A stretch of DNA of 64,000 bases from an uncultured Pirellulaceae bacterium. Its GTDB lineage: Bacteria > Planctomycetota > Planctomycetia > Pirellulales > Pirellulaceae. The position numbers and the translations under genes are program-made. Where the stretch lies: NCBI GenBank assembly GCA_937941455.1, contig CALDHM010000002.1, positions 62,001 to 126,000 of the forward strand, written 5' to 3'. A model generated the notes under the pieces. The model saw only the letters and a program-made list of their open reading frames with translations. It made no database searches and was not told the DNA's origin. Below, piece after piece: positions 1 through 64,000 of this stretch (within the stretch, counting starts at the first letter, position 1; each line of letters opens with the position of its first letter).

Positions 1-81
1 CAACTCCTGATAAAGGTTCCGCGCTCATTGCTTGGCCGCGTTGCTTGCCATGGCTCCTGGCTGCCACTTCCCGGTGAGGCT

Positions 82-1332
82 TTAGGATTGTTGGATTCGC
101 CGATAGGCGTCCCATAGTTGTCCCCACCGCTGCTCGATCGAACCCGTAAGGCCAATACTCATCCGCACCAGCCCCGGCGCGATGCCGGCCGCCCGTTGCT
201 CTTCCTCGGTCAATTCGCTCGATGTCGAGCTGCCCGAGCAACTCATCAACGTTTCGAAATAACCCAGACTCACGGCCATGAAGCCGAACGAATGCTCGTT
301 TTGCAGGATCTCCATGAAGCGATTCGCACGCTCGATCGATCCCAGGTCGAGCGTCAGAAGTCCGCCCAAGCCATAGCCTGGGTTCGCCATGGATTCGAGT
401 AACTCGTGCTGCGGATGCTCAGGTAAGCCCGGATACGTCACGGCTGCTCCCGCATCACGCAACCGTTCCGCGAAGATTTGAGCCCGGCGACTGTGTTCTG
501 CGATTCGCAAGCCCAAATGCGGCATCCGCAACGTCAACTCGTGAGCGATTTTTGGATCCATGGTGGGCCCAAGCAGCATCAGCGCTCCGGTATGCAAATC
601 CATCATCGAGTAAATGAATGCCTCGGATGCGCAAACCGCGCCGGCGATCACGTCCGACGCCCCGCTGATGTATTTGGTCACGCTGTGGACCACGACATCC
701 GCTCCGAGTTGAGCGGGGGACACGATCATCGGCGAAAACGTATTGTCTACCACCAGCGTCGCTCCATGCCGCCGAGCGATCGCGGACAGGGCGGGAATGT
801 CGGCCACCACTAGTGTTGGGTTGGCAACGGTTTCGCAGTACAGCACCTTGGAGCCGGTTTCGGTTAAGGCCCGCGCGACCTCTTGATAGTTCGTGATGTC
901 GACAAAACGGGTCTGAATTCCCGTTTTAAGGGGAAAAAATTCCTTCATCAGGGCGAAGGTCCCGCCGTAAATCGTCTGTGAGGAGACGATCGACTCTCCT
1001 GAGGAACATAATTGCAGCAGAACCGCTGCGATCGCTCCCAAGCCCGAACTGGTCGCGTATCCCGCCTCTGTCCCTTCCATGGCCGCCAGCAACCGGCCAA
1101 ACGTATAAACCGTCGGATTGAAGTTCCGACCGTACAAATAACACCCACCCGTCGCGTTGCCCGCCTGCATCGAAAACGGGCCGCGCTCGCCGCGAAAAAT
1201 TTTGGGCATCTCATCGGCGGCCATGACCGTAAAGGTCGTACTGGCTTCGATCGACAGATTCACGCCGCCATGCTCGCCGAACTCGTGCCGCGCCGCCGCC
1301 ATGGATTCCACGGGATCAAACCGATGTGCCAT
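82..1332 (-). CDS. Cys/Met metabolism PLP-dependent enzyme (trans-sulfuration family)
   Basis: This 416-residue protein belongs to the cystathionine gamma-synthase / methionine gamma-lyase / O-acetylhomoserine sulfhydrylase superfamily, cytosolic enzymes that use PLP for beta/gamma elimination or replacement on sulfur amino acids. The YGRNFNPT motif (family form Y-S-R-x-x-N-P-T) lies near residue 67. The cofactor segment VVDNTFSP is near residue 195, and the Schiff-base lysine sits in HSVTKYISG (about K220). The ATG at 1332 is preferred over one 14 codons upstream because GGGAG lies about 10 bases before it and the family-like sequence starts just after. The gene is divergent from pcm with an 80-base gap. 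I cannot tell synthase from lyase by eye, so no symbol is given. Confidence 0.88.
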   Translation of the reverse strand: MAHRFDPVESMAAARHEFGEHGGVNLSIEASTTFTVMAADEMPKIFRGERGPFSMQAGNATGGCYLYGRNFNPTVYTFGRLLAAMEGTEAGYATSSGLGAIAAVLLQLCSSGESIVSSQTIYGGTFALMKEFFPLKTGIQTRFVDITNYQEVARALTETGSKVLYCETVANPTLVVADIPALSAIARRHGATLVVDNTFSPMIVSPAQLGADVVVHSVTKYISGASDVIAGAVCASEAFIYSMMDLHTGALMLLGPTMDPKIAHELTLRMPHLGLRIAEHSRRAQIFAERLRDAGAAVTYPGLPEHPQHELLESMANPGYGLGGLLTLDLGSIERANRFMEILQNEHSFGFMAVSLGYFETLMSCSGSSTSSELTEEEQRAAGIAPGLVRMSIGLTGSIEQRWGQLWDAYRRIQQS

Positions 1333-1412
1333 ACAGGAAATTCTCCCTTCCTTCGAAAACATTTCCGCTTGCAACCTTGCCCGGCATTATAATGGACCTG
1401 AGGGTATGCCCC

Positions 1413-2087
1413 ATGTCCAACGAAGGTTCCTTTGCCGCATTGCGTCGGCAAATGGTGCAAGAACAAATCGCGGCCCGTGGGATCAAAGACCCGCGGGTGT
1501 TGGCCGCGCTGAACGCGGTGCCCCGGCACCGCTTCGTTCCCGCTGGATTGACCCATCGAGCGTATGACGACACGCCGCTGGCCGTCGGTCACGGGCAAAC
1601 GATTTCTCAACCTTACATGGTGGCCCTGATGACGGAGTTGGCCTGTGCGGGCCCCGTCGATCGCGCTCTCGAGGTAGGGACCGGTTGCGGCTATCAAGCG
1701 GCGATTTTATCGGAGCTCGCCCGGCGAGTTCTCAGCATCGAGATCGTTGCTACGCTCGCTGATGCCGCGCGCGAGCGGCTGAATAATCTGGGTTACCGTA
1801 ACGTGGAGGTTCGCTGCGGAGACGGTTTTCACGGCTGGCCCGAGCAAGCTCCGTTCGACGCCATTTTGGTCGCTGCTGCGCCTAGGGAAATACCAAACCC
1901 GCTGTTGTACCAATTGTCCCTTGGTGGGCGGCTTGTGATTCCCGTCGGCGGTGAAGATCAAAATCTCTGGCTGGTCGAGCGCAGTGGACCGTCCGAGTTT
2001 CGACGGACGTACATCACCGGTTGCCGTTTCGTTCCCATGACCGGCCAGGCGCAGAGCCAGGCCTCCACGCCGGGAAACGATTCGTAA
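1413..2087 (+). CDS. pcm: Protein-L-isoaspartate O-methyltransferase
   Basis: The 224-residue protein is a SAM-dependent methyltransferase that repairs isoaspartyl residues in aged proteins. It shows the family's active-site stretch GHGQTISQPYMVA (about residues 59-71) and the SAM-binding motif I, ALEVGTGCGYQAA (about 85-97), followed by an acidic motif II strand (SIEIV) and the C-terminal GGRLVIPVGG strand. The ATG at 1413 is preferred because GAGGG lies about 8 bases upstream and the protein then starts at the usual place for the family. In-frame starts at 1326 and 1392 would add residues unlike the family. It converges with hppD across a 552-base gap. Confidence 0.93.
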   Translation: MSNEGSFAALRRQMVQEQIAARGIKDPRVLAALNAVPRHRFVPAGLTHRAYDDTPLAVGHGQTISQPYMVALMTELACAGPVDRALEVGTGCGYQAAILSELARRVLSIEIVATLADAARERLNNLGYRNVEVRCGDGFHGWPEQAPFDAILVAAAPREIPNPLLYQLSLGGRLVIPVGGEDQNLWLVERSGPSEFRRTYITGCRFVPMTGQAQSQASTPGNDS

Positions 2088-2403
2088 GGCGTTCCGCCAA
2101 CGGCGAGGAAACTTCCTAGGCCTTGCTTCGATACCCTTCGAACGCGGCAGGCTGCAATCCACTCTCCCAGAGGGAGCGCGGATTAATTCCAAGGACGCTT
2201 TCCAACCGTATCAGAAATCTCCAACTCTACCCTCCCGTTGGGAGGATCGCGGCGCTAGCCGCAGGGAGGTAGCAGCGCGACGCCGTGGGATGGGGGCAGC
2301 TCGAGGGCGGTGGGGAATTTCGGCGGTTAACGACTGGTTAGTTTTCCCCCGCAGCAAACTCTTGGCTTTGCTTTGAAACCAGTCAATCGCCAGTAACCAG
2401 CCT

Positions 2404-2458
2404 GCGGCTCGCGATAACCGGACGCACGCGCGTTCCGGCTGATTGTTATCGAACAAAG
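2404..2458. repeat. Intergenic hairpin repeat, family B copy 1
   Basis: This 55-base element contains inverted arms GATAAC/GTTATC and CCGGA/TCCGG. It aligns along its whole length with a second copy at 10483-10537, and both end in ACAAAG. The arms differ between copies in a compensating way (ATAAC/GTTAT here, AAAAC/GTTTT there), which suggests that the paired structure is maintained. Its function is unknown; it resembles a REP-type element. Confidence 0.6.
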
Positions 2459-2538
2459 TGATGGCCGGACGCTGGAGCTTTGCGGCTCATCGTCTTGGAA
2501 CAAAGCCGACCACCGCTTCCCCCTCTCCGGCCCTGACG

Positions 2539-2567
2539 GGCCGACTCTCCCGGAGGGAGAGTCGGCC
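2539..2567. repeat. Perfect 13-bp palindromic hairpin
   Basis: The arms GGCCGACTCTCCC and GGGAGAGTCGGCC pair without mismatch around a GGA loop. No T-run follows on either strand, so a standard intrinsic terminator is unlikely. It sits between converging genes, where REP-like elements are common. Confidence 0.6.
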
Positions 2568-2639
2568 ACTGCGTCCTTTCGACTTTGGTGGGCAGCCTAG
2601 ACCGTGGGGATTTGGAGAATAATTGCGCGACGGAAAAAA

Positions 2640-3815
2640 CTAAAGGTTGCCGCGGCGGGCTTGCTCGATTTCCAACGACTCGAAGAGTGCCTTGAAATTC
2701 CCCTTGCCGAAGCTTTCGCTGCCGCGGCGGCAGATGATCTCGAAGAACAACGTCGGGCGATCTTGCAGGGGCTTTGTGAAAATCTGCAACAGATAGCCCT
2801 TGTCGTCGCGATCCACCAAGATTTTCAGGTCGCGGATCACTTCATTGTCTTCTTTGACCTCGCCCACGCGATCCCAGACCGTTTCATAATAAGTATCGGG
2901 AATCCTCAAAAAGTCGACGCCCCGCTGGCGAAGGCGCGAGACGGTGTGCAGTTCATCCTTGGTAAGCAACGCCAGATGCTGGATTCCCGGCGTGTCGTTG
3001 TGCCAATCAAGGTATTCTTGGATCTGGCTTTTCCGTTTTCCCTCGGCAGGTTCATTGATCGGAATCTTGATCAACTCGCGGCCCGAGTCCATGACCTTGG
3101 ACATCAGCGCCGAATATTCGGTGGAAATGTCGTTGTCATCGAAATGTTTGAACAGGTTGAAGTCGAGAATTTCCGAGTACCAATCGACCCAGTAATTCAT
3201 CTTGCCAAGTTCCACGTTGGCAACACAATGGTCCACGTAGAACAGCCCCACAGGGTTTTGGCGATTGTACTGGTTGATGGCCAAATCTGTTTGTTTTTGG
3301 AATTTGGGCATAAACTGCCCACCTTTTTTGACGTTGTCCAGCGAATACTCTCCCGTCCGCGAGACGAACGAATGGATGACTCGCCCCATCGCCTTGATGC
3401 CCGCCATCACGACGGTGCCGTGTTCATCCGAAACCTCGACGGGCTCGTAAGCCGATTCGGCGCCGCGGCGCAGACATTCCTCGTAGGCTTTGGTTGCGTC
3501 ATCCACCGTAAATGCGATGTCTTTGATTCCATCACCGTACAAAGCGACTTCCTGGCAAGCCGGATGTTGATGATGCAAACCGGTTGTTAACAGGAATCGA
3601 ATATTCCCTTGAGTCAGCAGATAAGACGCTGCGTCGCGGGATCCCGTGGTCAGGTCCGAAATCTGTTCAATTTCAAAGCCAAAGCTTTGAGCGTAAAAGT
3701 AAGCCGCTTGTTTGGCATTTCCCACATAGAAGCGGACGAAGTCGACATCCACCAAGCGCAATGGATCGCGGTTGGAGCGAGTTACTGTTGCGGGTGCGGG
3801 AGCGCTGCTGCTCAT
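2640..3815 (-). CDS. hppD: 4-hydroxyphenylpyruvate dioxygenase
   Basis: This 391-residue non-heme Fe(II) enzyme converts 4-hydroxyphenylpyruvate to homogentisate in tyrosine breakdown. Two vicinal-oxygen-chelate halves are visible (about residues 22-155 and 190-360). The expected iron ligands are His196 in FYVDHCVAN, His280 in GIQHLALLT and Glu359 in LFFEII. The C-terminal segment RGSESFGKGNFKALFESLE is typical of the family and closes the active site. The ATG at 3815 has AAAAGGAA about 8 bases upstream. The 65 extra codons upstream look non-coding. No homogentisate pathway partner is adjacent. Confidence 0.96.
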   Translation of the reverse strand: MSSSAPAPATVTRSNRDPLRLVDVDFVRFYVGNAKQAAYFYAQSFGFEIEQISDLTTGSRDAASYLLTQGNIRFLLTTGLHHQHPACQEVALYGDGIKDIAFTVDDATKAYEECLRRGAESAYEPVEVSDEHGTVVMAGIKAMGRVIHSFVSRTGEYSLDNVKKGGQFMPKFQKQTDLAINQYNRQNPVGLFYVDHCVANVELGKMNYWVDWYSEILDFNLFKHFDDNDISTEYSALMSKVMDSGRELIKIPINEPAEGKRKSQIQEYLDWHNDTPGIQHLALLTKDELHTVSRLRQRGVDFLRIPDTYYETVWDRVGEVKEDNEVIRDLKILVDRDDKGYLLQIFTKPLQDRPTLFFEIICRRGSESFGKGNFKALFESLEIEQARRGNL

Positions 3816-4171
3816 GGAACGGTTCCTTTTCAATTCTGCGTCAAATTCAGGAAAGGCGATGTATCGGCTCGCGGCGCCGCAGGGCGATCCGCGCAGCAGG
3901 CCGTTACTCGTCGGTGCTGCCTGGTGCGGATCAAAGCCCAAAGTCTTCGACCACCCCAGTTGACCTCGAGCCTGCGGTAATGCTCGACACGTTTTATCGC
4001 GACAAGGCATGACAAGGCATCAGGCCACTGGGGCTCACGGGGACAGTTCCAGGCCGCCGCCATCGCCCTGTTTGATTCTAAGCCGCTTGCCGCGCGGCGC
4101 AAAGGTCAACGCCAGATTGCCGCGACCGTCCGGCACCGGCATGCCGTGTCGCCACCGTGCCGAATCGCACA
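3816..4171. other. Intergenic stretch without a supported gene
   Basis: These 356 bases lie between the start of hppD and the stop of the redoxin-fusion gene, both on the minus strand. The only structure noted is a 10-base direct repeat, ACAAGGCATG/ACAAGGCATC, at about 4001-4020. It presumably carries the hppD promoter, which I could not identify. Confidence 0.4.
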
Positions 4172-6001
<1,830 letters not shown>

Positions 6002-6064
6002 TTTAGCTCCCCATACTCCAAACGGTTGCCTCAGCAGAGGAGGGCAGGATTTTTATGTCGTGTC

Positions 6065-8128
6065 TTAACCAGGTTTTTTCGGTCGCGGAACTTTGGTCGC
6101 CTTTCGGCCGCGGCGTCCCGAGCCAGCCTCCTCCCGCACCGTCATGTTTGCTGGCAGGGGTTGTCCCAGCGAATCCCGCAGTTTGTTGATCTTGTCGCGA
6201 AGCCCAGCAGCCCGTTCGAACTCGAGGGCCTCCGCCGCTGCGAGCATCTCGCGTTCGAGTTCGGCTAGATACTCCTCGGTGACATAGATGGTTTCAGCCT
6301 TGCGGGCGATCGCCTCGTTGGCACGGCGGTGAGCCTCGATGCCCGCCTCGATGCTCGCCGCGATATTTTTCTTGACGGTTTGGGGTGTGATGCCGTGTTG
6401 TTCGTTGTACTGTAACTGAATTTTGCGGCGGCGATTCGTTTCCGCGATCGCGTTTTTCATGGCTTCGGTCATTTTGTCGGCATACAGAATTACCTTGGCG
6501 TTGACGTTGCGAGCCGACCGGCCGATGGTTTGGATCAAGGAGGTTTCGCTGCGCAGAAAGCCCTCCTTATCCGCATCGAGAATCGCCACCAGACTGACCT
6601 CCGGGAGGTCCAAGCCCTCGCGGAGCAGGTTGACGCCGACCACCACGTCGTAGCGGCCCGATCGCAGATCTTGGAGAATCTCGACGCGCTCGAAGGCATC
6701 CAGTTCGCTGTGCAACCATTTGCATGACAGCCCATTCTCGACGATGTAGGCCGACAAATCCTCGGCGAGTCGTTTGGTCAAGGCCGTCACCAACACACGT
6801 TCGCCCGCCTCCTTGCGGTAGCGAATTTCCTCGAGCAAGTGTTTGACTTGGCCACTGGCGGGCACCACTTCGATGACGGGATCGAGCAGGCCCGTCGGCC
6901 GAATCACTTGCTCGACGACTTCGCCACCGGTTTGCTCCAGTTCGTAGTCTCCTGGTGTGGCCGACACGTAGATAACCTGATTGACCTTGCTTTCCCATTC
7001 CTCGAAGGTCAGCGGGCGATTGTCCAGTGCGCAAGGGAGTCGAAAGCCGTGTTCGACGAGCGTCATTTTGCGACTGCGATCCCCGGCGTACATCGCGCGG
7101 ATCTGCGGGACCGTCACGTGAGATTCGTCGATAAACAGCAGATAATTGTCGGGAAAGAAGTTGAACAACGTGTCGGGGGTCTCGCCGGCTTGTTTGCCAG
7201 CCAGCGGGCGACTGTAGTTTTCGATCCCCGGGCAATGCCCGACCTGTTCCAGCATTTCGATATCGAAGCGGGTTCGCGCGTTGAGCCGCTGGGCCTCGAG
7301 CAATTTTCCCTCTTTCCGAAAATACTCCAGCCGCTCGGCAAGTTCCTGTTTGATAATCTCGACGGCCGCTTTGATTCGCGATTCAGGGGTGACGAAATGC
7401 TTGGCGGGATAAATGAACAATTGATCTTGGTAGGACAGTACGTCACCCGTCAGCGGATCGATGAACGCGAGCTTGTCGATCTCGTCACCCCAAAGTTCGA
7501 TACGGTACGCGTATTCCTCGTAAGCCGGCCAGACCTCGACGCAATCGCCGCGGACCCGGAACGTGGAACGCTCGAAAGCGACATCATTTCGCTGGTATTG
7601 CACGTCGACCAACCGCGATAACATTTCATCGCGATCGATCTGGTCCCCCTTGCGGAGCGACACCATCATCCGCCGATAGTCCTCAGGGGAGCCCAACCCG
7701 TAGATGCTGCTGACGCTGGCGACGATGATGACATCGGAACGACTGACTAACGAGCTGGTCGTGGCCAACCGCAAGCGGTCGATCTCGGCGTTGATCGAAG
7801 CGTCCTTCTCGATGTAGATGTCGCGTTGGGGAATGTAGGCCTCGGGCTGGTAGTAGTCGTAATAGCTGACGAAGTAGTGAACGGCGTTGTAGGGAAAAAA
7901 CTCCTTGAACTCGCTGTACAGTTGTGCCGCGAGGGTCTTGTTGTGCGACAGAACCAGCGTGGGGCGTTGCATCCGCTCGATGACGTTCGCCATCGTGAAC
8001 GTTTTGCCGGAACCGGTGACACCCATGAGGACCTGAGCCCGCTGCCCATTGGTCAAGCCCTCGACCAGCGTATCGATCGCTTGCGGCTGGTCGCCGGAAG
8101 GTTTGAACGGAGCCACCAATCGAAACAT
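6065..8128 (-). CDS. uvrB: Excinuclease ABC subunit B
   Basis: UvrB is the damage-verifying helicase-like core of nucleotide excision repair; it is loaded by UvrA and recruits UvrC. The 687 residues match the usual 660-690 length. Walker A GVTGSGKT is at 36-43, the [12 protein letters not shown] beta-hairpin that clamps damaged DNA is near 90-100, and the DESH helicase motif and helicase VI region (QTIGRSARN) are present. A C-terminal UVR domain (about 630-665) provides the UvrC contact. The basic tail [17 protein letters not shown] is a short extension. No LexA box was identified upstream. Confidence 0.98.
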
Positions 8129-8580
8129 GCTGAATTCCCATCCAACTAAAAAACGCGGGGTAGCCTACAGCAAAGCACCGACCGCTGGTTGCCCTGCCGC
8201 GCGACGGTCGAGCCCGCGCGACGGAGTGCGAACCGTTCGCTCGATTTGATGCCGAATGTCACGGCTTGCGATTCGGATCCAAGAATCGCCCGAAACTGTC
8301 TCAACCTAATCGTATCCGTTGATGCCGACAAGGCTAATCGTCGAGCCGGTGCTCGCAAGAACCATCCGCTTCGCGAAAAATAGTCGTGTTGCACCTCCCC
8401 CAAAACTACCTTACGGGGATGGGTCGAGTGGTCCACATAATGGCAGCGCTGGGATAGATGCTCGCCCTCCCAAGCCTGGCTGGGAAAACCGCGTTTGCTG
8501 CCGGTGCATCACCTGAAAACCTTGGTCTCGAGCCGGGGCAGTTTGCTCGTTTGGGCATACTCGGTTCGATCAGCTTGCCG
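8129..8580. other. Intergenic stretch without a supported gene
   Basis: This 452-base gap lies between the ComEA-like gene and uvrB, both on the minus strand. Short open frames on either strand have no family-like sequence. It may hold the uvrB promoter, but I saw no convincing signal. Confidence 0.4.
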
Positions 8581-8961
8581 TCAGCGTTCTCGATGCAGCG
8601 GATCGAAAAAACGCTCTGAGGTCGGAGCAAAATAGCCGCGAATGGCCTCCAGCTTCTGCGGCCCGACCCCGGGGACTTGCAGCAAATCCTCTGGCCGGTG
8701 GAAAGGACCATGCGCCAGGCGGTAGTCCACTATCTCGCGAGCCAGCTTCGGGCCGAGACCCGGCAATACGGCCAACTCATCGACGGTCGCGGAGTTGAGA
8801 TCAACGGCAAAGGAGTTGCCGAACTTCGTCGCTTCGTCGACATCGATAAGTTGTGATTTGGACACTCCCAAGTGCCAGGCGAACGCCGCGATCCCGCCCA
8901 AGCCTGCCAGCAGCAAGGCGAGCGTGACGATTTGCTCGGAGCGGCTAAGGGGTGGTGACAC
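8581..8961 (-). CDS. ComEA-like helix-hairpin-helix membrane protein
   Basis: The 126-residue protein has one N-terminal membrane segment (about 12-31) followed by a double helix-hairpin-helix DNA-binding domain (about 53-112): VDLNSATVDELAVLPGLG and then DLLQVPGVGPQKLEAI. This is the layout of ComEA, which binds incoming DNA outside the cytoplasmic membrane during transformation. The DNA-binding part is complete. No other competence gene (comEC, pil genes) lies nearby, so a natural-transformation role is inferred from the family only. The gene follows the Ser/Thr kinase gene on the same strand with a 77-base gap and may be co-transcribed with it. Confidence 0.85.
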   Translation of the reverse strand: MSPPLSRSEQIVTLALLLAGLGGIAAFAWHLGVSKSQLIDVDEATKFGNSFAVDLNSATVDELAVLPGLGPKLAREIVDYRLAHGPFHRPEDLLQVPGVGPQKLEAIRGYFAPTSERFFDPLHRER

Positions 8962-9038
8962 GGAGTATCCTGGCTGGGGGGGGCACTATAGCCAACGGTG
9001 CGATTTTCCGCACACAGCCTGCGCGGCCGATCGCGATA

Positions 9039-10403
9039 TTAACGCCCCAGGATAAATCCGACGATGAAGCCGATCAATCCGCCGAAGGCCCCGCAAGAAA
9101 CGGCAGCGATGATCATGGCCGCAAGGCTGAAGGTGAGCGGCTCGTTCGGTAGGTGGGCGACCCTGGCGTAGGTCTCGATGATACCCCCCGGGGGTGGCGG
9201 CTTCGATCGAGAAGACTCTAGCGGATTGGTGCTCGAGTGACTTTGATGCGTCTCGTGGGCGCCGCTGATTTCGCTGAGGGCTAATTCAGCGATGTCGTTG
9301 GGATCGGTTTCTTGGTCGCTGGGGACCGGTGCAGCCATCCAGCGGCGGCGACTGTCACTTTCGCTGATGTTGACATCTTCCTCCTTGGCCCAGGGCGTGA
9401 GTCGTTCGATGACCTCGCGAGCCGTCTGGATTCGCTCGGCTGGGTTCTTTTCCATCATGTCGCCGATCAGGTCGACGAACTCATCGCTGACTTCTTCATT
9501 GAAGCGGCGCGGATGCCACGGAGTCTCATCGAGGTGGCGGCGAGCTTTGCTTTTGGTCGTGCCGCCGGGATACGGCACCTTGCCGGTGACCGCGTAGTAC
9601 AGGGTGCAGCCCAGCGAGTAGATGTCGCTGGCCTCGGTGACCTCCAAGGGAGCCTTGATCTGTTCCGGCGACAGATAGTCGGCCGTTCCAACGATCTTGC
9701 CCATGCGCGGGTCATCTTGGTCGTTGAGGCAGAAGGCGAGTCCCAGGTCGGAAAGCTTGGCCACACCGTCCGGGGTCACGAGAATGTTACCTGGTTTGAT
9801 GTCCCGGTGGATCAAATTGCGATCGTGGGCGTGTGCTAGCCCGCAAGCGGCTTGGCGAATGATGCTGGCTGCCTGATTGACCGACAATTTGCCCTTGGCC
9901 CGCACGAGCCGCCGGAGATCGGTACCGGGGACGTATTCGACCACCAAATAGTGCACGTTACCATCTTCGCCAGCGTCGAAGGCACGCACGAGATTCTGGT
10001 GATCGAGTTTGGCTTGTGCACGAATTTCACGGCGGAAATTTTCGATCGCTTCGTCGGTCGTTTTGTTGAGGGGCAATACCTTGATGGCGCATTCACGTCC
10101 CAACATTTCATGGATGGCCTTGAAAACCTGGCCCATCCCCCCCTGGCCGATCCAGTCGGTGATGACATAGGGCCCCAAGCGCATCTTTGTGCGACCGGAG
10201 AGTAGCTGGTCCGCTTGATAGGGGGTCAGCAAATTCAAGGCGACCATCCGCATCGCGATTTCTTTGTCGGAGATCGGCTTGTTGGGCTCACCCTTGACCG
10301 CATGGGCACGAGCGATGCCTGCCAACGTCGCAGCGAATTGGTCTTCGCTGATCAATCCGCTTGCCAGTGCCGCATCTCGAAATTTTGATTGAACCGTGCT
10401 CAT
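9039..10403 (-). CDS. Membrane-anchored Ser/Thr protein kinase (Hanks type)
   Basis: This 454-residue protein starts with an 80-residue module rich in GLI-S-x-x-Q / LLTPYQADQLL motifs, often seen before planctomycete kinases. The kinase domain spans about 78-340: glycine loop GQGGMG (86-91), ATP lysine in CAIKVL (K108), catalytic loop HRDIKPGN (D201), and DLG at 219-221 in place of DFG. The activation segment ends GTADYLSPE (SPE for APE). A C-terminal hydrophobic anchor lies near 425-450, with no extracytoplasmic sensor beyond it. Key catalytic residues are present, so it should be active. Substrates are unknown. Confidence 0.92.
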   Translation of the reverse strand: MSTVQSKFRDAALASGLISEDQFAATLAGIARAHAVKGEPNKPISDKEIAMRMVALNLLTPYQADQLLSGRTKMRLGPYVITDWIGQGGMGQVFKAIHEMLGRECAIKVLPLNKTTDEAIENFRREIRAQAKLDHQNLVRAFDAGEDGNVHYLVVEYVPGTDLRRLVRAKGKLSVNQAASIIRQAACGLAHAHDRNLIHRDIKPGNILVTPDGVAKLSDLGLAFCLNDQDDPRMGKIVGTADYLSPEQIKAPLEVTEASDIYSLGCTLYYAVTGKVPYPGGTTKSKARRHLDETPWHPRRFNEEVSDEFVDLIGDMMEKNPAERIQTAREVIERLTPWAKEEDVNISESDSRRRWMAAPVPSDQETDPNDIAELALSEISGAHETHQSHSSTNPLESSRSKPPPPGGIIETYARVAHLPNEPLTFSLAAMIIAAVSCGAFGGLIGFIVGFILGR

Positions 10404-10707
10404 GCTTTTTTTCTAATTAACCGCGATTGTCGCTCGCGTCAGGCCACGTGCCAAAACCCGCCAAGCCGTATCGCTAGCCCGTGCCGCTCGCGAAAACCGG
10501 ACGCTAACGCGGTCCGATTAATCGTTTTGTGACAAAGCCAAAACACGGCGGTCAAGAATCGTTGCGCGACAAGCTGCTGCTTGATCGCCATTCACCGCGC
10601 TGACAAGGAACCGACGAATCGGCCTAATCCACGCGGCACGTCCCTTCTGCCCCTAGTGTGCGGAGAACTCCGCTAAAGTTGCTACGTTGCACCGGCCCAC
10701 GCTGTCA
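10404..10707. other. Intergenic stretch with a family B repeat
   Basis: This 304-base stretch runs from the kinase start to the stop of the pseudouridine synthase gene, both on the minus strand. It contains the second copy of the family B hairpin repeat (10483-10537). No coding frame is supported. Confidence 0.5.
10483..10537. repeat. Intergenic hairpin repeat, family B copy 2
   Basis: This element is homologous to 2404-2458 in the same orientation. Inverted arms AAAAC/GTTTT and CGGAC/GTCCG surround GCTAACGCG. Relative to copy 1 the outer arm carries a paired T-to-A and A-to-T change that keeps base pairing. It lies upstream of the kinase gene. Confidence 0.6.
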
Positions 10708-11391
10708 CTAATTTATCTCGTGAGCAGGGAAACTCCAATATTCTGGTGGAGGACAAGTAAAAGTCAGCCTCGTCCGCAGGGTAGGATGCTCGAATTCCAA
10801 AAAACGGCTGTGCAAACCGATACCAACCGAAAAATTGCGCGAACTCCCATATTTTGCATCCCCCAGAATCGGGATTCCTAGGGCTGCCAACTGGACCCGA
10901 ATCTGATGTTTCCGCCCGGTTTGCAAAGTGATTTCGAGCAAGCGGCGGTCTTTTTTTTCGGCGATGATCGAATAGGACAGTTTGGCGACTTGGGCGCGTG
11001 GGCCAGGCGACGTTTGTGCGATCATCCGGTGGCGAGCGTCGTCCTTCCAGAGGTAATGTGTCAGCTCGCCATGCTGGGGAATCGCCGGTTCAGAGGGTAC
11101 CAGGGCCCAGTAGCGCTTGACCACGCGTCCGCTGCGGAACTGCTCCGTCAAGCGAGCTGCGGCCTTGCTGGTCCGCGCCATCACGATCAGCCCCGAGACC
11201 TGTCGATCCAGGCGGCTGACGACACCGACGAACACATTGCCGGGCTTGTGGTATTTTTCCTTGAGGTATTGCCTGGCGAAATCGACCAGGCTCGTTTCGG
11301 TCGCGACGGCCCCTTGAACTACCAGCCCTGCGGATTTGTTCAGAACGAGCAAATGGTTGTCTTCGAACAAGATCGGAACGGATGCAACCAT
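10708..11391 (-). CDS. RluA-family pseudouridine synthase
   Basis: The 227-residue protein is a single-domain RNA pseudouridine synthase without an S4 domain. It shows the N-terminal ILFEDNHLLVLNKSAGL stretch typical of the RluA/RluC/RluD group and the catalytic motif SRLDRQVSGL with Asp62 as the nucleophile (the family usually has HRLD). The later motifs KRYWALV and GRKHQIRVQLA, followed by LGDAKYG, also match. The target uridine (rRNA or tRNA) cannot be assigned from sequence alone. The ribosome-binding site is weak. The gene is divergent from maf. Confidence 0.92.
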   Translation of the reverse strand: MVASVPILFEDNHLLVLNKSAGLVVQGAVATETSLVDFARQYLKEKYHKPGNVFVGVVSRLDRQVSGLIVMARTSKAAARLTEQFRSGRVVKRYWALVPSEPAIPQHGELTHYLWKDDARHRMIAQTSPGPRAQVAKLSYSIIAEKKDRRLLEITLQTGRKHQIRVQLAALGIPILGDAKYGSSRNFSVGIGLHSRFLEFEHPTLRTRLTFTCPPPEYWSFPAHEIN

Positions 11392-11638
11392 GAGCGTCAG
11401 TGACCCTAGGGTAACAAGTCATTTCAAGGGGCAAGGCTGCCGATTCGCGAAAGCCAAACACTTCGACCTTATCGACTCCAGACATCATGCCGATGCATCG
11501 GTGAAGCCATCGTCAAGCGGAATGCAGGAACTCCATTGAGTCGGATTCGTCCTTGCTGACACGTTGAACTACGATTATCGTGAGAGGGGTGTCGATCGGC
11601 AATGAACGCGGAGGCAATTTACCGACCAGTAATTGTAT

Positions 11639-12280
11639 ATGCCTCATCAAGACTTTTCGCTCGTCTTGGCCAGTCAATCACCGCGCCGCCGTGAATTGCT
11701 CGCGGAGGCCGGCTACGAATTTGCCATAATCTCACCTGACCCGCGGGTCGAGCAGGGACTGTGCAGTGGCTGCACGCCCGAGGAATTGGTCGCCCGCTGG
11801 GCGCTCAACAAGGCTCTCGATGTCTTGCCGCGGACCGATGCCGACATCATCCTGGCGGCCGACACCATTGCGGAAATCGACGGTCAGATTCTCGGCAAGC
11901 CGAGGGACGAGCAGGATGCCGAGCGGATGCTGCGACAACTCAGCGGCAGGCGGCATCGCGTCCTCACCAGCGTCTGCCTGTTCGATTGTCGCCGCAAGGT
12001 ATGGCTGCAACATGTAGAAGTCTCGATTTTGCGGATGGAGCCGATCGACGATCGCCAGTTGGCGGAATATCTGGCGAGCGACGGTTGGGTCGGCAAGGCC
12101 GGAGCGTTCGGCTTCCAAGACGGTCCCCCCTGGCTGTACTTGGAATCGGGGCTGGCCTCGAACGTTGTCGGCTTGCCCGTCGAGCGGCTCCCTGGTTGGC
12201 TGAAGGAACTCCGGGGAAGTCAGCCAATCGATCAGGGGTGTTCCATCCCACAACTCAGCCCACCCGCGGCCGGCACATAA
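11639..12280 (+). CDS. maf: Maf-family nucleotide pyrophosphatase
   Basis: Maf proteins hydrolyse non-canonical or modified nucleoside triphosphates and affect septum formation. The 213-residue protein has the signature LASQSPRRRELL near its N-terminus, the catalytic acidic stretch ILAADTIAEIDG, and the KPRDEQDAERML and GKAGAFGFQD segments of the family. I start at the ATG at 11639; a TTG at 11633 is also in frame and no strong Shine-Dalgarno site is close. Its 3' end overlaps the convergent glucan phosphorylase gene by 49 bases, so its last 16 or so codons are coded on both strands. Confidence 0.9.
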   Translation: MPHQDFSLVLASQSPRRRELLAEAGYEFAIISPDPRVEQGLCSGCTPEELVARWALNKALDVLPRTDADIILAADTIAEIDGQILGKPRDEQDAERMLRQLSGRRHRVLTSVCLFDCRRKVWLQHVEVSILRMEPIDDRQLAEYLASDGWVGKAGAFGFQDGPPWLYLESGLASNVVGLPVERLPGWLKELRGSQPIDQGCSIPQLSPPAAGT

Positions 12281-14421
12281 CATGTCCGAGCATAGTCCAT
12301 GACCATGCGATCGCTGCTGAACCGCCAGGCAAGCGTGCCGATCGAATTGATCATGCGCTTGATCCACTCGCGCGGCAGGCCGTCTTGGTCGCGGTTGTAA
12401 AACATCGGGGCGACTTCGTTTTCCAGGACCCGGTACAGTTGCTCCGCGTCCCGTTGGTCGGTAACCTCCGATGACACATGGCTTGAGCCCTTGCCGATGG
12501 CAAAACCATTGCAGCCATCGTAGGCCTCGGCCCACCAACCATCAAGAATCGACAAATTGAGGCCACCGTTAAGAACAACCTTTTGGCCGCTGGTTCCCGA
12601 AGCCTCTAAGGGGCGGCGCGGATTGTTCAGCCAAACGTCAACGCCATGCACCAAATGGCGGCAAACGTTGATGTCGTAGTCTTCGATGAAAACGACTCGT
12701 TCCGCGAAGCGAGGATCGTTTCTCAGTTGAGCGATTTTTTGGATGTATGACTTGCCACCCTCGTCTTTCGGATGAGCCTTTCCCGAGAACACGATTTGGA
12801 TGGGCCGATGCGGGTCGTTCAAGATTGCAGCAATCCGATCGAGATCGGTGAAAACCAAATTAGCCCGCTTGTAGGTAGCAAACCGCCGGGCGAAGCCGAT
12901 CGTCAAAATCCCTGGGTCGAGAATATTCCGAGCCTGCTCCAGTGCGGCATCGGTTTCGTGGCGGCGGCGACATTGCGCGAGAAACCGGCGGCGAATGAAC
13001 GAGAACATGATCGTCTTCAGGCTGTTATGCGTTTCCCATAATTCGCCGGGATCGACGTTGTAAATTCCCCTCCAGGTTTCCGGCTCGCCGACCCGCGCCA
13101 TCCAGTTCGGTGGAAACAGTCTGTCATAGAGCGTCCGCATTTGCTCGGCCAGCCAGCTTTGCGAATGAACGCCGTTGGTGATATGGCCGATCGGAATTTC
13201 GCTTTCGACGCGCCACGGCCACAAATGGGACCACATCCGACGCGAGACATGACCGTGCAACTGACTAACGGCGTTGGCGGTGCGCGACAGCTTCAGGCCG
13301 ATCACCGTCATGCAAAATGATTCGTGAGAATTGTCGGGATCGATGCGGCCGAGGCTCATGAATTGTTCGACGGTCAGTCCCAATTGGTCGCGCAGTGGGC
13401 CGAGATGTTCCTCGACCATTTCCTCGGAAAACCGATCGTGCCCGGCGGGAACCGGCGTATGCGTCGTGAAGACGCTCTTCATCGCCACCTCGCGCAAGGC
13501 GTCGTCGAATGACAGACCATCCTCCTGCATCGTCTGGCGAATCACCTCCAGAGGGCCGAACGCCGAATGACCCTCGTTGAGGTGATACACGCCCGGCGTG
13601 ATCCCCAGCGCCTGCAGCGCCTTGACCCCGCCGACTCCCAAAATCAATTCCTGGCGAATCCGGGTTCGCTCATCGCCACCATACAAACGACTCGTCAAAT
13701 GGCGATCCTCGGGCCGATTCCCCTCGACGTTGGAATCCAGCAAAAACAAACGGACGCGGCCGACCTGGATCTTCCACAACTTGGCCAGCAACACGCCCGT
13801 CCGCGTTTGGATCGACACAGTGATCGGTTCCCCCTTGGGACAGAGGGCGGGTTTGATCGGCAGCAGGTTAACGTCGGTCTCGCAATACTTTTCTTCTTGA
13901 TAGCCCGCCTCATTGAGTTGTTGGCGGAAATAACCGTGCGAATAAAACAGGCCAATCGCCACCAGCGGCAGTCCCAGTGAGCTGGCGCTTTTGATGTGGT
14001 CCCCCGAGAGCACTCCCAAACCGCCGGAGTAGATGGGCAACGATTCGTGGATGCCGAACTCTGCCGAAAAATAAGCGACGGGCTTGGCCCCCAACACCCC
14101 GGCGTTGGTCGAGGCCCAAGTCTGGCGATCGGCCATGTATTCTTTGAGCCGCCGATAAGCCTGGTTGATGCGGCTGAAGAGGACCATTTCATTGGCCCGC
14201 TCGAATAGCCGTTCGGGAGTGAATTCTTTCAACAGCGCGATCGGGTTGTGGTCGAGTTGGCGAAACCGAACCGCGTCCAAATCGCGGAACAGATGCTGCA
14301 CCTCTGGCGTCCAGGTCCACCACAAGTTGCTGGCCAGAGCCAGACACTTCTCGTACAGTTCATCGATCGTTACTTTGTCGTTGCTGAAGCGATCATTCTG
14401 CTGATTCAAAATCACGTCCAT
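12232..14421 (-). CDS. glgP: Alpha-glucan (glycogen) phosphorylase
   Basis: The 729-residue enzyme is of the short, GlgP/DUF3417-type phosphorylase family, which releases glucose-1-phosphate from alpha-1,4-glucans. An N-terminal LASNLWWTWTPE segment is typical of the DUF3417 region. Further motifs are YFSAEFGIHESLPIYSGGLG (about 117-136), HLNEGHSAF (280-288), TTHTPVPAGHDRF and the PLP site EASGTSGQKVVLNGG with the cofactor lysine near K614. Length and motifs are complete. It overlaps maf tail to tail. No glycogen synthase or branching enzyme is adjacent. Confidence 0.94.
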   Translation of the reverse strand: MDVILNQQNDRFSNDKVTIDELYEKCLALASNLWWTWTPEVQHLFRDLDAVRFRQLDHNPIALLKEFTPERLFERANEMVLFSRINQAYRRLKEYMADRQTWASTNAGVLGAKPVAYFSAEFGIHESLPIYSGGLGVLSGDHIKSASSLGLPLVAIGLFYSHGYFRQQLNEAGYQEEKYCETDVNLLPIKPALCPKGEPITVSIQTRTGVLLAKLWKIQVGRVRLFLLDSNVEGNRPEDRHLTSRLYGGDERTRIRQELILGVGGVKALQALGITPGVYHLNEGHSAFGPLEVIRQTMQEDGLSFDDALREVAMKSVFTTHTPVPAGHDRFSEEMVEEHLGPLRDQLGLTVEQFMSLGRIDPDNSHESFCMTVIGLKLSRTANAVSQLHGHVSRRMWSHLWPWRVESEIPIGHITNGVHSQSWLAEQMRTLYDRLFPPNWMARVGEPETWRGIYNVDPGELWETHNSLKTIMFSFIRRRFLAQCRRRHETDAALEQARNILDPGILTIGFARRFATYKRANLVFTDLDRIAAILNDPHRPIQIVFSGKAHPKDEGGKSYIQKIAQLRNDPRFAERVVFIEDYDINVCRHLVHGVDVWLNNPRRPLEASGTSGQKVVLNGGLNLSILDGWWAEAYDGCNGFAIGKGSSHVSSEVTDQRDAEQLYRVLENEVAPMFYNRDQDGLPREWIKRMINSIGTLAWRFSSDRMVMDYARTCYVPAAGGLSCGMEHP

Positions 14422-14831
14422 AAACTCTCTCTAATTCTCGGCCATCCCTTCACCGTCGCTCTCAGCGGATCCGCAGCGATGCTATTCCGCCGGGGGCCGC
14501 GGGCAGCTGACGATCGTCGTTTTCAAACGCAAACCGAGCCTGCCTTGGCTTTGAAATCATTTCCGCGTACCGCTGGGCGGAAAAGCCTAACCCTGCGGCG
14601 AGCGGGGATGCTGGCCCGCCGCGAATCCGCCTAAGCCTTGCAACGCGTGGGGAAAACGCTTAAAGATACAAGGTTTCGCGATCCATTAAAATCCCAGCGT
14701 GCCCTTTTCCCATGCAGTCGGTCTGGTCGGCGGGAAACTGCGTTAAAATGCGGGACAGCTCGACGGTCGCGGGGGACAGTCAAGGTGGCAGGAAACCGCC
14801 CGCACTTGTTCCCACAGGTTAAGGAATCAAC
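14422..14831. other. Divergent promoter region without a supported gene
   Basis: These 410 bases separate the divergent glgP and cysC genes and should carry both promoters. I found no convincing -35/-10 pair and no riboswitch-like fold. Overlapping short frames look like chance. Confidence 0.4.
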
Positions 14832-15479
14832 ATGCCCGAGAATCCAACCATTGTGAGTTGGCACCCTTCGAAAATCGCTCGGCCGAGGGGCTGCGTCGTC
14901 TGGTTCACCGGCCTGAGTGGCAGCGGCAAAAGCACGATCGCCAACCGAGTCGATGAGATGCTGCACGATAAACGGGTTCCTTCCTTCGTGCTCGACGGCG
15001 ACAACATCCGCCACGGGTTGAACGCCAGTCCCGAAATCCTCCGCAAACATCACTCTGCGGAATTCGCCGAGCGATTCGGTTTGACCTTCCAAGCCCTCGA
15101 CCGGGAGGAAAACATCCGCCGCATCGCTTGTGTCGGGGAGTTGTTCGCGGCCGCAGGCTTGATCGCCTTGACGGCCTTCGTCAGTCCCTATCGACGCGAT
15201 CGCGACCTGGCGCGGCAGGTCGTTGCTGCATCCGGTAAGGTCGGCGATTTTATCGAGGTCTTCGTCGATACGCCGCTCGACATTTGCGAGCAGCGCGACC
15301 CGAAAGGGCTCTACAAAAAGGCTCGGGCCGGCGAGATCCGCAATTTCACCGGAATCGACGATCCGTACGAACCACCCGTGCACCCCGAACTGCGGCTGCT
15401 CGGCGGCGATCGACCGATCGACGAACTCGCCCGCCAGGTCGTGGACTATCTCGAGCAACAAGGAAAGCTCCGCCGATGA
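14832..15479 (+). CDS. cysC: Adenylylsulfate kinase
   Basis: CysC phosphorylates adenosine 5'-phosphosulfate to PAPS in sulfate activation. The 215-residue protein has the P-loop GLSGSGKS (27-34), the APS-binding stretch VLDGDNIRHGLN, the REENIRRIACVGELF segment and FVDTPLDICEQRDPKGLYKKARAGEI, all as expected for the family. AAGGA lies about 8 bases upstream of the ATG. It overlaps the following cdd start by four bases (ATGA), so the two genes are probably translationally coupled. No cysN/cysD sulfurylase is next to it. Confidence 0.95.
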   Translation: MPENPTIVSWHPSKIARPRGCVVWFTGLSGSGKSTIANRVDEMLHDKRVPSFVLDGDNIRHGLNASPEILRKHHSAEFAERFGLTFQALDREENIRRIACVGELFAAAGLIALTAFVSPYRRDRDLARQVVAASGKVGDFIEVFVDTPLDICEQRDPKGLYKKARAGEIRNFTGIDDPYEPPVHPELRLLGGDRPIDELARQVVDYLEQQGKLRR

Positions 15480-15877
15480 ACGAAGCGCAGTGGCAATCGT
15501 TGTACGAACAAGCGTGCTCGGTCCGCGAGAAGGCTTACGCCCCCTACTCGCAGTTCCGCGTGGGGGCGGCGTTGCTCACCAAGCGGGGGGGGGTATTCCT
15601 CGGTTGCAACATCGAGAACGCTGCCTACAGCCCGTCCCTCTGCGCCGAACGAGGGGCGATCGCGGCAGCCGTCGCGGCGGGTGACCGCGAATTGGCCGCG
15701 ATCTGTATTGTCGCCGACAAGCTGGCCTCGCCCTGCGGCGTCTGCCGCCAAGTCCTCTTTCAATTCGGTACGAAAATCCGCGTCCGCTCCTACGCTGCTG
15801 ACGATCCACAAAAGTTCCAAGAATGGTCCAGCAGCGAACTGCTCCCCGACGGCTTCGACCTGAAACCGCACGGCTGA
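15476..15877 (+). CDS. cdd: Cytidine deaminase
   Basis: The 133-residue protein is a homotetrameric-type zinc cytidine deaminase that converts cytidine or deoxycytidine to the uridine form. The signature is complete: CNIENAAYSPSLCAERGAI with Cys56 and catalytic Glu58, and PCGVC with Cys87 and Cys90 as zinc ligands. The early YSQFRVGAAL stretch is also typical. The start codon overlaps the cysC stop as ATGA. This ATG places the protein at the usual family length, whereas a longer upstream frame runs through cysC and is not real. Pairing with cysC has no obvious metabolic link. Confidence 0.95.
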   Translation: MNEAQWQSLYEQACSVREKAYAPYSQFRVGAALLTKRGGVFLGCNIENAAYSPSLCAERGAIAAAVAAGDRELAAICIVADKLASPCGVCRQVLFQFGTKIRVRSYAADDPQKFQEWSSSELLPDGFDLKPHG

Positions 15878-15950
15878 GCGGCAATGAAGTACCTACAATG
15901 CATTACTTCGTAACCCACAACGTTAGACTTGGATCGATAGGTTGCTTCCG

Positions 15951-16736
15951 ATGGAATCACTGACACGTTTCGAACAACATGGCCCCATCGCACGCTTGAC
16001 CTTGACGCGGCCCAACAAACGGAACGCGCTGAAACGGGAAACCCTCGAGCAACTGCACGAACACCTCCGGTCTCTGGCCGCTGCCATCGAGCCGCGCGTG
16101 TTGGTTCTGGCGGCCGAGGGGGACGTGTTCTGTGCCGGCATGGACTTGGGGGAAATGCAACAACGGGCCAATTCGCCGGACAGCTTCGCCGAATGGCAAA
16201 AAGACTCCGAGGTCTACTGCGATGTGCTGGCGCAGTTGTACTCCCTGTCGATCCCTACGGTGGCTGCCGTCAGCGGCCCCGCACTGGCCGGCGGGGTTGG
16301 GCTCGTTTTGGCTTGCGACCTTGTGATCGCCAGCAACCGCGCTTACTTCATGTTGCCTGAACCGATGCGCGGGATTACCGCGGCCATGGTCACTCCGTTG
16401 CTGCTGCACCGCGTTGGGCCAGGACCGGCAGCGAGTCTGTTGCTTTCGGGCGAGAAGTGGTCGGCCGAACGGGGCCTGCAAATCGGGCTCTGCCATGACG
16501 TGGTCGCCCCGGAGCGCTTCCAGGAACGTCTCGACGCGCTGACTCAGGCGATGTTGTCCGGCTCCCGCGAAGCTCTGGCCATCACCAAGCGTCATCTCGA
16601 TCAGATGGTCGGTGGCCGGATGCTCCAACTTTTGCGGGAGTCGATGACCGTCTCGGCCGAGGCCAGGCAAACCGCCGACGCCCGCGAAGGTTTGCAGGCG
16701 TTCCTCGAAAAGCGGAAGCCCGCGTGGCAGCCTTAG
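15951..16736 (+). CDS. Enoyl-CoA hydratase/isomerase family protein
   Basis: This 261-residue crotonase-fold protein has the N-terminal LTLTRPNKRNAL motif, the oxyanion-hole segment VFCAGMDLGEM and the second glycine-rich turn AVSGPALAGGVGLVLACDLVIAS. Members hydrate or isomerise acyl-CoA thioesters. The catalytic Glu pair of true enoyl-CoA hydratases is not clearly complete: the segment corresponding to Glu164 reads LPEPMRGIT, so one acid may be kept. The exact substrate is therefore open. The ATG at 15951 gives a normal N-terminus; a TTG three codons upstream is possible. It follows cdd on the same strand after 73 bases. Confidence 0.9.
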   Translation: MESLTRFEQHGPIARLTLTRPNKRNALKRETLEQLHEHLRSLAAAIEPRVLVLAAEGDVFCAGMDLGEMQQRANSPDSFAEWQKDSEVYCDVLAQLYSLSIPTVAAVSGPALAGGVGLVLACDLVIASNRAYFMLPEPMRGITAAMVTPLLLHRVGPGPAASLLLSGEKWSAERGLQIGLCHDVVAPERFQERLDALTQAMLSGSREALAITKRHLDQMVGGRMLQLLRESMTVSAEARQTADAREGLQAFLEKRKPAWQP

Positions 16737-16845
16737 CGTGCGACAGCCAACCCGCGCACCTCGCTAAGTGCACAGCAAGATCGCGATCGCTTGCGGCAAC
16801 CTTGCGCAAGCACGGAATCAGGTTCCGCCGCGTCCCGGACGCGAC

Positions 16846-17598
16846 TTAGGCCCACCATCCACCGTTGACGTGCAAGGTTTGCCCCGTGATGTAGCTGGCC
16901 AACGGGCTGGCCAAGAAAAGGACCACGTTGCCAATCTCCTCCGGCGTGGCGAAGCGGCCGAGCGGGATGTTGGTCAGCATCGCCTTGCGATTTTCCTCAG
17001 GAATCGATTGGCCCATTTCCGTATCAACCACGCCCGGAGCGACCGCATTCACGCGGATATTGCGGCGTGCCAACTCCTTGCTGAGAACTTTCGTGAAGGC
17101 GACGACACCGGCCTTGGCCGATGCATAATTCGCCTGGCCGAAAAACCCGGTCACCGCCGATAGCGAAGCGATGTTGATGATCGAACCATGATCGCGAAGT
17201 GCATCGGCCGCCGCTTGCGATGTATTGAACACGCCCGTCAGATTCGTATCGATCACATCCTGCCATTCCTGCTGACTCATTTTGCGGAAGCTGCGATCGC
17301 GAAGAATTCCCGCATTGTTGACCAGAATATCGATACCGCCGAAGGCCGCCACGGCATCGGCAACCAGTTGTTGCAATTCGTCGGGGCGACGAACGTCGGC
17401 GGGCAGGGCGATCGCGCGGGCCTGAAATCGCTCGGCAGCCTGCTCGGCGATCTGGCGATTGGTGCCGGCCGGATCGGGGTAGTAATTCAAGACCACATTC
17501 GCCCCCGCCGAATGCAAGGCCACGGCGCAGGCCAGTCCAATTCCTTGCCCGCCACCCGTGATTAGGGCGGTTTTGCCAGTTAAATCAATCGATCGCAT
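16846..17598 (-). CDS. SDR-family 3-oxoacyl-ACP reductase-like protein
   Basis: The 250-residue protein is a classical short-chain dehydrogenase/reductase. It has the NAD(P) motif TGGGQGIG, the structural NNAG motif, and the catalytic Ser-Tyr-Lys set in IASLSAVTGFFGQANYASAKAG. The C-terminal GQTLHVNGGWWA is typical of FabG-like reductases. It could be the fatty-acid 3-ketoacyl-ACP reductase or a paralog; no fab cluster is adjacent, so no symbol is given. The ATG at 17598 is preferred over a GTG six codons upstream. It converges with the enoyl-CoA hydratase gene. Confidence 0.9.
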   Translation of the reverse strand: MRSIDLTGKTALITGGGQGIGLACAVALHSAGANVVLNYYPDPAGTNRQIAEQAAERFQARAIALPADVRRPDELQQLVADAVAAFGGIDILVNNAGILRDRSFRKMSQQEWQDVIDTNLTGVFNTSQAAADALRDHGSIINIASLSAVTGFFGQANYASAKAGVVAFTKVLSKELARRNIRVNAVAPGVVDTEMGQSIPEENRKAMLTNIPLGRFATPEEIGNVVLFLASPLASYITGQTLHVNGGWWA

Positions 17599-18223
17599 GC
17601 CCGATTTCTTCTCCACGATTTAAATAGCTTAAATAGCCAAAACTCACGACTTGCCGCCACACAGCGACAATTCCGAATCCGACACTATCCTCAGGTTATA
17701 GCGTTTTCGCGCAAAAATTCGACCCCCGGCGATGAGGGCCACGCGACGTTGGGGCCAACAAGGTCACAAGCACAGTGGTGGGCGAAAACGGTCAGATCGA
17801 AGCGGAGAGCAAAAATGTTCACAGCGAAGCGCAGTAAATGTAAATAGAGTGAACGAAGGGCTATACATTGCACCATGCTCCTCCAGAACGAATGTCGTTA
17901 TTCTCATCGTAACAAAGAGCCGCGGAAACCAGCAAATAAATCTACACGGTGCAGGTCGATTTTGACGTCGCGATCCCTTCGATTACGACTACGAGTGCCG
18001 TTGCACTGAGCACGATTACGATCGTACTGATGAACAAAAAGAGGGTTCAAACTATACTATTTGGCAATGGTGGCTTCGATTGGCATGGAAATTTTTCGAC
18101 TGCAGCGATCTCGAACTAGATCCGCAAGATGCCAGAGTAGACACCAAACGTGGACGTTGTCGATTACGCTATGGCCCTAGGATGTGCCTTGCCGACACGC
18201 CCGCGCCTCGTGGGCTTGGAGCG
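17599..18223. other. Intergenic stretch without a supported gene
   Basis: This 625-base AT-richer gap lies between two minus-strand genes (SDR start on the left, HTH-repeat protein stop on the right). Short frames on the plus strand show no family-like sequence. It should include the SDR promoter. I saw no terminator or RNA-like fold. Confidence 0.4.
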
Positions 18224-19021
18224 TTATCGATTTTTTCGGGCCGCGGGAGGAATTCCACAGCGAACACGCTGATAACGAACTGCGCTGCGGGTGAGCCCTA
18301 TTTGCTCAGCGAGAACACCGTCTGGCACCTTGCCCAACTTGTCGAGCCATTTTTTAGACCATTTTTTTCGAGCGTGTTGCAGAGACTCTGAATAAGGGAT
18401 GCGATGCCGCGCACGATAGGCTGCGACTCGACCTTTCTTGATTCCCAATTCTTTAGCGATGATCTTATCGGGAACCTTGCCTAATCGGGCCTTGATCTCC
18501 GGGGTCCAGATGGAGCCAAAATGCTCGGCATTGAAGTTCGTGATGCCAAGCTCCAATCGTTTTGCGTAGACCAAGCGACGGCTAATACCGAGTAGCCTTG
18601 CGATTTCAGTGTCGGGACGAGTACCTAACAAGCGGATTTCTTCCGCCGACCATGCACGTCGAGGGCGTTTCGGTTGTATTGCCGCTATCCTTAACTTTCG
18701 GCGTTTCCAAGCCACCGTGGTTTGGCTGATTCCGATGCGGCGGGCGATTTCAGAGTCCGGTAATTTACCCAGCCATGAGATTTCTTTTCGAGTCCAGGTT
18801 CGTTGACTTTGTTTCAGATCGACGCGAAATGACGGAATACCTAGACGATGCCGCATCTGCGTGATTGCGCCCGGGGTCAAGCCAAGGATGCGGGCAACTT
18901 CCGCATCCGAGCGTGTGCCCAAAAGGGCCACTTGCGCCTCGTTCCAACGCAGGCGCTTGGGATTATTCGGCCGCCTGGCACTAAGAGCAGATTTCGTTCG
19001 TTTTGCTTTCTCCTTCGTCAT
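18224..19021 (-). CDS. Five-unit helix-turn-helix repeat protein, putative DNA-binding
   Basis: I do not recognise a named family for this 265-residue, very basic protein. It consists almost entirely of five degenerate units of 48-50 residues, each starting with a conserved Trp (W26, W76, W124, W172, W221). Each unit follows W-x6-LG...PD-x-x-IA-x-x-LGI-x5-V-x3-R, ending in a GI or RI pair. The second half of each unit reads like a helix-turn-helix with a recognition helix ending in Arg residues. I infer a tandem array of homeodomain-like DNA-binding modules. ATG at 19021 is chosen; a GTG at 19066 is in frame and neither has a good ribosome-binding site. It stands alone. Confidence 0.75.
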   Translation of the reverse strand: MTKEKAKRTKSALSARRPNNPKRLRWNEAQVALLGTRSDAEVARILGLTPGAITQMRHRLGIPSFRVDLKQSQRTWTRKEISWLGKLPDSEIARRIGISQTTVAWKRRKLRIAAIQPKRPRRAWSAEEIRLLGTRPDTEIARLLGISRRLVYAKRLELGITNFNAEHFGSIWTPEIKARLGKVPDKIIAKELGIKKGRVAAYRARHRIPYSESLQHARKKWSKKWLDKLGKVPDGVLAEQIGLTRSAVRYQRVRCGIPPAARKNR

Positions 19022-19293
19022 CGTTGTATCGTGAGCTTGAGAAATGTGCGAGCTTGATTTCCACACTGGAGCGAATTCGGCGTGCGGCAGAAGCGAATGC
19101 TCAGGCCCAATTTAAATGACGTTGAACGGTTGTCAAGCAATTGCTGTCCGCTGGTGCTCAGCCTGCGAAGTTCTGTGTTGAAACTGCGATGACAGTAACT
19201 CAAACAATCCGACATCACGAACGGCACCCGCGTGACATCGCTGATGTGGGCCGCTTTCCATCGAAATTCGATAGGTTGCGAGTTCCTTGATCA

Positions 19294-20010
19294 TCAAACG
19301 ATTTTTCTGGTCCATTCCGGGGATTCGTATTTGGTGCTTGCCAGTTCACGGGCTCGGTTGAGGGGCAGTGTTGCGTCTAAGGCTTGGGCCTCCCAGGTGG
19401 CGACCAGCGATTGCCGCAGGGAGTTTGCGTCGGCGGGGAAGTTGATCAGGAATGACTCGTGACTGCGCTCGCCACGATAGGCAGGTTGTCGGATCGGCCT
19501 GAGCAGGCACATTTCGATCAAGTCGATGGGAAATCGATACAAGATTGTGCCGTGATAAAGAATCGCCTGTTTGCCGCTGCGCAGGCTGTTGCCGCTGAAC
19601 TTTTTCGAGTCGATCGTCAAATCACTCGTGCCCGAGATTTGGCAATCGCCAAATCGTGACAGAGCCGCGTTCATCCGGGCGAGCACAAAGTCATGAGTAC
19701 GATCGAGCGCTCTCAATTCGGGGCGAAGCCTCAAGTCAAGGAAGACGGCGTACATCAAACAGCCTGGGCCTGCCACAACGGTCTGTCCACCGCTGGCTCG
19801 CCTCAAAATGGGAATGTCGAGTTGCCTGCAGACTTCTTGGTTCACTTCGCGTGCCAGCGGCGAACTTCTTCCCAGGACGACGAACGGACGACTTGGTTCC
19901 CAGATCCGCAGGCATTCCCAACCGGATTCCCGGTCCAGTCGCTCCAGCAAGGCTTCGTCGAGGGCCAAGTTCTCGCTTGGTGTTGCCAGCGTCAGATCGA
20001 TCAATTGCAT
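19294..20010 (-). CDS. Lipoate-protein ligase A family protein
   Basis: The 238-residue protein matches the biotin/lipoate protein ligase fold (LplA/LipM type) that attaches lipoyl or octanoyl groups to carrier domains. The substrate loop RRASGGQTVVAGPGCL lies at 70-85, and the catalytic lysine region is SDLTIDSKKFSGNSLRSGKQ (K136/K137), followed by LYHGTIL. The typical C-terminal accessory domain of E. coli LplA is absent, as in octanoyltransferases. The ATG at 20010 begins the recognisable sequence; 45 upstream codons were left out as non-coding. No lipA or 2-oxoacid dehydrogenase genes are nearby. Confidence 0.88.
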   Translation of the reverse strand: MQLIDLTLATPSENLALDEALLERLDRESGWECLRIWEPSRPFVVLGRSSPLAREVNQEVCRQLDIPILRRASGGQTVVAGPGCLMYAVFLDLRLRPELRALDRTHDFVLARMNAALSRFGDCQISGTSDLTIDSKKFSGNSLRSGKQAILYHGTILYRFPIDLIEMCLLRPIRQPAYRGERSHESFLINFPADANSLRQSLVATWEAQALDATLPLNRARELASTKYESPEWTRKIV

Positions 20011-20517
20011 GATTCGGTTCGCGTGATGGTAATTGAGCAAATCGCAGCTATTAAAAACATCCGAGTTAGGCAATCCTGAGGCTGCCGTCCCAATATTGAC
20101 ATTTTTGAAAGCTGATGTTTGGCGGCGAACGTCCAAAATGTACAAACTGGGATGTTCAGGAAGGTGGCTTTAGGGGGAATAGGTTGACTTTGCTGACCGC
20201 CGAACAGGGCCGGCAAAAAAAGCCGTCGCGCAACCATTGAATTTTCGCCGCTCATTCGTCAAACTCGGGGAAAAAATGCTACGTAACGTTGGCCGGAGAA
20301 GGGATCCCAGACTATCATAAAAGATGTGGCGAGAAAAAACGTGCTGCGAAGCTCGGCAACTTGATTTTCGGCAGCGGCAGCGGTTTTGTAATCGCCACTT
20401 AGGTCGTAGAGGAACATGTTGGCGCGGCCAGTATGGCAAATCAGTTTCTACCTTTTCGGTCGTTCGATTTTGGTGATGAAGAGGGTTGAGTAGCGAATGT
20501 TGGTTAAAGGTGAACCA
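20011..20517. other. Divergent intergenic region
   Basis: This 507-base stretch separates the lipoate-ligase-like gene from the tyrosine/valine-rich repeat gene, which point away from each other. It should contain both promoters. I could not assign them, and no coding frame here is convincing. Confidence 0.4.
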
Positions 20518-21912
20518 ATGCATTGGAATTCGAAAATGACTGGTCTTGCCGTTTTCGGCTTCGTTCTGAGCTTGGCCTATGCTGGCATCGCTCAGGAATC
20601 GTACATCTTGCGCGATCGCGTGGTAACCGTTGAGCAACCCGTCAAACGAACGCGGCTGCAAGAGGAAACCATATACGAGACGATCACCATCGAAGAAGAG
20701 GTGCCGGTGATTGAGACGGAAACAAGGTATCGCAAGGTGCTGACGCAGCGCCCGGTGGTCAAAGAGAAAATCCTCGAAGAACGCTTTGAAGTCTGTAAGC
20801 CGGTGACAGAAACGTCGATGAAAACCGTCGAGATCGAGGAAACGGTGTATCAAGAGGTCACCGAAATGCAATCCAAGCCGACGTTGGTCCAAAAGCCCGT
20901 CCAGGAAACGAGATATCGCGACGAACAGGTCGTTGTGAAAAAGCCGGTCAGTTCGGTGCGATATGAGCCTCAACAAATGACGACCTATCGGCCCGAAATC
21001 CAGCAAGAGGTTACTTACACCGCGGCACAACTTGCCGCGATGTCACCCGCAACGACACACCTCGAGTGGATGCGCCGGGGCTATTATTTTGATCCCTCGC
21101 GGAACGCCTACATTTATCGGCGGCCGGGCTTCCATTGGGTAACCCAACCGCCGGCGGTCACCACCCAGCAAGTTTTGATCCCGCAAACGACGGCCAAAAC
21201 CGTGTTGGTTCCCGAAACCCAAACGACCTACAAACCGGTTGTCGTGGAGACCATGCAAGAAACGATCGAAACTCGCCGCGTTCCTTATGAAGTGACCACC
21301 ACCAAGACGGTGATGGAAAACGTCGAGGTCCCCGTCGTGGTGCGGCGACCGGTTGTCCAGCGGCGCCAAGAGCAAGTGCCGGAAACCAAGACGCGGTATG
21401 AAACCCAAGAGGTCGTAAGGCGGACGCCGATCCAGGAGACGACCTACGAATGCGTCGAGGTTGATGAGCCGTACCAGGTCCAAGTACAAAAATACGTGAA
21501 GCAGAAGCGCGTCGTTCAGGTGCCGAAGACGGTAATCCGCGAAGTCCCCGTGACCACGACGGAAAGCGTACGAAAGGTGGTCACCGAACGTATCCCCATC
21601 AAGAGCGCAAGCGAGTCTTCCACAGAATCATCGATTCCGCATTCTGCCAACCGTTCGGTCATCGACGGGACGACAGAGAATTCCGCAAGCCTCGGCGAAT
21701 TCAAACCGGCTGGGGAAATGAAAGTGCTCAAGGGCACTCGCCTCTTGGATCCCACTGAAGAGAAGAACGAGGCGGCAACCAGCACGACGACGGAACGGCC
21801 GAACAGCGTGCTGACGTTGGAAACCAAAGAATTGCGGCCGATTAGTGAACGCCCCAAACCTGTGGAGGCCGATATTCCCCCGGCAATCGAGCCGCCGAAG
21901 AATCCTAAATAG
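20518..21912 (+). CDS. Exported Val/Thr/Glu-rich repeat protein (YTV-like, planctomycete)
   Basis: The 464-residue protein has a signal peptide (about 1-24, ending AYAGIAQ). It then shows two long blocks of loosely repeated 10-15-residue units built from E-T-x-Y/R-x-x-V-x-x-x-P, such as QVPETKTRYETQEV and VEVDEPYQVQVQKYV. A central insert has GYYFDPSRNAYIYRRPGFHW, and the tail from about residue 370 is low complexity. The pattern resembles the YTV repeats of secreted planctomycete proteins, which are thought to be cell-wall associated; that link is by resemblance only. AAAGGTG six bases before the ATG at 20518 decides the start. The base pattern itself is repetitive, explaining long antisense open frames. 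Confidence 0.8.
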   Translation: MHWNSKMTGLAVFGFVLSLAYAGIAQESYILRDRVVTVEQPVKRTRLQEETIYETITIEEEVPVIETETRYRKVLTQRPVVKEKILEERFEVCKPVTETSMKTVEIEETVYQEVTEMQSKPTLVQKPVQETRYRDEQVVVKKPVSSVRYEPQQMTTYRPEIQQEVTYTAAQLAAMSPATTHLEWMRRGYYFDPSRNAYIYRRPGFHWVTQPPAVTTQQVLIPQTTAKTVLVPETQTTYKPVVVETMQETIETRRVPYEVTTTKTVMENVEVPVVVRRPVVQRRQEQVPETKTRYETQEVVRRTPIQETTYECVEVDEPYQVQVQKYVKQKRVVQVPKTVIREVPVTTTESVRKVVTERIPIKSASESSTESSIPHSANRSVIDGTTENSASLGEFKPAGEMKVLKGTRLLDPTEEKNEAATSTTTERPNSVLTLETKELRPISERPKPVEADIPPAIEPPKNPK

Positions 21913-22375
21913 ACTTTTTCCGCACACCGGTCGCCAACAGAGAGTCCCGGAGGTCTGGGTTGTGCCGTTGGCATCAGCATGGCCATAACCTTGGCGGACT
22001 CAGAGCCTATCCCAAAACCGGCGCTCGCTTACGCTTCGGGTTACGGGTGCTGCGGGTTTTGGAATAGGCTTTTAAGGTAGCCGGGTCGACTCGGCCGCGA
22101 TTCAATCCAACGGAGGGGAAAATCCGTGGTTTAACGCTGCGAACGGGGGGAATTGCCGCAAAATAAGTGCGACAAAAGGGCACTCCGTAGAGCCAAAAAA
22201 GTGGCGAATTACGCAGTCGAAGCCCCTGATCCGCCCCTGGGACTTGCCGTCAGGGCCGTTTTTCTTTGGTTGCCCCCCTTTCGTGAACCTTGGCGGAATC
22301 GTTTATATTTTAGGCTTGGTTTCGCGGGGGGCATCGTCGCTCCCGAAAAAGGTTTGTTTTGTAGGAGACCCAGCT
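21913..22375. other. Intergenic stretch with a family A repeat
   Basis: This 463-base gap between two plus-strand secreted-protein genes holds a complete family A repeat (22004-22070). Its right part should carry the promoter of the Cys-rich gene; a TATATT at 22304-22309 is a possible -10, without a clear -35. Confidence 0.5.
22004..22070. repeat. Dispersed intergenic repeat family A, complete copy
   Basis: This 67-base element is bounded by imperfect inverted ends, AGCCTATCCCAAAACC and GGTTTTGGAATAGGCT. Its core is CTCGCTTACGCTTCGGGTTA. A same-length copy in the same orientation lies at 38906-38972, and partial or tandem copies lie at 41511-41637 and 60583-60626. No coding capacity is present. 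It is a candidate REP-like or miniature element. Confidence 0.7.
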
Positions 22376-23020
22376 ATGCGTAAATTTTTCGGTTTTGCGA
22401 TTGTTGCACTGTTGGTATGCGGGCAAGCTTTTGCTCAGCAGCAGCCACAACCATCGCCGAGTGATGTCACCACCACCACTGCTCAAACGGTTGTTGAGCC
22501 CACCGCGGTAGGCATGCCCGCGCCTGTGATGGCTGCCCCCATGGCAGCCACCGCCGACTGCGGCTGCGGCAATGCAGTCGTCAGCAGCAACTGCGGATGT
22601 GCAAACACCGTGAGCACTTGTGCTCCCCAGACATGCAACACTTGTTGCGACAACGGCCGCCGCATCTTGGCCCGCCGCAACAACTGCTGCAACAACTCCT
22701 GTGGTTGCTCGGTACCGGTGACGACCTGTGCACCTCAAGTTTGCAACGACTGCTGCTACAACGACTGCTGCAACAACGGCCGTCGCGTCTTGGCCCGCCG
22801 CAACAACTGCTGCAATAATTCTTGCAACGTTGCGACGACTTCTTGCTGCCAACCAGTTGTCGTTGCTCCGCTCAGCACCGACTGCAACACTTGTGGCAGC
22901 GTTGTCAGCACCGGTTGTGCAACCCCGGCCACCGCTAGCGCTTGCTGCGAAGCTCGTCCGGCTCGTGTCCGTGCCATGCCTGTTCGCACCGGTGGTCTCC
23001 GCCTCCGTCGCGGCTGCTAA
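22376..23020 (+). CDS. Small exported Cys-rich repeat protein
   Basis: The 214-residue protein has a clear signal peptide (residues 1-21, ending GQAFAQ). The mature part holds about 29 cysteines. Two copies of a unit reading CAPQ-x-CN-x-CC ... NGRR(I/V)LARRNNCCNNSC are separated by about 50 residues, and the end is Arg-rich. AGGAG 8 bases before the ATG at 22376 decides the start, and a strong terminator follows 59 bases after the stop. I know no function; cysteines may cross-link or bind metal outside the cytoplasm. A second Cys-rich exported protein of different sequence lies at 39315-39983. Confidence 0.85.
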   Translation: MRKFFGFAIVALLVCGQAFAQQQPQPSPSDVTTTTAQTVVEPTAVGMPAPVMAAPMAATADCGCGNAVVSSNCGCANTVSTCAPQTCNTCCDNGRRILARRNNCCNNSCGCSVPVTTCAPQVCNDCCYNDCCNNGRRVLARRNNCCNNSCNVATTSCCQPVVVAPLSTDCNTCGSVVSTGCATPATASACCEARPARVRAMPVRTGGLRLRRGC

Positions 23021-23078
23021 GCTGCTGAATACGGTTGCGGGGTCGCATTGACCCATCGCATGCTGAATATCGAGAAGA

Positions 23079-23106
23079 CGCCGAGCCTAAACTCTCGGCG
23101 TTTTTT
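23079..23106 (+). terminator. Intrinsic terminator of the Cys-rich protein gene
   Basis: A perfect 7-bp stem CGCCGAG/CTCGGCG with an 8-base loop is followed by six T residues. It ends exactly at the stop codon of the convergent minus-strand gene, whose TAA lies at the end of the T-run. Confidence 0.9.
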
Positions 23107-23602
23107 ATGGAGTCGCGTGAACTTGGATGCTGGGGCGGACGCGAAATTTCGGACTCGGAATGGGAGTGTCGCTACGATCGGCGTGGCCACCATCCGTTTG
23201 GCTGCTTCGATCGGTTTCGGCGATATTGGTCGCCCGCATGCAGGCCATTGATTCTTCAAACTTCGCCAGCCATTCGCGGACTTGCGAATCGTTGAGCACG
23301 CCGCAGTCGACCATCACGTCTCGCAAAGAATCGGCCCATAACCCACGCAAACGCTCCACGGCCTCGATCTGGTCCGCATTGATGTAGCCGAGCGATTTGG
23401 CGGTGCTTAGAAAATCCCCAGGGTCTTGGTGTTGCATCGCGGCATAGATGCGGGCGATTTGGCCGGTTGTCAGAAAGTTGTATTTTAGCGCGACGAACGC
23501 CGCGGGAGGGAGTTGCGACTGTTGAATTTTTATTAATCCGCAGAATTGGTGGCTTGTCAGTACTCCCCGTTCCACCAAGAACAAGCCGAAATTCAAATCC
23601 AT
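23105..23602 (-). CDS. Uncharacterised protein with repeated GL-x-x-x-Q motifs
   Basis: I do not recognise a named family with certainty. The 165-residue soluble protein contains three or four short units of the form (F/A)-L-x-x-x-G-(V/Y/F)-(L/I)-x-x-x-Q-(V/I/F), for example LVERGVLTSHQF, AKSLGYINADQIE and VDCGVLNDSQVREW. Such units recall the N-terminal (MshEN-like) domain of type II secretion/type IV pilus ATPases and the N-terminal module of the kinase at 9039-10403. The last 50 residues are polar and probably disordered. It stops inside the T-run of the convergent terminator. Confidence 0.7.
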   Translation of the reverse strand: MDLNFGLFLVERGVLTSHQFCGLIKIQQSQLPPAAFVALKYNFLTTGQIARIYAAMQHQDPGDFLSTAKSLGYINADQIEAVERLRGLWADSLRDVMVDCGVLNDSQVREWLAKFEESMACMRATNIAETDRSSQTDGGHADRSDTPIPSPKFRVRPSIQVHATP

Positions 23603-23913
23603 GGCGTCCCCACTCTGTTTCGTTCCTAGTTAGGTTATCGGAACAGCGCCACCGCGCAGATTAACGTTGCTTGTTGGGGATCACGTATCGAGCGGTATGG
23701 CGCTGACGATGGTGCCGAATTTGCCGGACAGATGCGAGAAAGCGAATAATCGGTGCGCGATGATTGCAGTGGGCAGTCGCTCCCGGCTATCGGCTTTTCG
23801 CCGCGTATTTCGGACGAGTTCCTGGCCGGCAAGAAATCGAAAGCTATCGTTGTGCAGTCACGGAACTTCACTTCATCCCACCCAACCATCAACCCCCGCG
23901 TCAAAGATTTCCC
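23603..23913. other. Divergent intergenic region
   Basis: This 311-base region lies between the divergent starts of the GL-x-x-x-Q motif protein and the HAMP protein. No gene is supported. An open frame runs in from 23764 to the HAMP gene, but its upstream 50 codons have no family-like features. Confidence 0.4.
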
Positions 23914-24375
23914 ATGGCTGAATTCGAAAGAAAAACGAACTTCATCGATGCGAATGTGCAAGGCTCCCTTGTTCTGCGAATTTGCTTGCATTGGATCGGC
24001 TTTCTCATCTTGACCGGTGGTTGCTTCATTTTCTTGCAAGCGTTGCTGTCGATTGCCGACGGGTCCTTATGGGTGCGAATTCAGAAGACGTCGCGCGAGT
24101 TCATGCTGTTGGCCGTGTTGATGCTGGCGATTTTGCCTGCCTTCATCTTGGACTCGATCCGTTTCAGCAATCGTTTCGTGGGCCCAATCTATCGACTCCG
24201 CCGGGCCTTGCGGGAATTGAATGAGCATGGGCATTGCGAAGAAATCCGCTTTCGCGAGCATGATTTCTGGCAAGAAATCGCCGACGACTTCAATGCTGTG
24301 GCAGCCAAGCTGATGGCGACCCGCGATCCGGCGGTAGCCGAGCAGACCACCGAGCCGGCGAAGCCTACCGCTTAA
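23914..24375 (+). CDS. Membrane protein with two TM segments and a lone HAMP domain
   Basis: This 153-residue protein has two predicted membrane helices (about 20-42 and 63-83). They are directly followed by a HAMP-like linker (about 84-135: FVGPIYRLRRALRELNEHG, then a conserved acidic position and DDFNAVAAKL). HAMP domains normally pass a signal from membrane sensors to kinase, cyclase or chemotaxis output domains, but here the protein ends about 20 residues later, so no output domain is fused. It may pair with a separate output protein. The ATG at 23914 is the first after the poorly coding leader. Confidence 0.82.
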   Translation: MAEFERKTNFIDANVQGSLVLRICLHWIGFLILTGGCFIFLQALLSIADGSLWVRIQKTSREFMLLAVLMLAILPAFILDSIRFSNRFVGPIYRLRRALRELNEHGHCEEIRFREHDFWQEIADDFNAVAAKLMATRDPAVAEQTTEPAKPTA

Positions 24376-24927
24376 CCGTCGACCTGCTCATCGTCCGCGA
24401 AAACTCGAAGCCATACGATGCTTGACATCGCCCCATCGACCCGTGTCAGTCGGTCGTCGTGTATCCAATCAAGGAGCCGTCGAATCAAGGTAGTTGGGTG
24501 AGCCGAATGGCTCGCTTGACGAATCGCTGAGGGATGGACTGTGACGAATTCCCAACGATCAATTTGGGATACTGGACCTTTGGGGTGAAACGGGACTCGC
24601 GGCGAAGTGCCCTGTCCCTGCTGATTAAGCGAGAAAGGATAGAGCGTTCGCTCTTCTTCACGAGGAGATGCACTTCCCGGCTGTTGATCGCTCCGAATCG
24701 CGCTCGATCAACCGCGGAAACGGCCAACGCCACAGCATTTGCTGAAAACGAAAAAATTATGAGGGATTCATCGGCAGAATCAGGCGTGGCCGACTCTGAA
24801 CAACCGTATTGCAACTCCCATCGACCTTCCGGTCGGTATACAATGAAGTGTGGGAGGCGGGTGCGAAAAGAGCCGAAATTTTGCGGTCGACGATGGGAGT
24901 GTTTCATAGGCAAAGAGGGCCAGTTGC
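24376..24927. other. Intergenic stretch without a supported gene
   Basis: These 552 bases precede the DUF1549/DUF1553 gene. Two overlapping open frames on opposite strands (164 and 172 codons) have no recognisable sequence and neither is supported. Nothing else was found. Confidence 0.4.
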
Positions 24928-27900
24928 ATGAACAAATGTTTTGGTCGGTGCTTGGTACGGTGCGCCGCGGTGCTGGTGGTAGTGCTGTGGCATTGCTCGC
25001 CAAGTTTTATGGGTTGGGGGCAGGATGAGACGACGCCCCAAGAAAAATTCACCGATCAGGATTTGGAATTTTTTGAGCGAGAGATTCGGCCGCTTCTCGC
25101 CGCGCATTGCTTCGAATGCCATGGCCCGGATGAACAAGAGGCCTCGCTGCGACTTGATCATCGCGAGGCACTGCTGACTGGGGGGGACAGCGGCCCCGCC
25201 ATTAAGCCGTACCAGCCTGCTGAAAGTTTGTTGCTGCAGGTGGTCGAGTATGACGGGGACATCCAAATGCCGCCGGATTCGAAACTACCGGCCGCAAAAA
25301 TCAAGCTGATCGAGGAATGGATCAAACGCGGGGCTCCTTGGCCTACCGAGGACAAGGCGACTAACACCGCTGGCAAAGAACAGTTCGATATCGCCGCACG
25401 GGTTGCCGCTCATTGGAGTTGGCATACCCCGACTCGGCCGGACATTCCCGAGACAGGCCAAGCGGATTGGAGCCGGGATCCGATCGACAAGTTCATTCTG
25501 CAGCGGCTGGAGCAAGCTCGATTGACTCCGGCGGCTGATGCCGACAAGGCCACGCTGATCCGGCGCCTTTACTTCGATCTGATCGGACTGCCGCCTCGGC
25601 CGGAGGATGTCGAGGCCTTCGTGGGAGACGCTTCCCCGCAAGCGGTGGAGATAGTTGTCGATCGCTTGTTGGCTTCGCCTAGTTTCGGCGAGCATTGGGC
25701 CCGGAAGTGGATGGATTTGGTCCGCTACGCCGAGACCCATGGCCATGAATACGACTATCCGATCGAGTATGCCTATCAATATCGCGATTACCTGATTCGT
25801 GCCTTCAACGCCGACGTTCCCTATTCTCAGTTCGTCCTTGAGCACATTGCCGGGGATCTGATGCCCGAGCCGCGGCGGCATCCCGAGCGGCATTTCAACG
25901 AGTCGGTGCTCGGGACCGGCTTCTGGTTTCTCGGCGAGGCCACGCATGGCCCGGTCGATGTTCGCGAGGACGAAGCCGGGCATATCGAAAACCGTATCGA
26001 CATCGTTGGAAAGGCGATTTTGGGGTTGACTGTCGCCTGCGCCCGCTGCCACGATCACAAATTCGATGCGATTTCGACGGCGGATTATTATGCCTTGTCG
26101 GGATTTTTGCAAAGCAGTCGCAAACAGACGGTACTGATCGATCTCGATCGAACGATTGAAAAAACGCTCGATGAAGCCAACGGTTTAAGAGCAGCGGCCG
26201 ATGAACAGTTCGCTCGATGGTTGAGAGAGTTCTACGCGACGGACGAGGCGACGCTGGCCCGGCGGTGGGGGACGATCATCCGTGCCCTGCGCGATTATCC
26301 GCGGCCGACGGGACAGCCCCATACGTTGCAAGGAGAAGATTTGCAAGTTCATTCCACGGCGCAAAAAGTGGCGATACAAAGTCTGGAGCCACAGGACCAA
26401 TTTGCCTGGCAAGGCAATCAGCAGATTTGGTGGCGCGACGGCAAGCCGGGAGATCGCATCGCCTTGGAATTCCAAGTCCCAGAGGCCGGAATGTATCGCG
26501 TCGCCATGAATCTGACGATGGCCCCGGATTACGGCATCGTCAAGATTTGGTTGGACGATGCCGAGTCGCAGGCAAAAACGTTCGACGGTTACGCTCCCCG
26601 TCTCACAACGTCGGGGGGTATCGAGTTGTATCGCGGTGAACTTTCACCCGGAAAACATGTGATGCACGTGGCGATCACGGGCAAACATCCGGCAGCCATC
26701 GCCATGCACATGTTTGGCCTGGACTATCTGCGGCTGGATCCGATCGTCGGCGAGGGGGATGTTGAGCAGTGGGCGGCCGCGATTTCACAATCTGCCGACG
26801 GCGGGGGACAATCGCCTGCGGTCTGGAAAGGTTTGGCGTCGGCTTTGCTGGAACACCCGATCGAATCGCCGGAACATCCGCTGTTTATTCTGGCTCGATT
26901 GGTCCAGCGGGACGTTGATGCCGCAACGCTGGCGGAACAGGCCCGCGTTCTCGATGCGAGTTCGGCCATAACGCCGCAGAGTGAGGAGCAAGTCTTTACC
27001 GATTTCGAAGCTCACGACGCCCCATGGTTTGCCACGGGTTGGGCGTTCGACGGTAATCCCTCCGCTGGCGTGAGCCTGCTGCATGACGGAGCGATAGCTG
27101 CTGGAGTGGCGACGTCGGAGCGCTGGGGCTCGGCAGTGCAGGGTTCGTATCGGTCGCCGACGTTTGAAATCACGCACGACAAGATCCACTATCGGATTCG
27201 CGGCGAGAACGTGCAAATTCGCGTGATTATCGATGGCTTTGCTCTCGATCACTTCAACCCGTTGCTCTTCAACGGCATGACTTTCCAACTGGCCAAAACC
27301 CCGGAATTCACATGGGTTACTCAAAGCGGCGACTTGAAGAATTACAAAGGGCATCGGGCGTACATCGAGATCAATGACCTCGGGCAGGGCTGGTGTGTGT
27401 TGGACAAGATCGTTTTCAGCAATAGCGCACCACCGAGCCAACCGCCCCATTCGTTGAACCAAGCCCTAGCCCGTGTGCTGCCAACGAGCGATCCCGACCA
27501 AATCGCTCAAGCGGTCGCGCAGTGGATTTCAGAACGCCGTTCAGGGACTCAGGAAGCTTCGGAATTGGTGGCTCTCATCGATTGGATTTCTCGCCATGAA
27601 TTGCAGAATCTATTTGTCACCAATGCCGTCAGTTCTGATGCAGGTGGTCGAGATTGGCACAAGCCGTTGAATGAACTGCGGCGGCTGACGGCGAGTTTGC
27701 CTGATCCCCCCAAAGCGATCGGGATGACCGATGGAACTCCGGAGGACGAATACGTGTTCATCCGCGGCAATCATCGGCTGCGGGGGCCGACGGTGCCGCG
27801 GCAAAATCTCACGGCACTGCTCAAGGATCCCGAGCGCTATCGAAATTTGAATGCGAGTGGCCGTTGGGAATTCGCTACCGATCTGGTTCAGCCCGATCAT

Positions 27901-28737
27901 CCATTGACATCCCGCGTGATCGTCAATCGTCTGTGGTATCACATGTTCGGCGAGGGGATCGTGCGAACCGTTGATAACTTCGGGGTACTTGGCTCTCCTC
28001 CCACCCATCCCGAGTTGTTGGACTACTTGGCGCTGGAGTTCGTCGCGGATGGTTGGTCCATCAAACGGATGCTGCGACGCCTGGCGTTGACGCGGACCTA
28101 TCAAATGTCAGCCCGAGCGACTGAGGAAGCCAAGGCTGCGGATCCCAGTAACCAGTTGTGGCATGCGGCCCGCGTCCGCCGTTTGACGGGCGAGGAAATT
28201 CGGGACGCGATCTTGAGCGTCAGCGACGAGTTGAACACGAAAATGTATGGTCCTTCGGTACCGATTTATCTGACCGAGTTTATGCAAGGGCGGGGGCGAC
28301 CGGCCCAGAGCGGTCCGCTGGACGGCGCGGGCCGCCGCAGCGTTTATTTGGAGGTGCGCCGCAACTTCCTGAATCCGATGATGTTGGCCTTTGACACGCC
28401 GATTCCCTTCAATGCGATCGGCCGCCGAAATGTGTCGAATGTTCCCGCGCAAGCCCTGATCTTGATGAATGATCCGTTCGTCATCGATCAGGCGGCGAAA
28501 TGGGCCAAGCGGGTCATGGCTGCCGAGCCAAATCGGCGGAACCGGATCAAGGCGATGGTGTACGCGGCCTTAGGCCGTCCCGCCGGTACGGAGGAAATTC
28601 GGTTGTGCGAGAGTTTCATCCGGGACGAAAGTCAAGCGCGGAACTTGACCGCGGCCCAAGCCGACCAAGATGAATCGCTGTGGCGCGATTTGGGCCATGT
28701 CATCTTCAACATGAAGTCCTTCACATATCTCTACTGA
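24928..28737 (+). CDS. Planctomycete cytochrome-like DUF1549/DUF1553 protein (PSCyt1/PSCyt2/PSD1)
   Basis: The 1269-residue exported protein has a signal peptide (about 1-31) and a cytochrome c-like domain with CFECH at 61-65 and a Met-containing MPPDSKLP. A DUF1549 (PSCyt2) region spans about 180-400, with WARKWMDLVRYAETHG and a second CARCH near 370. A beta-rich carbohydrate-binding-like insert lies at about 480-620, and a C-terminal DUF1553 (PSD1) region at about 940-1240 with TSRVIVNRLWYHMFGEGIV. This architecture is a planctomycete hallmark, often linked to polysaccharide or sulfatase loci; its biochemistry is unknown. The DUF1501 partner follows after 15 bases. Confidence 0.93.
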   Translation: MNKCFGRCLVRCAAVLVVVLWHCSPSFMGWGQDETTPQEKFTDQDLEFFEREIRPLLAAHCFECHGPDEQEASLRLDHREALLTGGDSGPAIKPYQPAESLLLQVVEYDGDIQMPPDSKLPAAKIKLIEEWIKRGAPWPTEDKATNTAGKEQFDIAARVAAHWSWHTPTRPDIPETGQADWSRDPIDKFILQRLEQARLTPAADADKATLIRRLYFDLIGLPPRPEDVEAFVGDASPQAVEIVVDRLLASPSFGEHWARKWMDLVRYAETHGHEYDYPIEYAYQYRDYLIRAFNADVPYSQFVLEHIAGDLMPEPRRHPERHFNESVLGTGFWFLGEATHGPVDVREDEAGHIENRIDIVGKAILGLTVACARCHDHKFDAISTADYYALSGFLQSSRKQTVLIDLDRTIEKTLDEANGLRAAADEQFARWLREFYATDEATLARRWGTIIRALRDYPRPTGQPHTLQGEDLQVHSTAQKVAIQSLEPQDQFAWQGNQQIWWRDGKPGDRIALEFQVPEAGMYRVAMNLTMAPDYGIVKIWLDDAESQAKTFDGYAPRLTTSGGIELYRGELSPGKHVMHVAITGKHPAAIAMHMFGLDYLRLDPIVGEGDVEQWAAAISQSADGGGQSPAVWKGLASALLEHPIESPEHPLFILARLVQRDVDAATLAEQARVLDASSAITPQSEEQVFTDFEAHDAPWFATGWAFDGNPSAGVSLLHDGAIAAGVATSERWGSAVQGSYRSPTFEITHDKIHYRIRGENVQIRVIIDGFALDHFNPLLFNGMTFQLAKTPEFTWVTQSGDLKNYKGHRAYIEINDLGQGWCVLDKIVFSNSAPPSQPPHSLNQALARVLPTSDPDQIAQAVAQWISERRSGTQEASELVALIDWISRHELQNLFVTNAVSSDAGGRDWHKPLNELRRLTASLPDPPKAIGMTDGTPEDEYVFIRGNHRLRGPTVPRQNLTALLKDPERYRNLNASGRWEFATDLVQPDHPLTSRVIVNRLWYHMFGEGIVRTVDNFGVLGSPPTHPELLDYLALEFVADGWSIKRMLRRLALTRTYQMSARATEEAKAADPSNQLWHAARVRRLTGEEIRDAILSVSDELNTKMYGPSVPIYLTEFMQGRGRPAQSGPLDGAGRRSVYLEVRRNFLNPMMLAFDTPIPFNAIGRRNVSNVPAQALILMNDPFVIDQAAKWAKRVMAAEPNRRNRIKAMVYAALGRPAGTEEIRLCESFIRDESQARNLTAAQADQDESLWRDLGHVIFNMKSFTYLY

Positions 28738-28752
28738 CCCGCAGGTAATCTG

Positions 28753-30201
28753 ATGAACAAGTCATTCCCGTGTGGAAAGGTGTCGACAACGGTTTCCCGT
28801 CGCCAGTGGTTAGTGCGATCGGCCTGCGGGTTCGGTGCGGTGGCTCTTGCCGCCCTGTCGCGCGACCGAGCGTTTGCGGGGGGGGGCTTTGCCGCGGATG
28901 AAAAAATCAATCCGCTCGCACCGCGTCGCCCGCATTTTGAGCCGAAGGTCAAGCGGGTCGTTTACCTCTACATGGACGGCGGGCCATCGCAGGTCGATAC
29001 GTTCGACCCGAAACCCTTGTTGACCAAGGAAAATGGTCAACCGTTCAAAATGAAAATGGAGCCAACGCAATTCAATAACAACGGCAACACGTTGGCGAGT
29101 CCCTGGAAGTTCAAGCCCTACGGCGAATGCGGGACGCCCGTCAGCGACTTGTTCCCGCATGTGGCTCAGCATGTCGACAAGATGTGTGTGATCCGCTCGA
29201 TGTTCAGTAATTTTTCCGAGCACACCAACGCCAACTACTTCCTGCATACGGGAAACGGTTTCCAGGGACGGCCGAGTATGGGGGCGTGGGTTTGTTATGG
29301 CTTGGGGAGCGAGAACCAAAACTTGCCGGGCTTCGTCGTGCTCAATGGTGGGTTGATCCCCCCGGGCGGGCTGGACTGCTTCAACAGCGGGTTTTTGCCG
29401 GCCAGCTACCAGGGTTCGATTTTCAATGCAGGCGATACGCCATTGGCAAATATCCGTCCGCAAGAGTCCTCGCCCGGTTTGCAGCGTAAAAAGCTCGATT
29501 TGTTGGCTCAACTCGATGCAGCGAATCGGGAGCGGCTGGGCAGCAATGGCCAAATCGAGGCAGCGATTGCCAACTATGAACTAGCCTACCGCATGCAAAT
29601 GGCTGTTCCCGAGGTGGCAGACATCTCGGACGAGTCCGCCCAGACAAAAGCGATGTATGGGCTGGAGGCCGAGTACAAACCGACTCGGGTCTACGGGCGA
29701 CAGTGTTTGATCGCTCGGCGGTTGCTGGAACGCGGCGTCCGGTTCATCGAAATCACTTGTCCGGGCGTCGGGCACGATCGTTGGGACCAACATGGCAACC
29801 TGAAGCAAGGGCATGCCGACAACGCGCGCGCTATCGACCAACCGATCGGGGCGCTGCTGACTGATTTGTCCCAGCGCGGCTTGCTGGATGACACATTGGT
29901 CGTCTGGTCCGGCGAATTCGGACGGACGCCGTTCGCCCAAGGGACCGATGGGCGTGACCATAATCCCTTTGGCTTCAGTTTGTGGATGGCCGGAGGGGGC
30001 ATCCGCGGAGGAACAGTCTACGGTGCCACAGATGAGTACGGCTACAAGGCGATCGAAAATAAAGTCGAAATTCATGATTTGCACGCAACCATGCTGCATC
30101 TGCTGGGCATAAATCACGAGCAACTTACCTTCCACTGGTCGGGGCGCGACATGCGATTGACGGATGTCAAGGGGAGGGTAATCCATGGGATTCTGGCCTA
30201 A
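28753..30201 (+). CDS. Tat-exported DUF1501 protein
   Basis: The 482-residue protein carries a twin-arginine-type leader (SRRQWLVRSACGFGAVALAAL, within about residues 16-45), fitting folded export. The body has the DUF1501 features: YLYMDGGPSQVDTFDPKP near the start, and GHDRWDQHGNLKQGHADNARAID, VVWSGEFGRTPFAQGTDGRDHNPFGFS and LTFHWSGRDMRLTDV toward the end. These place it in the alkaline-phosphatase/sulfatase-like superfamily with possible metal-binding Asp and His residues. It forms an operon with the preceding DUF1549/DUF1553 gene, a pairing typical for planctomycetes. The enzymatic activity is not known. Confidence 0.93.
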   Translation: MNKSFPCGKVSTTVSRRQWLVRSACGFGAVALAALSRDRAFAGGGFAADEKINPLAPRRPHFEPKVKRVVYLYMDGGPSQVDTFDPKPLLTKENGQPFKMKMEPTQFNNNGNTLASPWKFKPYGECGTPVSDLFPHVAQHVDKMCVIRSMFSNFSEHTNANYFLHTGNGFQGRPSMGAWVCYGLGSENQNLPGFVVLNGGLIPPGGLDCFNSGFLPASYQGSIFNAGDTPLANIRPQESSPGLQRKKLDLLAQLDAANRERLGSNGQIEAAIANYELAYRMQMAVPEVADISDESAQTKAMYGLEAEYKPTRVYGRQCLIARRLLERGVRFIEITCPGVGHDRWDQHGNLKQGHADNARAIDQPIGALLTDLSQRGLLDDTLVVWSGEFGRTPFAQGTDGRDHNPFGFSLWMAGGGIRGGTVYGATDEYGYKAIENKVEIHDLHATMLHLLGINHEQLTFHWSGRDMRLTDVKGRVIHGILA

Positions 30202-30373
30202 TTGCCTGACTGGGGCGGCATTTAGGCGACGCTTTTTGCTAATTCGCCGCGATTTTGCCCTCGTTTCATTGAACGATTACTTTGCCGTCTTTAATATAGA
30301 AATCTCGCGTCGCCGTCGATGGTTGCGATGCTGAGTTAGCTTATTCGTCTTCTGAAAATTTACGAGACCCCGT

Positions 30374-31333
30374 ATGCGTTCAATTGCTTTTCTGAGTTTA
30401 CTCCTTGTTCTCGTTAGCTCCAGTCGGTCCTCGGTGGCGACAGCCGATATTTTCGCCACGGGCTTTTTTTCCGGGACGGTGGAGCGTTATGACGAAACGA
30501 CCTTCGCCAAAAGTACGTTTGCGACAATCACCGGCAATCCTGGCTTGTCCGGAATCGCGTACAGCAACGTCAATCAACGATTTTATGTCAGTGCCTTGAA
30601 CCACGGCGGCATCTATGTGCTGGATCGGACTGGGGCCACCGTTGGTTTCGCAGCACTGGGAATTGGTCCGGGCGGATTAACGGTGGATACGACAGGCAAC
30701 GTGTATGTGGCGGATTTCACATCGAACAATGTCCGCGTTTACGATGCGACCCTGTCGACCCTGTTGAACACGATCACCGTTCCGGTTCCCGGTGCTACGA
30801 GCGGCGTGGGATTTGCGACCAATGGAGACTTGATCATTTCGACTCCTGGTACGGGCGTCTTCTTGTTCGATGGCAGCAATGTCCTGCCGTTCAACGCTCA
30901 ACCGCTTGCGTCGGCTCAAGTCGCTAGTTCCATCGACGGAGTTTTTATTGGTCATGGTTTGGGACAATCCAGTAGCGTCTATCGTTTCGACGCGACGGGA
31001 GCATCCTTAGGGACTTTGACAGTCACCGACTCGATGATGCCGGGAGCGCCTACCGGAAGTTCCTCTGGCTACAGCCCGTCCGGAGTGGCGATTGACGACG
31101 ATGGGAATGTTATCGTGGGCGTTCTGGGACGGTCTAATCCGGGTGATCCTGGCGGTGAATTCGGCGCCTTGTTCAAATTCGACGTCAATGGCAATTTACT
31201 GGCGACGATCGACATCGACACGCCGGCTTACAGCGGTGTGGCTCTCGTCAACATGATCCCCGAAGCCGGGGCGACGTTGGTGTGGCTTCTCGGCGGATTA
31301 GGGGCTGCGTTTTATCGCCGACGGGACGGATAG
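30374..31333 (+). CDS. Exported beta-propeller (NHL-like) protein with PEP-CTERM-like tail
   Basis: The 319-residue protein has a signal peptide (about 1-24, ending SVATA). Repeated blade-like segments such as GLTVDTTGNVYVADFTSNNV and GVAIDDDGNVIVG resemble NHL/SMP-30 propeller blades. The C-terminus is a PEP-CTERM-like tripartite tail: IPEAG, a hydrophobic helix (TLVWLLGGLGAAF) and the basic end YRRRDG. The tail suggests sorting by an exosortase and attachment or release at the cell surface. Its first residues read PEA rather than the canonical PEP, so the assignment is tentative. The ligand is unknown. Confidence 0.82.
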   Translation: MRSIAFLSLLLVLVSSSRSSVATADIFATGFFSGTVERYDETTFAKSTFATITGNPGLSGIAYSNVNQRFYVSALNHGGIYVLDRTGATVGFAALGIGPGGLTVDTTGNVYVADFTSNNVRVYDATLSTLLNTITVPVPGATSGVGFATNGDLIISTPGTGVFLFDGSNVLPFNAQPLASAQVASSIDGVFIGHGLGQSSSVYRFDATGASLGTLTVTDSMMPGAPTGSSSGYSPSGVAIDDDGNVIVGVLGRSNPGDPGGEFGALFKFDVNGNLLATIDIDTPAYSGVALVNMIPEAGATLVWLLGGLGAAFYRRRDG

Positions 31334-31528
31334 ACTGAGCCGGATTGCGGCCGCAAAGAAAAATCTATCCGAGTCCAGTACGCCTACCGGCGCCGGGCGT
31401 GGCTGGCACGTTGGTTATGCAAAATGCATTCGTTGCGTCGGTTATTGTGTTGCTCAGAATCGAGGTTCGGCCAACAACTTCCGGTGTCATTCGCAAGTTT
31501 ATTCAGCGATGAACCCAAGGAGCGGAGA

Positions 31529-32557
31529 ATGATCTTCAAGCATGGACCCGCCAGCCCAACTCAAATCCCGTTGCAACCACCGCGGGGCTTCACCCTGATC
31601 GAGCTGCTGGTGGCTATCGCCATCATCGGCATCCTGTTCGGATTGTTGATGCCAGCTGTTCAAGCGGTTCGCGAGGCAGCACGCCGGACTGCTTGCACCA
31701 ACAACATGCGGCAGATCGGCATCGCGATGCTCAACTATGAGTCCGCTTTGAAGGTGTTCCCGCCGGGCAGCGTCGCCAAGGCCAATCCGCATGATCCAAC
31801 GACCCCTTGGACTTTTTATCGTTGGTCAGCGTTGGCCACCCTGTCGCCTTATTTGGAAAACACGGCAGCCTATAACCTGCTGGATTTGACCAAACCCCTC
31901 TACAACACAAGCCTTGCCGTCACCCCGGAAAACATTCCCGGCGTGCAAGTCATGGTTCCCACGTTTCTGTGCCCGAGTGATTCTGCCCGCCGATTGCATC
32001 CGAATTTCGGTCCGACCAACTATTCGTTTTGTGCAGGGACCGGAGTCGGGGGGGGCACTCCCATCGACACTGATGGGACATTCTTCGTCAACAGCAGGAT
32101 TCGCATCCGCGACGTGGTCGATGGAACATCGCATACGGCAGCGATCTCGGAAAGTCTACTGGGCGACGCCGGGCCGGATGCGCAGAATCCGAAAACCGGT
32201 TACAAATTTGTCTTCTTCGCTCCCCTGAGCGATGCCGCGGCCGCAGCTGCCACGACTTGGAACTATACCGACCCGCGGGGTTTTTCCTGGGCGAACGGCG
32301 AGTATCGAAATGGACTTTACAATCATTACTATCCCCCGAACTCTTCGACCCACGATTGCTTGGGGGTGTTTCTCGGCGGGGGGCTGCCCCGCATTTACAC
32401 GCCGTTCGGTTGGAAAACGGCCCGGAGCCGGCACCCTGGCGGGATTAATCTGTTGCGGGTCGACGGGTCATCGACGTTCCTATCGAACTCGGTTGATGCC
32501 GCTATCTGGAGAAGTATTGCCACGCGGCAAGGCAACGAAGTCGTTGCCGAATGGTGA
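31529..32557 (+). CDS. DUF1559 prepilin-like secreted protein
   Basis: The 342-residue protein has a type IV prepilin N-terminus: the cleavage motif G20-FTLIE with Glu25, followed by the hydrophobic helix [22 protein letters not shown]. After that comes [23 protein letters not shown], the signature of the planctomycete DUF1559 family, and near the end the H-x9-DG motif [12 protein letters not shown]. Genomes of this phylum hold many paralogs, and the role (pseudopilin or surface fibre) is not established. AAGGAG 5 bases before the ATG at 31529 sets the start. A prepilin peptidase is not in the window. Confidence 0.94.
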
Positions 32558-33122
32558 ACGATAGCAGAACCGGCCGGTATCTGCAAACGCCAGTTCAGCT
32601 GTATTGTCTACCCTTTCCGCCCCATCACATGCAGGGATCTCTCGAGCGTGGAGCGGCCACTTTTCCGATGTGTTCGCTCCATGGAGCGATTGAGTCGATT
32701 GCGGTACTTGTTGACGAGTCGCGTCGTTGGAAAGTTTCAGTTTCAGCCACCTTGGACCGGCGTGAGCGCGGAAGTCAGTGCAGGAACGGCCGCGTTTTTA
32801 TCTTGGCTCTAGTGCGGGCTTGCAGGGCAAGTCGTATCGCATTGCAGTGAAACTGCGAAAGGCTGGCAAGTTGCCCGACACGTGGAGGTTTGGCGGACCG
32901 CTTGCTGACCGCCGAAGCCAATATCACTGGGCTGCTAGCGGGATGTCAAAGCGTACGAATCGATCCAATTGTATCGAAAATTCTAATGAGCATGATCTTG
33001 TCGTGTCGATTCCCTTTATCACATGTACGACTTATGACGGCGCGGCTGCGCTGTCGTTTGGGCATGGAACCACAAGATTGCGGGCAGAAATGAAAAAACA
33101 CCGTTTGCCGCGGGAGAAATCG
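32558..33122. other. Intergenic leader without a supported gene
   Basis: These 565 bases precede the giant surface-protein gene. The frame of that gene is open back to 32778, but the sequence there has no family-like features and the signal peptide begins at 33123. No other signal was identified. Confidence 0.4.
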
Positions 33123-36100
33123 ATGAAGACGAGACTGGGTCTGTTCTGGTTTGCCTTGGCCATGATCGCTTGGGGACCGGTATCATTCGCTCAATACGAC
33201 ATGGGCATGCCTGCCGGGGCCTATGGCGCGGCGGGTAATTTCAGGCCAGCGGGTGCGGAGTACCAAATGGCTTGGCCTGGTCGAGTTTGGTTCCGCACCA
33301 ATTTGGCGGACCGCGGGCTCGGCTACCGCGGCTCGTACTTGACTCTCGGTGGCAAAACGCGGTTGTTTGACGATTTCTTAGACGGGCGTTGGTTAGGCGA
33401 GTCGAATGTCCATTTCTCGCTTGAAAGCAACAAATTCTTTGGGAACATCGGCATCAGCCGAGTCTTCAGTGTGCATGCTGCGGGGGCTGATTTCACCTTG
33501 GGTGCCTGGCTGGATATCGACGACGACAAGCAAGGGAACTTCGCTCACACGTTCACCCAACTGGGATTGAACGGATCGATCAAGACCCGGCGTTGGGACA
33601 TCATCGGGAACGGTTACTTCCCGGTTGGCGATCGCAATCATTCCTACGGCTTGGATAACTGCTTGGTGGACAACGTGATCGTGATTCTGCCGGGGATCGA
33701 TACGGCCCTGAAGGGATTCGATGTCACGTTGCGGACTCGCCCGCAGGCTCTCGCCATGGCCAATGGGCATTTCGATATCGGCGGTTACGGATATCAATCG
33801 GAGTTGATCGAGCCATTCGGCGGAGGTCGAGCGCGGTTGGGCTTCCAATTCCTGCAAGGGATGATCGTCAATGCCGAGGTCAATTACGACGACCGCTTCA
33901 AAACGACGGGCGTACTGCAACTGGGCTTCATGTATGGCGGCACGGCGAGCGGGAATGAATATTCCTATCTGGCTCGTGATTTCGAGCCGACTTTGCGGAA
34001 CGATCATATCGTTCGTTACCAACAAGACTTCGTGCTGGCCATCGATCCGGATACGGGGCGGCCCTACAACGTCCTGCATGTTGACAATACCGCCGATCCG
34101 GCGTTTGCCGATGGTCGAGCACAGACGCCATTTGCACGGCTGATCGATGCCCAGAACGCCTCAGTGGCCGACGACATCATCTTTGTTCATCATGGTACGG
34201 GTACGACGTTCAATTACGACACCGGGATCGTGCTGAAAGATGGCCAGATGCTGCTGGGGGATGGTGTCGAGCATTTGATTCCGATTCAAGGCGGCCGATT
34301 CTTCTTGCTCTGCAACGATCTATCGATTCCGCGTCCGGTCATCACGGCGACAGCCAACGGTGCGGCCGTGACTCTGGCCAACCGCAACACCGTCCGAGGC
34401 ATCATCATGGATGGCTCGAATGGTCAAATGGCCTACGGGATCTATGGCGATGGTTTTGCGGCAGGTTCGCCATTGCGTGATGGCCTCATCGAAGACAACG
34501 AGATTCGGCAAGCGATTCTGCACGGTGTCTACGTTAACGAATTGGCAGGCAACTGGGAGTTCAATCGCAACCTGGTTCGCAACAACGGATTCGATGGTAT
34601 CTTCCTCCAAAACGCAGTGGATCCGGCGTCCGTCTTCCGCTTCGAAGACAACATCGCCTTGCAGAACGGCCGCGATGGGATTCACATTGCGAACTATGAC
34701 GCGACCAGCATCACTTTTGAGAACAATATCGCCAACAGCAACAGCCGGGATGGCGTCCGACTCGAGAACCACGCGAATACGTTGGGCCTTGGCACAACCA
34801 TCAATGTTCTCGATCATGAGTCGACCGGCAACTCGGGCAACGGTTTCGCCGTGCTCGGCGGAGCGGGTAACCTGACAGTGCTCGACAGCCAGTTCACCAG
34901 CAACGGAGCCTCTGGGCTCAGGATCGTTGACTGGACAAATGGTCTCGCGGGAACGCGGACGTTCATTGGCGAGGACAACGGCACCACCAGCTTTACCGGC
35001 AACGGCGTGGGTATCAATATCGATCAGAACGTCGGTACGCAAACTGTGGTTATCGACAACGTGACGGCCAATAGCAACGTTACCGGTTTGCGTATTTCAG
35101 CCAATAATGTGGCTAGCGTTGTGGATACGACCATCACCGACAGCACGATGTCAAGTAATGTGGGAGACGGTGCTCAGTTTTCTTCAACCAATGGAGCAGC
35201 TCACTTTGTCAATCTCAGCAACAATGAAGCTAACAGTAACGGCAATAGCGGTCTGCGATTCAACGTAGGCGACAATTCGGGCAATCCGTCATCATTGACC
35301 GCTCGGTTGGATGACATGGCTGTCAACGCTAACGGTGGCGACGGCGTATTCGGCCAGGTATTCGTCGATGGTTTGCTTGACTTCCGCATGACGAACTCGA
35401 CGGTCAATAGCTCTGGGGTAAACGGCATGCGATTCTTGCTGAACAACAACGAGCAAGGATTCATCAACCGAATCGTTGTGGACAACAGCACGGTCGGCGG
35501 CAGTGCGGCCAATGGTCTGATTGTCAACACAGCTGATGGAACGAGCACGGATATTCAGTTGACCAACTCGTCCTTCACCAACAATGGAGCTAATGGGATT
35601 TCGATTCGGGCTACCGGCGATGCTGTGGCCGGCTCGGATAATTTCACTCGCGTGATCATGACCGCCAACAACGTTTCCGGAAATGGTGCCGACGGCGCCC
35701 TGTTGGAGTCCTTCGGCGATGCCCGGATGTTGGCGAACCTGCAGTCCAATACTTTCGGTACCAATGCCGGGGTTGGCATCAACATGCAGGGATTCAACGA
35801 TGCCACGATCAATGCTCGCTTGACCAACAATCTCGTGCCGGATGACATTCTGGTCGAGACGAACAATCGGGCGACGATCAATGCGATTTTTGTCGAGAAT
35901 GCCTTCAGTGATGGGGACTTCATCAATAGCATTACCGGCACCATGTGCCTGGCCTTTTCCAACAACTTCTTTGCCACGGTGCCGCCGAACTTCGTAAACA
36001 ACTCGGCACCCCCGTTCTTCCGCATCGAGTTGAACGGAGCGACCAATGGGTTCTTGCCGGGCGACATTGGTCCTGGCTTCACCTTTGGTCCATTCGGATC

Positions 36101-36158
36101 GGTGTGCGAAGGTTTGGTAGCTGCTGAAGAAGCTGCCTTCGCCCTGCAAGGCTTCTAA
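33123..36158 (+). CDS. Giant exported barrel plus right-handed beta-helix surface protein
   Basis: The 1011-residue protein starts with a signal peptide (about 1-24, ending VSFAQ). An N-terminal beta-barrel-like region (about 25-320) has ADRGLGYRGSYLTLGGKT and GGYGYQSELIEPFGGGRARLGFQ, as in planctomycete proteins annotated as inverse-autotransporter-like barrels. A linker with DPDTGRPYNVLHVDN leads to a right-handed parallel beta-helix of many Asn/Asp/Gly-rich coils (about 390-960) reading like NNGANGISIRATGD. I infer an outer-membrane anchored surface protein. GGGAG 8 bases upstream sets the start; an ATG 11 codons upstream is also in frame. A terminator follows. Confidence 0.88.
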   Translation: MKTRLGLFWFALAMIAWGPVSFAQYDMGMPAGAYGAAGNFRPAGAEYQMAWPGRVWFRTNLADRGLGYRGSYLTLGGKTRLFDDFLDGRWLGESNVHFSLESNKFFGNIGISRVFSVHAAGADFTLGAWLDIDDDKQGNFAHTFTQLGLNGSIKTRRWDIIGNGYFPVGDRNHSYGLDNCLVDNVIVILPGIDTALKGFDVTLRTRPQALAMANGHFDIGGYGYQSELIEPFGGGRARLGFQFLQGMIVNAEVNYDDRFKTTGVLQLGFMYGGTASGNEYSYLARDFEPTLRNDHIVRYQQDFVLAIDPDTGRPYNVLHVDNTADPAFADGRAQTPFARLIDAQNASVADDIIFVHHGTGTTFNYDTGIVLKDGQMLLGDGVEHLIPIQGGRFFLLCNDLSIPRPVITATANGAAVTLANRNTVRGIIMDGSNGQMAYGIYGDGFAAGSPLRDGLIEDNEIRQAILHGVYVNELAGNWEFNRNLVRNNGFDGIFLQNAVDPASVFRFEDNIALQNGRDGIHIANYDATSITFENNIANSNSRDGVRLENHANTLGLGTTINVLDHESTGNSGNGFAVLGGAGNLTVLDSQFTSNGASGLRIVDWTNGLAGTRTFIGEDNGTTSFTGNGVGINIDQNVGTQTVVIDNVTANSNVTGLRISANNVASVVDTTITDSTMSSNVGDGAQFSSTNGAAHFVNLSNNEANSNGNSGLRFNVGDNSGNPSSLTARLDDMAVNANGGDGVFGQVFVDGLLDFRMTNSTVNSSGVNGMRFLLNNNEQGFINRIVVDNSTVGGSAANGLIVNTADGTSTDIQLTNSSFTNNGANGISIRATGDAVAGSDNFTRVIMTANNVSGNGADGALLESFGDARMLANLQSNTFGTNAGVGINMQGFNDATINARLTNNLVPDDILVETNNRATINAIFVENAFSDGDFINSITGTMCLAFSNNFFATVPPNFVNNSAPPFFRIELNGATNGFLPGDIGPGFTFGPFGSVCEGLVAAEEAAFALQGF

Positions 36159-36195
36159 ACTGACTGCGTGGTGTTGCCAGCAAAAGGATACGAAC

Positions 36196-36227
36196 AAAAC
36201 CGCTCGAGCGATCGAGCGGTTTTTTTT
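36196..36227 (+). terminator. Intrinsic terminator of the giant surface-protein gene
   Basis: A perfect 10-bp stem AACCGCTCGA/TCGAGCGGTT with a GCGA tetraloop runs straight into eight T residues. It lies 40 bases after the stop codon. Confidence 0.92.
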
Positions 36228-36344
36228 GTCGCTTGCCAGCGCCGATTTGGCGGCCTTAGTCGCTGGCCAGCGCGAGCCTGCAGTAGCGATGAAAAGTCTG
36301 CTTATCATCAGGGGGATTGTGCACCTTCCTGAGGCCGCAAATGG

Positions 36345-36373
36345 TTGACAGAGGCTGGGGCAAAGATTACAGT
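36345..36373 (+). promoter_or_regulatory. Candidate sigma-70-type promoter for tRNA-Phe
   Basis: A perfect -35 TTGACA (36345-36350) is followed after 17 bases by TACAGT (36368-36373), matching four of six positions of the -10 consensus. Transcription would start near 36380, about 68 bases before the tRNA. Confidence 0.55.
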
Positions 36374-36447
36374 TTACCTTTCGAGTTTTAACAGCCCACA
36401 AAGATGGAGGCACCGGCAATTTTTGATGCCGGGCTGACATTTCGGAT

Positions 36448-36520
36448 GGTCAGGTAGCTCAGTTGGTAGAGCAATGGACTGAAAATCCATGTGTCGCCGG
36501 TTCGATCCCGGCCCTGACCA
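36448..36520 (+). tRNA. tRNA-Phe (GAA)
   Basis: The 73-base cloverleaf is complete. The acceptor stem GGTCAGG/CCTGACC pairs fully, and the D arm is GCTCAGTTGGTAGAGC. The anticodon stem ATGGA/TCCAT holds loop CTGAAAA with anticodon GAA (36481-36483), and the T arm is GCCGG-TTCGATC-CCGGC. The discriminator is A and no CCA end is encoded, so CCA must be added by the nucleotidyltransferase. There are no neighbouring tRNAs. Confidence 0.98.
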
Positions 36521-36876
36521 CTTCGCGACAAGCGTTTCCTGCTAGTGCATTTCCGGCGGGGAACGCTTTTTTTATGGTTGCTTCGCGCCCACTGCGATAT
36601 TGGTTTCCCGAGGGGTGGGATGGCTGTTGATCCCTCAAAGGGCCTGCTTCCTCGGGTAGATTCGAACCCCGCTCGAAAATTTGCGGGGCAAACTCGCAGC
36701 GCTTGAAATTTCGTTGCTGACGGTGGAATTAGCTGAGATTCTGGCTTAGCCACAGCGAGGAAGTAAGACGCTGTTGAACGCGGAGCAGAATCGCCGGTCG
36801 CTAAAGTTCGTCCGATGTCTGCGCAGCGAGTCCCTAAAAGTTCCGCTGACCCAGAAATCGGTTCCCAATTTGGGAA

Positions 36877-37323
36877 TCAAGGTCGGCGGCTGGGGGAGCA
36901 GTCAGCGGCGAAATCGTACGAGTTGACGAAGGCGTCTTCAAAATCGAAAACGTCATCAAAATGCGATCGCCGATCTCGTGACGATTTTTTCAACAAACCG
37001 GCGTTGATCATTTTGTAGACTACGTTGCCGATATCGGACGTCGTGTAGAGTCCCCAGCTGTTTAGCACTGTTTTCGCCATGAATCCGAATTGATTGAGGG
37101 CGTATTGGCGGATCCCCTCACACAACTCCTGGCCGGTAACGTGCTTGCGGGACGTTTTTAACGCAGGGGCCGTCACCACCGGGTAGTTCGATTCTGGCAG
37201 ATGGTCAAGGGCGATGTGATCAGCGGCGTAGGCTAACCCTTCACGGACGAACAGATAAGCATCGAGCGAATAGCGAGAGTCGTTTTCCAAAATCTGGAAC
37301 AATATTCGCAAATCGGGGTCCAT
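36877..37323 (-). CDS. Minf_1886-family uncharacterised protein
   Basis: The 148-residue soluble protein matches the uncharacterised family known as Minf_1886, common in Planctomycetes and Verrucomicrobia. Telling segments are YSLDAYLFVREGLAYAAD near the N-terminus, the core VTGQELCEGIRQYALNQFG (about 62-80), VLNSWGLYTTSDIGNVVYKMI, and the end DRRSHFDDVFDFEDAFV. No catalytic residues or enzyme motifs are apparent, and the function is unknown. It is encoded alone, opposite to the upstream tRNA, with about 500 non-coding bases on its 5' side. About 12 polar residues extend past the conserved part. Confidence 0.88.
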   Translation of the reverse strand: MDPDLRILFQILENDSRYSLDAYLFVREGLAYAADHIALDHLPESNYPVVTAPALKTSRKHVTGQELCEGIRQYALNQFGFMAKTVLNSWGLYTTSDIGNVVYKMINAGLLKKSSRDRRSHFDDVFDFEDAFVNSYDFAADCSPSRRP

Positions 37324-37822
37324 GGTTTGGCTCGTTGAGGAAGTGAAGGGAAATTCGCCAACACGTTTTGGAGTTGTTTGAAGAGTGAGATGTTCGACAA
37401 CAGTAAATGATTCCCTATGTAAATTCCGCTGTCAATTTTGGCTGCGTCAAAAAGGGTGAAAATGAATCGATTTTTGGCAATATTTTCGGAGGAAATTACG
37501 GAGAATTTCGGGACGGGATCGGCATTCTGTACTTGACATTACGGGCCTGCCCGCGAACGTTTCGCATTTCGATGCCGAAAGTTCGGATGGCGATGATCCG
37601 TCGATACAACTTCGAATCATGAACGGACACAGTCGTCCCCAAAACCTCCAGTGAATTCGGCTGGCAAACACAGCCAAGAACTGCGAATGGGTGGATTATG
37701 TAGGAGGACATGCTTGTGTGGTATGTCGCCGAATTGAACCGTCCTCGCCGCCAGGGATGACTTGCGAAATTGCCTGCTCGGGGTTGCGGCTTGCGTTCTC
37801 CCCAAGCTTCGACGGCGCAGCG
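37324..37822. other. Intergenic stretch without a supported gene
   Basis: This 499-base gap lies between the stop of the glycosyltransferase gene and the start of the Minf_1886 gene (both minus strand). Short frames on both strands are not family-like. It should include the Minf_1886 promoter. Confidence 0.4.
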
Positions 37823-38836
37823 TTATGCGGCCTGTCGCCCGCGGTAGCCGATGGTTTGTGGCGGGGACGAAAAATTGACGAGCTCTCTGATTTGATAGTT
37901 GCGATGCTGATGGTCGCGAAAATAAATTCGGGCGTTGACCTCGCCGATCAAACCGATGCTGAAAAATTGTACGCAGAGGATGATCGACAAGATACTGAGC
38001 ATGGAAACGGGATTCCCTGTCAGATCGAATCCAGCAAACAGTTTCATACTGATAGCGAGAATCGCTGCTAGGAATCCGATCAATCCGACAAGCATGCCGA
38101 AAGAGCCGAACAACTTCATGGGGCTGTCGAAATATTTCAGCATGTATTTGACGGTCATCAGGTCGAGAATGACTCGGCCAGTTCGGCCGATTCCGTACTT
38201 GGTAACGCCGAATTGGCGCGCGCGATGATGCGTTTCCACCTCGATGCAGCGCGCTCCTAAGCGAAAGGCAAGAATCGGAATGAACCGATGCATTTCGCCG
38301 TAGAGCTCTAATTGTTGAGCAATCTCAGTTCGAATCGCCTTGAGGGTGCACCCCAGATCGTGGATCGGAAAGCCAGTCGTGCGAGAAATAAGCCAGTTGG
38401 CAACGACGGACGGAAGGCGGCGATTGATGAAGGTGTCCTGACGGTTCTTTCGCCAGCCGTGCACGAGATCGTAACCCTCGCGGATTTTTTCCAGCATCAT
38501 CGGAATATCGCGAGGATCGTTTTGCAGGTCGCCGTCGATCGTCACGGTAACGTCCCCCGAGGTCGCTTGGATTCCGGCGTGCATGGCAGCGGTTTGCCCG
38601 AAATTTCGCCGCAGGAGGACCAGGCGAAGTTGGCGATGGTCTCTCGCGATGGCCTTCAACCGCGCGACCGTTTCGTCTTGCGAGCCATCGTCGACCACGA
38701 TCAATTCCCAATCGTAGGGAGTATTGTTCATGACCTGAGTGATTTCATCGACCATTGGTCGAACATTGTCTTGTTCGTTGTAAACCGGGACAACGATCGA
38801 TACCGATTTGATTTCGAGGTCGTTCACTTGGCACAT
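37823..38836 (-). CDS. Family 2 glycosyltransferase, polyprenyl-phosphate sugar transferase type
   Basis: The 337-residue protein is a GT-A fold, DPM1/ArnC/GtrB-like enzyme that moves a sugar from a nucleotide donor to a polyprenyl phosphate at the cytoplasmic face. It has VSIVVPVYNEQDNV at the start, the VVDDGSQDET motif, DGDLQNDP as the metal-binding DxD-like site (about 97-104), and GCTLKAIRTE downstream. Two C-terminal membrane helices (about 240-262 and 275-300) end in the GEVNARIYFRDHQHRNYQIRE tail usual for this type. The sugar and the downstream pathway are not visible here. The ribosome-binding site is weak. Confidence 0.92.
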   Translation of the reverse strand: MCQVNDLEIKSVSIVVPVYNEQDNVRPMVDEITQVMNNTPYDWELIVVDDGSQDETVARLKAIARDHRQLRLVLLRRNFGQTAAMHAGIQATSGDVTVTIDGDLQNDPRDIPMMLEKIREGYDLVHGWRKNRQDTFINRRLPSVVANWLISRTTGFPIHDLGCTLKAIRTEIAQQLELYGEMHRFIPILAFRLGARCIEVETHHRARQFGVTKYGIGRTGRVILDLMTVKYMLKYFDSPMKLFGSFGMLVGLIGFLAAILAISMKLFAGFDLTGNPVSMLSILSIILCVQFFSIGLIGEVNARIYFRDHQHRNYQIRELVNFSSPPQTIGYRGRQAA

Positions 38837-38905
38837 CCTTGTGTCCAGTTGTTGTTGAATTCGCCGAGCGATGTCGCACGGACATGTTTTTTTGGGGCTG
38901 CCTTG

Positions 38906-38972
38906 AGCCTATCCCAATACCAGCCCTCGTTTACACTTCGGGCTACGGATGCTACTTGTTTTGGGCTAGGCT
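38906..38972. repeat. Dispersed intergenic repeat family A, complete copy
   Basis: This 67-base element has the same length and orientation as 22004-22070. The left end AGCCTATCCCAATACC and right end GTTTTGGGCTAGGCT are imperfectly inverted, and the core is CTCGTTTACACTTCGGGCTA. It lies upstream of the glycosyltransferase start. Confidence 0.7.
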
Positions 38973-39238
38973 CTTAACCTGGCTCGCCACGCGCGTTCCA
39001 AACCAATCTTACCGTCGGCTGGTGCAGGCCGATCGGTAATTTTTGCTGCGGAGATCTTGTCGCGTTCGGGCGAGCCGCGGTGAGCAAGGTCGGACGAGAA
39101 CCACTCGAACGAGATTGCTCGGGATGGTTTACTCGCCGTTGGAGTCGCGATAGCCACCTTGCCTGCGAGAAACTTTAGTGATTCTGCCAAAAAAAGTCGA
39201 GAATTGTCGGTCGCATAGCTAGCAGTCACGCCAGGGAT

Positions 39239-39270
39239 AAAAAAAAGCGGATGGCTGATTGCCATCCGCT
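39239..39270 (-). terminator. Intrinsic terminator of the Cys-rich exported protein gene
   Basis: Read on the minus strand, a perfect 10-bp stem AGCGGATGGC/GCCATCCGCT with a 5-base loop is followed by a run of T residues (the A-run at 39239-39245 on the plus strand). It lies about 45 bases after the stop codon. Confidence 0.92.
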
Positions 39271-39314
39271 GAGGTCTTACAGAATCGGATCGTTGCCAGG
39301 TGGCGAACTTGGGA

Positions 39315-39983
39315 CTACTTGTTGGAGTCGGGTTGTGGGGTTGGCTCGTTGGTGCCAGCTGTCGGCGGTGCTGCTGCCTCGCCGGTCGTGCTACCCATTT
39401 GAACGCCATTGGAGCAACCGCCGCAGCCACTATTGGTGCTGTAGACGGTGCCGCCGCAGCCGGACGCCGATCCGCAACCCGAAATGGTGCCGCATCCGTT
39501 GTTGCAGCCGCAGTTCATTACGGTGCCGCAGTTCATCACCGTTTGGCCGCAGCCCATCGAGCAGCCGCTGGACACGGTGTAGCTGCAGGGAGAGGCATAG
39601 CCGCAGCCGCTCGACTGACGCATGACGCAGTAGGTTTGGGCGTGACAGCCGGAGTTCGACCAGCAGCCCGACGTAGAGCAACTGCCGCAGGAATTTGCAT
39701 AATTGTAGCTCGCTGGCATGACGGTGTAGGTGCCATAGGCTTGCGTCATGCCTCTGGACGTCATGGAGCAGTGCGTCATCATCGGTTGACCTTGCACGTA
39801 GGTGCTGGCCGGCATGTAGCTGGTGGTCGGCATGTAGGTTGTGGTGCCGCTGTAACTCATCATCGGCGTGCCGCCGATCGTCGAGCTGTACGCTGGCATG
39901 GTGGTGCCGCAATTCGAGCATTGAGCGGCAGCGACGGCTGCCATGCCTAAAACAGCGACAAAGGAAAGGGCTCGATACAACAT
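39315..39983 (-). CDS. Exported Cys/Gly/Ser-rich protein
   Basis: The 222-residue protein has a signal peptide (about 1-20, ending AAVAAAQ), then CSNCG, a Ser/Thr/Tyr/Met-rich stretch (MPTTSYMPASTYV) and a Cys-Gly region. That region has many SGC, NCG and GCG units, for example SGCSMGCGQTVMNCG, before a Pro/Thr tail. It shares composition and gene layout (strong terminator, exported, cysteine-rich) with the protein at 22376-23020, but not its sequence units. Function is unknown; metal binding or a disulfide-linked surface layer are possible. The leader from 39984 upstream is non-coding. Confidence 0.85.
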   Translation of the reverse strand: MLYRALSFVAVLGMAAVAAAQCSNCGTTMPAYSSTIGGTPMMSYSGTTTYMPTTSYMPASTYVQGQPMMTHCSMTSRGMTQAYGTYTVMPASYNYANSCGSCSTSGCWSNSGCHAQTYCVMRQSSGCGYASPCSYTVSSGCSMGCGQTVMNCGTVMNCGCNNGCGTISGCGSASGCGGTVYSTNSGCGGCSNGVQMGSTTGEAAAPPTAGTNEPTPQPDSNK

Positions 39984-40454
39984 AGGAAAAAACTCCTTCG
40001 TTAGGTTCTGACAAACAGCCTCGTCGGTTTGGACGGCTGATCATCACGACAAATCGACAGGGCCGACGTGGCCCCGCCTTCCTGATATTCATTGGCGATT
40101 TCCGCACCTGGACCCTTAATGACAGGCCTCTGGGCGAGTTCCATCTTCATCAAGCTAATGCCATACCGTTACGCAAGTCAAGTAACCATGGTTTGGTTGC
40201 GGACGTGTCCGGGCGATGCTAGCGTCGAAGTGTGTTTACCGGGTGAAATCTGCCATAAGTCAAAGTTATGCAAGTCTGAAAAGCCTCCAACCTTGCGGGC
40301 TTTCTGAGGAAGGCGGAACTGGGCCAACTCTTCGGCATCATCCTCAATGATCGAGAACGGATATTCTCTCAATCGCTATTGGCAGGCAAGCGTTGTTTTA
40401 GTATCACGCTCGCTCGTTTTTCCCCAATCATCCATCCTCGATAGTTTCTTTCCT
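39984..40454. other. Divergent intergenic region
   Basis: These 471 bases lie between the Cys-rich gene (minus) and the DUF481 barrel gene (plus) and should hold both promoters. An in-frame extension of the barrel gene back to 40347 exists but precedes the signal peptide and is not supported. Confidence 0.4.
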
Positions 40455-41249
40455 ATGTTGTTGTTCTGGAAGCGTACTGTTCAAGTTTGTTGTGCATTTG
40501 TTTGGATCCTCGGTTGCTGGGCCACGCCGATAACGGTGGCTCAAGATTCCTGGTTTGGCGACACTTGGTTTGGCGAAACCTGGTTCAGCTCCGAAGCGAG
40601 CCCTTGGAAGGGGACTTTCGCCTCGGGCCTGAACGCTCGATCGGGGAACGCCAACACGTTGGACATCAACCTGAATTTGATCGCGAATCGCGAAACCGAG
40701 CTGAATACGACCAACTTGATCGGCAACTACTTTTACGGGCGCAATAACTCGACAACGGTCAACGATCGGGGATTCGGCCAGGTGCGGCGTGAACGGAAAA
40801 TGAGCGATCTCTGGGCTTTCTATTTCCAAGTGGGTCTCGAGGTCGACCGCTTTCGGGACTTCGATTATCGGATTGCTCTCCACTCCGGTTTTACGCGGCA
40901 GATCTACAAAAACGAGCGAGGGTTTCTGAAAGGGCGTTTTGGGGCCGGGGCCTCGCGCGAGGTCGGAGCGCCCAATGACGAATGGGTTCCTGAATTGCAG
41001 ATCGGTGCGGACTGGGAACACCAACTGACGGAGGCGATCAAGCTCTTCGCGATTCTCGACTACTATCCCAACGTTTCTGACTGGAGCGATTTTCGCTTCG
41101 TTTCCAATTTGGGTTTAAACTATTTGATCAGCGCGCCGCGGGATTTTAGCCTGCGGTTATTTGCGCAGAATCGCTTTGACAGCACGCCGCCGCCCGGCAA
41201 CGTGAACAACGACATCGACTATGGCGTGGCCCTGTCCTTTGGTTTCTAG
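40455..41249 (+). CDS. DUF481-family outer-membrane beta-barrel protein
   Basis: The 264-residue protein has a signal peptide (about 1-29, ending PITVAQ) and an aromatic DSWFGDTWFGETWFSS segment. The rest reads as alternating amphipathic beta strands in the style of the DUF481 (YdiY) salt-induced outer-membrane proteins: WKGTFASGLNARSGNANTLDI, followed by ETELNTTNLIGNYFYG and a final strand VALSFGF. The C-terminal Phe is typical of outer-membrane barrels. The ATG at 40455 gives a normal signal peptide. The role in this organism is not known, and there are no functional neighbours. Confidence 0.85.
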   Translation: MLLFWKRTVQVCCAFVWILGCWATPITVAQDSWFGDTWFGETWFSSEASPWKGTFASGLNARSGNANTLDINLNLIANRETELNTTNLIGNYFYGRNNSTTVNDRGFGQVRRERKMSDLWAFYFQVGLEVDRFRDFDYRIALHSGFTRQIYKNERGFLKGRFGAGASREVGAPNDEWVPELQIGADWEHQLTEAIKLFAILDYYPNVSDWSDFRFVSNLGLNYLISAPRDFSLRLFAQNRFDSTPPPGNVNNDIDYGVALSFGF

Positions 41250-41874
41250 AACGCGACAGAGGTGTTGCCAGCGGGAATCAACCGGGTGCCCGCATCCGGC
41301 GGAGCCAAGTTGCCGCTATCGACAGGTTGCCCACAACGGCAGCTGATTTTAGGCTGTTTTGGGCGGGAATTCGTTTAAGTTGCGAAAACCGCGTGGCGAA
41401 CCGTATGATAGGTTGCGATCGACTTGGCCGCGTGAAGGCCGAGCAAGTCTGCCGCGCAAGCTACGGCCGTTGGTGTCGTTTCAAAACAAGAGCTCAACCC
41501 GAGACAAGCCCTCGGTTACGTTTTGGGCGGCCGATCCCAAGACGAGTCCTCGCTTACGCTTCGGGCTAAGGGCCAATGCAATAACGAGTTATCGCTTGCG
41601 TTTCGGGGTACGGTTGGTGTCGGTTTTGGGGTAGGCTTTAAACAATATGGAGTTGGCGAAATCAGCCGACGGCCCCGGTTGACTTTACCACCTGCCGTAT
41701 TTGTTTTCATGCGGCGGGCCCAATAGCGATTTTGAAACAGCGCCAATCGTTGCGCGCGTCAACGCGGGAGGGATTGGTCCGAGCCATCGGCGCTCGAGCC
41801 AAGACGGTTGCTCCCGAGTATCAGGTCGATCCTGTCGCGATCAAACGATTCCAACGGATTCTGGATTTACCGTT
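41250..41874. other. Intergenic stretch with tandem family A repeats
   Basis: This 625-base gap before dnaB contains a tandem cluster of family A repeat units (41511-41637). The dnaB frame is open upstream to 41701, but that part is not DnaB-like. No other gene is supported. Confidence 0.5.
41511..41637. repeat. Tandem degenerate cluster of family A repeat cores
   Basis: Three core copies follow one another at 41511-41528, 41549-41568 and 41591-41610, about 40 bases apart. They read CTCGGTTACGTTTTGGGC, CTCGCTTACGCTTCGGGCTA and ATCGCTTGCGTTTCGGGGTA. The cluster ends with the family's right end (GGTTTTGGGGTAGGCT). Confidence 0.65.
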
Positions 41875-43335
41875 ATGTCTACCAGCGAGCGAAGTTCCGG
41901 CCCTCATCGATCGCGGTCGCGAAAGCCGCGGCAATTGTCGACCGCAGAGATCATGGAGCGAGAACCGCCCGTCAACTTGGAGGCGGAGATCGGCGTGTTG
42001 GGAAGCATCATGCTGATGCCTGAACTGTGTGATGAAATCGTCAGAATCGTCAATGAGTACGACTTCCACGATCCGGCGCACAGCAAGTTATTCAAGCACA
42101 TCAGCGAGATGCACCAGGCGGGGTTGCGGATCGACCTCATGCTTCTCAAGGAGCGGTTGATTGCCCACGGGGATTACGAGGCGATCGGCGGTGCCAGCAA
42201 TCTGGTTCACATTTTCAACGCGGTGCCGACACCAGCCCATGGAAAATACTACGCAAAAATCGTTCAAGAGAAATCGACCCTCCGGCAACTCATCGCCACC
42301 TGCTCGGAGTTGATGTCCGCAGCGTATCTGCCGAACGACAAACCGCTAGCCTTGCTGGACCAGGCCGAAGAGCGAGTCCTCAAGATTCGTGAGTCGCGGC
42401 AGACTGGGCATCTGCTGAAGTTGGATCAAATTCTTGAACAGGCGATCAACCGACTTGAGGCGGGCGCGCGTGGCGAAGGTCTAGATGGGACCGTGGAAAC
42501 GGGATTCCGCGATCTTGACGATTTGCTAGGCGGGCTCCACAACTCGGAATTGCTGATCATCGCCGCGCGGCCCAGCATGGGCAAAACGGCCTTCGCCCTC
42601 AATATCGCGGAACACGTCGCGGTCCAAGTCGATCGCCCGGTGCTCTTCATCAGTCTCGAAATGGCTGCGATCGAGCTTACCGAGCGGATGTTGTGTTCAA
42701 TGGCCCGCGTCAATGGACACCGCTTGCGTACCAACAGCCTGCGGACAGAGGACCGCCGGCGGCTGATCAACATGGCGGGGCAAATCAGCAAGGCGAAGTT
42801 TTTCATCGAAGATTCGCACAGCCAAACGATCGCCGAAATCGCGGCAACCGCTCGGCGCGTGCGACGCAAGGAAAAAGATCTAGCGCTGATCGTGATCGAC
42901 TATCTCCAATTGATTGAGCCGGAAAATTCTCAAGACCCCCGCCAGGAACAAGTGGCCAAAATCGCCCGGCGGCTCAAGGGATTGGCCAAAGAACTGAACG
43001 TCCCCGTGCTTTGCCTGGCCCAGCTCAATCGCCAAGCCGAAGATACGCGGGATCACCGTCCGAAACTCAGTCATCTCCGCGAATCGGGTGCCATCGAGCA
43101 GGATGCAGACGTCGTCATGTTCGTGCATCGCAAGGATTACTACAAAAGCGGTGACGAGACCGACGCAGAAAATGAAGGGAAGGCCCAAATAATCGTGGCC
43201 AAGCAACGAAATGGACCTATCGGAGACGTCGATCTGGTGTGGCTCAAGGACTACACTCGCTTTGCCAACGTCGCCGAAAATCGATACGATGAATTCGATG
43301 CTCCGCCGGTTCGCCAAGATTTTACTGAACTTTAG
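41875..43335 (+). CDS. dnaB: Replicative DNA helicase
   Basis: DnaB is the hexameric helicase that unwinds the replication fork. After a 30-residue basic, Ser-rich leader, the N-terminal domain (about 31-135) begins PPVNLEAEIGVLGSIM. The RecA-like C-terminal domain has Walker A ARPSMGKTAFALN (about 230-242), Walker B ALIVIDYLQLI, the motif SHLRESGAIEQDADVV and the end KQRNGPIGDVDLVWL. The 486 residues are slightly longer than the usual 450-470 owing to the leader. ATG at 41875 is the best start; an ATG 27 codons later (MEREPP) is possible. No intein is present. Confidence 0.96.
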   Translation: MSTSERSSGPHRSRSRKPRQLSTAEIMEREPPVNLEAEIGVLGSIMLMPELCDEIVRIVNEYDFHDPAHSKLFKHISEMHQAGLRIDLMLLKERLIAHGDYEAIGGASNLVHIFNAVPTPAHGKYYAKIVQEKSTLRQLIATCSELMSAAYLPNDKPLALLDQAEERVLKIRESRQTGHLLKLDQILEQAINRLEAGARGEGLDGTVETGFRDLDDLLGGLHNSELLIIAARPSMGKTAFALNIAEHVAVQVDRPVLFISLEMAAIELTERMLCSMARVNGHRLRTNSLRTEDRRRLINMAGQISKAKFFIEDSHSQTIAEIAATARRVRRKEKDLALIVIDYLQLIEPENSQDPRQEQVAKIARRLKGLAKELNVPVLCLAQLNRQAEDTRDHRPKLSHLRESGAIEQDADVVMFVHRKDYYKSGDETDAENEGKAQIIVAKQRNGPIGDVDLVWLKDYTRFANVAENRYDEFDAPPVRQDFTEL

Positions 43336-43482
43336 TCTCCTGGCTCACAATTTTGTCCCCGGCGCACTGGCGGCGGACGGGGGATCGCCGCGAGGGGGGG
43401 GGCTTGATGCAACCGTTGGCAGCGGCGGTGTCGCGAGCGATTGCCGCGGAACGCTGCAAGGGACGAAGGGGAGTTTTCCGCG

Positions 43483-44367
43483 ATGCTCGTCTTGGATCGA
43501 ATTGCCAAACGCTATGGGCCGGTGACGGCCGTTCGCAATGTTACCCTCCAAGTGCGGCGGGGCGAATGCTTGGGACTACTCGGCCCCAACGGCGCCGGTA
43601 AATCGACAACGATCGGCATGATGGTGGGCTGGATCAAGCCGGACTCGGGAACCGTACTCTTGGATGGATCCCCACCCGATCGCACCGAAACCCGGCGTTT
43701 GCTCGGCGTCGCGCCCCAGGCGTTGTCGCTGTATGAGGAACTCACGGCTCGCGAGAATTTGCGGTTTTTCGGCCAGTTGTATGATCTCCGCGGCGAACCG
43801 TTACGGGAACGCATGGCTTGGTGCTTGAAACTGGCAGGACTGGAGGATCGGGCTGACGACCGCGTGCAGACCTATTCTGGCGGAATGAAACGGCGATTGA
43901 ACATCGCCGTGGCCTTGATCCATCAACCCAAACTGCTGCTGCTCGACGAACCGACGGTGGGGGTCGATCCGCAATCGCGAAATCACATCTTCGACTGGAT
44001 CGAGCAACTCCAATCCCAGGGAATGACGATCGTCTACACCACACACTACATGGAGGAGGCCCAACGCTTGTGCGATCGAGTGGCGATCATCGATCATGGC
44101 GAACTGCTGGCGATCGATCCCGTGCCGGAATTGCTCGCGCGGCACGGGGGCTTGAGCGTGATCGTGGGTCAGATCGAGCATGTCCCGGCCGATATGGATC
44201 TGCCGGGTGCGGTGACTGATGCAGGCTGGCGACTCGAGGCCGCCGAGCCCTTCGAGAGCTTGACTCAGCTCACGCATCGTGGCGTCCGTTTCCGCTCCGT
44301 CCAAATCGCAGGACCAGATTTGGAAACTGTGTTTTTGAAGCTGACAGGGCGCGGATTGAGGGATTGA
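43483..44367 (+). CDS. ABC transporter ATP-binding protein (ABC-2 exporter)
   Basis: The 294-residue protein is a DrrA/YbhF-type ATPase. It shows Walker A GPNGAGKST, the Q-loop region GVAPQALSLYEEL, the signature YSGGMKRR, Walker B LLLLDEPTVGVDP and the switch histidine in TTHYMEEA. A 90-residue C-terminal domain follows, common in this subgroup. GGGGAG about 9 bases before the ATG at 43483 sets the start. The permease gene begins four bases after its stop, so the two form one transporter. The substrate is unknown; drugs, lipids or polysaccharides are exported by relatives. It lies 147 bases after dnaB. Confidence 0.94.
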   Translation: MLVLDRIAKRYGPVTAVRNVTLQVRRGECLGLLGPNGAGKSTTIGMMVGWIKPDSGTVLLDGSPPDRTETRRLLGVAPQALSLYEELTARENLRFFGQLYDLRGEPLRERMAWCLKLAGLEDRADDRVQTYSGGMKRRLNIAVALIHQPKLLLLDEPTVGVDPQSRNHIFDWIEQLQSQGMTIVYTTHYMEEAQRLCDRVAIIDHGELLAIDPVPELLARHGGLSVIVGQIEHVPADMDLPGAVTDAGWRLEAAEPFESLTQLTHRGVRFRSVQIAGPDLETVFLKLTGRGLRD

Positions 44368-44371
44368 GGCG

Positions 44372-45688
44372 ATGAAGCTCTGGTATCTGGCAGTCAAAGA
44401 TTTGCGATTGCTCCTCCGCGACCGGATGGGCGCCTTCTTTGTCATCGGCTTCCCGGTTCTATTGGGGTTGTTCTTCGGAGTTATCTTTCGCGGTCCGGCA
44501 GCGGGTGGTGGTTCCTCGGCGAAAATCGATATCGTGGTGGTCGACCAAGATGCGACACCTCAGTCGCAGCGATTGTTCGCCGAGTTGCAAAACAATGGTA
44601 GCCTACGCGTCGACACCGCGGACGCCGAACAGGCTCGCCGCAGCGTGCGACGGGGAGAGCGAGCGGGGATGATTGTGATTCCCGCGGGGTTCGGCGCGGC
44701 CGCCGGGTTGCCCTGGGAGCCTCAACCGGAAATTCAAATCGGTGTCGATCCTTCCAAAGGGGCCGAGGGAGCAATGCTCGAAGGGATGCTGATGCAAGCC
44801 GTGGCGACGCTCGTCGGCGAGCGATTCCAAAATCCCAAGGAGTTTCTCTCATCCCTCGATCGCGCGCAGCAATCCCTGGCCAGCGCCGATGACGTCAGCC
44901 CGGCGACGCGCTTGCTCGTGGCGACGTTTCTCCAACAGGTGCAGCGGGTGATTCAGGCGGCTGATGAGTTGCAAACGTCGCGCGACGGCCAGGAGCACCG
45001 ACAACATTTTCAATTGAATCTCGCCAACATCCGCAAGATCGACATTATCGACGACGCGGCCCCCTCGAGTCTGGCCGGACAGTTGCAAAAAGTCCGCTCG
45101 CCATGGGATATCAGTTTCCCCCAAGCCATGATGTGGGGCATCATGGGTTGCGTGGCCGGGTTCTCGATGTCGATCGCCCGGGAACGTTCGCGGGGAACCC
45201 TGCTGCGACTGCGGGCGGCGCCTTTGAGCAAATCGCAGATCCTGATTGGAAAGGCGCTCGCGTGCTTTCTGGCTTGCCTATTGGTCATGTTCATGATGAC
45301 GGTACTCGGAGTGGCACTGGGGATGCATCCGCTGAGTTTCGCGAAACTGGCTGCGGCGGGATTGGCGACGAGCTTTTGTTTCGTCGGCATCATGATGACC
45401 ATGGCCGTTTTGGGAAAAACTGAGGAGAGCGTGGCAGGGACGGGTTGGGCGGCCAACATCGTGATGGCCATGTTTGGGGGGGGGATGGTCCCCGTGATGT
45501 TCATGCCGGGCTTTGTGCAAACCCTCAGCCGGTTCAGCCCGATCTACTGGTCGATTCGCGGCATCGAAGGGGCGATCTGGCGCGACTTCTCCTGGTCCGA
45601 ACTGCTACCCGCCGTGGCGGTGCTGGTGTTGATCGGACTGATGGGAACAGGAGTGGGGGCGTTCGTTTTGCATCGGCATCGCGATTGA
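44372..45688 (+). CDS. ABC-2 type transporter permease
   Basis: The 438-residue membrane protein has one N-terminal helix (about 20-42), a large extracytoplasmic domain (about 45-250) and five or six C-terminal helices (about 255-435). These include the ABC-2 signature stretch ERSRGTLLRLRAAPLSKSQIL. The final helices contain VMFMPGFVQTLSRFSPIYW, typical of the family. It is the partner of the preceding ATPase, only four bases downstream. Half-size permeases of this type work as homodimers. Nothing identifies the cargo. Confidence 0.92.
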   Translation: MKLWYLAVKDLRLLLRDRMGAFFVIGFPVLLGLFFGVIFRGPAAGGGSSAKIDIVVVDQDATPQSQRLFAELQNNGSLRVDTADAEQARRSVRRGERAGMIVIPAGFGAAAGLPWEPQPEIQIGVDPSKGAEGAMLEGMLMQAVATLVGERFQNPKEFLSSLDRAQQSLASADDVSPATRLLVATFLQQVQRVIQAADELQTSRDGQEHRQHFQLNLANIRKIDIIDDAAPSSLAGQLQKVRSPWDISFPQAMMWGIMGCVAGFSMSIARERSRGTLLRLRAAPLSKSQILIGKALACFLACLLVMFMMTVLGVALGMHPLSFAKLAAAGLATSFCFVGIMMTMAVLGKTEESVAGTGWAANIVMAMFGGGMVPVMFMPGFVQTLSRFSPIYWSIRGIEGAIWRDFSWSELLPAVAVLVLIGLMGTGVGAFVLHRHRD

Positions 45689-45820
45689 ATGAGGGTGGCG
45701 GGACCACGGCGCGCGGGTGGGCATCCGACACAAGGCCCTTCCGGCGGGGCATTCAAATTCCGCGAGTCGTCCGCTGAAGCGGCGAGGGGCACGAAGGGTA
45801 AATCGTTTGGTGGTGCTCGC

Positions 45821-45853
45821 AAAAAAACCGCCGACTGCCGGAGCAGCCGACGG
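45821..45853 (-). terminator. Intrinsic terminator of the PDZ protein gene
   Basis: On the minus strand, CCGTCGGCTG and CAGTCGGCGG pair over 10 bases with two G-U wobbles around a CTCCGG loop, followed by seven T residues. It lies about 48 bases after the stop of the PDZ gene. Confidence 0.8.
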
Positions 45854-45900
45854 GTTTCCAGGAGCAAGCGTCGGGAAGAAACTCTGCCGCCACCGGCGAA

Positions 45901-47031
45901 TTAGAATCCGCCCCCTTCGCGGGTCGGTGGCACGCTGCGTTTCATTTCCTGGAGCGATTTGAGCATTTCCTCGCGGGCCTTGCGGAATTCCTCGTGGGCT
46001 TCGCGCATTTCCTCGCGGAGTTGTTTCATTTGCTCTCGGAAGTGCTCGTTGTTGAATTCGTCGGTCAACGTCTTGGTTCGCTGCCGCAACTCGTCGACTT
46101 GTTGCTGGAAGTTTTGAATCGTTTCATCGATCGCTTGGCCCTCGTACGCGCGAATCAGACCGGGCAGAATTCGCATAACACCGGGAACACCAGGGACGCC
46201 CTCGGGCAGCGCGCCTTCGGGGAGGGCTTGCTCAATCTGTGCGACGGCCGGGCGTTCTTCGGGGGTGACTTGCAGGGTCATTTCCTTGCCGCCGCGCAGA
46301 ATACCGAGTTCAACGATCAAGCCTTCAGCCCCGGCATCATTGATGACCTGCACCAGTTCGGTCACATCCGCCAGCGGCTTTTGTCCGGCGTAGAGCAACA
46401 CATCATGCGGCCGCAGCCCGGCCTTGGCGGCTGGCGAGTCTGGCACGATTTCCTTAATGATCAAGCCGCGGCCAGCCTCGATTTGCAGATGCGAGCGGAG
46501 TGGGTCATCGACCTTCTCGCAGTGGACACCGATGAAGTATTTGCTCGGAGCAATTTCCTTAGGAAGCCCCGCGTCGGAGAACAGTCGTTGCATGTGTCGG
46601 GGCAGTTCCGGGAGCAGGTTCATGGGAACTTCGAGATCGGGAATTTCGACCTTGAATTGCCCCATGTTGCCATCGCCGATCTCGATTTCTTGAACGGCGC
46701 CATCGGGGCCGACAATGATCGCTTTGCCGGCTACCTTGGTTTCGACTTGCTGTCCGTCGACGACTTTTGACTGGGCGGATTGCCGTACGATGATGCTTTT
46801 CGCATTGCCTACGTCAATCTCCCGCTCTGTGCCATCCTGATCCACGACGACGAGTTTACCGCCGTTCAGTTGAATCGAAAACGAGCGGCCGGCTCCGTCG
46901 GTTTTGGCTTGAGCTTGAGCTTGTGCCGCTTGCTTCTGCCCGACGTCTTGCACCGCCGAGAGCTGTAGGTGGCTGCCGACCAGCCATAACCCGATCAAGA
47001 TTGCAAGTGGAATTGGTTTTAGGTTGTTCAT
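45901..47031 (-). CDS. Exported PDZ-domain protein with C-terminal coiled coil
   Basis: The 376-residue protein has a signal peptide or anchor (about 7-26) and an Ala/Gln-rich linker. A repeated beta region (50-130) has two units reading GKLVVVDQDGTEREIDVG and GKAIIVGPDGAVQEIEIG. One PDZ domain (about 165-256, YFIGVHC ... GLIIKEIVPDSPAAKAGLRPHDVLLY) and a highly charged coiled coil (about 300-365) follow. No protease domain is present. It is the last gene of a module with an ECF sigma and a membrane anti-sigma candidate, so it may sense or scaffold envelope stress. That role is inferred. AAAGGAG precedes the ATG at 47031. Confidence 0.86.
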   Translation of the reverse strand: MNNLKPIPLAILIGLWLVGSHLQLSAVQDVGQKQAAQAQAQAKTDGAGRSFSIQLNGGKLVVVDQDGTEREIDVGNAKSIIVRQSAQSKVVDGQQVETKVAGKAIIVGPDGAVQEIEIGDGNMGQFKVEIPDLEVPMNLLPELPRHMQRLFSDAGLPKEIAPSKYFIGVHCEKVDDPLRSHLQIEAGRGLIIKEIVPDSPAAKAGLRPHDVLLYAGQKPLADVTELVQVINDAGAEGLIVELGILRGGKEMTLQVTPEERPAVAQIEQALPEGALPEGVPGVPGVMRILPGLIRAYEGQAIDETIQNFQQQVDELRQRTKTLTDEFNNEHFREQMKQLREEMREAHEEFRKAREEMLKSLQEMKRSVPPTREGGGF

Positions 47032-47097
47032 GGTTCCTCTCCTTTCAATCGTCAATACTCATTTTGTCATAGTGACTACTGGTTCAATGCTCTGTTG

Positions 47098-47871
47098 TTA
47101 TTGACCAAACGGTGATAGTCCCACCGATTCGATCGGCACAACAATTTGTCGCCCGTCGGGTGTATTTCCCCTCAAAAAATAAATTTTCGAGTCGAGTTGA
47201 TAGCCCTTGCGCCGCAAACGGCTTTGCAACTCAGCCGGAAAAGATGACGCGGCAGGGCGGTAGCCGATCTCGCGTGCCGTGCTTTCAAGCATCAGCGGCG
47301 TCGAACGAATCTGGTCGTTGTTGATCAGCTGCAAAGAATACGGCGTGTGAATCCGGGGAAGTGAGTGATCAACATTGCGAACACTCGGACCGCGCGAGGC
47401 AGGCTCTGAATTGGCCGGCTCGCCACCGACCGCCGTGGCGGCGAATTGTTGATCCGCCGTTCGGGCGGGGTCCGCGCGTTCGATAGCAGCGATGTCCCGC
47501 GGCGATACTGTTCCTCGTTCGCTCGATTGGCCCGCCCAGTACAACAGCGGCATGGCGACCAGACAGCAAGCGACGACGGCCCATTGCAGCCATTGATGGT
47601 TGGCTCGGAACGGCGAACGCATAGCCTGTCGGCCAGGCGAGGGCGAGGTTTGAGCCGCCGCGGCGAGGCGAGGAGCCTCGGCAATCCGGCGGCCGTCGGC
47701 AATGGCTTGTTCCGTGGTGAGGAACGCTTGCTGCCACAGTTGATCCTCAATCACGGCGCAGGCCAGTTCTCGCCAGCATTCGGGTCGTTCCTGCGCTTGC
47801 CGCGCAAGCTGCCTCAGTTCCTCGGCACTTAGCCGACGGTCGACAAATCGTTGTAGTAAGAGTTGGTCCAT
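47098..47871 (-). CDS. Single-pass membrane protein, probable anti-sigma factor
   Basis: The 257-residue protein has a helical cytoplasmic N-terminus (about 1-55, MDQLLLQRFVDRRLSAEEL), one membrane helix (about 96-113) and a mostly polar extracytoplasmic part to the end. No zinc-binding HxxxCxxC motif of ZAS anti-sigma factors is present. Its position 37 bases after the ECF sigma gene and the topology (cytoplasmic helices, one helix through the membrane, outer domain) support an anti-sigma role, by context only. A PDZ protein follows 66 bases later. ATG at 47871 is the natural start. Confidence 0.75.
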   Translation of the reverse strand: MDQLLLQRFVDRRLSAEELRQLARQAQERPECWRELACAVIEDQLWQQAFLTTEQAIADGRRIAEAPRLAAAAQTSPSPGRQAMRSPFRANHQWLQWAVVACCLVAMPLLYWAGQSSERGTVSPRDIAAIERADPARTADQQFAATAVGGEPANSEPASRGPSVRNVDHSLPRIHTPYSLQLINNDQIRSTPLMLESTAREIGYRPAASSFPAELQSRLRRKGYQLDSKIYFLRGNTPDGRQIVVPIESVGLSPFGQ

Positions 47872-47908
47872 GGATTAGTCAAATCAATAAAAAACAGAAT
47901 ATTGGACT

Positions 47909-48475
47909 TCAATCCATTTCATTGGCGGCGGCAAGTTCCCTGATATCGCGGCGATTGACGAGTTCGCGTCGCAGATTTTGCCGAGCCTTCATCAGGCGGT
48001 ATTCGATGGTTTTCAGCTTGGCCCCGGTCACGTCGGCGATCTGCTCGTAGGTCCAGTTCTCGCCGTATTTCATTTGCAAGATCTCGCGATCCCGCGGTCG
48101 CAGCCGCGCGAGCGCCCGGTGAATTTCCTGTTGCTCCTCAGTCGCGATGATCCAATCGAGCGGGGAATGGTCACGCGACAGCGCTGTTTCGATCGATTCG
48201 CCGGGCTGAAAATACCGCTTGTGAAGGCCGCTTCGCCGATGAAAGTTGACGGCTTGCCGGACCGTGAGGCGGTACAGCCAAGGGGCTACCTTCCGCGGAT
48301 CAGTCGGCAGAGACGCCTGCCGCAGGACCGAAACCGCAAGATCTTGGATCAAGTCCTCCGCTGCATGCCAATCGCTGATCCGAGAGCGCAACAGGCGCAG
48401 CATCCAGCCTCGATGGCGGCTGAGTTCCGCAGACCAATCGATTGAAGGGGCAGCAGATTCCATCGATTCATCCAT
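47909..48475 (-). CDS. ECF-family RNA polymerase sigma factor
   Basis: The 188-residue protein has sigma region 2 (about 20-88; HAAEDLIQDLAVSVL, PWLYRLTVRQAVNFHR) and sigma region 4 (about 115-172; LRPRDREILQMKYGENWTYEQIAD ... TIEYRLMKARQNLRREL), the usual layout of extracytoplasmic-function sigma factors. It probably directs a stress or surface regulon and is held by the membrane protein encoded next. The ATG at 48475 is chosen, with a second one four codons later; neither has a good ribosome-binding site. An upstream extension to 48559 has no sigma-like sequence. Confidence 0.9.
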   Translation of the reverse strand: MDESMESAAPSIDWSAELSRHRGWMLRLLRSRISDWHAAEDLIQDLAVSVLRQASLPTDPRKVAPWLYRLTVRQAVNFHRRSGLHKRYFQPGESIETALSRDHSPLDWIIATEEQQEIHRALARLRPRDREILQMKYGENWTYEQIADVTGAKLKTIEYRLMKARQNLRRELVNRRDIRELAAANEMD

Positions 48476-48614
48476 TGCCAGTTGATGTCGTGAGAAAAGT
48501 CGCGCGGCTGCCGACGGCACCCCAAAAAAAATTACAAAAAAAGCATGTGTTGTGCACACATGCCTTGGGGTAACGATTTTTCGAGAATTCGGCGTTGATC
48601 GACGAGCGACCGGA

Positions 48615-49190
48615 TTAGCCCCCTGCCGATGCGGTCGGCAGGTTATCCATGTCGGGCTTTTTGTCCGTGCCGTCGGTCAAGTTGAAACGCTTGTCCAAAT
48701 CTTTTTGAGTCGGCATTTTCGGCTCGTAGCCCAAGTAACGGTCTTTGCGATACACCGAGAAAATTTCGGCACCGCCCGGCATGAACGGCAGCGTGCGACT
48801 GAGACGGTAGTGTTCGACCTCGTACTCGCCAATTTGTTTGACTTCGATGGGCTTCAGGCCTAATTTTTGGCGAACGTTTTCTTTCGTTAGGCCAGGCGTG
48901 TTCATTTCTCGCTCTTTAGCTGCCTTGATAGCGTCTTCCAACTTGATCTGCTTCTCGTAAGCTTCTTGCTCTTCCTCCGTCATGTTGTTGAACTTTTCGA
49001 GTTCTTCGGGAGACATCTTTGGACGCTGCAAGGCTCCCAGCGTCAAGTTTTCGAAATCTTGGATTTTCTTGGTGATGTTGGGCATCGTCACGAAGTGGTC
49101 GTAGGCAAATAGGCCTGCGACCGCCACCAGAATCAATAACAGGATTGAGAGCCGAAAGGCTGCTCCTCCGGAACCACCGCTACTGGACAT
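48615..49190 (-). CDS. Membrane-anchored protein of unknown function
   Basis: The 191-residue protein starts MSSSGGSGG, then has one membrane helix (about 12-30), and continues with a charged, helical region (about 35-110, many EE and KK pairs; PKMSPEELEKFNNMTEEEQEAY). A globular-looking end has VEHYRLSRTLPFMPGGAEIFSVYRKDRYLGYEPKMP. No family was recognised. It lies upstream of the ECF sigma module with 139 bases between, on the same strand, and could be co-transcribed. The anchor puts the bulk of the protein on the outer side if it behaves as an N-terminal signal anchor. Confidence 0.8.
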   Translation of the reverse strand: MSSSGGSGGAAFRLSILLLILVAVAGLFAYDHFVTMPNITKKIQDFENLTLGALQRPKMSPEELEKFNNMTEEEQEAYEKQIKLEDAIKAAKEREMNTPGLTKENVRQKLGLKPIEVKQIGEYEVEHYRLSRTLPFMPGGAEIFSVYRKDRYLGYEPKMPTQKDLDKRFNLTDGTDKKPDMDNLPTASAGG

Positions 49191-49710
49191 GAAAACATCT
49201 CCTCGATAACAAACGTTGATCAGTCAATTGGGGATTGCATCGACACGGCGTTTCAGCACCGTGTTCATCTCTCCACGACTATTGTAAATCTGCACGATCA
49301 ATTTGGCGAGAGTCGGTTACCGAGGTCCGCTGCGCGGCGGCAGGGGGATGCCAAAGGGCGGCGGCCAGGCACACCGAGCGGGAACGAAATCGGGGCCCTA
49401 GGTACGACGCCCTAAGTACGACTCAGGCCGCTTGCCAAGGTGTGCCCGCGGGTTTGGCCGACGTTTCTCCCACGGGGAACCGGGGGACGCCGATAACGGC
49501 CGGTCAACGGCGATCCGGCCGCAACTACGTACGCGCCGGATCAAGGTTGCTGGTTTTTCAACGGCGCTGGGGACGGCCCGGCGGGATCGTTACTCTGCTA
49601 TGTTCCCGAACCATTAGGTTCCCTAACCATGAGCCGGAATACACTAGCGTCCGGATTTCGGGAAGCACTGCGGACTCGTGCCGCGAATTTGTTGGTTTTC
49701 GCGGCAAGGC
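49191..49710. other. Intergenic stretch without a supported gene
   Basis: These 520 bases lie between the fabI stop and the start of the membrane-anchored protein gene, both minus strand. Short frames on the plus strand do not look like proteins. No terminator was found; a palindrome AAGGCCTAGGCCTT straddles the fabI stop. Confidence 0.4.
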
Positions 49711-50550
49711 CTAGGCCTTTGCGACGGCCGCCTTTGGCACAAAATGGTCCAGCAGCCTGCCGGGAGCCCCCATGGCGTTGTATCCCCCATCGATATGCAA
49801 CACCTCGGCGGTGATCCCGCTGGACATGTCTGACAGGAGAAAGGCTCCGGTTCGTCCGACTTCGTCGTGGGTCACATTCCTGCCCAGTGGAGACATTCCT
49901 TCGTAGAGCACCATCATGTCGTTGACGCCAGCGGCGCTCCCCGCCAGTGTTTTGATAGGGCCGGCGCTTAAGGCGTTGACCCGAATCTTCCGCGGGCCGA
50001 GTTCAAAGGCCAGATACCGCATGGCGGCCTCCAAGGCAGCTTTGCAGATCCCCATCACGTTGTAACGGGGCACGATTTTTTCACCACCGAAGTAAGTCAT
50101 CGTCAAGATTGAGGCGTGGTCGTTGAGCACCGGCCGCGCCTCTCGGCAAACGGCCAGCAAGCTGTAAACCGAAATATCCATCGCCATTTTGAAACCCTCG
50201 CGGCTGGTTTCGATCGTTTCGTTCTGCAGGTCGCTGCGGTCGGCGTAGGCGATGGAGTGGAGCAGGAAGTCGATCTTGCCGAAATGCTCGGCGGTCGTTT
50301 TCATGACATCTCGAATTTGCTGGTCGTCCTGAACATCGAGCGGCACGAGGAACTTTGCGCCGGGGAACCCTTGGATGCATTTTTCCACCCGCCGGCGATT
50401 TTTCTGTTTGTCATCGTCGGGTTTGTCGGGCAGGTGGGTAAAGCCGATTTCGCCGCCTTGTTCAAGGATGAAGCGAGAAATCGCCCAACCAATCGACCAG
50501 TCATTGGCCACACCCAAAACCAAACCTTTTTTCCCGCTAAACAAGCCCAT
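49711..50550 (-). CDS. fabI: Enoyl-[acyl-carrier-protein] reductase (NADH), FabI type
   Basis: FabI performs the last reduction of each fatty-acid elongation cycle and is the target of triclosan and isoniazid-like drugs in other bacteria. The 279-residue protein has the FabI-specific NAD-binding start GLVLGVANDWSIGW, the HSIAYADR stretch (98-105) and the catalytic Tyr-x6-Lys pair at Y163 and K170 (preceded by Y153). The C-terminal HIDGGYNAMGAPG matches FabI. Length is normal. It stands as a single minus-strand gene divergent from the sigma-54-type regulator gene, not in a fab operon. Confidence 0.96.
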   Translation of the reverse strand: MGLFSGKKGLVLGVANDWSIGWAISRFILEQGGEIGFTHLPDKPDDDKQKNRRRVEKCIQGFPGAKFLVPLDVQDDQQIRDVMKTTAEHFGKIDFLLHSIAYADRSDLQNETIETSREGFKMAMDISVYSLLAVCREARPVLNDHASILTMTYFGGEKIVPRYNVMGICKAALEAAMRYLAFELGPRKIRVNALSAGPIKTLAGSAAGVNDMMVLYEGMSPLGRNVTHDEVGRTGAFLLSDMSSGITAEVLHIDGGYNAMGAPGRLLDHFVPKAAVAKA

Positions 50551-50691
50551 CGTGATTGGCTCCTCAAAAACGCGCCCTAAAATAGCGATTAAAATCCCCG
50601 ACGAGGTACTGACAATTCCTCAATTCCGCGGGTGATAAACGGCCAGTGTACAACAACCCCTACATAAATTCATCGGGACTAATTCCATAAA

Positions 50692-52635
50692 ATGACAACC
50701 CCTCTGGTCACGCGGGCCATCCTTCAAGCGGGAAACCGCGAACTCCTGTCCGATTTGCTGGGGCATTACGAACGAGTAGCGGATTTCGACGAGTGGCTCC
50801 CGCATGCCCTGCAACTTGTGCAATGGCATTTGCGGCTGGCGTCCGTGGCCGTGATGCAAGGAACCAAAGGCCAATGGCGACTGCTGAAACACCTCGGCGA
50901 GCGATTTCAGGGAAACGTCGAAACATTCGCGGAAGCGCTCGATCGCGAGGGGGCGATTCAAGCGGACGGTTGGATGGCCGCACCGCTCGCGAATCCCGTG
51001 GAAAAAGGCTGGTTGCTCATCGGCAAGACTGAGTCGGGGCCCGGGCCCAAGACGACGCTGCAGGCGTTCGATGCCGCGGCCGCAGCCATCGGGCTGGTGA
51101 TGAGCTACAGTGGCCGCATTGCGCGGTTGGCTCATCGCGCCGAGCGTTTGCGGGCGATCCTCGACGTAACGATCAATTGGGACAAGTCCCGTGACTCCGA
51201 ATCGCTTCTGGAAGCTATCGCCCAGACGGCGACTCGTTTGCTCAAGGCGGAGCGGGCCACCATTTTTCTGATCGATCGAGGCCGCAATCTTTTGATCGGC
51301 AAACCGGCGCTCGGTGTTAAGGGGGGGGAGCTGCAAGTTCCCATCGATGCCGGAGTGGTCGGGCTGGCCATTCGTACCGGGAAACCGCAGCGGGTCGATT
51401 GCGACGTGGCGCATGAACAAGCCCTTGTCAACCGTGCGGTGGATCGCCAGCTGCAATTTCAAACTCGATCGTTGATTTGCGTGCCGATTCGCGATAGCCA
51501 GGGCCGCGAGCTGGGGGCGTTTGAGATCATCAACAAACTGGCGGGGAATTTCGATGACGATGACGAAGAGGCGTTGATCGAACTGGCGGCCCATGCTGCC
51601 GTGGCGATCGAGCACCGCCAGCAGCTGGAACGCCTGGCCACCTCCAACAAGCGGATCGCCGATCAGGCTCAAAAGCAGGTGCCGTGGATCGGTTCCTCAC
51701 CCGTCATGGTCAAGCTGAAACAAACCATCGACCGGGTCGCGGATACTGATTTGGCAATCTTGATCACCGGCGAGAACGGCACGGGTAAAGAAGTCGCCGC
51801 GCAGATGATCCATTACTTGAGCAGCCGCCGCGACCATGTACTGGTGGCCGTCAACTGCGCGGCCATCACGGAAACGTTGCTGGAGAGCGAGTTGTTCGGG
51901 CACGAAAAGGGTGCCTTTACCGACGCCCACCAGACCCGCATCGGAAAATTCGAACTGGCTGACGGCGGCACCCTATTTCTGGATGAAGTCGGCGATATGA
52001 GCCTAAGCGGCCAGGCGAAACTCTTGCGGGTGCTTGAAGAAAAAGTAGTCGTCCGCGTCGGTGGGTCGATGCCAATCAAAACCAACGCACGCGTCGTGGC
52101 CGCGACAAACCAGAATCTGGCCCAGTTGGTGCGTGAGAAGAAGTTTCGAGAGGATTTGTTTTTCCGTTTGAATGTCGTCTCGCTGGCGATTCCCCCGCTG
52201 CGTGAGCGCGGCGACGATATTTTGCAGTTGGCTGAATATTTTTTGAATTTGTTCGCGGTGAAAGTTCGCCGTCTACCCCCCCGACTCACTTCCGCTGCGC
52301 AAAAGAAGCTGTTGTCGCATCACTGGCCGGGCAATGTTCGCGAACTGCGGAATATGATGGAACGCTTGGCCTATCTGTCCACGGAGCCGACGATCGATGC
52401 GGCAGACTTGCCATTTATCGATGCTCCCTTGTCGGCTGATTACCACAACGCCTATTCGCTCGACATGACGTTGGCTGATGCCACGGACCGTTTCCAATTC
52501 GAACTGATCAATCGCCACATCGCTGCCGCGGGGGGGAATATGACAGTCGCGGCCAAAAACTTGGGATTGCACCGCAGCAATTTGTATCGAAAAATGAAGC
52601 AACTTGGGATCGCGATCGATTCGCTAGAGCCATGA
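50692..52635 (+). CDS. Sigma-54-interaction (AAA+) regulator with GAF domains and Fis-type HTH
   Basis: The 647-residue protein has an N-terminal sensor part of probably two GAF domains (about 25-140 and 160-310), a central AAA+ domain (about 330-565) and a Fis-like HTH at the end (about 605-645, GGNMTVAAKNLGLHRSNLYRKMKQ). The AAA+ part has Walker A GENGTGKE, Walker B GGTLFLDEVGDM, the arginine finger region REDLFFRLNV and loop 1 reading GAFTDA instead of GAFTGA, which contacts sigma-54. No response-regulator receiver is present, so GAF ligands probably control it. No Shine-Dalgarno site is evident. The gene is divergent from fabI. Confidence 0.93.
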   Translation: MTTPLVTRAILQAGNRELLSDLLGHYERVADFDEWLPHALQLVQWHLRLASVAVMQGTKGQWRLLKHLGERFQGNVETFAEALDREGAIQADGWMAAPLANPVEKGWLLIGKTESGPGPKTTLQAFDAAAAAIGLVMSYSGRIARLAHRAERLRAILDVTINWDKSRDSESLLEAIAQTATRLLKAERATIFLIDRGRNLLIGKPALGVKGGELQVPIDAGVVGLAIRTGKPQRVDCDVAHEQALVNRAVDRQLQFQTRSLICVPIRDSQGRELGAFEIINKLAGNFDDDDEEALIELAAHAAVAIEHRQQLERLATSNKRIADQAQKQVPWIGSSPVMVKLKQTIDRVADTDLAILITGENGTGKEVAAQMIHYLSSRRDHVLVAVNCAAITETLLESELFGHEKGAFTDAHQTRIGKFELADGGTLFLDEVGDMSLSGQAKLLRVLEEKVVVRVGGSMPIKTNARVVAATNQNLAQLVREKKFREDLFFRLNVVSLAIPPLRERGDDILQLAEYFLNLFAVKVRRLPPRLTSAAQKKLLSHHWPGNVRELRNMMERLAYLSTEPTIDAADLPFIDAPLSADYHNAYSLDMTLADATDRFQFELINRHIAAAGGNMTVAAKNLGLHRSNLYRKMKQLGIAIDSLEP

Positions 52636-52710
52636 TGCGAGCCGACCGAGACGGGCTACTTGCCGCCGGTTGCTGCCAAACTGCATTCACGTTTTGAGTC
52701 AGAGTCTCCG

Positions 52711-53302
52711 ATGACCGATTCCCCCCACCACAATCCGTTCTCGGCCCCCAGCTAACCTAGTGGTCCCTTCGGGGCTCCCCCTCCTGAGGAGGGCGATTCC
52801 AACGTCAAGGTCATAATTCCCGGAATCGTCATGACGTTGATCGGTTCGCTGGGAATGATCATGACCATCGTGAGTTTAATCATCGCCTTTCGTGAGCCGC
52901 CCGAGCCCGATCCGAGACTTTCCGAATTTTTGAGCGAGTTACAACGCACCGGTTACGGTCCTGTGGCGATTGCAGTGCAATCGGCCTGTTTTCGTGGTGA
53001 ATTTGATCATCATCAGTGGGGGATTCATGATGACCCGGCTGAAGGCGTGGCGCTTGTGCTTGGCGGCCGGCTTGTTGTCGCTGGTGAATTTCGGCAACTG
53101 TTGCTGCCTGTTCGGCTTTCCCGTGGGGATCTGGTCCTACGTCGTGTTGAGCTTGGATGACGTCACACGCAAATTCAAAAGCCGGCACCTGACAGCGAGC
53201 GAGCGGGACTGCCGTTTTAAGACCGGAGTGGTTTCACGAAAAAACCCGGCAAGCCGCAGGGGCCTGTCGGGGCGAGTGTTGCGAACCGATCTCCGAAAAT
53301 AG
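52711..53302 (+). pseudogene. Decayed small membrane-protein gene (stop plus frameshift)
   Basis: An ATG at 52711 begins MTDSPHHNPFSAPS and is cut by TAA at 52753-52755. The same frame then continues with PPPEEGDSNVKVIIPGIV and a membrane helix (MTLIGSLGMIMTIVSLIIAF). From about 52960 the family-like sequence moves to the +1 frame: FVVNLIIISGGFMMTRLKAW, then a third helix, CCCLFGFPVGIWSYVVL and DDVTRKF. This order (N-P-F/Y-x-S/A-P start, helix, loop, helices, FG-P-GIW-VVL end) is a known planctomycete small membrane-protein pattern. One nonsense codon and one frameshift break it, so it is most likely a pseudogene; a sequence error is the alternative. Confidence 0.7.
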
Positions 53303-53383
53303 GCTCGGCTGATTTGTTAACGGCAGATCACAGGGCCGTCGGTGCGGGGTGGCGTGGCACTCTAGCTTGGCCACCTCACGACC

Positions 53384-53941
53384 TTACCGCAGCACGGCCT
53401 TGAGACGATGCCGCGCGACGTGCAAACGCCGCTTGATCGTCCCCACCGGCGCGTCGAACTCATCGCTCATCTCGACGATCGACTTGCCGTGAACGTAGAA
53501 CGCTTCCAGCGTTTCCCGGTCGAGGTCCCGCAGCCCATCGAGCTTGCGGTGAACTTCGTCCCGGCGCTCTTTTGCCAGCGCAAGTTCCTCGGGGCCATCG
53601 TCGGCCGAGGCTGCCATGTCGGGCAGCGCATCGACGCCGCAAACCGAACGCTTCCGCTGCAGGAAATTAATCGACATGCGGATCGCGATGGCCTTCAGCC
53701 AGCCGACAAATGCCTCCGGCGAGCGGAGTTGATCGAGCTTCGTCCAGGCCTTGACGAAAACCTCCTGCGTCAGTTCCTGGGCGTCGCCGTGATGGCCAAT
53801 CCGGCGGATGAGGACCGAGAACACCATCGGGCGATACTGCTCGAACAGTTCGCCGAAGGCGTGCGAGTCCCCCGACTGCGCGCGAGTAACGAGATCGGTC
53901 AGGTGTTGGACCTTTTCGAAAGTGGTCGTCGATGTATGCAT
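53384..53941 (-). CDS. ECF-family RNA polymerase sigma factor
   Basis: The 185-residue protein has sigma region 2 (about 28-96; FGELFEQYRPMVFSV, GDAQELTQEVFVKAW, GWLKAIAIRMSINFLQRK) and region 4 (about 125-182; LRDLDRETLEAFYVHGKSIVEMSDEFDAPVGTIKRRL), the ECF pattern. It has no obvious anti-sigma partner next to it. The ATG at 53941 begins the conserved part; an in-frame extension to 54004 is possible but not supported. It is convergent with the pseudogene on its 3' side. The regulon is unknown. Confidence 0.9.
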   Translation of the reverse strand: MHTSTTTFEKVQHLTDLVTRAQSGDSHAFGELFEQYRPMVFSVLIRRIGHHGDAQELTQEVFVKAWTKLDQLRSPEAFVGWLKAIAIRMSINFLQRKRSVCGVDALPDMAASADDGPEELALAKERRDEVHRKLDGLRDLDRETLEAFYVHGKSIVEMSDEFDAPVGTIKRRLHVARHRLKAVLR

Positions 53942-54666
53942 CAAATCGTCTGTGGTTACGTGTTTTTGTGGCGTAAAAATCAACAAATAGCGGCAGCCTA
54001 TCAACTGAACAGGTCAAGGCAGCAACGGCGGTAACTGCGAACAGTCGCCAACGCGGACGTCGGAATCGTCGTTCAGCCGGTTCGACGGCGTAGGTTGCTG
54101 CGGATCAGCGGCTTTGGAACGAGCGATAGCCAAACGATCGCTCACCTGATTCCCATCGCGACGGATCGCCGGTCACAGCGAGCATGTTTCCAGAATCGTC
54201 GGCGGAGTTGCGTTTCCGGCCTGCGCCGTCGGATAAAATTCCGCCGCGCTCGGAATGGCCGTCCGCGTTTTGCCAGCCAACTTGTCGCTCGCTGGAAACT
54301 GTGGAGAGGCGTAGCAAGGCGAGCTCCCGCTCGTTGCGAATCGCCAAACCAACGGCCAGCGTGTCCGTCTTGCGAGCGACGCTTCGAATTAGGTTTGGAT
54401 TGGTTCGCATCGAAATGCTCCCGTGCCAACGCACTGTGAAAGAAAAAACACGTAGAAGAGGCTCTGAATTGCCCCCCCCGGGGGGGGAGCGTATACAGAA
54501 TCCACAATCGAGAATATAGTCGCCTCCAGCCGAGAATGGTTCGCAAAAAAATCAAAAAGGTCAACCTTTTTTTGAAAATTTTTTTGCGAACTTCCTCGTC
54601 CCAGCCAGCCTTGGTTCAACCAGGCGAACGGCTTCCGGGAAAAAACCTGCCGGACCTCGTGAAGCC
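53942..54666. other. Non-coding stretch with palindromes and a long AT-rich inverted repeat
   Basis: These 725 bases hold a C8G8 perfect palindrome (54472-54487), a long AT-rich inverted repeat (54539-54591) and no convincing gene. Several overlapping frames on both strands have no family-like sequence. It should include the promoter of the ECF sigma gene. Confidence 0.5.
54539..54591 (-). terminator. AT-rich inverted repeat after the DUF429-like gene, possible terminator
   Basis: Perfect 14-bp outer arms GTTCGCAAAAAAAT/ATTTTTTTGCGAAC enclose a second inverted pair CAAAAAGGT/ACCTTTTTTTG. It lies 75 bases after the stop of the minus-strand operon. The AT-rich arms could act as a terminator in either direction, but this is not the classical GC-stem type. 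Confidence 0.45.
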
Positions 54667-55443
54667 TTAAAAAACGCCGAGAATCCAGCCTTCGAGCGCG
54701 GCTTGACGCCGTTCCTTCGCGGTCAATGGCGGTGAAAAGTATGCGGCCAAGCAACCGCGACGGTCCATCTCCAGGAGCCAGTGGGACACTGCATAAGCGT
54801 CTTGTTCGTCGGGACTGCGGGATTGCCTCGCGAACCGCTTGCTGAATAGAGCTGGGTAGACCTCAGCGATCACACTTTTGCCCTCCGAAACGCTCCAGCC
54901 GTCGAAGGGCCAAAAATGCAACCGGCACCGATGATTCGTGCCCAGCTGCCACAACCAAGGGATCCCCGCGTGAGTCGAGTGAGCGACGCTCCCCTTCATG
55001 TCGAACTGAAAGACACTTTTGGCCGTCGCCGTCCAGCGTTCGGTCAACCGTAATGCGTTGCCAAACGACTGATAATCGCGAACGTCGCTTTCTTCATCGC
55101 GCAGGGCTTTGATCGTGGCCCCCGTCCGATGCGTTGGCCAGATTTTGACGAAATGTCGCAAAAATTGGTCCCAGCTCTGCAGTCCTCGGCTTTCGAAATA
55201 GACGGCCGGAAACGAAAATCCATGATCGATGCCAATGATCAATCGTTGCTGGCCCGCAATTTGGTCGCTCAGCCATCTGGCGATGGCGCGGCGGGACCAG
55301 CTGCGTGCCGCAGGCTCGGTCGGCGGCACCCGTCGCGGCACTCGATCCGTAGGTCGAGCGGTGTAGACTGCCAGATTGCTCAATCGCTGTTCGGGAGTGC
55401 CTGCCCCGCTGTAATCGATTCCGACGTACTGGTCAAACATCAT
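54667..55443 (-). CDS. DUF429-like (RNase H-fold) protein coupled to the MoxR-VWA operon
   Basis: The 258-residue protein resembles DUF429 members, which adopt an RNase H-like fold. It has YVGIDYSGAG at the start (D10), RLIIGIDHGFSFP (D73), the conserved EVYPALF (E194, YP) and SPDEQDAYAVSHWL (D212/D215). These spaced acidic residues could bind metal and suggest nuclease or phosphoryl-transfer chemistry, not demonstrated. Its ATG overlaps the stop of the upstream VWA gene (ATGA), so translation is coupled and the protein probably belongs to that operon. The family link is by motif, so moderate confidence. Confidence 0.75.
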   Translation of the reverse strand: MMFDQYVGIDYSGAGTPEQRLSNLAVYTARPTDRVPRRVPPTEPAARSWSRRAIARWLSDQIAGQQRLIIGIDHGFSFPAVYFESRGLQSWDQFLRHFVKIWPTHRTGATIKALRDEESDVRDYQSFGNALRLTERWTATAKSVFQFDMKGSVAHSTHAGIPWLWQLGTNHRCRLHFWPFDGWSVSEGKSVIAEVYPALFSKRFARQSRSPDEQDAYAVSHWLLEMDRRGCLAAYFSPPLTAKERRQAALEGWILGVF

Positions 55444-56417
55444 GGGCTGCGCAGACCGATGCGGGTTCCCCCTTGAAATGCCGTGCCAAAGTAATGAAGG
55501 AGCAGCGGAAGTGTGGATAGAATCGTTGAACCCACCAGCACGGCCGCCAGGGCATATTCGCGACGTCCCCACCGCGCTGCGTTTTGATTTTCATCACGCT
55601 GGGTGATTAGCGACACGATATTCGACGGCAGCTGTTTGTCGTTGCCGTTGTGGTAGTGACCCTTGAGCCGATTAGCAACTTGCCGCAGCGTGCTGATGTC
55701 CTGACGCGACAAGTGCCCGTCGATAAATCGGCCGTTTTGCGGATCACCGACGCCGATCAGCACCACATTGCGGACGGAGGCGGGTATCTGCGGCATCCCC
55801 GTGGCCGGCACCGTATCCCCGTCGGTCAGCACCAGCACCGTCGTGCTGCCGGGATTCCAAGGCCGTGCGATTTTGGCAGCCATGTCGAGTCCAGCGAATA
55901 GATTGGTTTTGCCCGGATGAAAGGCGTGCCACATCGGCATGGATTCGAGCATGTGCCGCACCACCTCATGATCCGCCGAATCCTCCAGCAAAACTTTGGC
56001 GTCCGTGTAGAACGCGACAAACGTGACGCGAAATTGGCTGAGCGGAATTCGTTCGAAAATCGAGTCGACGACTTGCGAGGCCCGCTCCCGCCGCGTTAAC
56101 TTCTGGTCACTCCCCCCATCGGTCAACCCCATGCTGGGGGAGACGTCCACGACCAGGATCAAATGCTGGATGTCACGGTAATCGATCGTACTGCGATTGT
56201 GAATTCGCGCTTCGACGTGCCACAGCAGCGAGGCCAAGCCCCAGGCGACGAAAGTCATCGCCAGGGCATTGAGAAACGGCACCGCAAGGGTCCACGCGGC
56301 GCTGCTCCCCCGAGGGCCAAACGCCAGATAGCGAACGCGGCCGATCCGCCGGGCGTGCTGCCATTCGGCCAACGCCATCACGGCCAAGACGGCAAGTGCA
56401 ATGTATTCCGCAAGCAT
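55440..56417 (-). CDS. VWA-domain membrane protein (BatA/BatB-like)
   Basis: The 325-residue protein has two N-terminal membrane helices (about 2-18 and 42-66), a von Willebrand A domain (about 85-260) and a C-terminal helix (about 292-315). The metal-ion-dependent adhesion site DVSPSMG (D91, S93, S95) is complete, with LVLTDGDTVP further on. This is the layout of BatA/BatB-type proteins encoded with MoxR ATPases. ATG at 56417 is chosen; the gene starts 8 bases after the upstream VWA gene and overlaps the DUF429-like gene. Confidence 0.88.
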   Translation of the reverse strand: MLAEYIALAVLAVMALAEWQHARRIGRVRYLAFGPRGSSAAWTLAVPFLNALAMTFVAWGLASLLWHVEARIHNRSTIDYRDIQHLILVVDVSPSMGLTDGGSDQKLTRRERASQVVDSIFERIPLSQFRVTFVAFYTDAKVLLEDSADHEVVRHMLESMPMWHAFHPGKTNLFAGLDMAAKIARPWNPGSTTVLVLTDGDTVPATGMPQIPASVRNVVLIGVGDPQNGRFIDGHLSRQDISTLRQVANRLKGHYHNGNDKQLPSNIVSLITQRDENQNAARWGRREYALAAVLVGSTILSTLPLLLHYFGTAFQGGTRIGLRSP

Positions 56418-56425
56418 GGAACGAC

Positions 56426-57370
56426 CTACCACGGGGTGTAACGCAAACCGGCGAACGCGATTAGGCCCAGACCCGCCAAACCCAGGCCGCTCAAGACAAA
56501 CGGCGTGTACCAATCCTGCAACTCGGCGTACGTCCGATCCAATTTCGCAACCTGCATCCGATCGATTTGTTCGAACACGTGATGCAGCGAGGCGGTGTCT
56601 TCGGGTTGGAAGGTTATCCCGCCGGTAATCGTCGAAATCGTCGAAACATCCGCCGGGATATTGCCGCCGCCGATGTGGATCGTGTAGACAACGATGCCAT
56701 CATCGCGCAGGATGCGTGCGATGCGCTCGTCCTCGCCGTTCCCCAAATCGAAACTCGCGCCGTCAGAGACCAGAATGATCATTCGGTCCCCTTGGTCTTG
56801 TTCGAGTGCCGCCTCTCGACTTTTCAGCAAAGCCAGCCCGATCATGGTTCCGCCGCCGTAGCCTGGCGGCAGTCGTTTCGGGTCCAAAAAGGGGATCGCG
56901 CAGCGAAACGCCGACGTGTCGGTCGTCAGGGGAATCCAATGCTGAGCTTGATCGCCGAACACGGTCAAGCCGAAGGCGTCCCCCTTCCGCTTGTTGACGA
57001 AACCGGTGATCGCCTCCATCGCTGCGTCATAACGGTTGCCCGCGCCGAAGGGAGCTAACATGCTGCCGCTCAGGTCCAGGCAAAAAATGATGTTGGTCAA
57101 CTCTCGTTTGGCTTGCGGCACTCCGAGATGCCGCGGTCCGGCCAGCAAGATGATCGCGATGGCCAACAACAACGGGGCGAAACTGGCGGCAAGCTTGATC
57201 GAAAAATTGGCGAAGCCACCCGCGGGCGTCCGCGTGTGATCTTGGGGCAACGCCACTCGTCGCTCGCTCCCCAGCGACAGACCTGGCAGCCGATCCCGCA
57301 GCCAAATCCAGGCCAGGATCGAAGCGGGGACGAACAACCACAACAGCACGGTCCAATTCCCGAAACTCAT
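56426..57370 (-). CDS. VWA-domain membrane protein (BatA-like)
   Basis: The 314-residue protein has an N-terminal helix (about 7-24) with a second near 60-78. The VWA domain (about 92-270) has MIDAS DLSGSM (D99, S101, S103), the stretch GGTMIGLALLKSREAAL carrying the conserved Thr, and ILVSDGASFDLGN. A final membrane helix lies near 290-310. Its start overlaps the stop of the DUF4381-like gene (ATGA), so they are translated together. With MoxR and DUF58 proteins, such VWA proteins are thought to act in protein-complex assembly or metal insertion at the membrane, here unproven. Confidence 0.9.
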   Translation of the reverse strand: MSFGNWTVLLWLFVPASILAWIWLRDRLPGLSLGSERRVALPQDHTRTPAGGFANFSIKLAASFAPLLLAIAIILLAGPRHLGVPQAKRELTNIIFCLDLSGSMLAPFGAGNRYDAAMEAITGFVNKRKGDAFGLTVFGDQAQHWIPLTTDTSAFRCAIPFLDPKRLPPGYGGGTMIGLALLKSREAALEQDQGDRMIILVSDGASFDLGNGEDERIARILRDDGIVVYTIHIGGGNIPADVSTISTITGGITFQPEDTASLHHVFEQIDRMQVAKLDRTYAELQDWYTPFVLSGLGLAGLGLIAFAGLRYTPW

Positions 57371-58212
57371 GCCGGCTTCTCCTCGGCCTTAGACGCCAAC
57401 TCGCGGTAGGGCTCCACCAGTTTCGCAATGTCGATCTGGCGATCGCCGACAGGCTGGTGCAAGGAAAGTTCGAGTTGCTCCAGCAGCGGACCTGCGTCGG
57501 GGTGTTGTCGAATTTGTTGAATCGTTTCAGCGGCCGAAAGCCGCGCGAGACCAAGGCGTCGTTTCCAGTAGGCCAGAATCATCCGCTCGAGCTCTGCATA
57601 TTGATCGGCTCGCAGTTCGCCCCGCGCGGCGGCCTCGAGTCGACTTTGCAGCAATTCTGAAAACGATTGCGGAGCAGCGGCCGAATTCACGGCCTGCCGC
57701 GGCCGCCGCAGGGAAAAAATCAGATAGGCGAGTACGGCCAGCCAGGCAATCACTGCCATGTTCGCCCACCAACGGTATCCGCCCAGCCGCGGCCACCACT
57801 GAAACTCCGCAGCGTGGGGCAAGACTTGGCCGGGTGGCAACTGCGAGCGAATGGTCACCCGCACCGGCGACACGCCCTCCAGCGGCGAACCATCCTTGCG
57901 GCGGAGGAAGCGGAGCAAGTCAAATTCCCCAGCCTCCATCCCTTGATATTCGATGTCGTATCGAAAGGCATCACCATGCGGATACGTGGCCACGAGCCGC
58001 ACAAAGACCGGTTGCAGTCGGTCGGTGACGGGAATCACCTCCAGTTCGCTACCCGGGATCACAAGGTCCGTGATTTTTGCCAACGCCCCGACCGTGGGAA
58101 CTTGGTCCTGGCCGTGTGCCGCTAGGCTGACCGCCGGCGCAGCCAAGTGGACGAATAAGCAAGCCAGACGAATAAACTGGCGACGGTATTCGCGAACAAA
58201 CGAACCGATCAT
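57367..58212 (-). CDS. DUF4381-like membrane protein of the MoxR operon
   Basis: The 281-residue protein has an N-terminal hydrophobic export segment (about 12-32) and a beta-rich extracytoplasmic part (about 40-140; LVIPGSELEVIPVTDRLQPVFVRL). One membrane helix follows (about 148-167), with a basic cytoplasmic start (RRPRQ) and a helical tail (about 190-281; LEAAARGELRADQYAELERMIL). Helix-plus-tail is the DUF4381 pattern seen in MoxR/DUF58/VWA operons; the outer domain recalls BatD. ATG at 58212 overlaps the DUF58 stop (TGATG). Its function is unknown. Confidence 0.78.
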   Translation of the reverse strand: MIGSFVREYRRQFIRLACLFVHLAAPAVSLAAHGQDQVPTVGALAKITDLVIPGSELEVIPVTDRLQPVFVRLVATYPHGDAFRYDIEYQGMEAGEFDLLRFLRRKDGSPLEGVSPVRVTIRSQLPPGQVLPHAAEFQWWPRLGGYRWWANMAVIAWLAVLAYLIFSLRRPRQAVNSAAAPQSFSELLQSRLEAAARGELRADQYAELERMILAYWKRRLGLARLSAAETIQQIRQHPDAGPLLEQLELSLHQPVGDRQIDIAKLVEPYRELASKAEEKPA

Positions 58213-59072
58213 CAGCGAGCCCCCTTCCCCAGCAGCCCCCGCGCCTTGAAGAAATGCCGCAACCGCCAAGCGTATTTTTCACCGGTGTTGATCGGCAACA
58301 GATCGACTCGCCCGCGCCGCAAGGCCTCGACCAAAGCGTCTTGGTCGAGCCCCATTCGACGGCCGCGCGTCGTCAGCTGCCGACCCGTCTCGGCCTCCCG
58401 CCCCCGCACGAAACCGACGCCGCCCATACGTTGCTCAGCCGGATCGATCAGTTGCAGGACCACCACGTCATGCTTCTTCCCCAAACGCTTCAGCGGGCGA
58501 ATCGCCGCCGGTTCGTGCATGTCGGACAGGACCACGATCAAGCTCCGTTCGCGGAGCAAGGCAACGAGTTCCTTCAATCGCGCGGCAAGGCGAGTCTCCT
58601 CATGGACATCGTAACGCCGCAGTTGATGCAGCCACTCCATGATTTTGTTCCGCGACAGGCTGGGCTGGTACCGCACTTCGCGTTCACCGACACCGAGCAC
58701 CGCCACCGGACTGACACGGTCGAGGCAAGCAAAGGCGAGTCCGCCGGCGATTAGCGTCGCGACCTCATATTTGCTGCGGCTCGTGGAGCTGACGGTCATC
58801 GAGGCTGATGTGTCGATCAGCAGATAGCAAGCCATCCGCTTGGGTGTTTCGAATTCTTTGACATAGAAATTCCCGGTCCGTGCCGTGATTCGCCAATCGA
58901 TCGCGCGCACGGCATCACCCGGTTGATAGAGTCGAGATTGCGCATATTCGTTTCCGGCGCCACGATAGGGAGAGGGGACGGTACCGTAGCTCAGACTGTC
59001 GGCCAGGGCCCGGATGGCAATCAAAAACCGCCGCGAGTCCAATTTTTCTAAGGGGGGCAACTCGTATCGCAT
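58212..59072 (-). CDS. DUF58 protein
   Basis: The 286-residue soluble protein has the DUF58 signature YQPGDAVRAIDWRITARTGNFYVKEFE (about 49-75) followed by a VWA-like core with DTSASM (87-92) as a MIDAS-like site, and VVLSDMHEP further on. DUF58 proteins are regular companions of MoxR AAA+ ATPases. Here the gene lies 60 bases after moxR-like and overlaps the next gene. ATG at 59072 begins the family sequence; a GTG-type extension to 59099 is not supported. Confidence 0.93.
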   Translation of the reverse strand: MRYELPPLEKLDSRRFLIAIRALADSLSYGTVPSPYRGAGNEYAQSRLYQPGDAVRAIDWRITARTGNFYVKEFETPKRMACYLLIDTSASMTVSSTSRSKYEVATLIAGGLAFACLDRVSPVAVLGVGEREVRYQPSLSRNKIMEWLHQLRRYDVHEETRLAARLKELVALLRERSLIVVLSDMHEPAAIRPLKRLGKKHDVVVLQLIDPAEQRMGGVGFVRGREAETGRQLTTRGRRMGLDQDALVEALRRGRVDLLPINTGEKYAWRLRHFFKARGLLGKGAR

Positions 59073-59132
59073 GGTGTCCTCGTATGCGTCGATCGACAAA
59101 GGTCCTCGTCGAATTGGGGGGGGGAGAAAACC

Positions 59133-60158
59133 CTACCGTGGGCTAACGGTCGCGGGCGATACGCCCATCTCGTCCAGAATCTCGTTCAAAATATCTTGGC
59201 CTGTCAGCCCGTCGGCGAGCGCCTCGTAATTCAACCGAATTCGATGGAGGATCGCGTCAGGAGCCAACGCGTACAAATCCTCGGGGATCACGAAATGGCG
59301 GCCGTGAATCAAGGCCCGGGCACGCGACGATTTGAGCAAGGCGATTCCCGCCCGCGGGCTGCAGCCCACCTCTAGCGCCGAATGCACGCGGGTCCGGTTG
59401 ACGAGTTCGACAACGTGGTCCAAAACGAAGTCGCTGATGTAAACTTCTTGGACGGCCTGCATGGCGGCGATCAAATCCTCGTTGCTCCCTACGGGCCGCT
59501 TGTCGAGTAAGTCGAATTCGGTCCGCGCGATCGCCCCCTTGTCTTGCCGTTGAATCCCCAAAGCCGCATTTCGCCGCAACACCTCCCGCTCCTCGGCCGG
59601 GGTCGGGTAATTCAATCGATGGCACAACATGAAGCGGTCGAGCTGTGCCTCGGGGAGTTCGAACGTGCCGCTCTGTTCGATCGGGTTCTGCGTGGCGATC
59701 ACCAAAAACGGAGCGGGCAAAGGGAACGTCTCCGAGCCGATCGTCACCTTGCGCTCCTGCATCGCCTCCAGCAGTGCGCCTTGAACCTTAGGGGCGGCGC
59801 GGTTGATTTCATCGGCCAGCAAAAGGTTGGTAAAGATCGGCCCTTTCAGCACGCGGAATTCATTTGCCCGCTGATCCAAAATTTCCGAGCCGAGAATATC
59901 GGAGGGGAGCAAGTCGATCGTGAACTGAATGCGTGCGAAATCTAAATCGATCGTTTTCGACAGGACCGACACCAGCAACGTTTTGGCGAGTCCGGGAACC
60001 CCTTGCAGCAAGAGATGCCCCCCGGTAAACAATGCGATCAAGGTCCGCTCCACAACGACATCTTGGCCCACGACCACCGTGCCGACACGTTCGCGAATGC
60101 GACGGATGAAATCGACGACTTGATCGGCTGGTGGGGCTGGCTGCGTGGCGGTCGACAT
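59133..60158 (-). CDS. MoxR-family AAA+ ATPase
   Basis: The 341-residue protein has Walker A GVPGLAKT (53-60), Walker B LLLADEIN (112-119), the MoxR-typical ILGSEIL and KGPIFTNLLLADEINRAAPKVQGALLEAM segment, sensor 1 VIATQNPIE, and the C-terminal GCSPRAGIALLKSSRARALIHGR lid domain. MoxR ATPases act with VWA proteins as chaperones, for example in metal-cofactor insertion. This is the first gene of a six-gene minus-strand operon (MoxR, DUF58, DUF4381-like, VWA, VWA, DUF429-like). Confidence 0.95.
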   Translation of the reverse strand: MSTATQPAPPADQVVDFIRRIRERVGTVVVGQDVVVERTLIALFTGGHLLLQGVPGLAKTLLVSVLSKTIDLDFARIQFTIDLLPSDILGSEILDQRANEFRVLKGPIFTNLLLADEINRAAPKVQGALLEAMQERKVTIGSETFPLPAPFLVIATQNPIEQSGTFELPEAQLDRFMLCHRLNYPTPAEEREVLRRNAALGIQRQDKGAIARTEFDLLDKRPVGSNEDLIAAMQAVQEVYISDFVLDHVVELVNRTRVHSALEVGCSPRAGIALLKSSRARALIHGRHFVIPEDLYALAPDAILHRIRLNYEALADGLTGQDILNEILDEMGVSPATVSPR

Positions 60159-60447
60159 AAGTGCTTGCCTCGATTCTCATTCGGTGGGGAATTGTTGATT
60201 CCGGTTGGAGGCCGCTGACGATCCCAATGCTCCACCATCGGAGTTCTTTGCTGAACGGTAGGAACGAGCAGCGTTCGATCGCCCGCGAGTCGAGTCCATT
60301 ATAGTTGTGTGACGCGGCACGGAGAGAATTTTGCCTGCAATTTTTTGAGGGGTGTGCCGCGGCATCCCTCGCGAAATTGGGCCGCCAGCCAAGCGGAGTT
60401 TTTATTTTGGTGCAGCCAAGCGTTCATTTGGGATCGAGGTCGAGCTT

Positions 60448-60520
60448 CAATTCGGTGCCAGCCAACATCAATTTGGTGCCAGCCGATCTTTCAAACCGCG
60501 AGCCGATCTTTCAAACCGCG
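60448..60520. repeat. Short tandem duplications with 20-21 base period
   Basis: Two units CAATTCGGTGCCAGCC and CAATTTGGTGCCAGCC lie 21 bases apart (60448-60463, 60469-60484). They are followed at once by two exact copies of AGCCGATCTTTCAAACCGCG (60481-60500 and 60501-60520). Confidence 0.75.
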
Positions 60521-60582
60521 CTAACCATCGTTCGTTTGCTCTCGTTTAACAGTCAGCCGCAGGCGTCCTTGTCCACGCAATT

Positions 60583-60626
60583 AGAGCCGATCTGCAAACA
60601 TGCCCTCGCTTACGCTTCGGGTTACC
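60583..60626. repeat. Partial copy of dispersed repeat family A
   Basis: The left part reads AGAGCCGATCTGCAAACA and the core CTCGCTTACGCTTCGGGTTA, closely matching 22004-22070. The right inverted end is missing. Confidence 0.6.
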
Positions 60627-60907
60627 GCCTGTAACGGCGCCCCATACTTCGATCCATCTATGCTGATAACCAACGTTTGGTGCCCCTGTTTGCCGTTTAC
60701 GCCCAGGTTTGTCCAATCCGGTGGGGGCAAGAACAAATCAGCCCAGGGCAAAAAAACGCAGCGCCGCCCTGGGAATGATAGCCCCCAACATTTCCCTCAA
60801 GCCCTGACAGGGTGCCACAAGTGGGAGCCTTGATTTTGCTGCCAGCCAATTTGTGGCGTCCGGCGGGTAGGCTTGCCGTTTTTTCACCTTCAGGAAAGCA
60901 TTTGGGT

Positions 60908-61010
60908 GGTAACTCTGCCGAGCGATTCGGTAACTCTGCCGAGCGATTCGATTCGCCGACGGAAAGTGGTTGGATATTCCGGTCGTACTGTTGGATATTC
61001 CGGTTGTACT
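60908..61010. repeat. Two adjacent 21-base tandem duplications
   Basis: An exact duplicate of a 21-base unit (GGTAACTCTGCCGAGCGATT plus C) occupies 60908-60928 and 60929-60949. Nineteen bases later, a different 21-base unit (GTTGGATATTCCGGTCGTAC plus T) is repeated at 60969-60989 and 60990-61010 with one mismatch. Confidence 0.8.
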
Positions 61011-61814
61011 CTTCTTGGGGCTGATCCGGGAATCGGACGGCGCGCAATCCGCAAACCTGGCGTCGCCGAGCCTAGTATTTGGGTGGAACGAGGAATTCCG
61101 CGGCCGGGTTTCCAGCCAGTGGGGCTTGAAATTCCCACGATTAGGGGCAAATGGTGGATTAACCGCCACGAAATCGAGGACGCCGGTTACCGACTGCATC
61201 GGACTGTTCGCCCTTTGTCGAATTTTGGGGAAAGGGTTACAATGACATCTTCTCGTGGACGATCGGGCGGTAGACCGAAATAGTTTTCGAGCTTGGCCGA
61301 TCAACGGCGCCCTACCGACTCGCGGCGACTCCGCTCGGCTGAGGTCGGTGGCAGGCTCATATCCGGCGTCGACGCAGAACTTGTGGTGCAACAGGACCAC
61401 GCGGCACTTTGATGATTGACAAATTGATGTTGTTAGGTACACGCCAACGCTGAGCCATGGTCAAAAGTCGCAGCAGCAACCGACCAGCGTTGAATCTCCC
61501 GCTCATCCACCGCGCGGGGGTTGTTCCCGAACCGAACGGGAACGTTGCCTGGCGCGACCGAGCGGATTGTCGCCCGAATCGACTCTCAATGGAAATCGAC
61601 GTGAACCGTGTGCCCGGTCGAAGTGTTCAGATGCACCCTGGTTCCCTGCGATCGTACTTCGCTACACGCATCGTCGAGAAAACCGTGAGCCGGATGCCGG
61701 AGCATTCGAGATAACGAGGGTTATCATTCCCCGCGAGCCAAACGCACGCGATTCCATCCCCGAGTTGGACCGGACTAGCGGATGATGGCCTGACCTACAC
61801 CTAGAGGAATACAC

Positions 61815-62279
61815 ATGAAATTTCGAAACTTTGTCAAGACCGAGGCGATCAAGGTTGGACTGGTGTCCACGGAAAAGGAAGCCGTGATTCGCGAGTTGAT
61901 CGACAATCTCGTCGCCAGCGGTCAGCTCAAAAAAGATCAACAGGAGAACATCGTCCAGGCGATCATGAAACGTGAGGAGTTAGGCAGCACCGGCATCGGC
62001 CGCGGCATCGCCGTCCCGCACACGAAACACCCGAGTGTCACCGAACCTGTGGGAACGGTTGGGGTAAGCCATACCGGGGTGGAGTTTCAAAGCCTGGATG
62101 GGGAAAAGGTTCATCTGTTTTTTCTTTTGATTTCACCTCCGGATCGTCCGGGGGACCACTTGCGGGCCTTGGAAAACATTTCCAAACAGCTCCAGGATGA
62201 GATGTTCTGTCGCTTTTTGAAGCAATCGAAAACGGCAGAGGACATCCAGCAGGTCCTCGAAGAAGCAGACAACGCCTAG
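61815..62279 (+). CDS. PTS EIIA component, PtsN/fructose type
   Basis: The 154-residue protein has the EIIA-fructose/PtsN fold pattern: REELGSTGIGRGIAVPHTKHP with the phospho-accepting His near residue 69, then GVSHTGVEFQSLDGEKVHLFFLLISPP. It lacks a fused transporter domain and no sugar permease is adjacent, so it may serve nitrogen or carbon regulation like PtsN. HPr follows 41 bases downstream. AGAGGA six bases before the ATG sets the start. Enzyme I was not found in the window. Confidence 0.9.
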   Translation: MKFRNFVKTEAIKVGLVSTEKEAVIRELIDNLVASGQLKKDQQENIVQAIMKREELGSTGIGRGIAVPHTKHPSVTEPVGTVGVSHTGVEFQSLDGEKVHLFFLLISPPDRPGDHLRALENISKQLQDEMFCRFLKQSKTAEDIQQVLEEADNA

Positions 62280-62320
62280 CTTCTTTGTTTTGCACGCAAA
62301 TCGAATTCAACGTGAAATCA

Positions 62321-62608
62321 ATGTCTGAGAACAAGCATTCGGCAACCGTCGTGATCTGTAATCCTATGGGTTTGCACATGCGACCGGCATATCTGTTTGC
62401 TGAAGCCGCGTCCAAATTCCGCAGCCATATCGAGCTGGTCAAAGACGACCTGCGCATCGATGGCAAAAGTGTCCTGTCGATCATGACACTCGGAGCCACG
62501 CAAGGTACCCAAATGGCGCTCGAAGCCACGGGCCCAGACGCCCATGACGCGGTGAACACCCTGGCGGCGCTCATTGCCTCCGGGTTCCCCAGGGAGACTG
62601 AAGATTGA
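62321..62608 (+). CDS. HPr-family phosphocarrier protein
   Basis: The 95-residue protein has the HPr pattern: the active-site motif GLHMRPA with His19 (usual GLHARPA) and the regulatory-site region GKSVLSIMTLGA with Ser50 at the position of Ser46 of Gram-positive HPr. Whether an HPr kinase acts on it is not visible. It forms a pair with the upstream EIIA gene. An ATG 12 codons upstream is in frame, but 62321 gives the usual length. It likely carries phosphate from Enzyme I to the EIIA protein. Confidence 0.9.
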   Translation: MSENKHSATVVICNPMGLHMRPAYLFAEAASKFRSHIELVKDDLRIDGKSVLSIMTLGATQGTQMALEATGPDAHDAVNTLAALIASGFPRETED

Positions 62609-62985
62609 ACCAGGCTCAAGTGCGCTCGTCGCACGTTTCATGATTCGGCCGTAAGGGCCGGAGCTTCACGAAGAATTTGATTTGCAATCCAGATGGAAGT
62701 CGGGTTTGCAATGAAAATTCGTTTTTCTTCAATTCAGAACCAGCTCCCCTGCCCTGCTGCAATTTTTGCGCTGGCAGCTTGGCCTCGTGGGGCCTCAGTT
62801 TTATTGAATTTCTTGAGCAATCTATCCCTGACTTCTTCGTTGCTTTGGATCGCCCTCGCGCATCCAGCAATCACTCGCTCCATCCTCGCTGCGCCGGCGG
62901 GTTTCAGGAGCATCGATATTACCATCGGTCAGGAAAACACCCCGGAATCCGTCGCGCTTCCGCCAATAACACGGGAAACCCACGC
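62609..62985. other. Intergenic stretch without a supported gene
   Basis: This 377-base gap separates HPr from the RNase E/G gene. A 98-codon plus-strand frame has no family-like sequence and is rejected. No terminator was found. Confidence 0.4.
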
Positions 62986-64000
62986 ATGAAAAAAGAAATG
63001 TTGATCAATGCTTCGCAAGCGGAGGAAATCCGTATTGCGATTCTCGAAGACGGCCGCCTCGAGGAACTCTACACCGAACGTGCGAGCCAGGACAATTACG
63101 TCGGCAACATTTATAAGGGAAAGATCGTCAATCTCGAGCCGGGCATCCAAGCCGCCTTCGTTGATTTCGGAGTCGGCCGCAATGGCTTTTTGCACATCAG
63201 CGACGTCGAGCCGAGCTATTACCGCCAGGGCGGCTACGATCCCGACGAAATCGCGGCCCAAGAAAAACGCGAGCGCCAGAATCAGCCGCGTCGCCGCAAC
63301 GACAACGTCGACTACGGCGGTTTTCGCCCCAAGAACAAGCCACCGATCCAGGAGTTGTTTCAACGGGGAGATGAGGTCTTGGTGCAAGTCATCAAGGAAG
63401 GAATCGGCAACAAGGGCCCGACCCTGTCCACCTACATTTCCATTCCCGGACGCTATCTGGTGTTGATGCCGGCATTAGGCCGCGTCGGCGTTTCCCGCAA
63501 AATCGAAGACGAGGCTGAACGCCGCCGCCTCAAGGAATACTTGCTGGAGCTAAAGCCGCCCAAGGGACTCGGCTTCATCGTCCGCACGGCGGGGGCGGGC
63601 CGCAGCCGCCGCGAGCTCTCGCGCGACCTGGCCTATCTGCTGCGTCTATGGAAGGCCATCGTGCGGCGGATCAGAAAGGCTGAAGCACCCGTCGACATTT
63701 TCGAAGAAAGTGACATCATCACGCGCACCATCCGCGACATCGTCACCTCCGACATCGACAGCATCGTGATCGATGGTGAGGAACACTATCAGCGGGCCAA
63801 GGAGTTTCTCAAACTTGTGATGCCCCGCCAGGTTGGCTGCCTGCAGCATTACACCGGCAAGGATCCGTTGTTCCACAAATACAAACTGGAGGACGAGATC
63901 GTCAAAATCAATCAGCGCGTCGTGCCGCTGGAGGGGGGGGGATCGATTGTGATTGATCAGACCGAGGCGCTGGTGGCCATCGACGTCAATAGCGGGACCT
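62986..64000 (+). CDS. Ribonuclease E/G (5' part, runs off the window)
   Basis: About 338 codons of an RNase E/G-family endoribonuclease are visible, reaching the window edge. An S1 RNA-binding domain begins near residue 36 (NYVGNIYKGKIVNLEPGIQAAFVDFGVGRNGFL). It is interrupted at about 80-120 by a polar, Arg/Asn/Gln-rich insert (YRQGGYDPDE ... RQNQPRRRND) and continues with RGDEVLVQVIKEGIGNKGPTLSTYISIPGRYLVL. The catalytic region starts with GLGFIVRTAGAGRS and shows IVIDQTEALVAIDVNSGT, whose Asp residues bind the metal. ATG at 62986 fits the family start. It processes rRNA and mRNA in relatives. Confidence 0.93.
   Translation, partial: MKKEMLINASQAEEIRIAILEDGRLEELYTERASQDNYVGNIYKGKIVNLEPGIQAAFVDFGVGRNGFLHISDVEPSYYRQGGYDPDEIAAQEKRERQNQPRRRNDNVDYGGFRPKNKPPIQELFQRGDEVLVQVIKEGIGNKGPTLSTYISIPGRYLVLMPALGRVGVSRKIEDEAERRRLKEYLLELKPPKGLGFIVRTAGAGRSRRELSRDLAYLLRLWKAIVRRIRKAEAPVDIFEESDIITRTIRDIVTSDIDSIVIDGEEHYQRAKEFLKLVMPRQVGCLQHYTGKDPLFHKYKLEDEIVKINQRVVPLEGGGSIVIDQTEALVAIDVNSGT

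Follow-up and report, generated by a model that had tools for sequence, protein, structure and literature searches.

The gene examined here lies on the minus strand of a 64,000-nucleotide stretch (the window) of a contig from an uncultured Pirellulaceae bacterium, at positions 18224..19021. According to the open reading frame listing and its translation it starts with an ATG at 19021, stops at 18224 and encodes a protein of 265 amino acids, referred to below as the array protein. These coordinates agree with the original prediction, in which the strand was left unstated. An alternative GTG start at 19066 would extend the protein to 280 amino acids. A possible promoter (TTGACA-16-TAAATT, 19109..19136, minus strand), which is a consensus match only, was detected about 87 bases before the ATG. 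Since three promoter-type sites were found where 1.5 were expected, it is a weak candidate.

In the window the array gene is flanked by genes predicted to encode an SDR reductase and a lipoyl ligase, and no mobile genes were detected directly beside it. The gene looks monocistronic and chromosomal. Two other genes of the window, both on the plus strand, were recorded as well. One of them (20497-21912) is predicted to encode 471 amino acids with repeated charged stretches rich in V, T, E and R, a match to the YTV motif falling slightly short of the Pfam threshold (PF07639, 3.8e-4), and the other one (22244-23020) a Cys-rich protein of 258 amino acids and odd composition, in which CCNN/CGC motifs recur and a signal peptide is likely.

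The array protein has a pI of 11.6 and a net charge of about +42 at pH 7. The array fills the whole protein, the C-terminus lying seven residues past the last of five units, and the linkers between the units are short (about 10 residues). The N-terminal basic tail (residues 1-25, 18947..19021, minus strand) is predicted by AlphaFold2 to be disordered, with a pLDDT of about 40 over residues 1-20. The units, all on the minus strand, were delimited by means of the unit HMM and the AlphaFold2 model. Unit 1 (residues 26-63, 18833..18946) is predicted to form helices at residues 28-36, 39-46 and 50-60. The putative recognition helix of unit 2 (residues 76-113, 18683..18796) spans residues 100-109 and carries a TTVA.KR signature common to the position-matched units of orthologues. 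Unit 3 (residues 124-160, 18542..18652) has its predicted recognition helix at residues 148-158 with the signature RR.V.AKR, and unit 4 (residues 172-209, 18395..18508) at residues 196-205 with the signature V.AYR.RH. In unit 5 (residues 221-258, 18248..18361), which shows the lowest position conservation among the five, the corresponding helix is predicted at residues 245-255.

The repeat unit and its predicted fold

The five-unit repeat is real and far beyond chance. Its units share pairwise identities of about 27-51%, and their mean pairwise local score is 67.9 compared to a mean of 20.8 and a maximum of 25.6 in 500 shuffles. The tryptophan residues at 26, 76, 124, 172 and 221 had been proposed as anchors of five units of 48-50 residues, which proved to be correct: the measured start-to-start spacings are 50, 48, 48 and 49 residues, and three additional tryptophan residues (83, 105 and 225) are not anchors. 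The array protein shows the features used to define the family, namely at least two W/LG..D/IA..LG/V..R..LGI units spaced mostly 45-50 residues apart. The consensus derived from 325 family units reads W(T)....I..LGk.pD.e(L/I/V)A..LGi....V..(K/R)R..LGI, with the W conserved in 100% of the units where the column is aligned, the R in 99%, the D in 96%, the G in 92% and the I in 90%. A recent duplication of units was considered and rejected. The highest identity within any array is only 65%, found in a viral contig, and the best value in the array protein is 51%; the arrays are therefore old.

The HTH-like fold suggested by the original prediction was recovered in the model. AlphaFold2, which was supplied with the array protein aligned with 13 relatives from viral contigs, predicted three helices per unit with a mean pLDDT of 82 and values near 90 within the units, while a pTM of 0.39 indicates that the placement of the units relative to one another is not predicted. 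AlphaFold2, Pfam and the fold comparison point to the general HTH architecture, in which three helices form the core and the third one serves for recognition. The Pfam matches above the cut-off were all HTH-type and none of them was specific, the best being of the HTH_AsnC type (3.6e-11). The array protein reached no specific Pfam or NCBIfam model for stand-alone arrays, and the GIY-YIG catalytic domain was absent among the 25 Pfam families listed for it.

When 998 solved chains were re-aligned with VIA-align, the top rows were the DNA-binding domain of GcrA in its free form (5yiu, Z 5.2) and bound to methylated DNA (5yiv, Z 5.1), a Z of about 5 being middling by the tool's own note. The GcrA alignments have an rmsd of 1.8-2.6 over 39-43 residues, and the best match to this domain is that of unit 3. 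GcrA was also among the top matches of a profile of nine family members, with E values that are not significant alone (5yiu, 0.11; 7ye1, 0.93). The Z and E values are modest, and it is the agreement between structure and profile methods that counts. DUX4 and Myb were among the weak fold matches. With Foldseek, nothing in the PDB matched at E below 0.001, and 36 predicted viral proteins did so, including one named D5 and some named endonuclease. Neither a non-HTH fold nor a match to a non-DNA-binding repeat family, both of which had been named beforehand as evidence against the prediction, was found in these comparisons.

Relatives in genomes, phages and plasmids

The genome itself contains one array copy; a second match (E 0.09) has three internal stops and was not counted. 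Paralogs with other unit numbers, which the original prediction had proposed to look for, are missing from this genome, whereas relatives of that kind were found in other genomes. Four further genomes of the genus yielded no array gene, which is hence dispensable in this lineage. The array gene is present in 27 of 241 genomes of the family, representing 12 of 68 genera, and in 11 of 294 genomes sampled across the phylum. It was found, among others, in Rhodopirellula maiorica SM1, Planctomycetes bacterium CA13 and one Verrucomicrobia bin. Peptide-pattern scans with the single array protein revealed no relatives.

The relatives, with 2 to 10 units overall, are scattered over Planctomycetes, one Verrucomicrobia, phages or proviruses and Pseudomonas plasmids. 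The planctomycete open frames comprise 3 to 10 units, some being cut by contig ends, and include two clear sets, a five/six-unit and a ten-unit set, each of which has kept a spacing of its own. The arrays of viral contigs comprise 2 to 7 units. In Pseudomonas plasmids 3 to 4 units per open frame were detected in the stretch examined, and a single plasmid can have as many as 11 matching places. The entire plasmid pQBR103 has nine of them, and an otherwise unnamed neighbourhood of 16 kb (219679-236101) contains two or more separate open frames with arrays. Furthermore, a protein of the Vibrio phage helene 12B3 consists of a GIY-YIG nuclease (PF01541, 2.9e-10) followed by at least four array units (residues 98-276), which presumably serve as its DNA-targeting part.

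The array genes of relatives sit among ordinary chromosomal genes. No conserved partner gene was common to all genera examined, and neighbours are kept only genus-wide or partly; some genomes, for instance, have a divergent recQ-like helicase gene, which adjoins the array gene in L014, L016 and L018. A search for a shared upstream motif, as might be expected for autoregulation, revealed no word above the shuffled expectation, a weak result given the badly guessed start codons of some orthologues (L010, L020). No binding site or target gene was found. In the better-assembled genus relative G001 the flanking genes are located on different contigs, so that no empty site could be read. Possible insertion footprints around the array gene turned out to be chance-like repeats only. 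A role in defence was likewise discarded, as HTH similarity can explain both PADLOC matches, one to the mads_1 model with its 60 positions and a weak one to a homing endonuclease.

Recognition helices and the proposed role

The variable recognition helix on a kept scaffold that had been noticed within the array protein was confirmed and can be described more precisely: it differs between positions and is conserved per position among orthologues. In the five-unit orthologue group, comprising nine sequences below 80% identity, recognition helices share an identity of 0.519 at the same position versus 0.297 at different positions (ratio 1.75), compared to 0.511 versus 0.395 in helices 1-2 (ratio 1.29). 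The corresponding ratios in the ten-unit group are 1.79 in helix 3 and 1.49 in helices 1-2. Compared with label shuffles, column 24 carries the most position information in the five-unit group, followed by column 8, and columns 26 and 27 are also in the top four. Some of the highest values in the ten-unit group belong to columns 25-27, 29 and 33, although they are equalled there by columns 5 and 15, which lie outside the helix. In units 1-4 of the array protein, but not in unit 5, helix 3 most resembles its positional counterpart in orthologues. Common descent adds to this pattern, which supports a site-specific reading of DNA without proving it. A different reading helix kept at each position in relatives of 4 to 10 units suggests a ready-made reader of long DNA sites rather than a general DNA glue. 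Between close orthologues dN is well below dS (L003/L017, 0.038 versus 1.02), indicating purifying selection on the family genes.

Since the fold, the nuclease fusion in phage and the evolution of the family agree, it is very likely that the array protein binds DNA, and its high positive charge is in line with this. We favour, with a probability of about 0.6, a stand-alone chromosomal DNA-binding protein whose five GcrA-like HTH units recognise a long composite site and which acts as a site-specific regulator. The third helix of each unit would enter a major groove, and the units would jointly track the DNA over some two turns or more. The array protein, which has no effector or enzymatic domain of its own, would most likely act as a site-specific repressor, activator or anchoring protein; both the length of the site and this role are inferred. 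Bridging of sites or the reading of repetitive DNA, as proposed in the original prediction, would also be conceivable.

The main rival of a site-specific regulator is a nucleoid-associated protein, which would compact or bridge DNA by means of units that have little preference for its sequence. The strongly basic character of the protein would fit this role, as would the Lys/Ala-rich N-terminal tail of the orthologue L014, which comprises about 90 residues and is histone H1-like; extensions of similar length are present in L016 and L018. However, unspecific binding would not need position-specific conservation in the DNA-facing half of helix 3, and the family occurs in a minority of genomes, unlike typical core nucleoid proteins. 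We regard a nucleoid-type role as rather unlikely.

With still lower probability, the protein is a domesticated or stranded remnant of a mobile element, which once directed a phage regulator or a homing endonuclease to DNA and is now kept without its partner. The patchy distribution of the array genes, the occurrence of the units in phages or proviruses and Pseudomonas plasmids and their fusion to a GIY-YIG nuclease in a Vibrio phage are in line with such a descent, but the SDR reductase and lipoyl ligase genes in place of mobile neighbours, the ordinary chromosomal surroundings of the relatives' arrays and the purifying selection between species are not. This scenario concerns the origin more than the present function and is compatible with a site-specific regulator. 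Although RNA is bound by some helical repeats and occasionally by HTH folds, an RNA-binding or protein-binding helical repeat is highly improbable considering that the profile matches are DNA-binding HTH families, the closest structure is the DNA-bound GcrA domain and the units are fused to a nuclease in phage.

Comparison with known systems

Tandem-HTH DNA binders are already known, namely T5 D5 and phage endonucleases. Our literature searches on tandem or multiple HTH arrays, HTH repeats and planctomycete HTH regulators revealed nothing on the array family. Its stand-alone arrays, with as many as ten HTH units, are common to planctomycetes, phages or proviruses and plasmids. The interest of the array lies in its position-conserved recognition helices and in the use of one module by cells, phages and plasmids.

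The D5 protein of phage T5 comprises 255 amino acids and is annotated in its record as a DNA-binding protein needed for replication and late transcription. It is reported to contain an HTH and to be the trigger of retron-Kva2, its binding of msDNA being predicted by AlphaFold3 (PMC13405049). The array protein matches phrog_323 (D5-like transcriptional regulator) at 6e-23, but 13 of the 14 unrelated genomes used as controls contain matches to this profile as well. Due to this lack of specificity, membership in phrog_323 at face value was dropped, and the link to D5 is regarded as a likeness. T5 D5 itself matched the unit HMM at E 0.0026 in a single-sequence search and was not reported in another unit search. 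Annotations based on phrog_323 need careful reading in general; the profile also picks up a sigma factor-like protein of 579 amino acids with additional HTH segments, which is encoded on contig C69 of the genome that harbours the array gene.

The cell-cycle regulator GcrA of Caulobacter consists of a single DNA-binding domain of this type and a sigma70-binding part. Its domain resembles the array unit in the three-helix HTH, the tryptophan at the start and the ..IA..LG..T..AV..K..RLG pattern at the end, whereas the array protein consists of five units and nothing else, without a C-terminal sigma70-interacting part. The GIY-YIG homing endonucleases of Vibrio phages (phrog_7168) carry 4 to 5 array-type units behind the nuclease, a domain absent from the array protein, and this fusion offers a ready assay for the array family. 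The arrays of pQBR103 and other Pseudomonas plasmids are built from the same units, but are plasmid-borne, present in multiple copies and annotated only as hypothetical proteins.

In Myb R2R3, DUX4 and TALE or zinc-finger arrays, tandem small domains read consecutive subsites. The likeness of the array protein to them consists in the tandem small domains; no homology is claimed, and no unit-to-base code is known here. It is plausible, if less likely than not, that the family represents a natural modular reader, in which each of 4-10 HTH units would read its own subsite in order and the unit order would spell a long target. If unit order indeed sets the target, the family would add to the modular scaffolds for reading DNA and allow a direct test of the way in which HTH domains combine their specificities. 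Such a reader would resemble zinc-finger or TALE arrays, with a bacterial HTH as the module.
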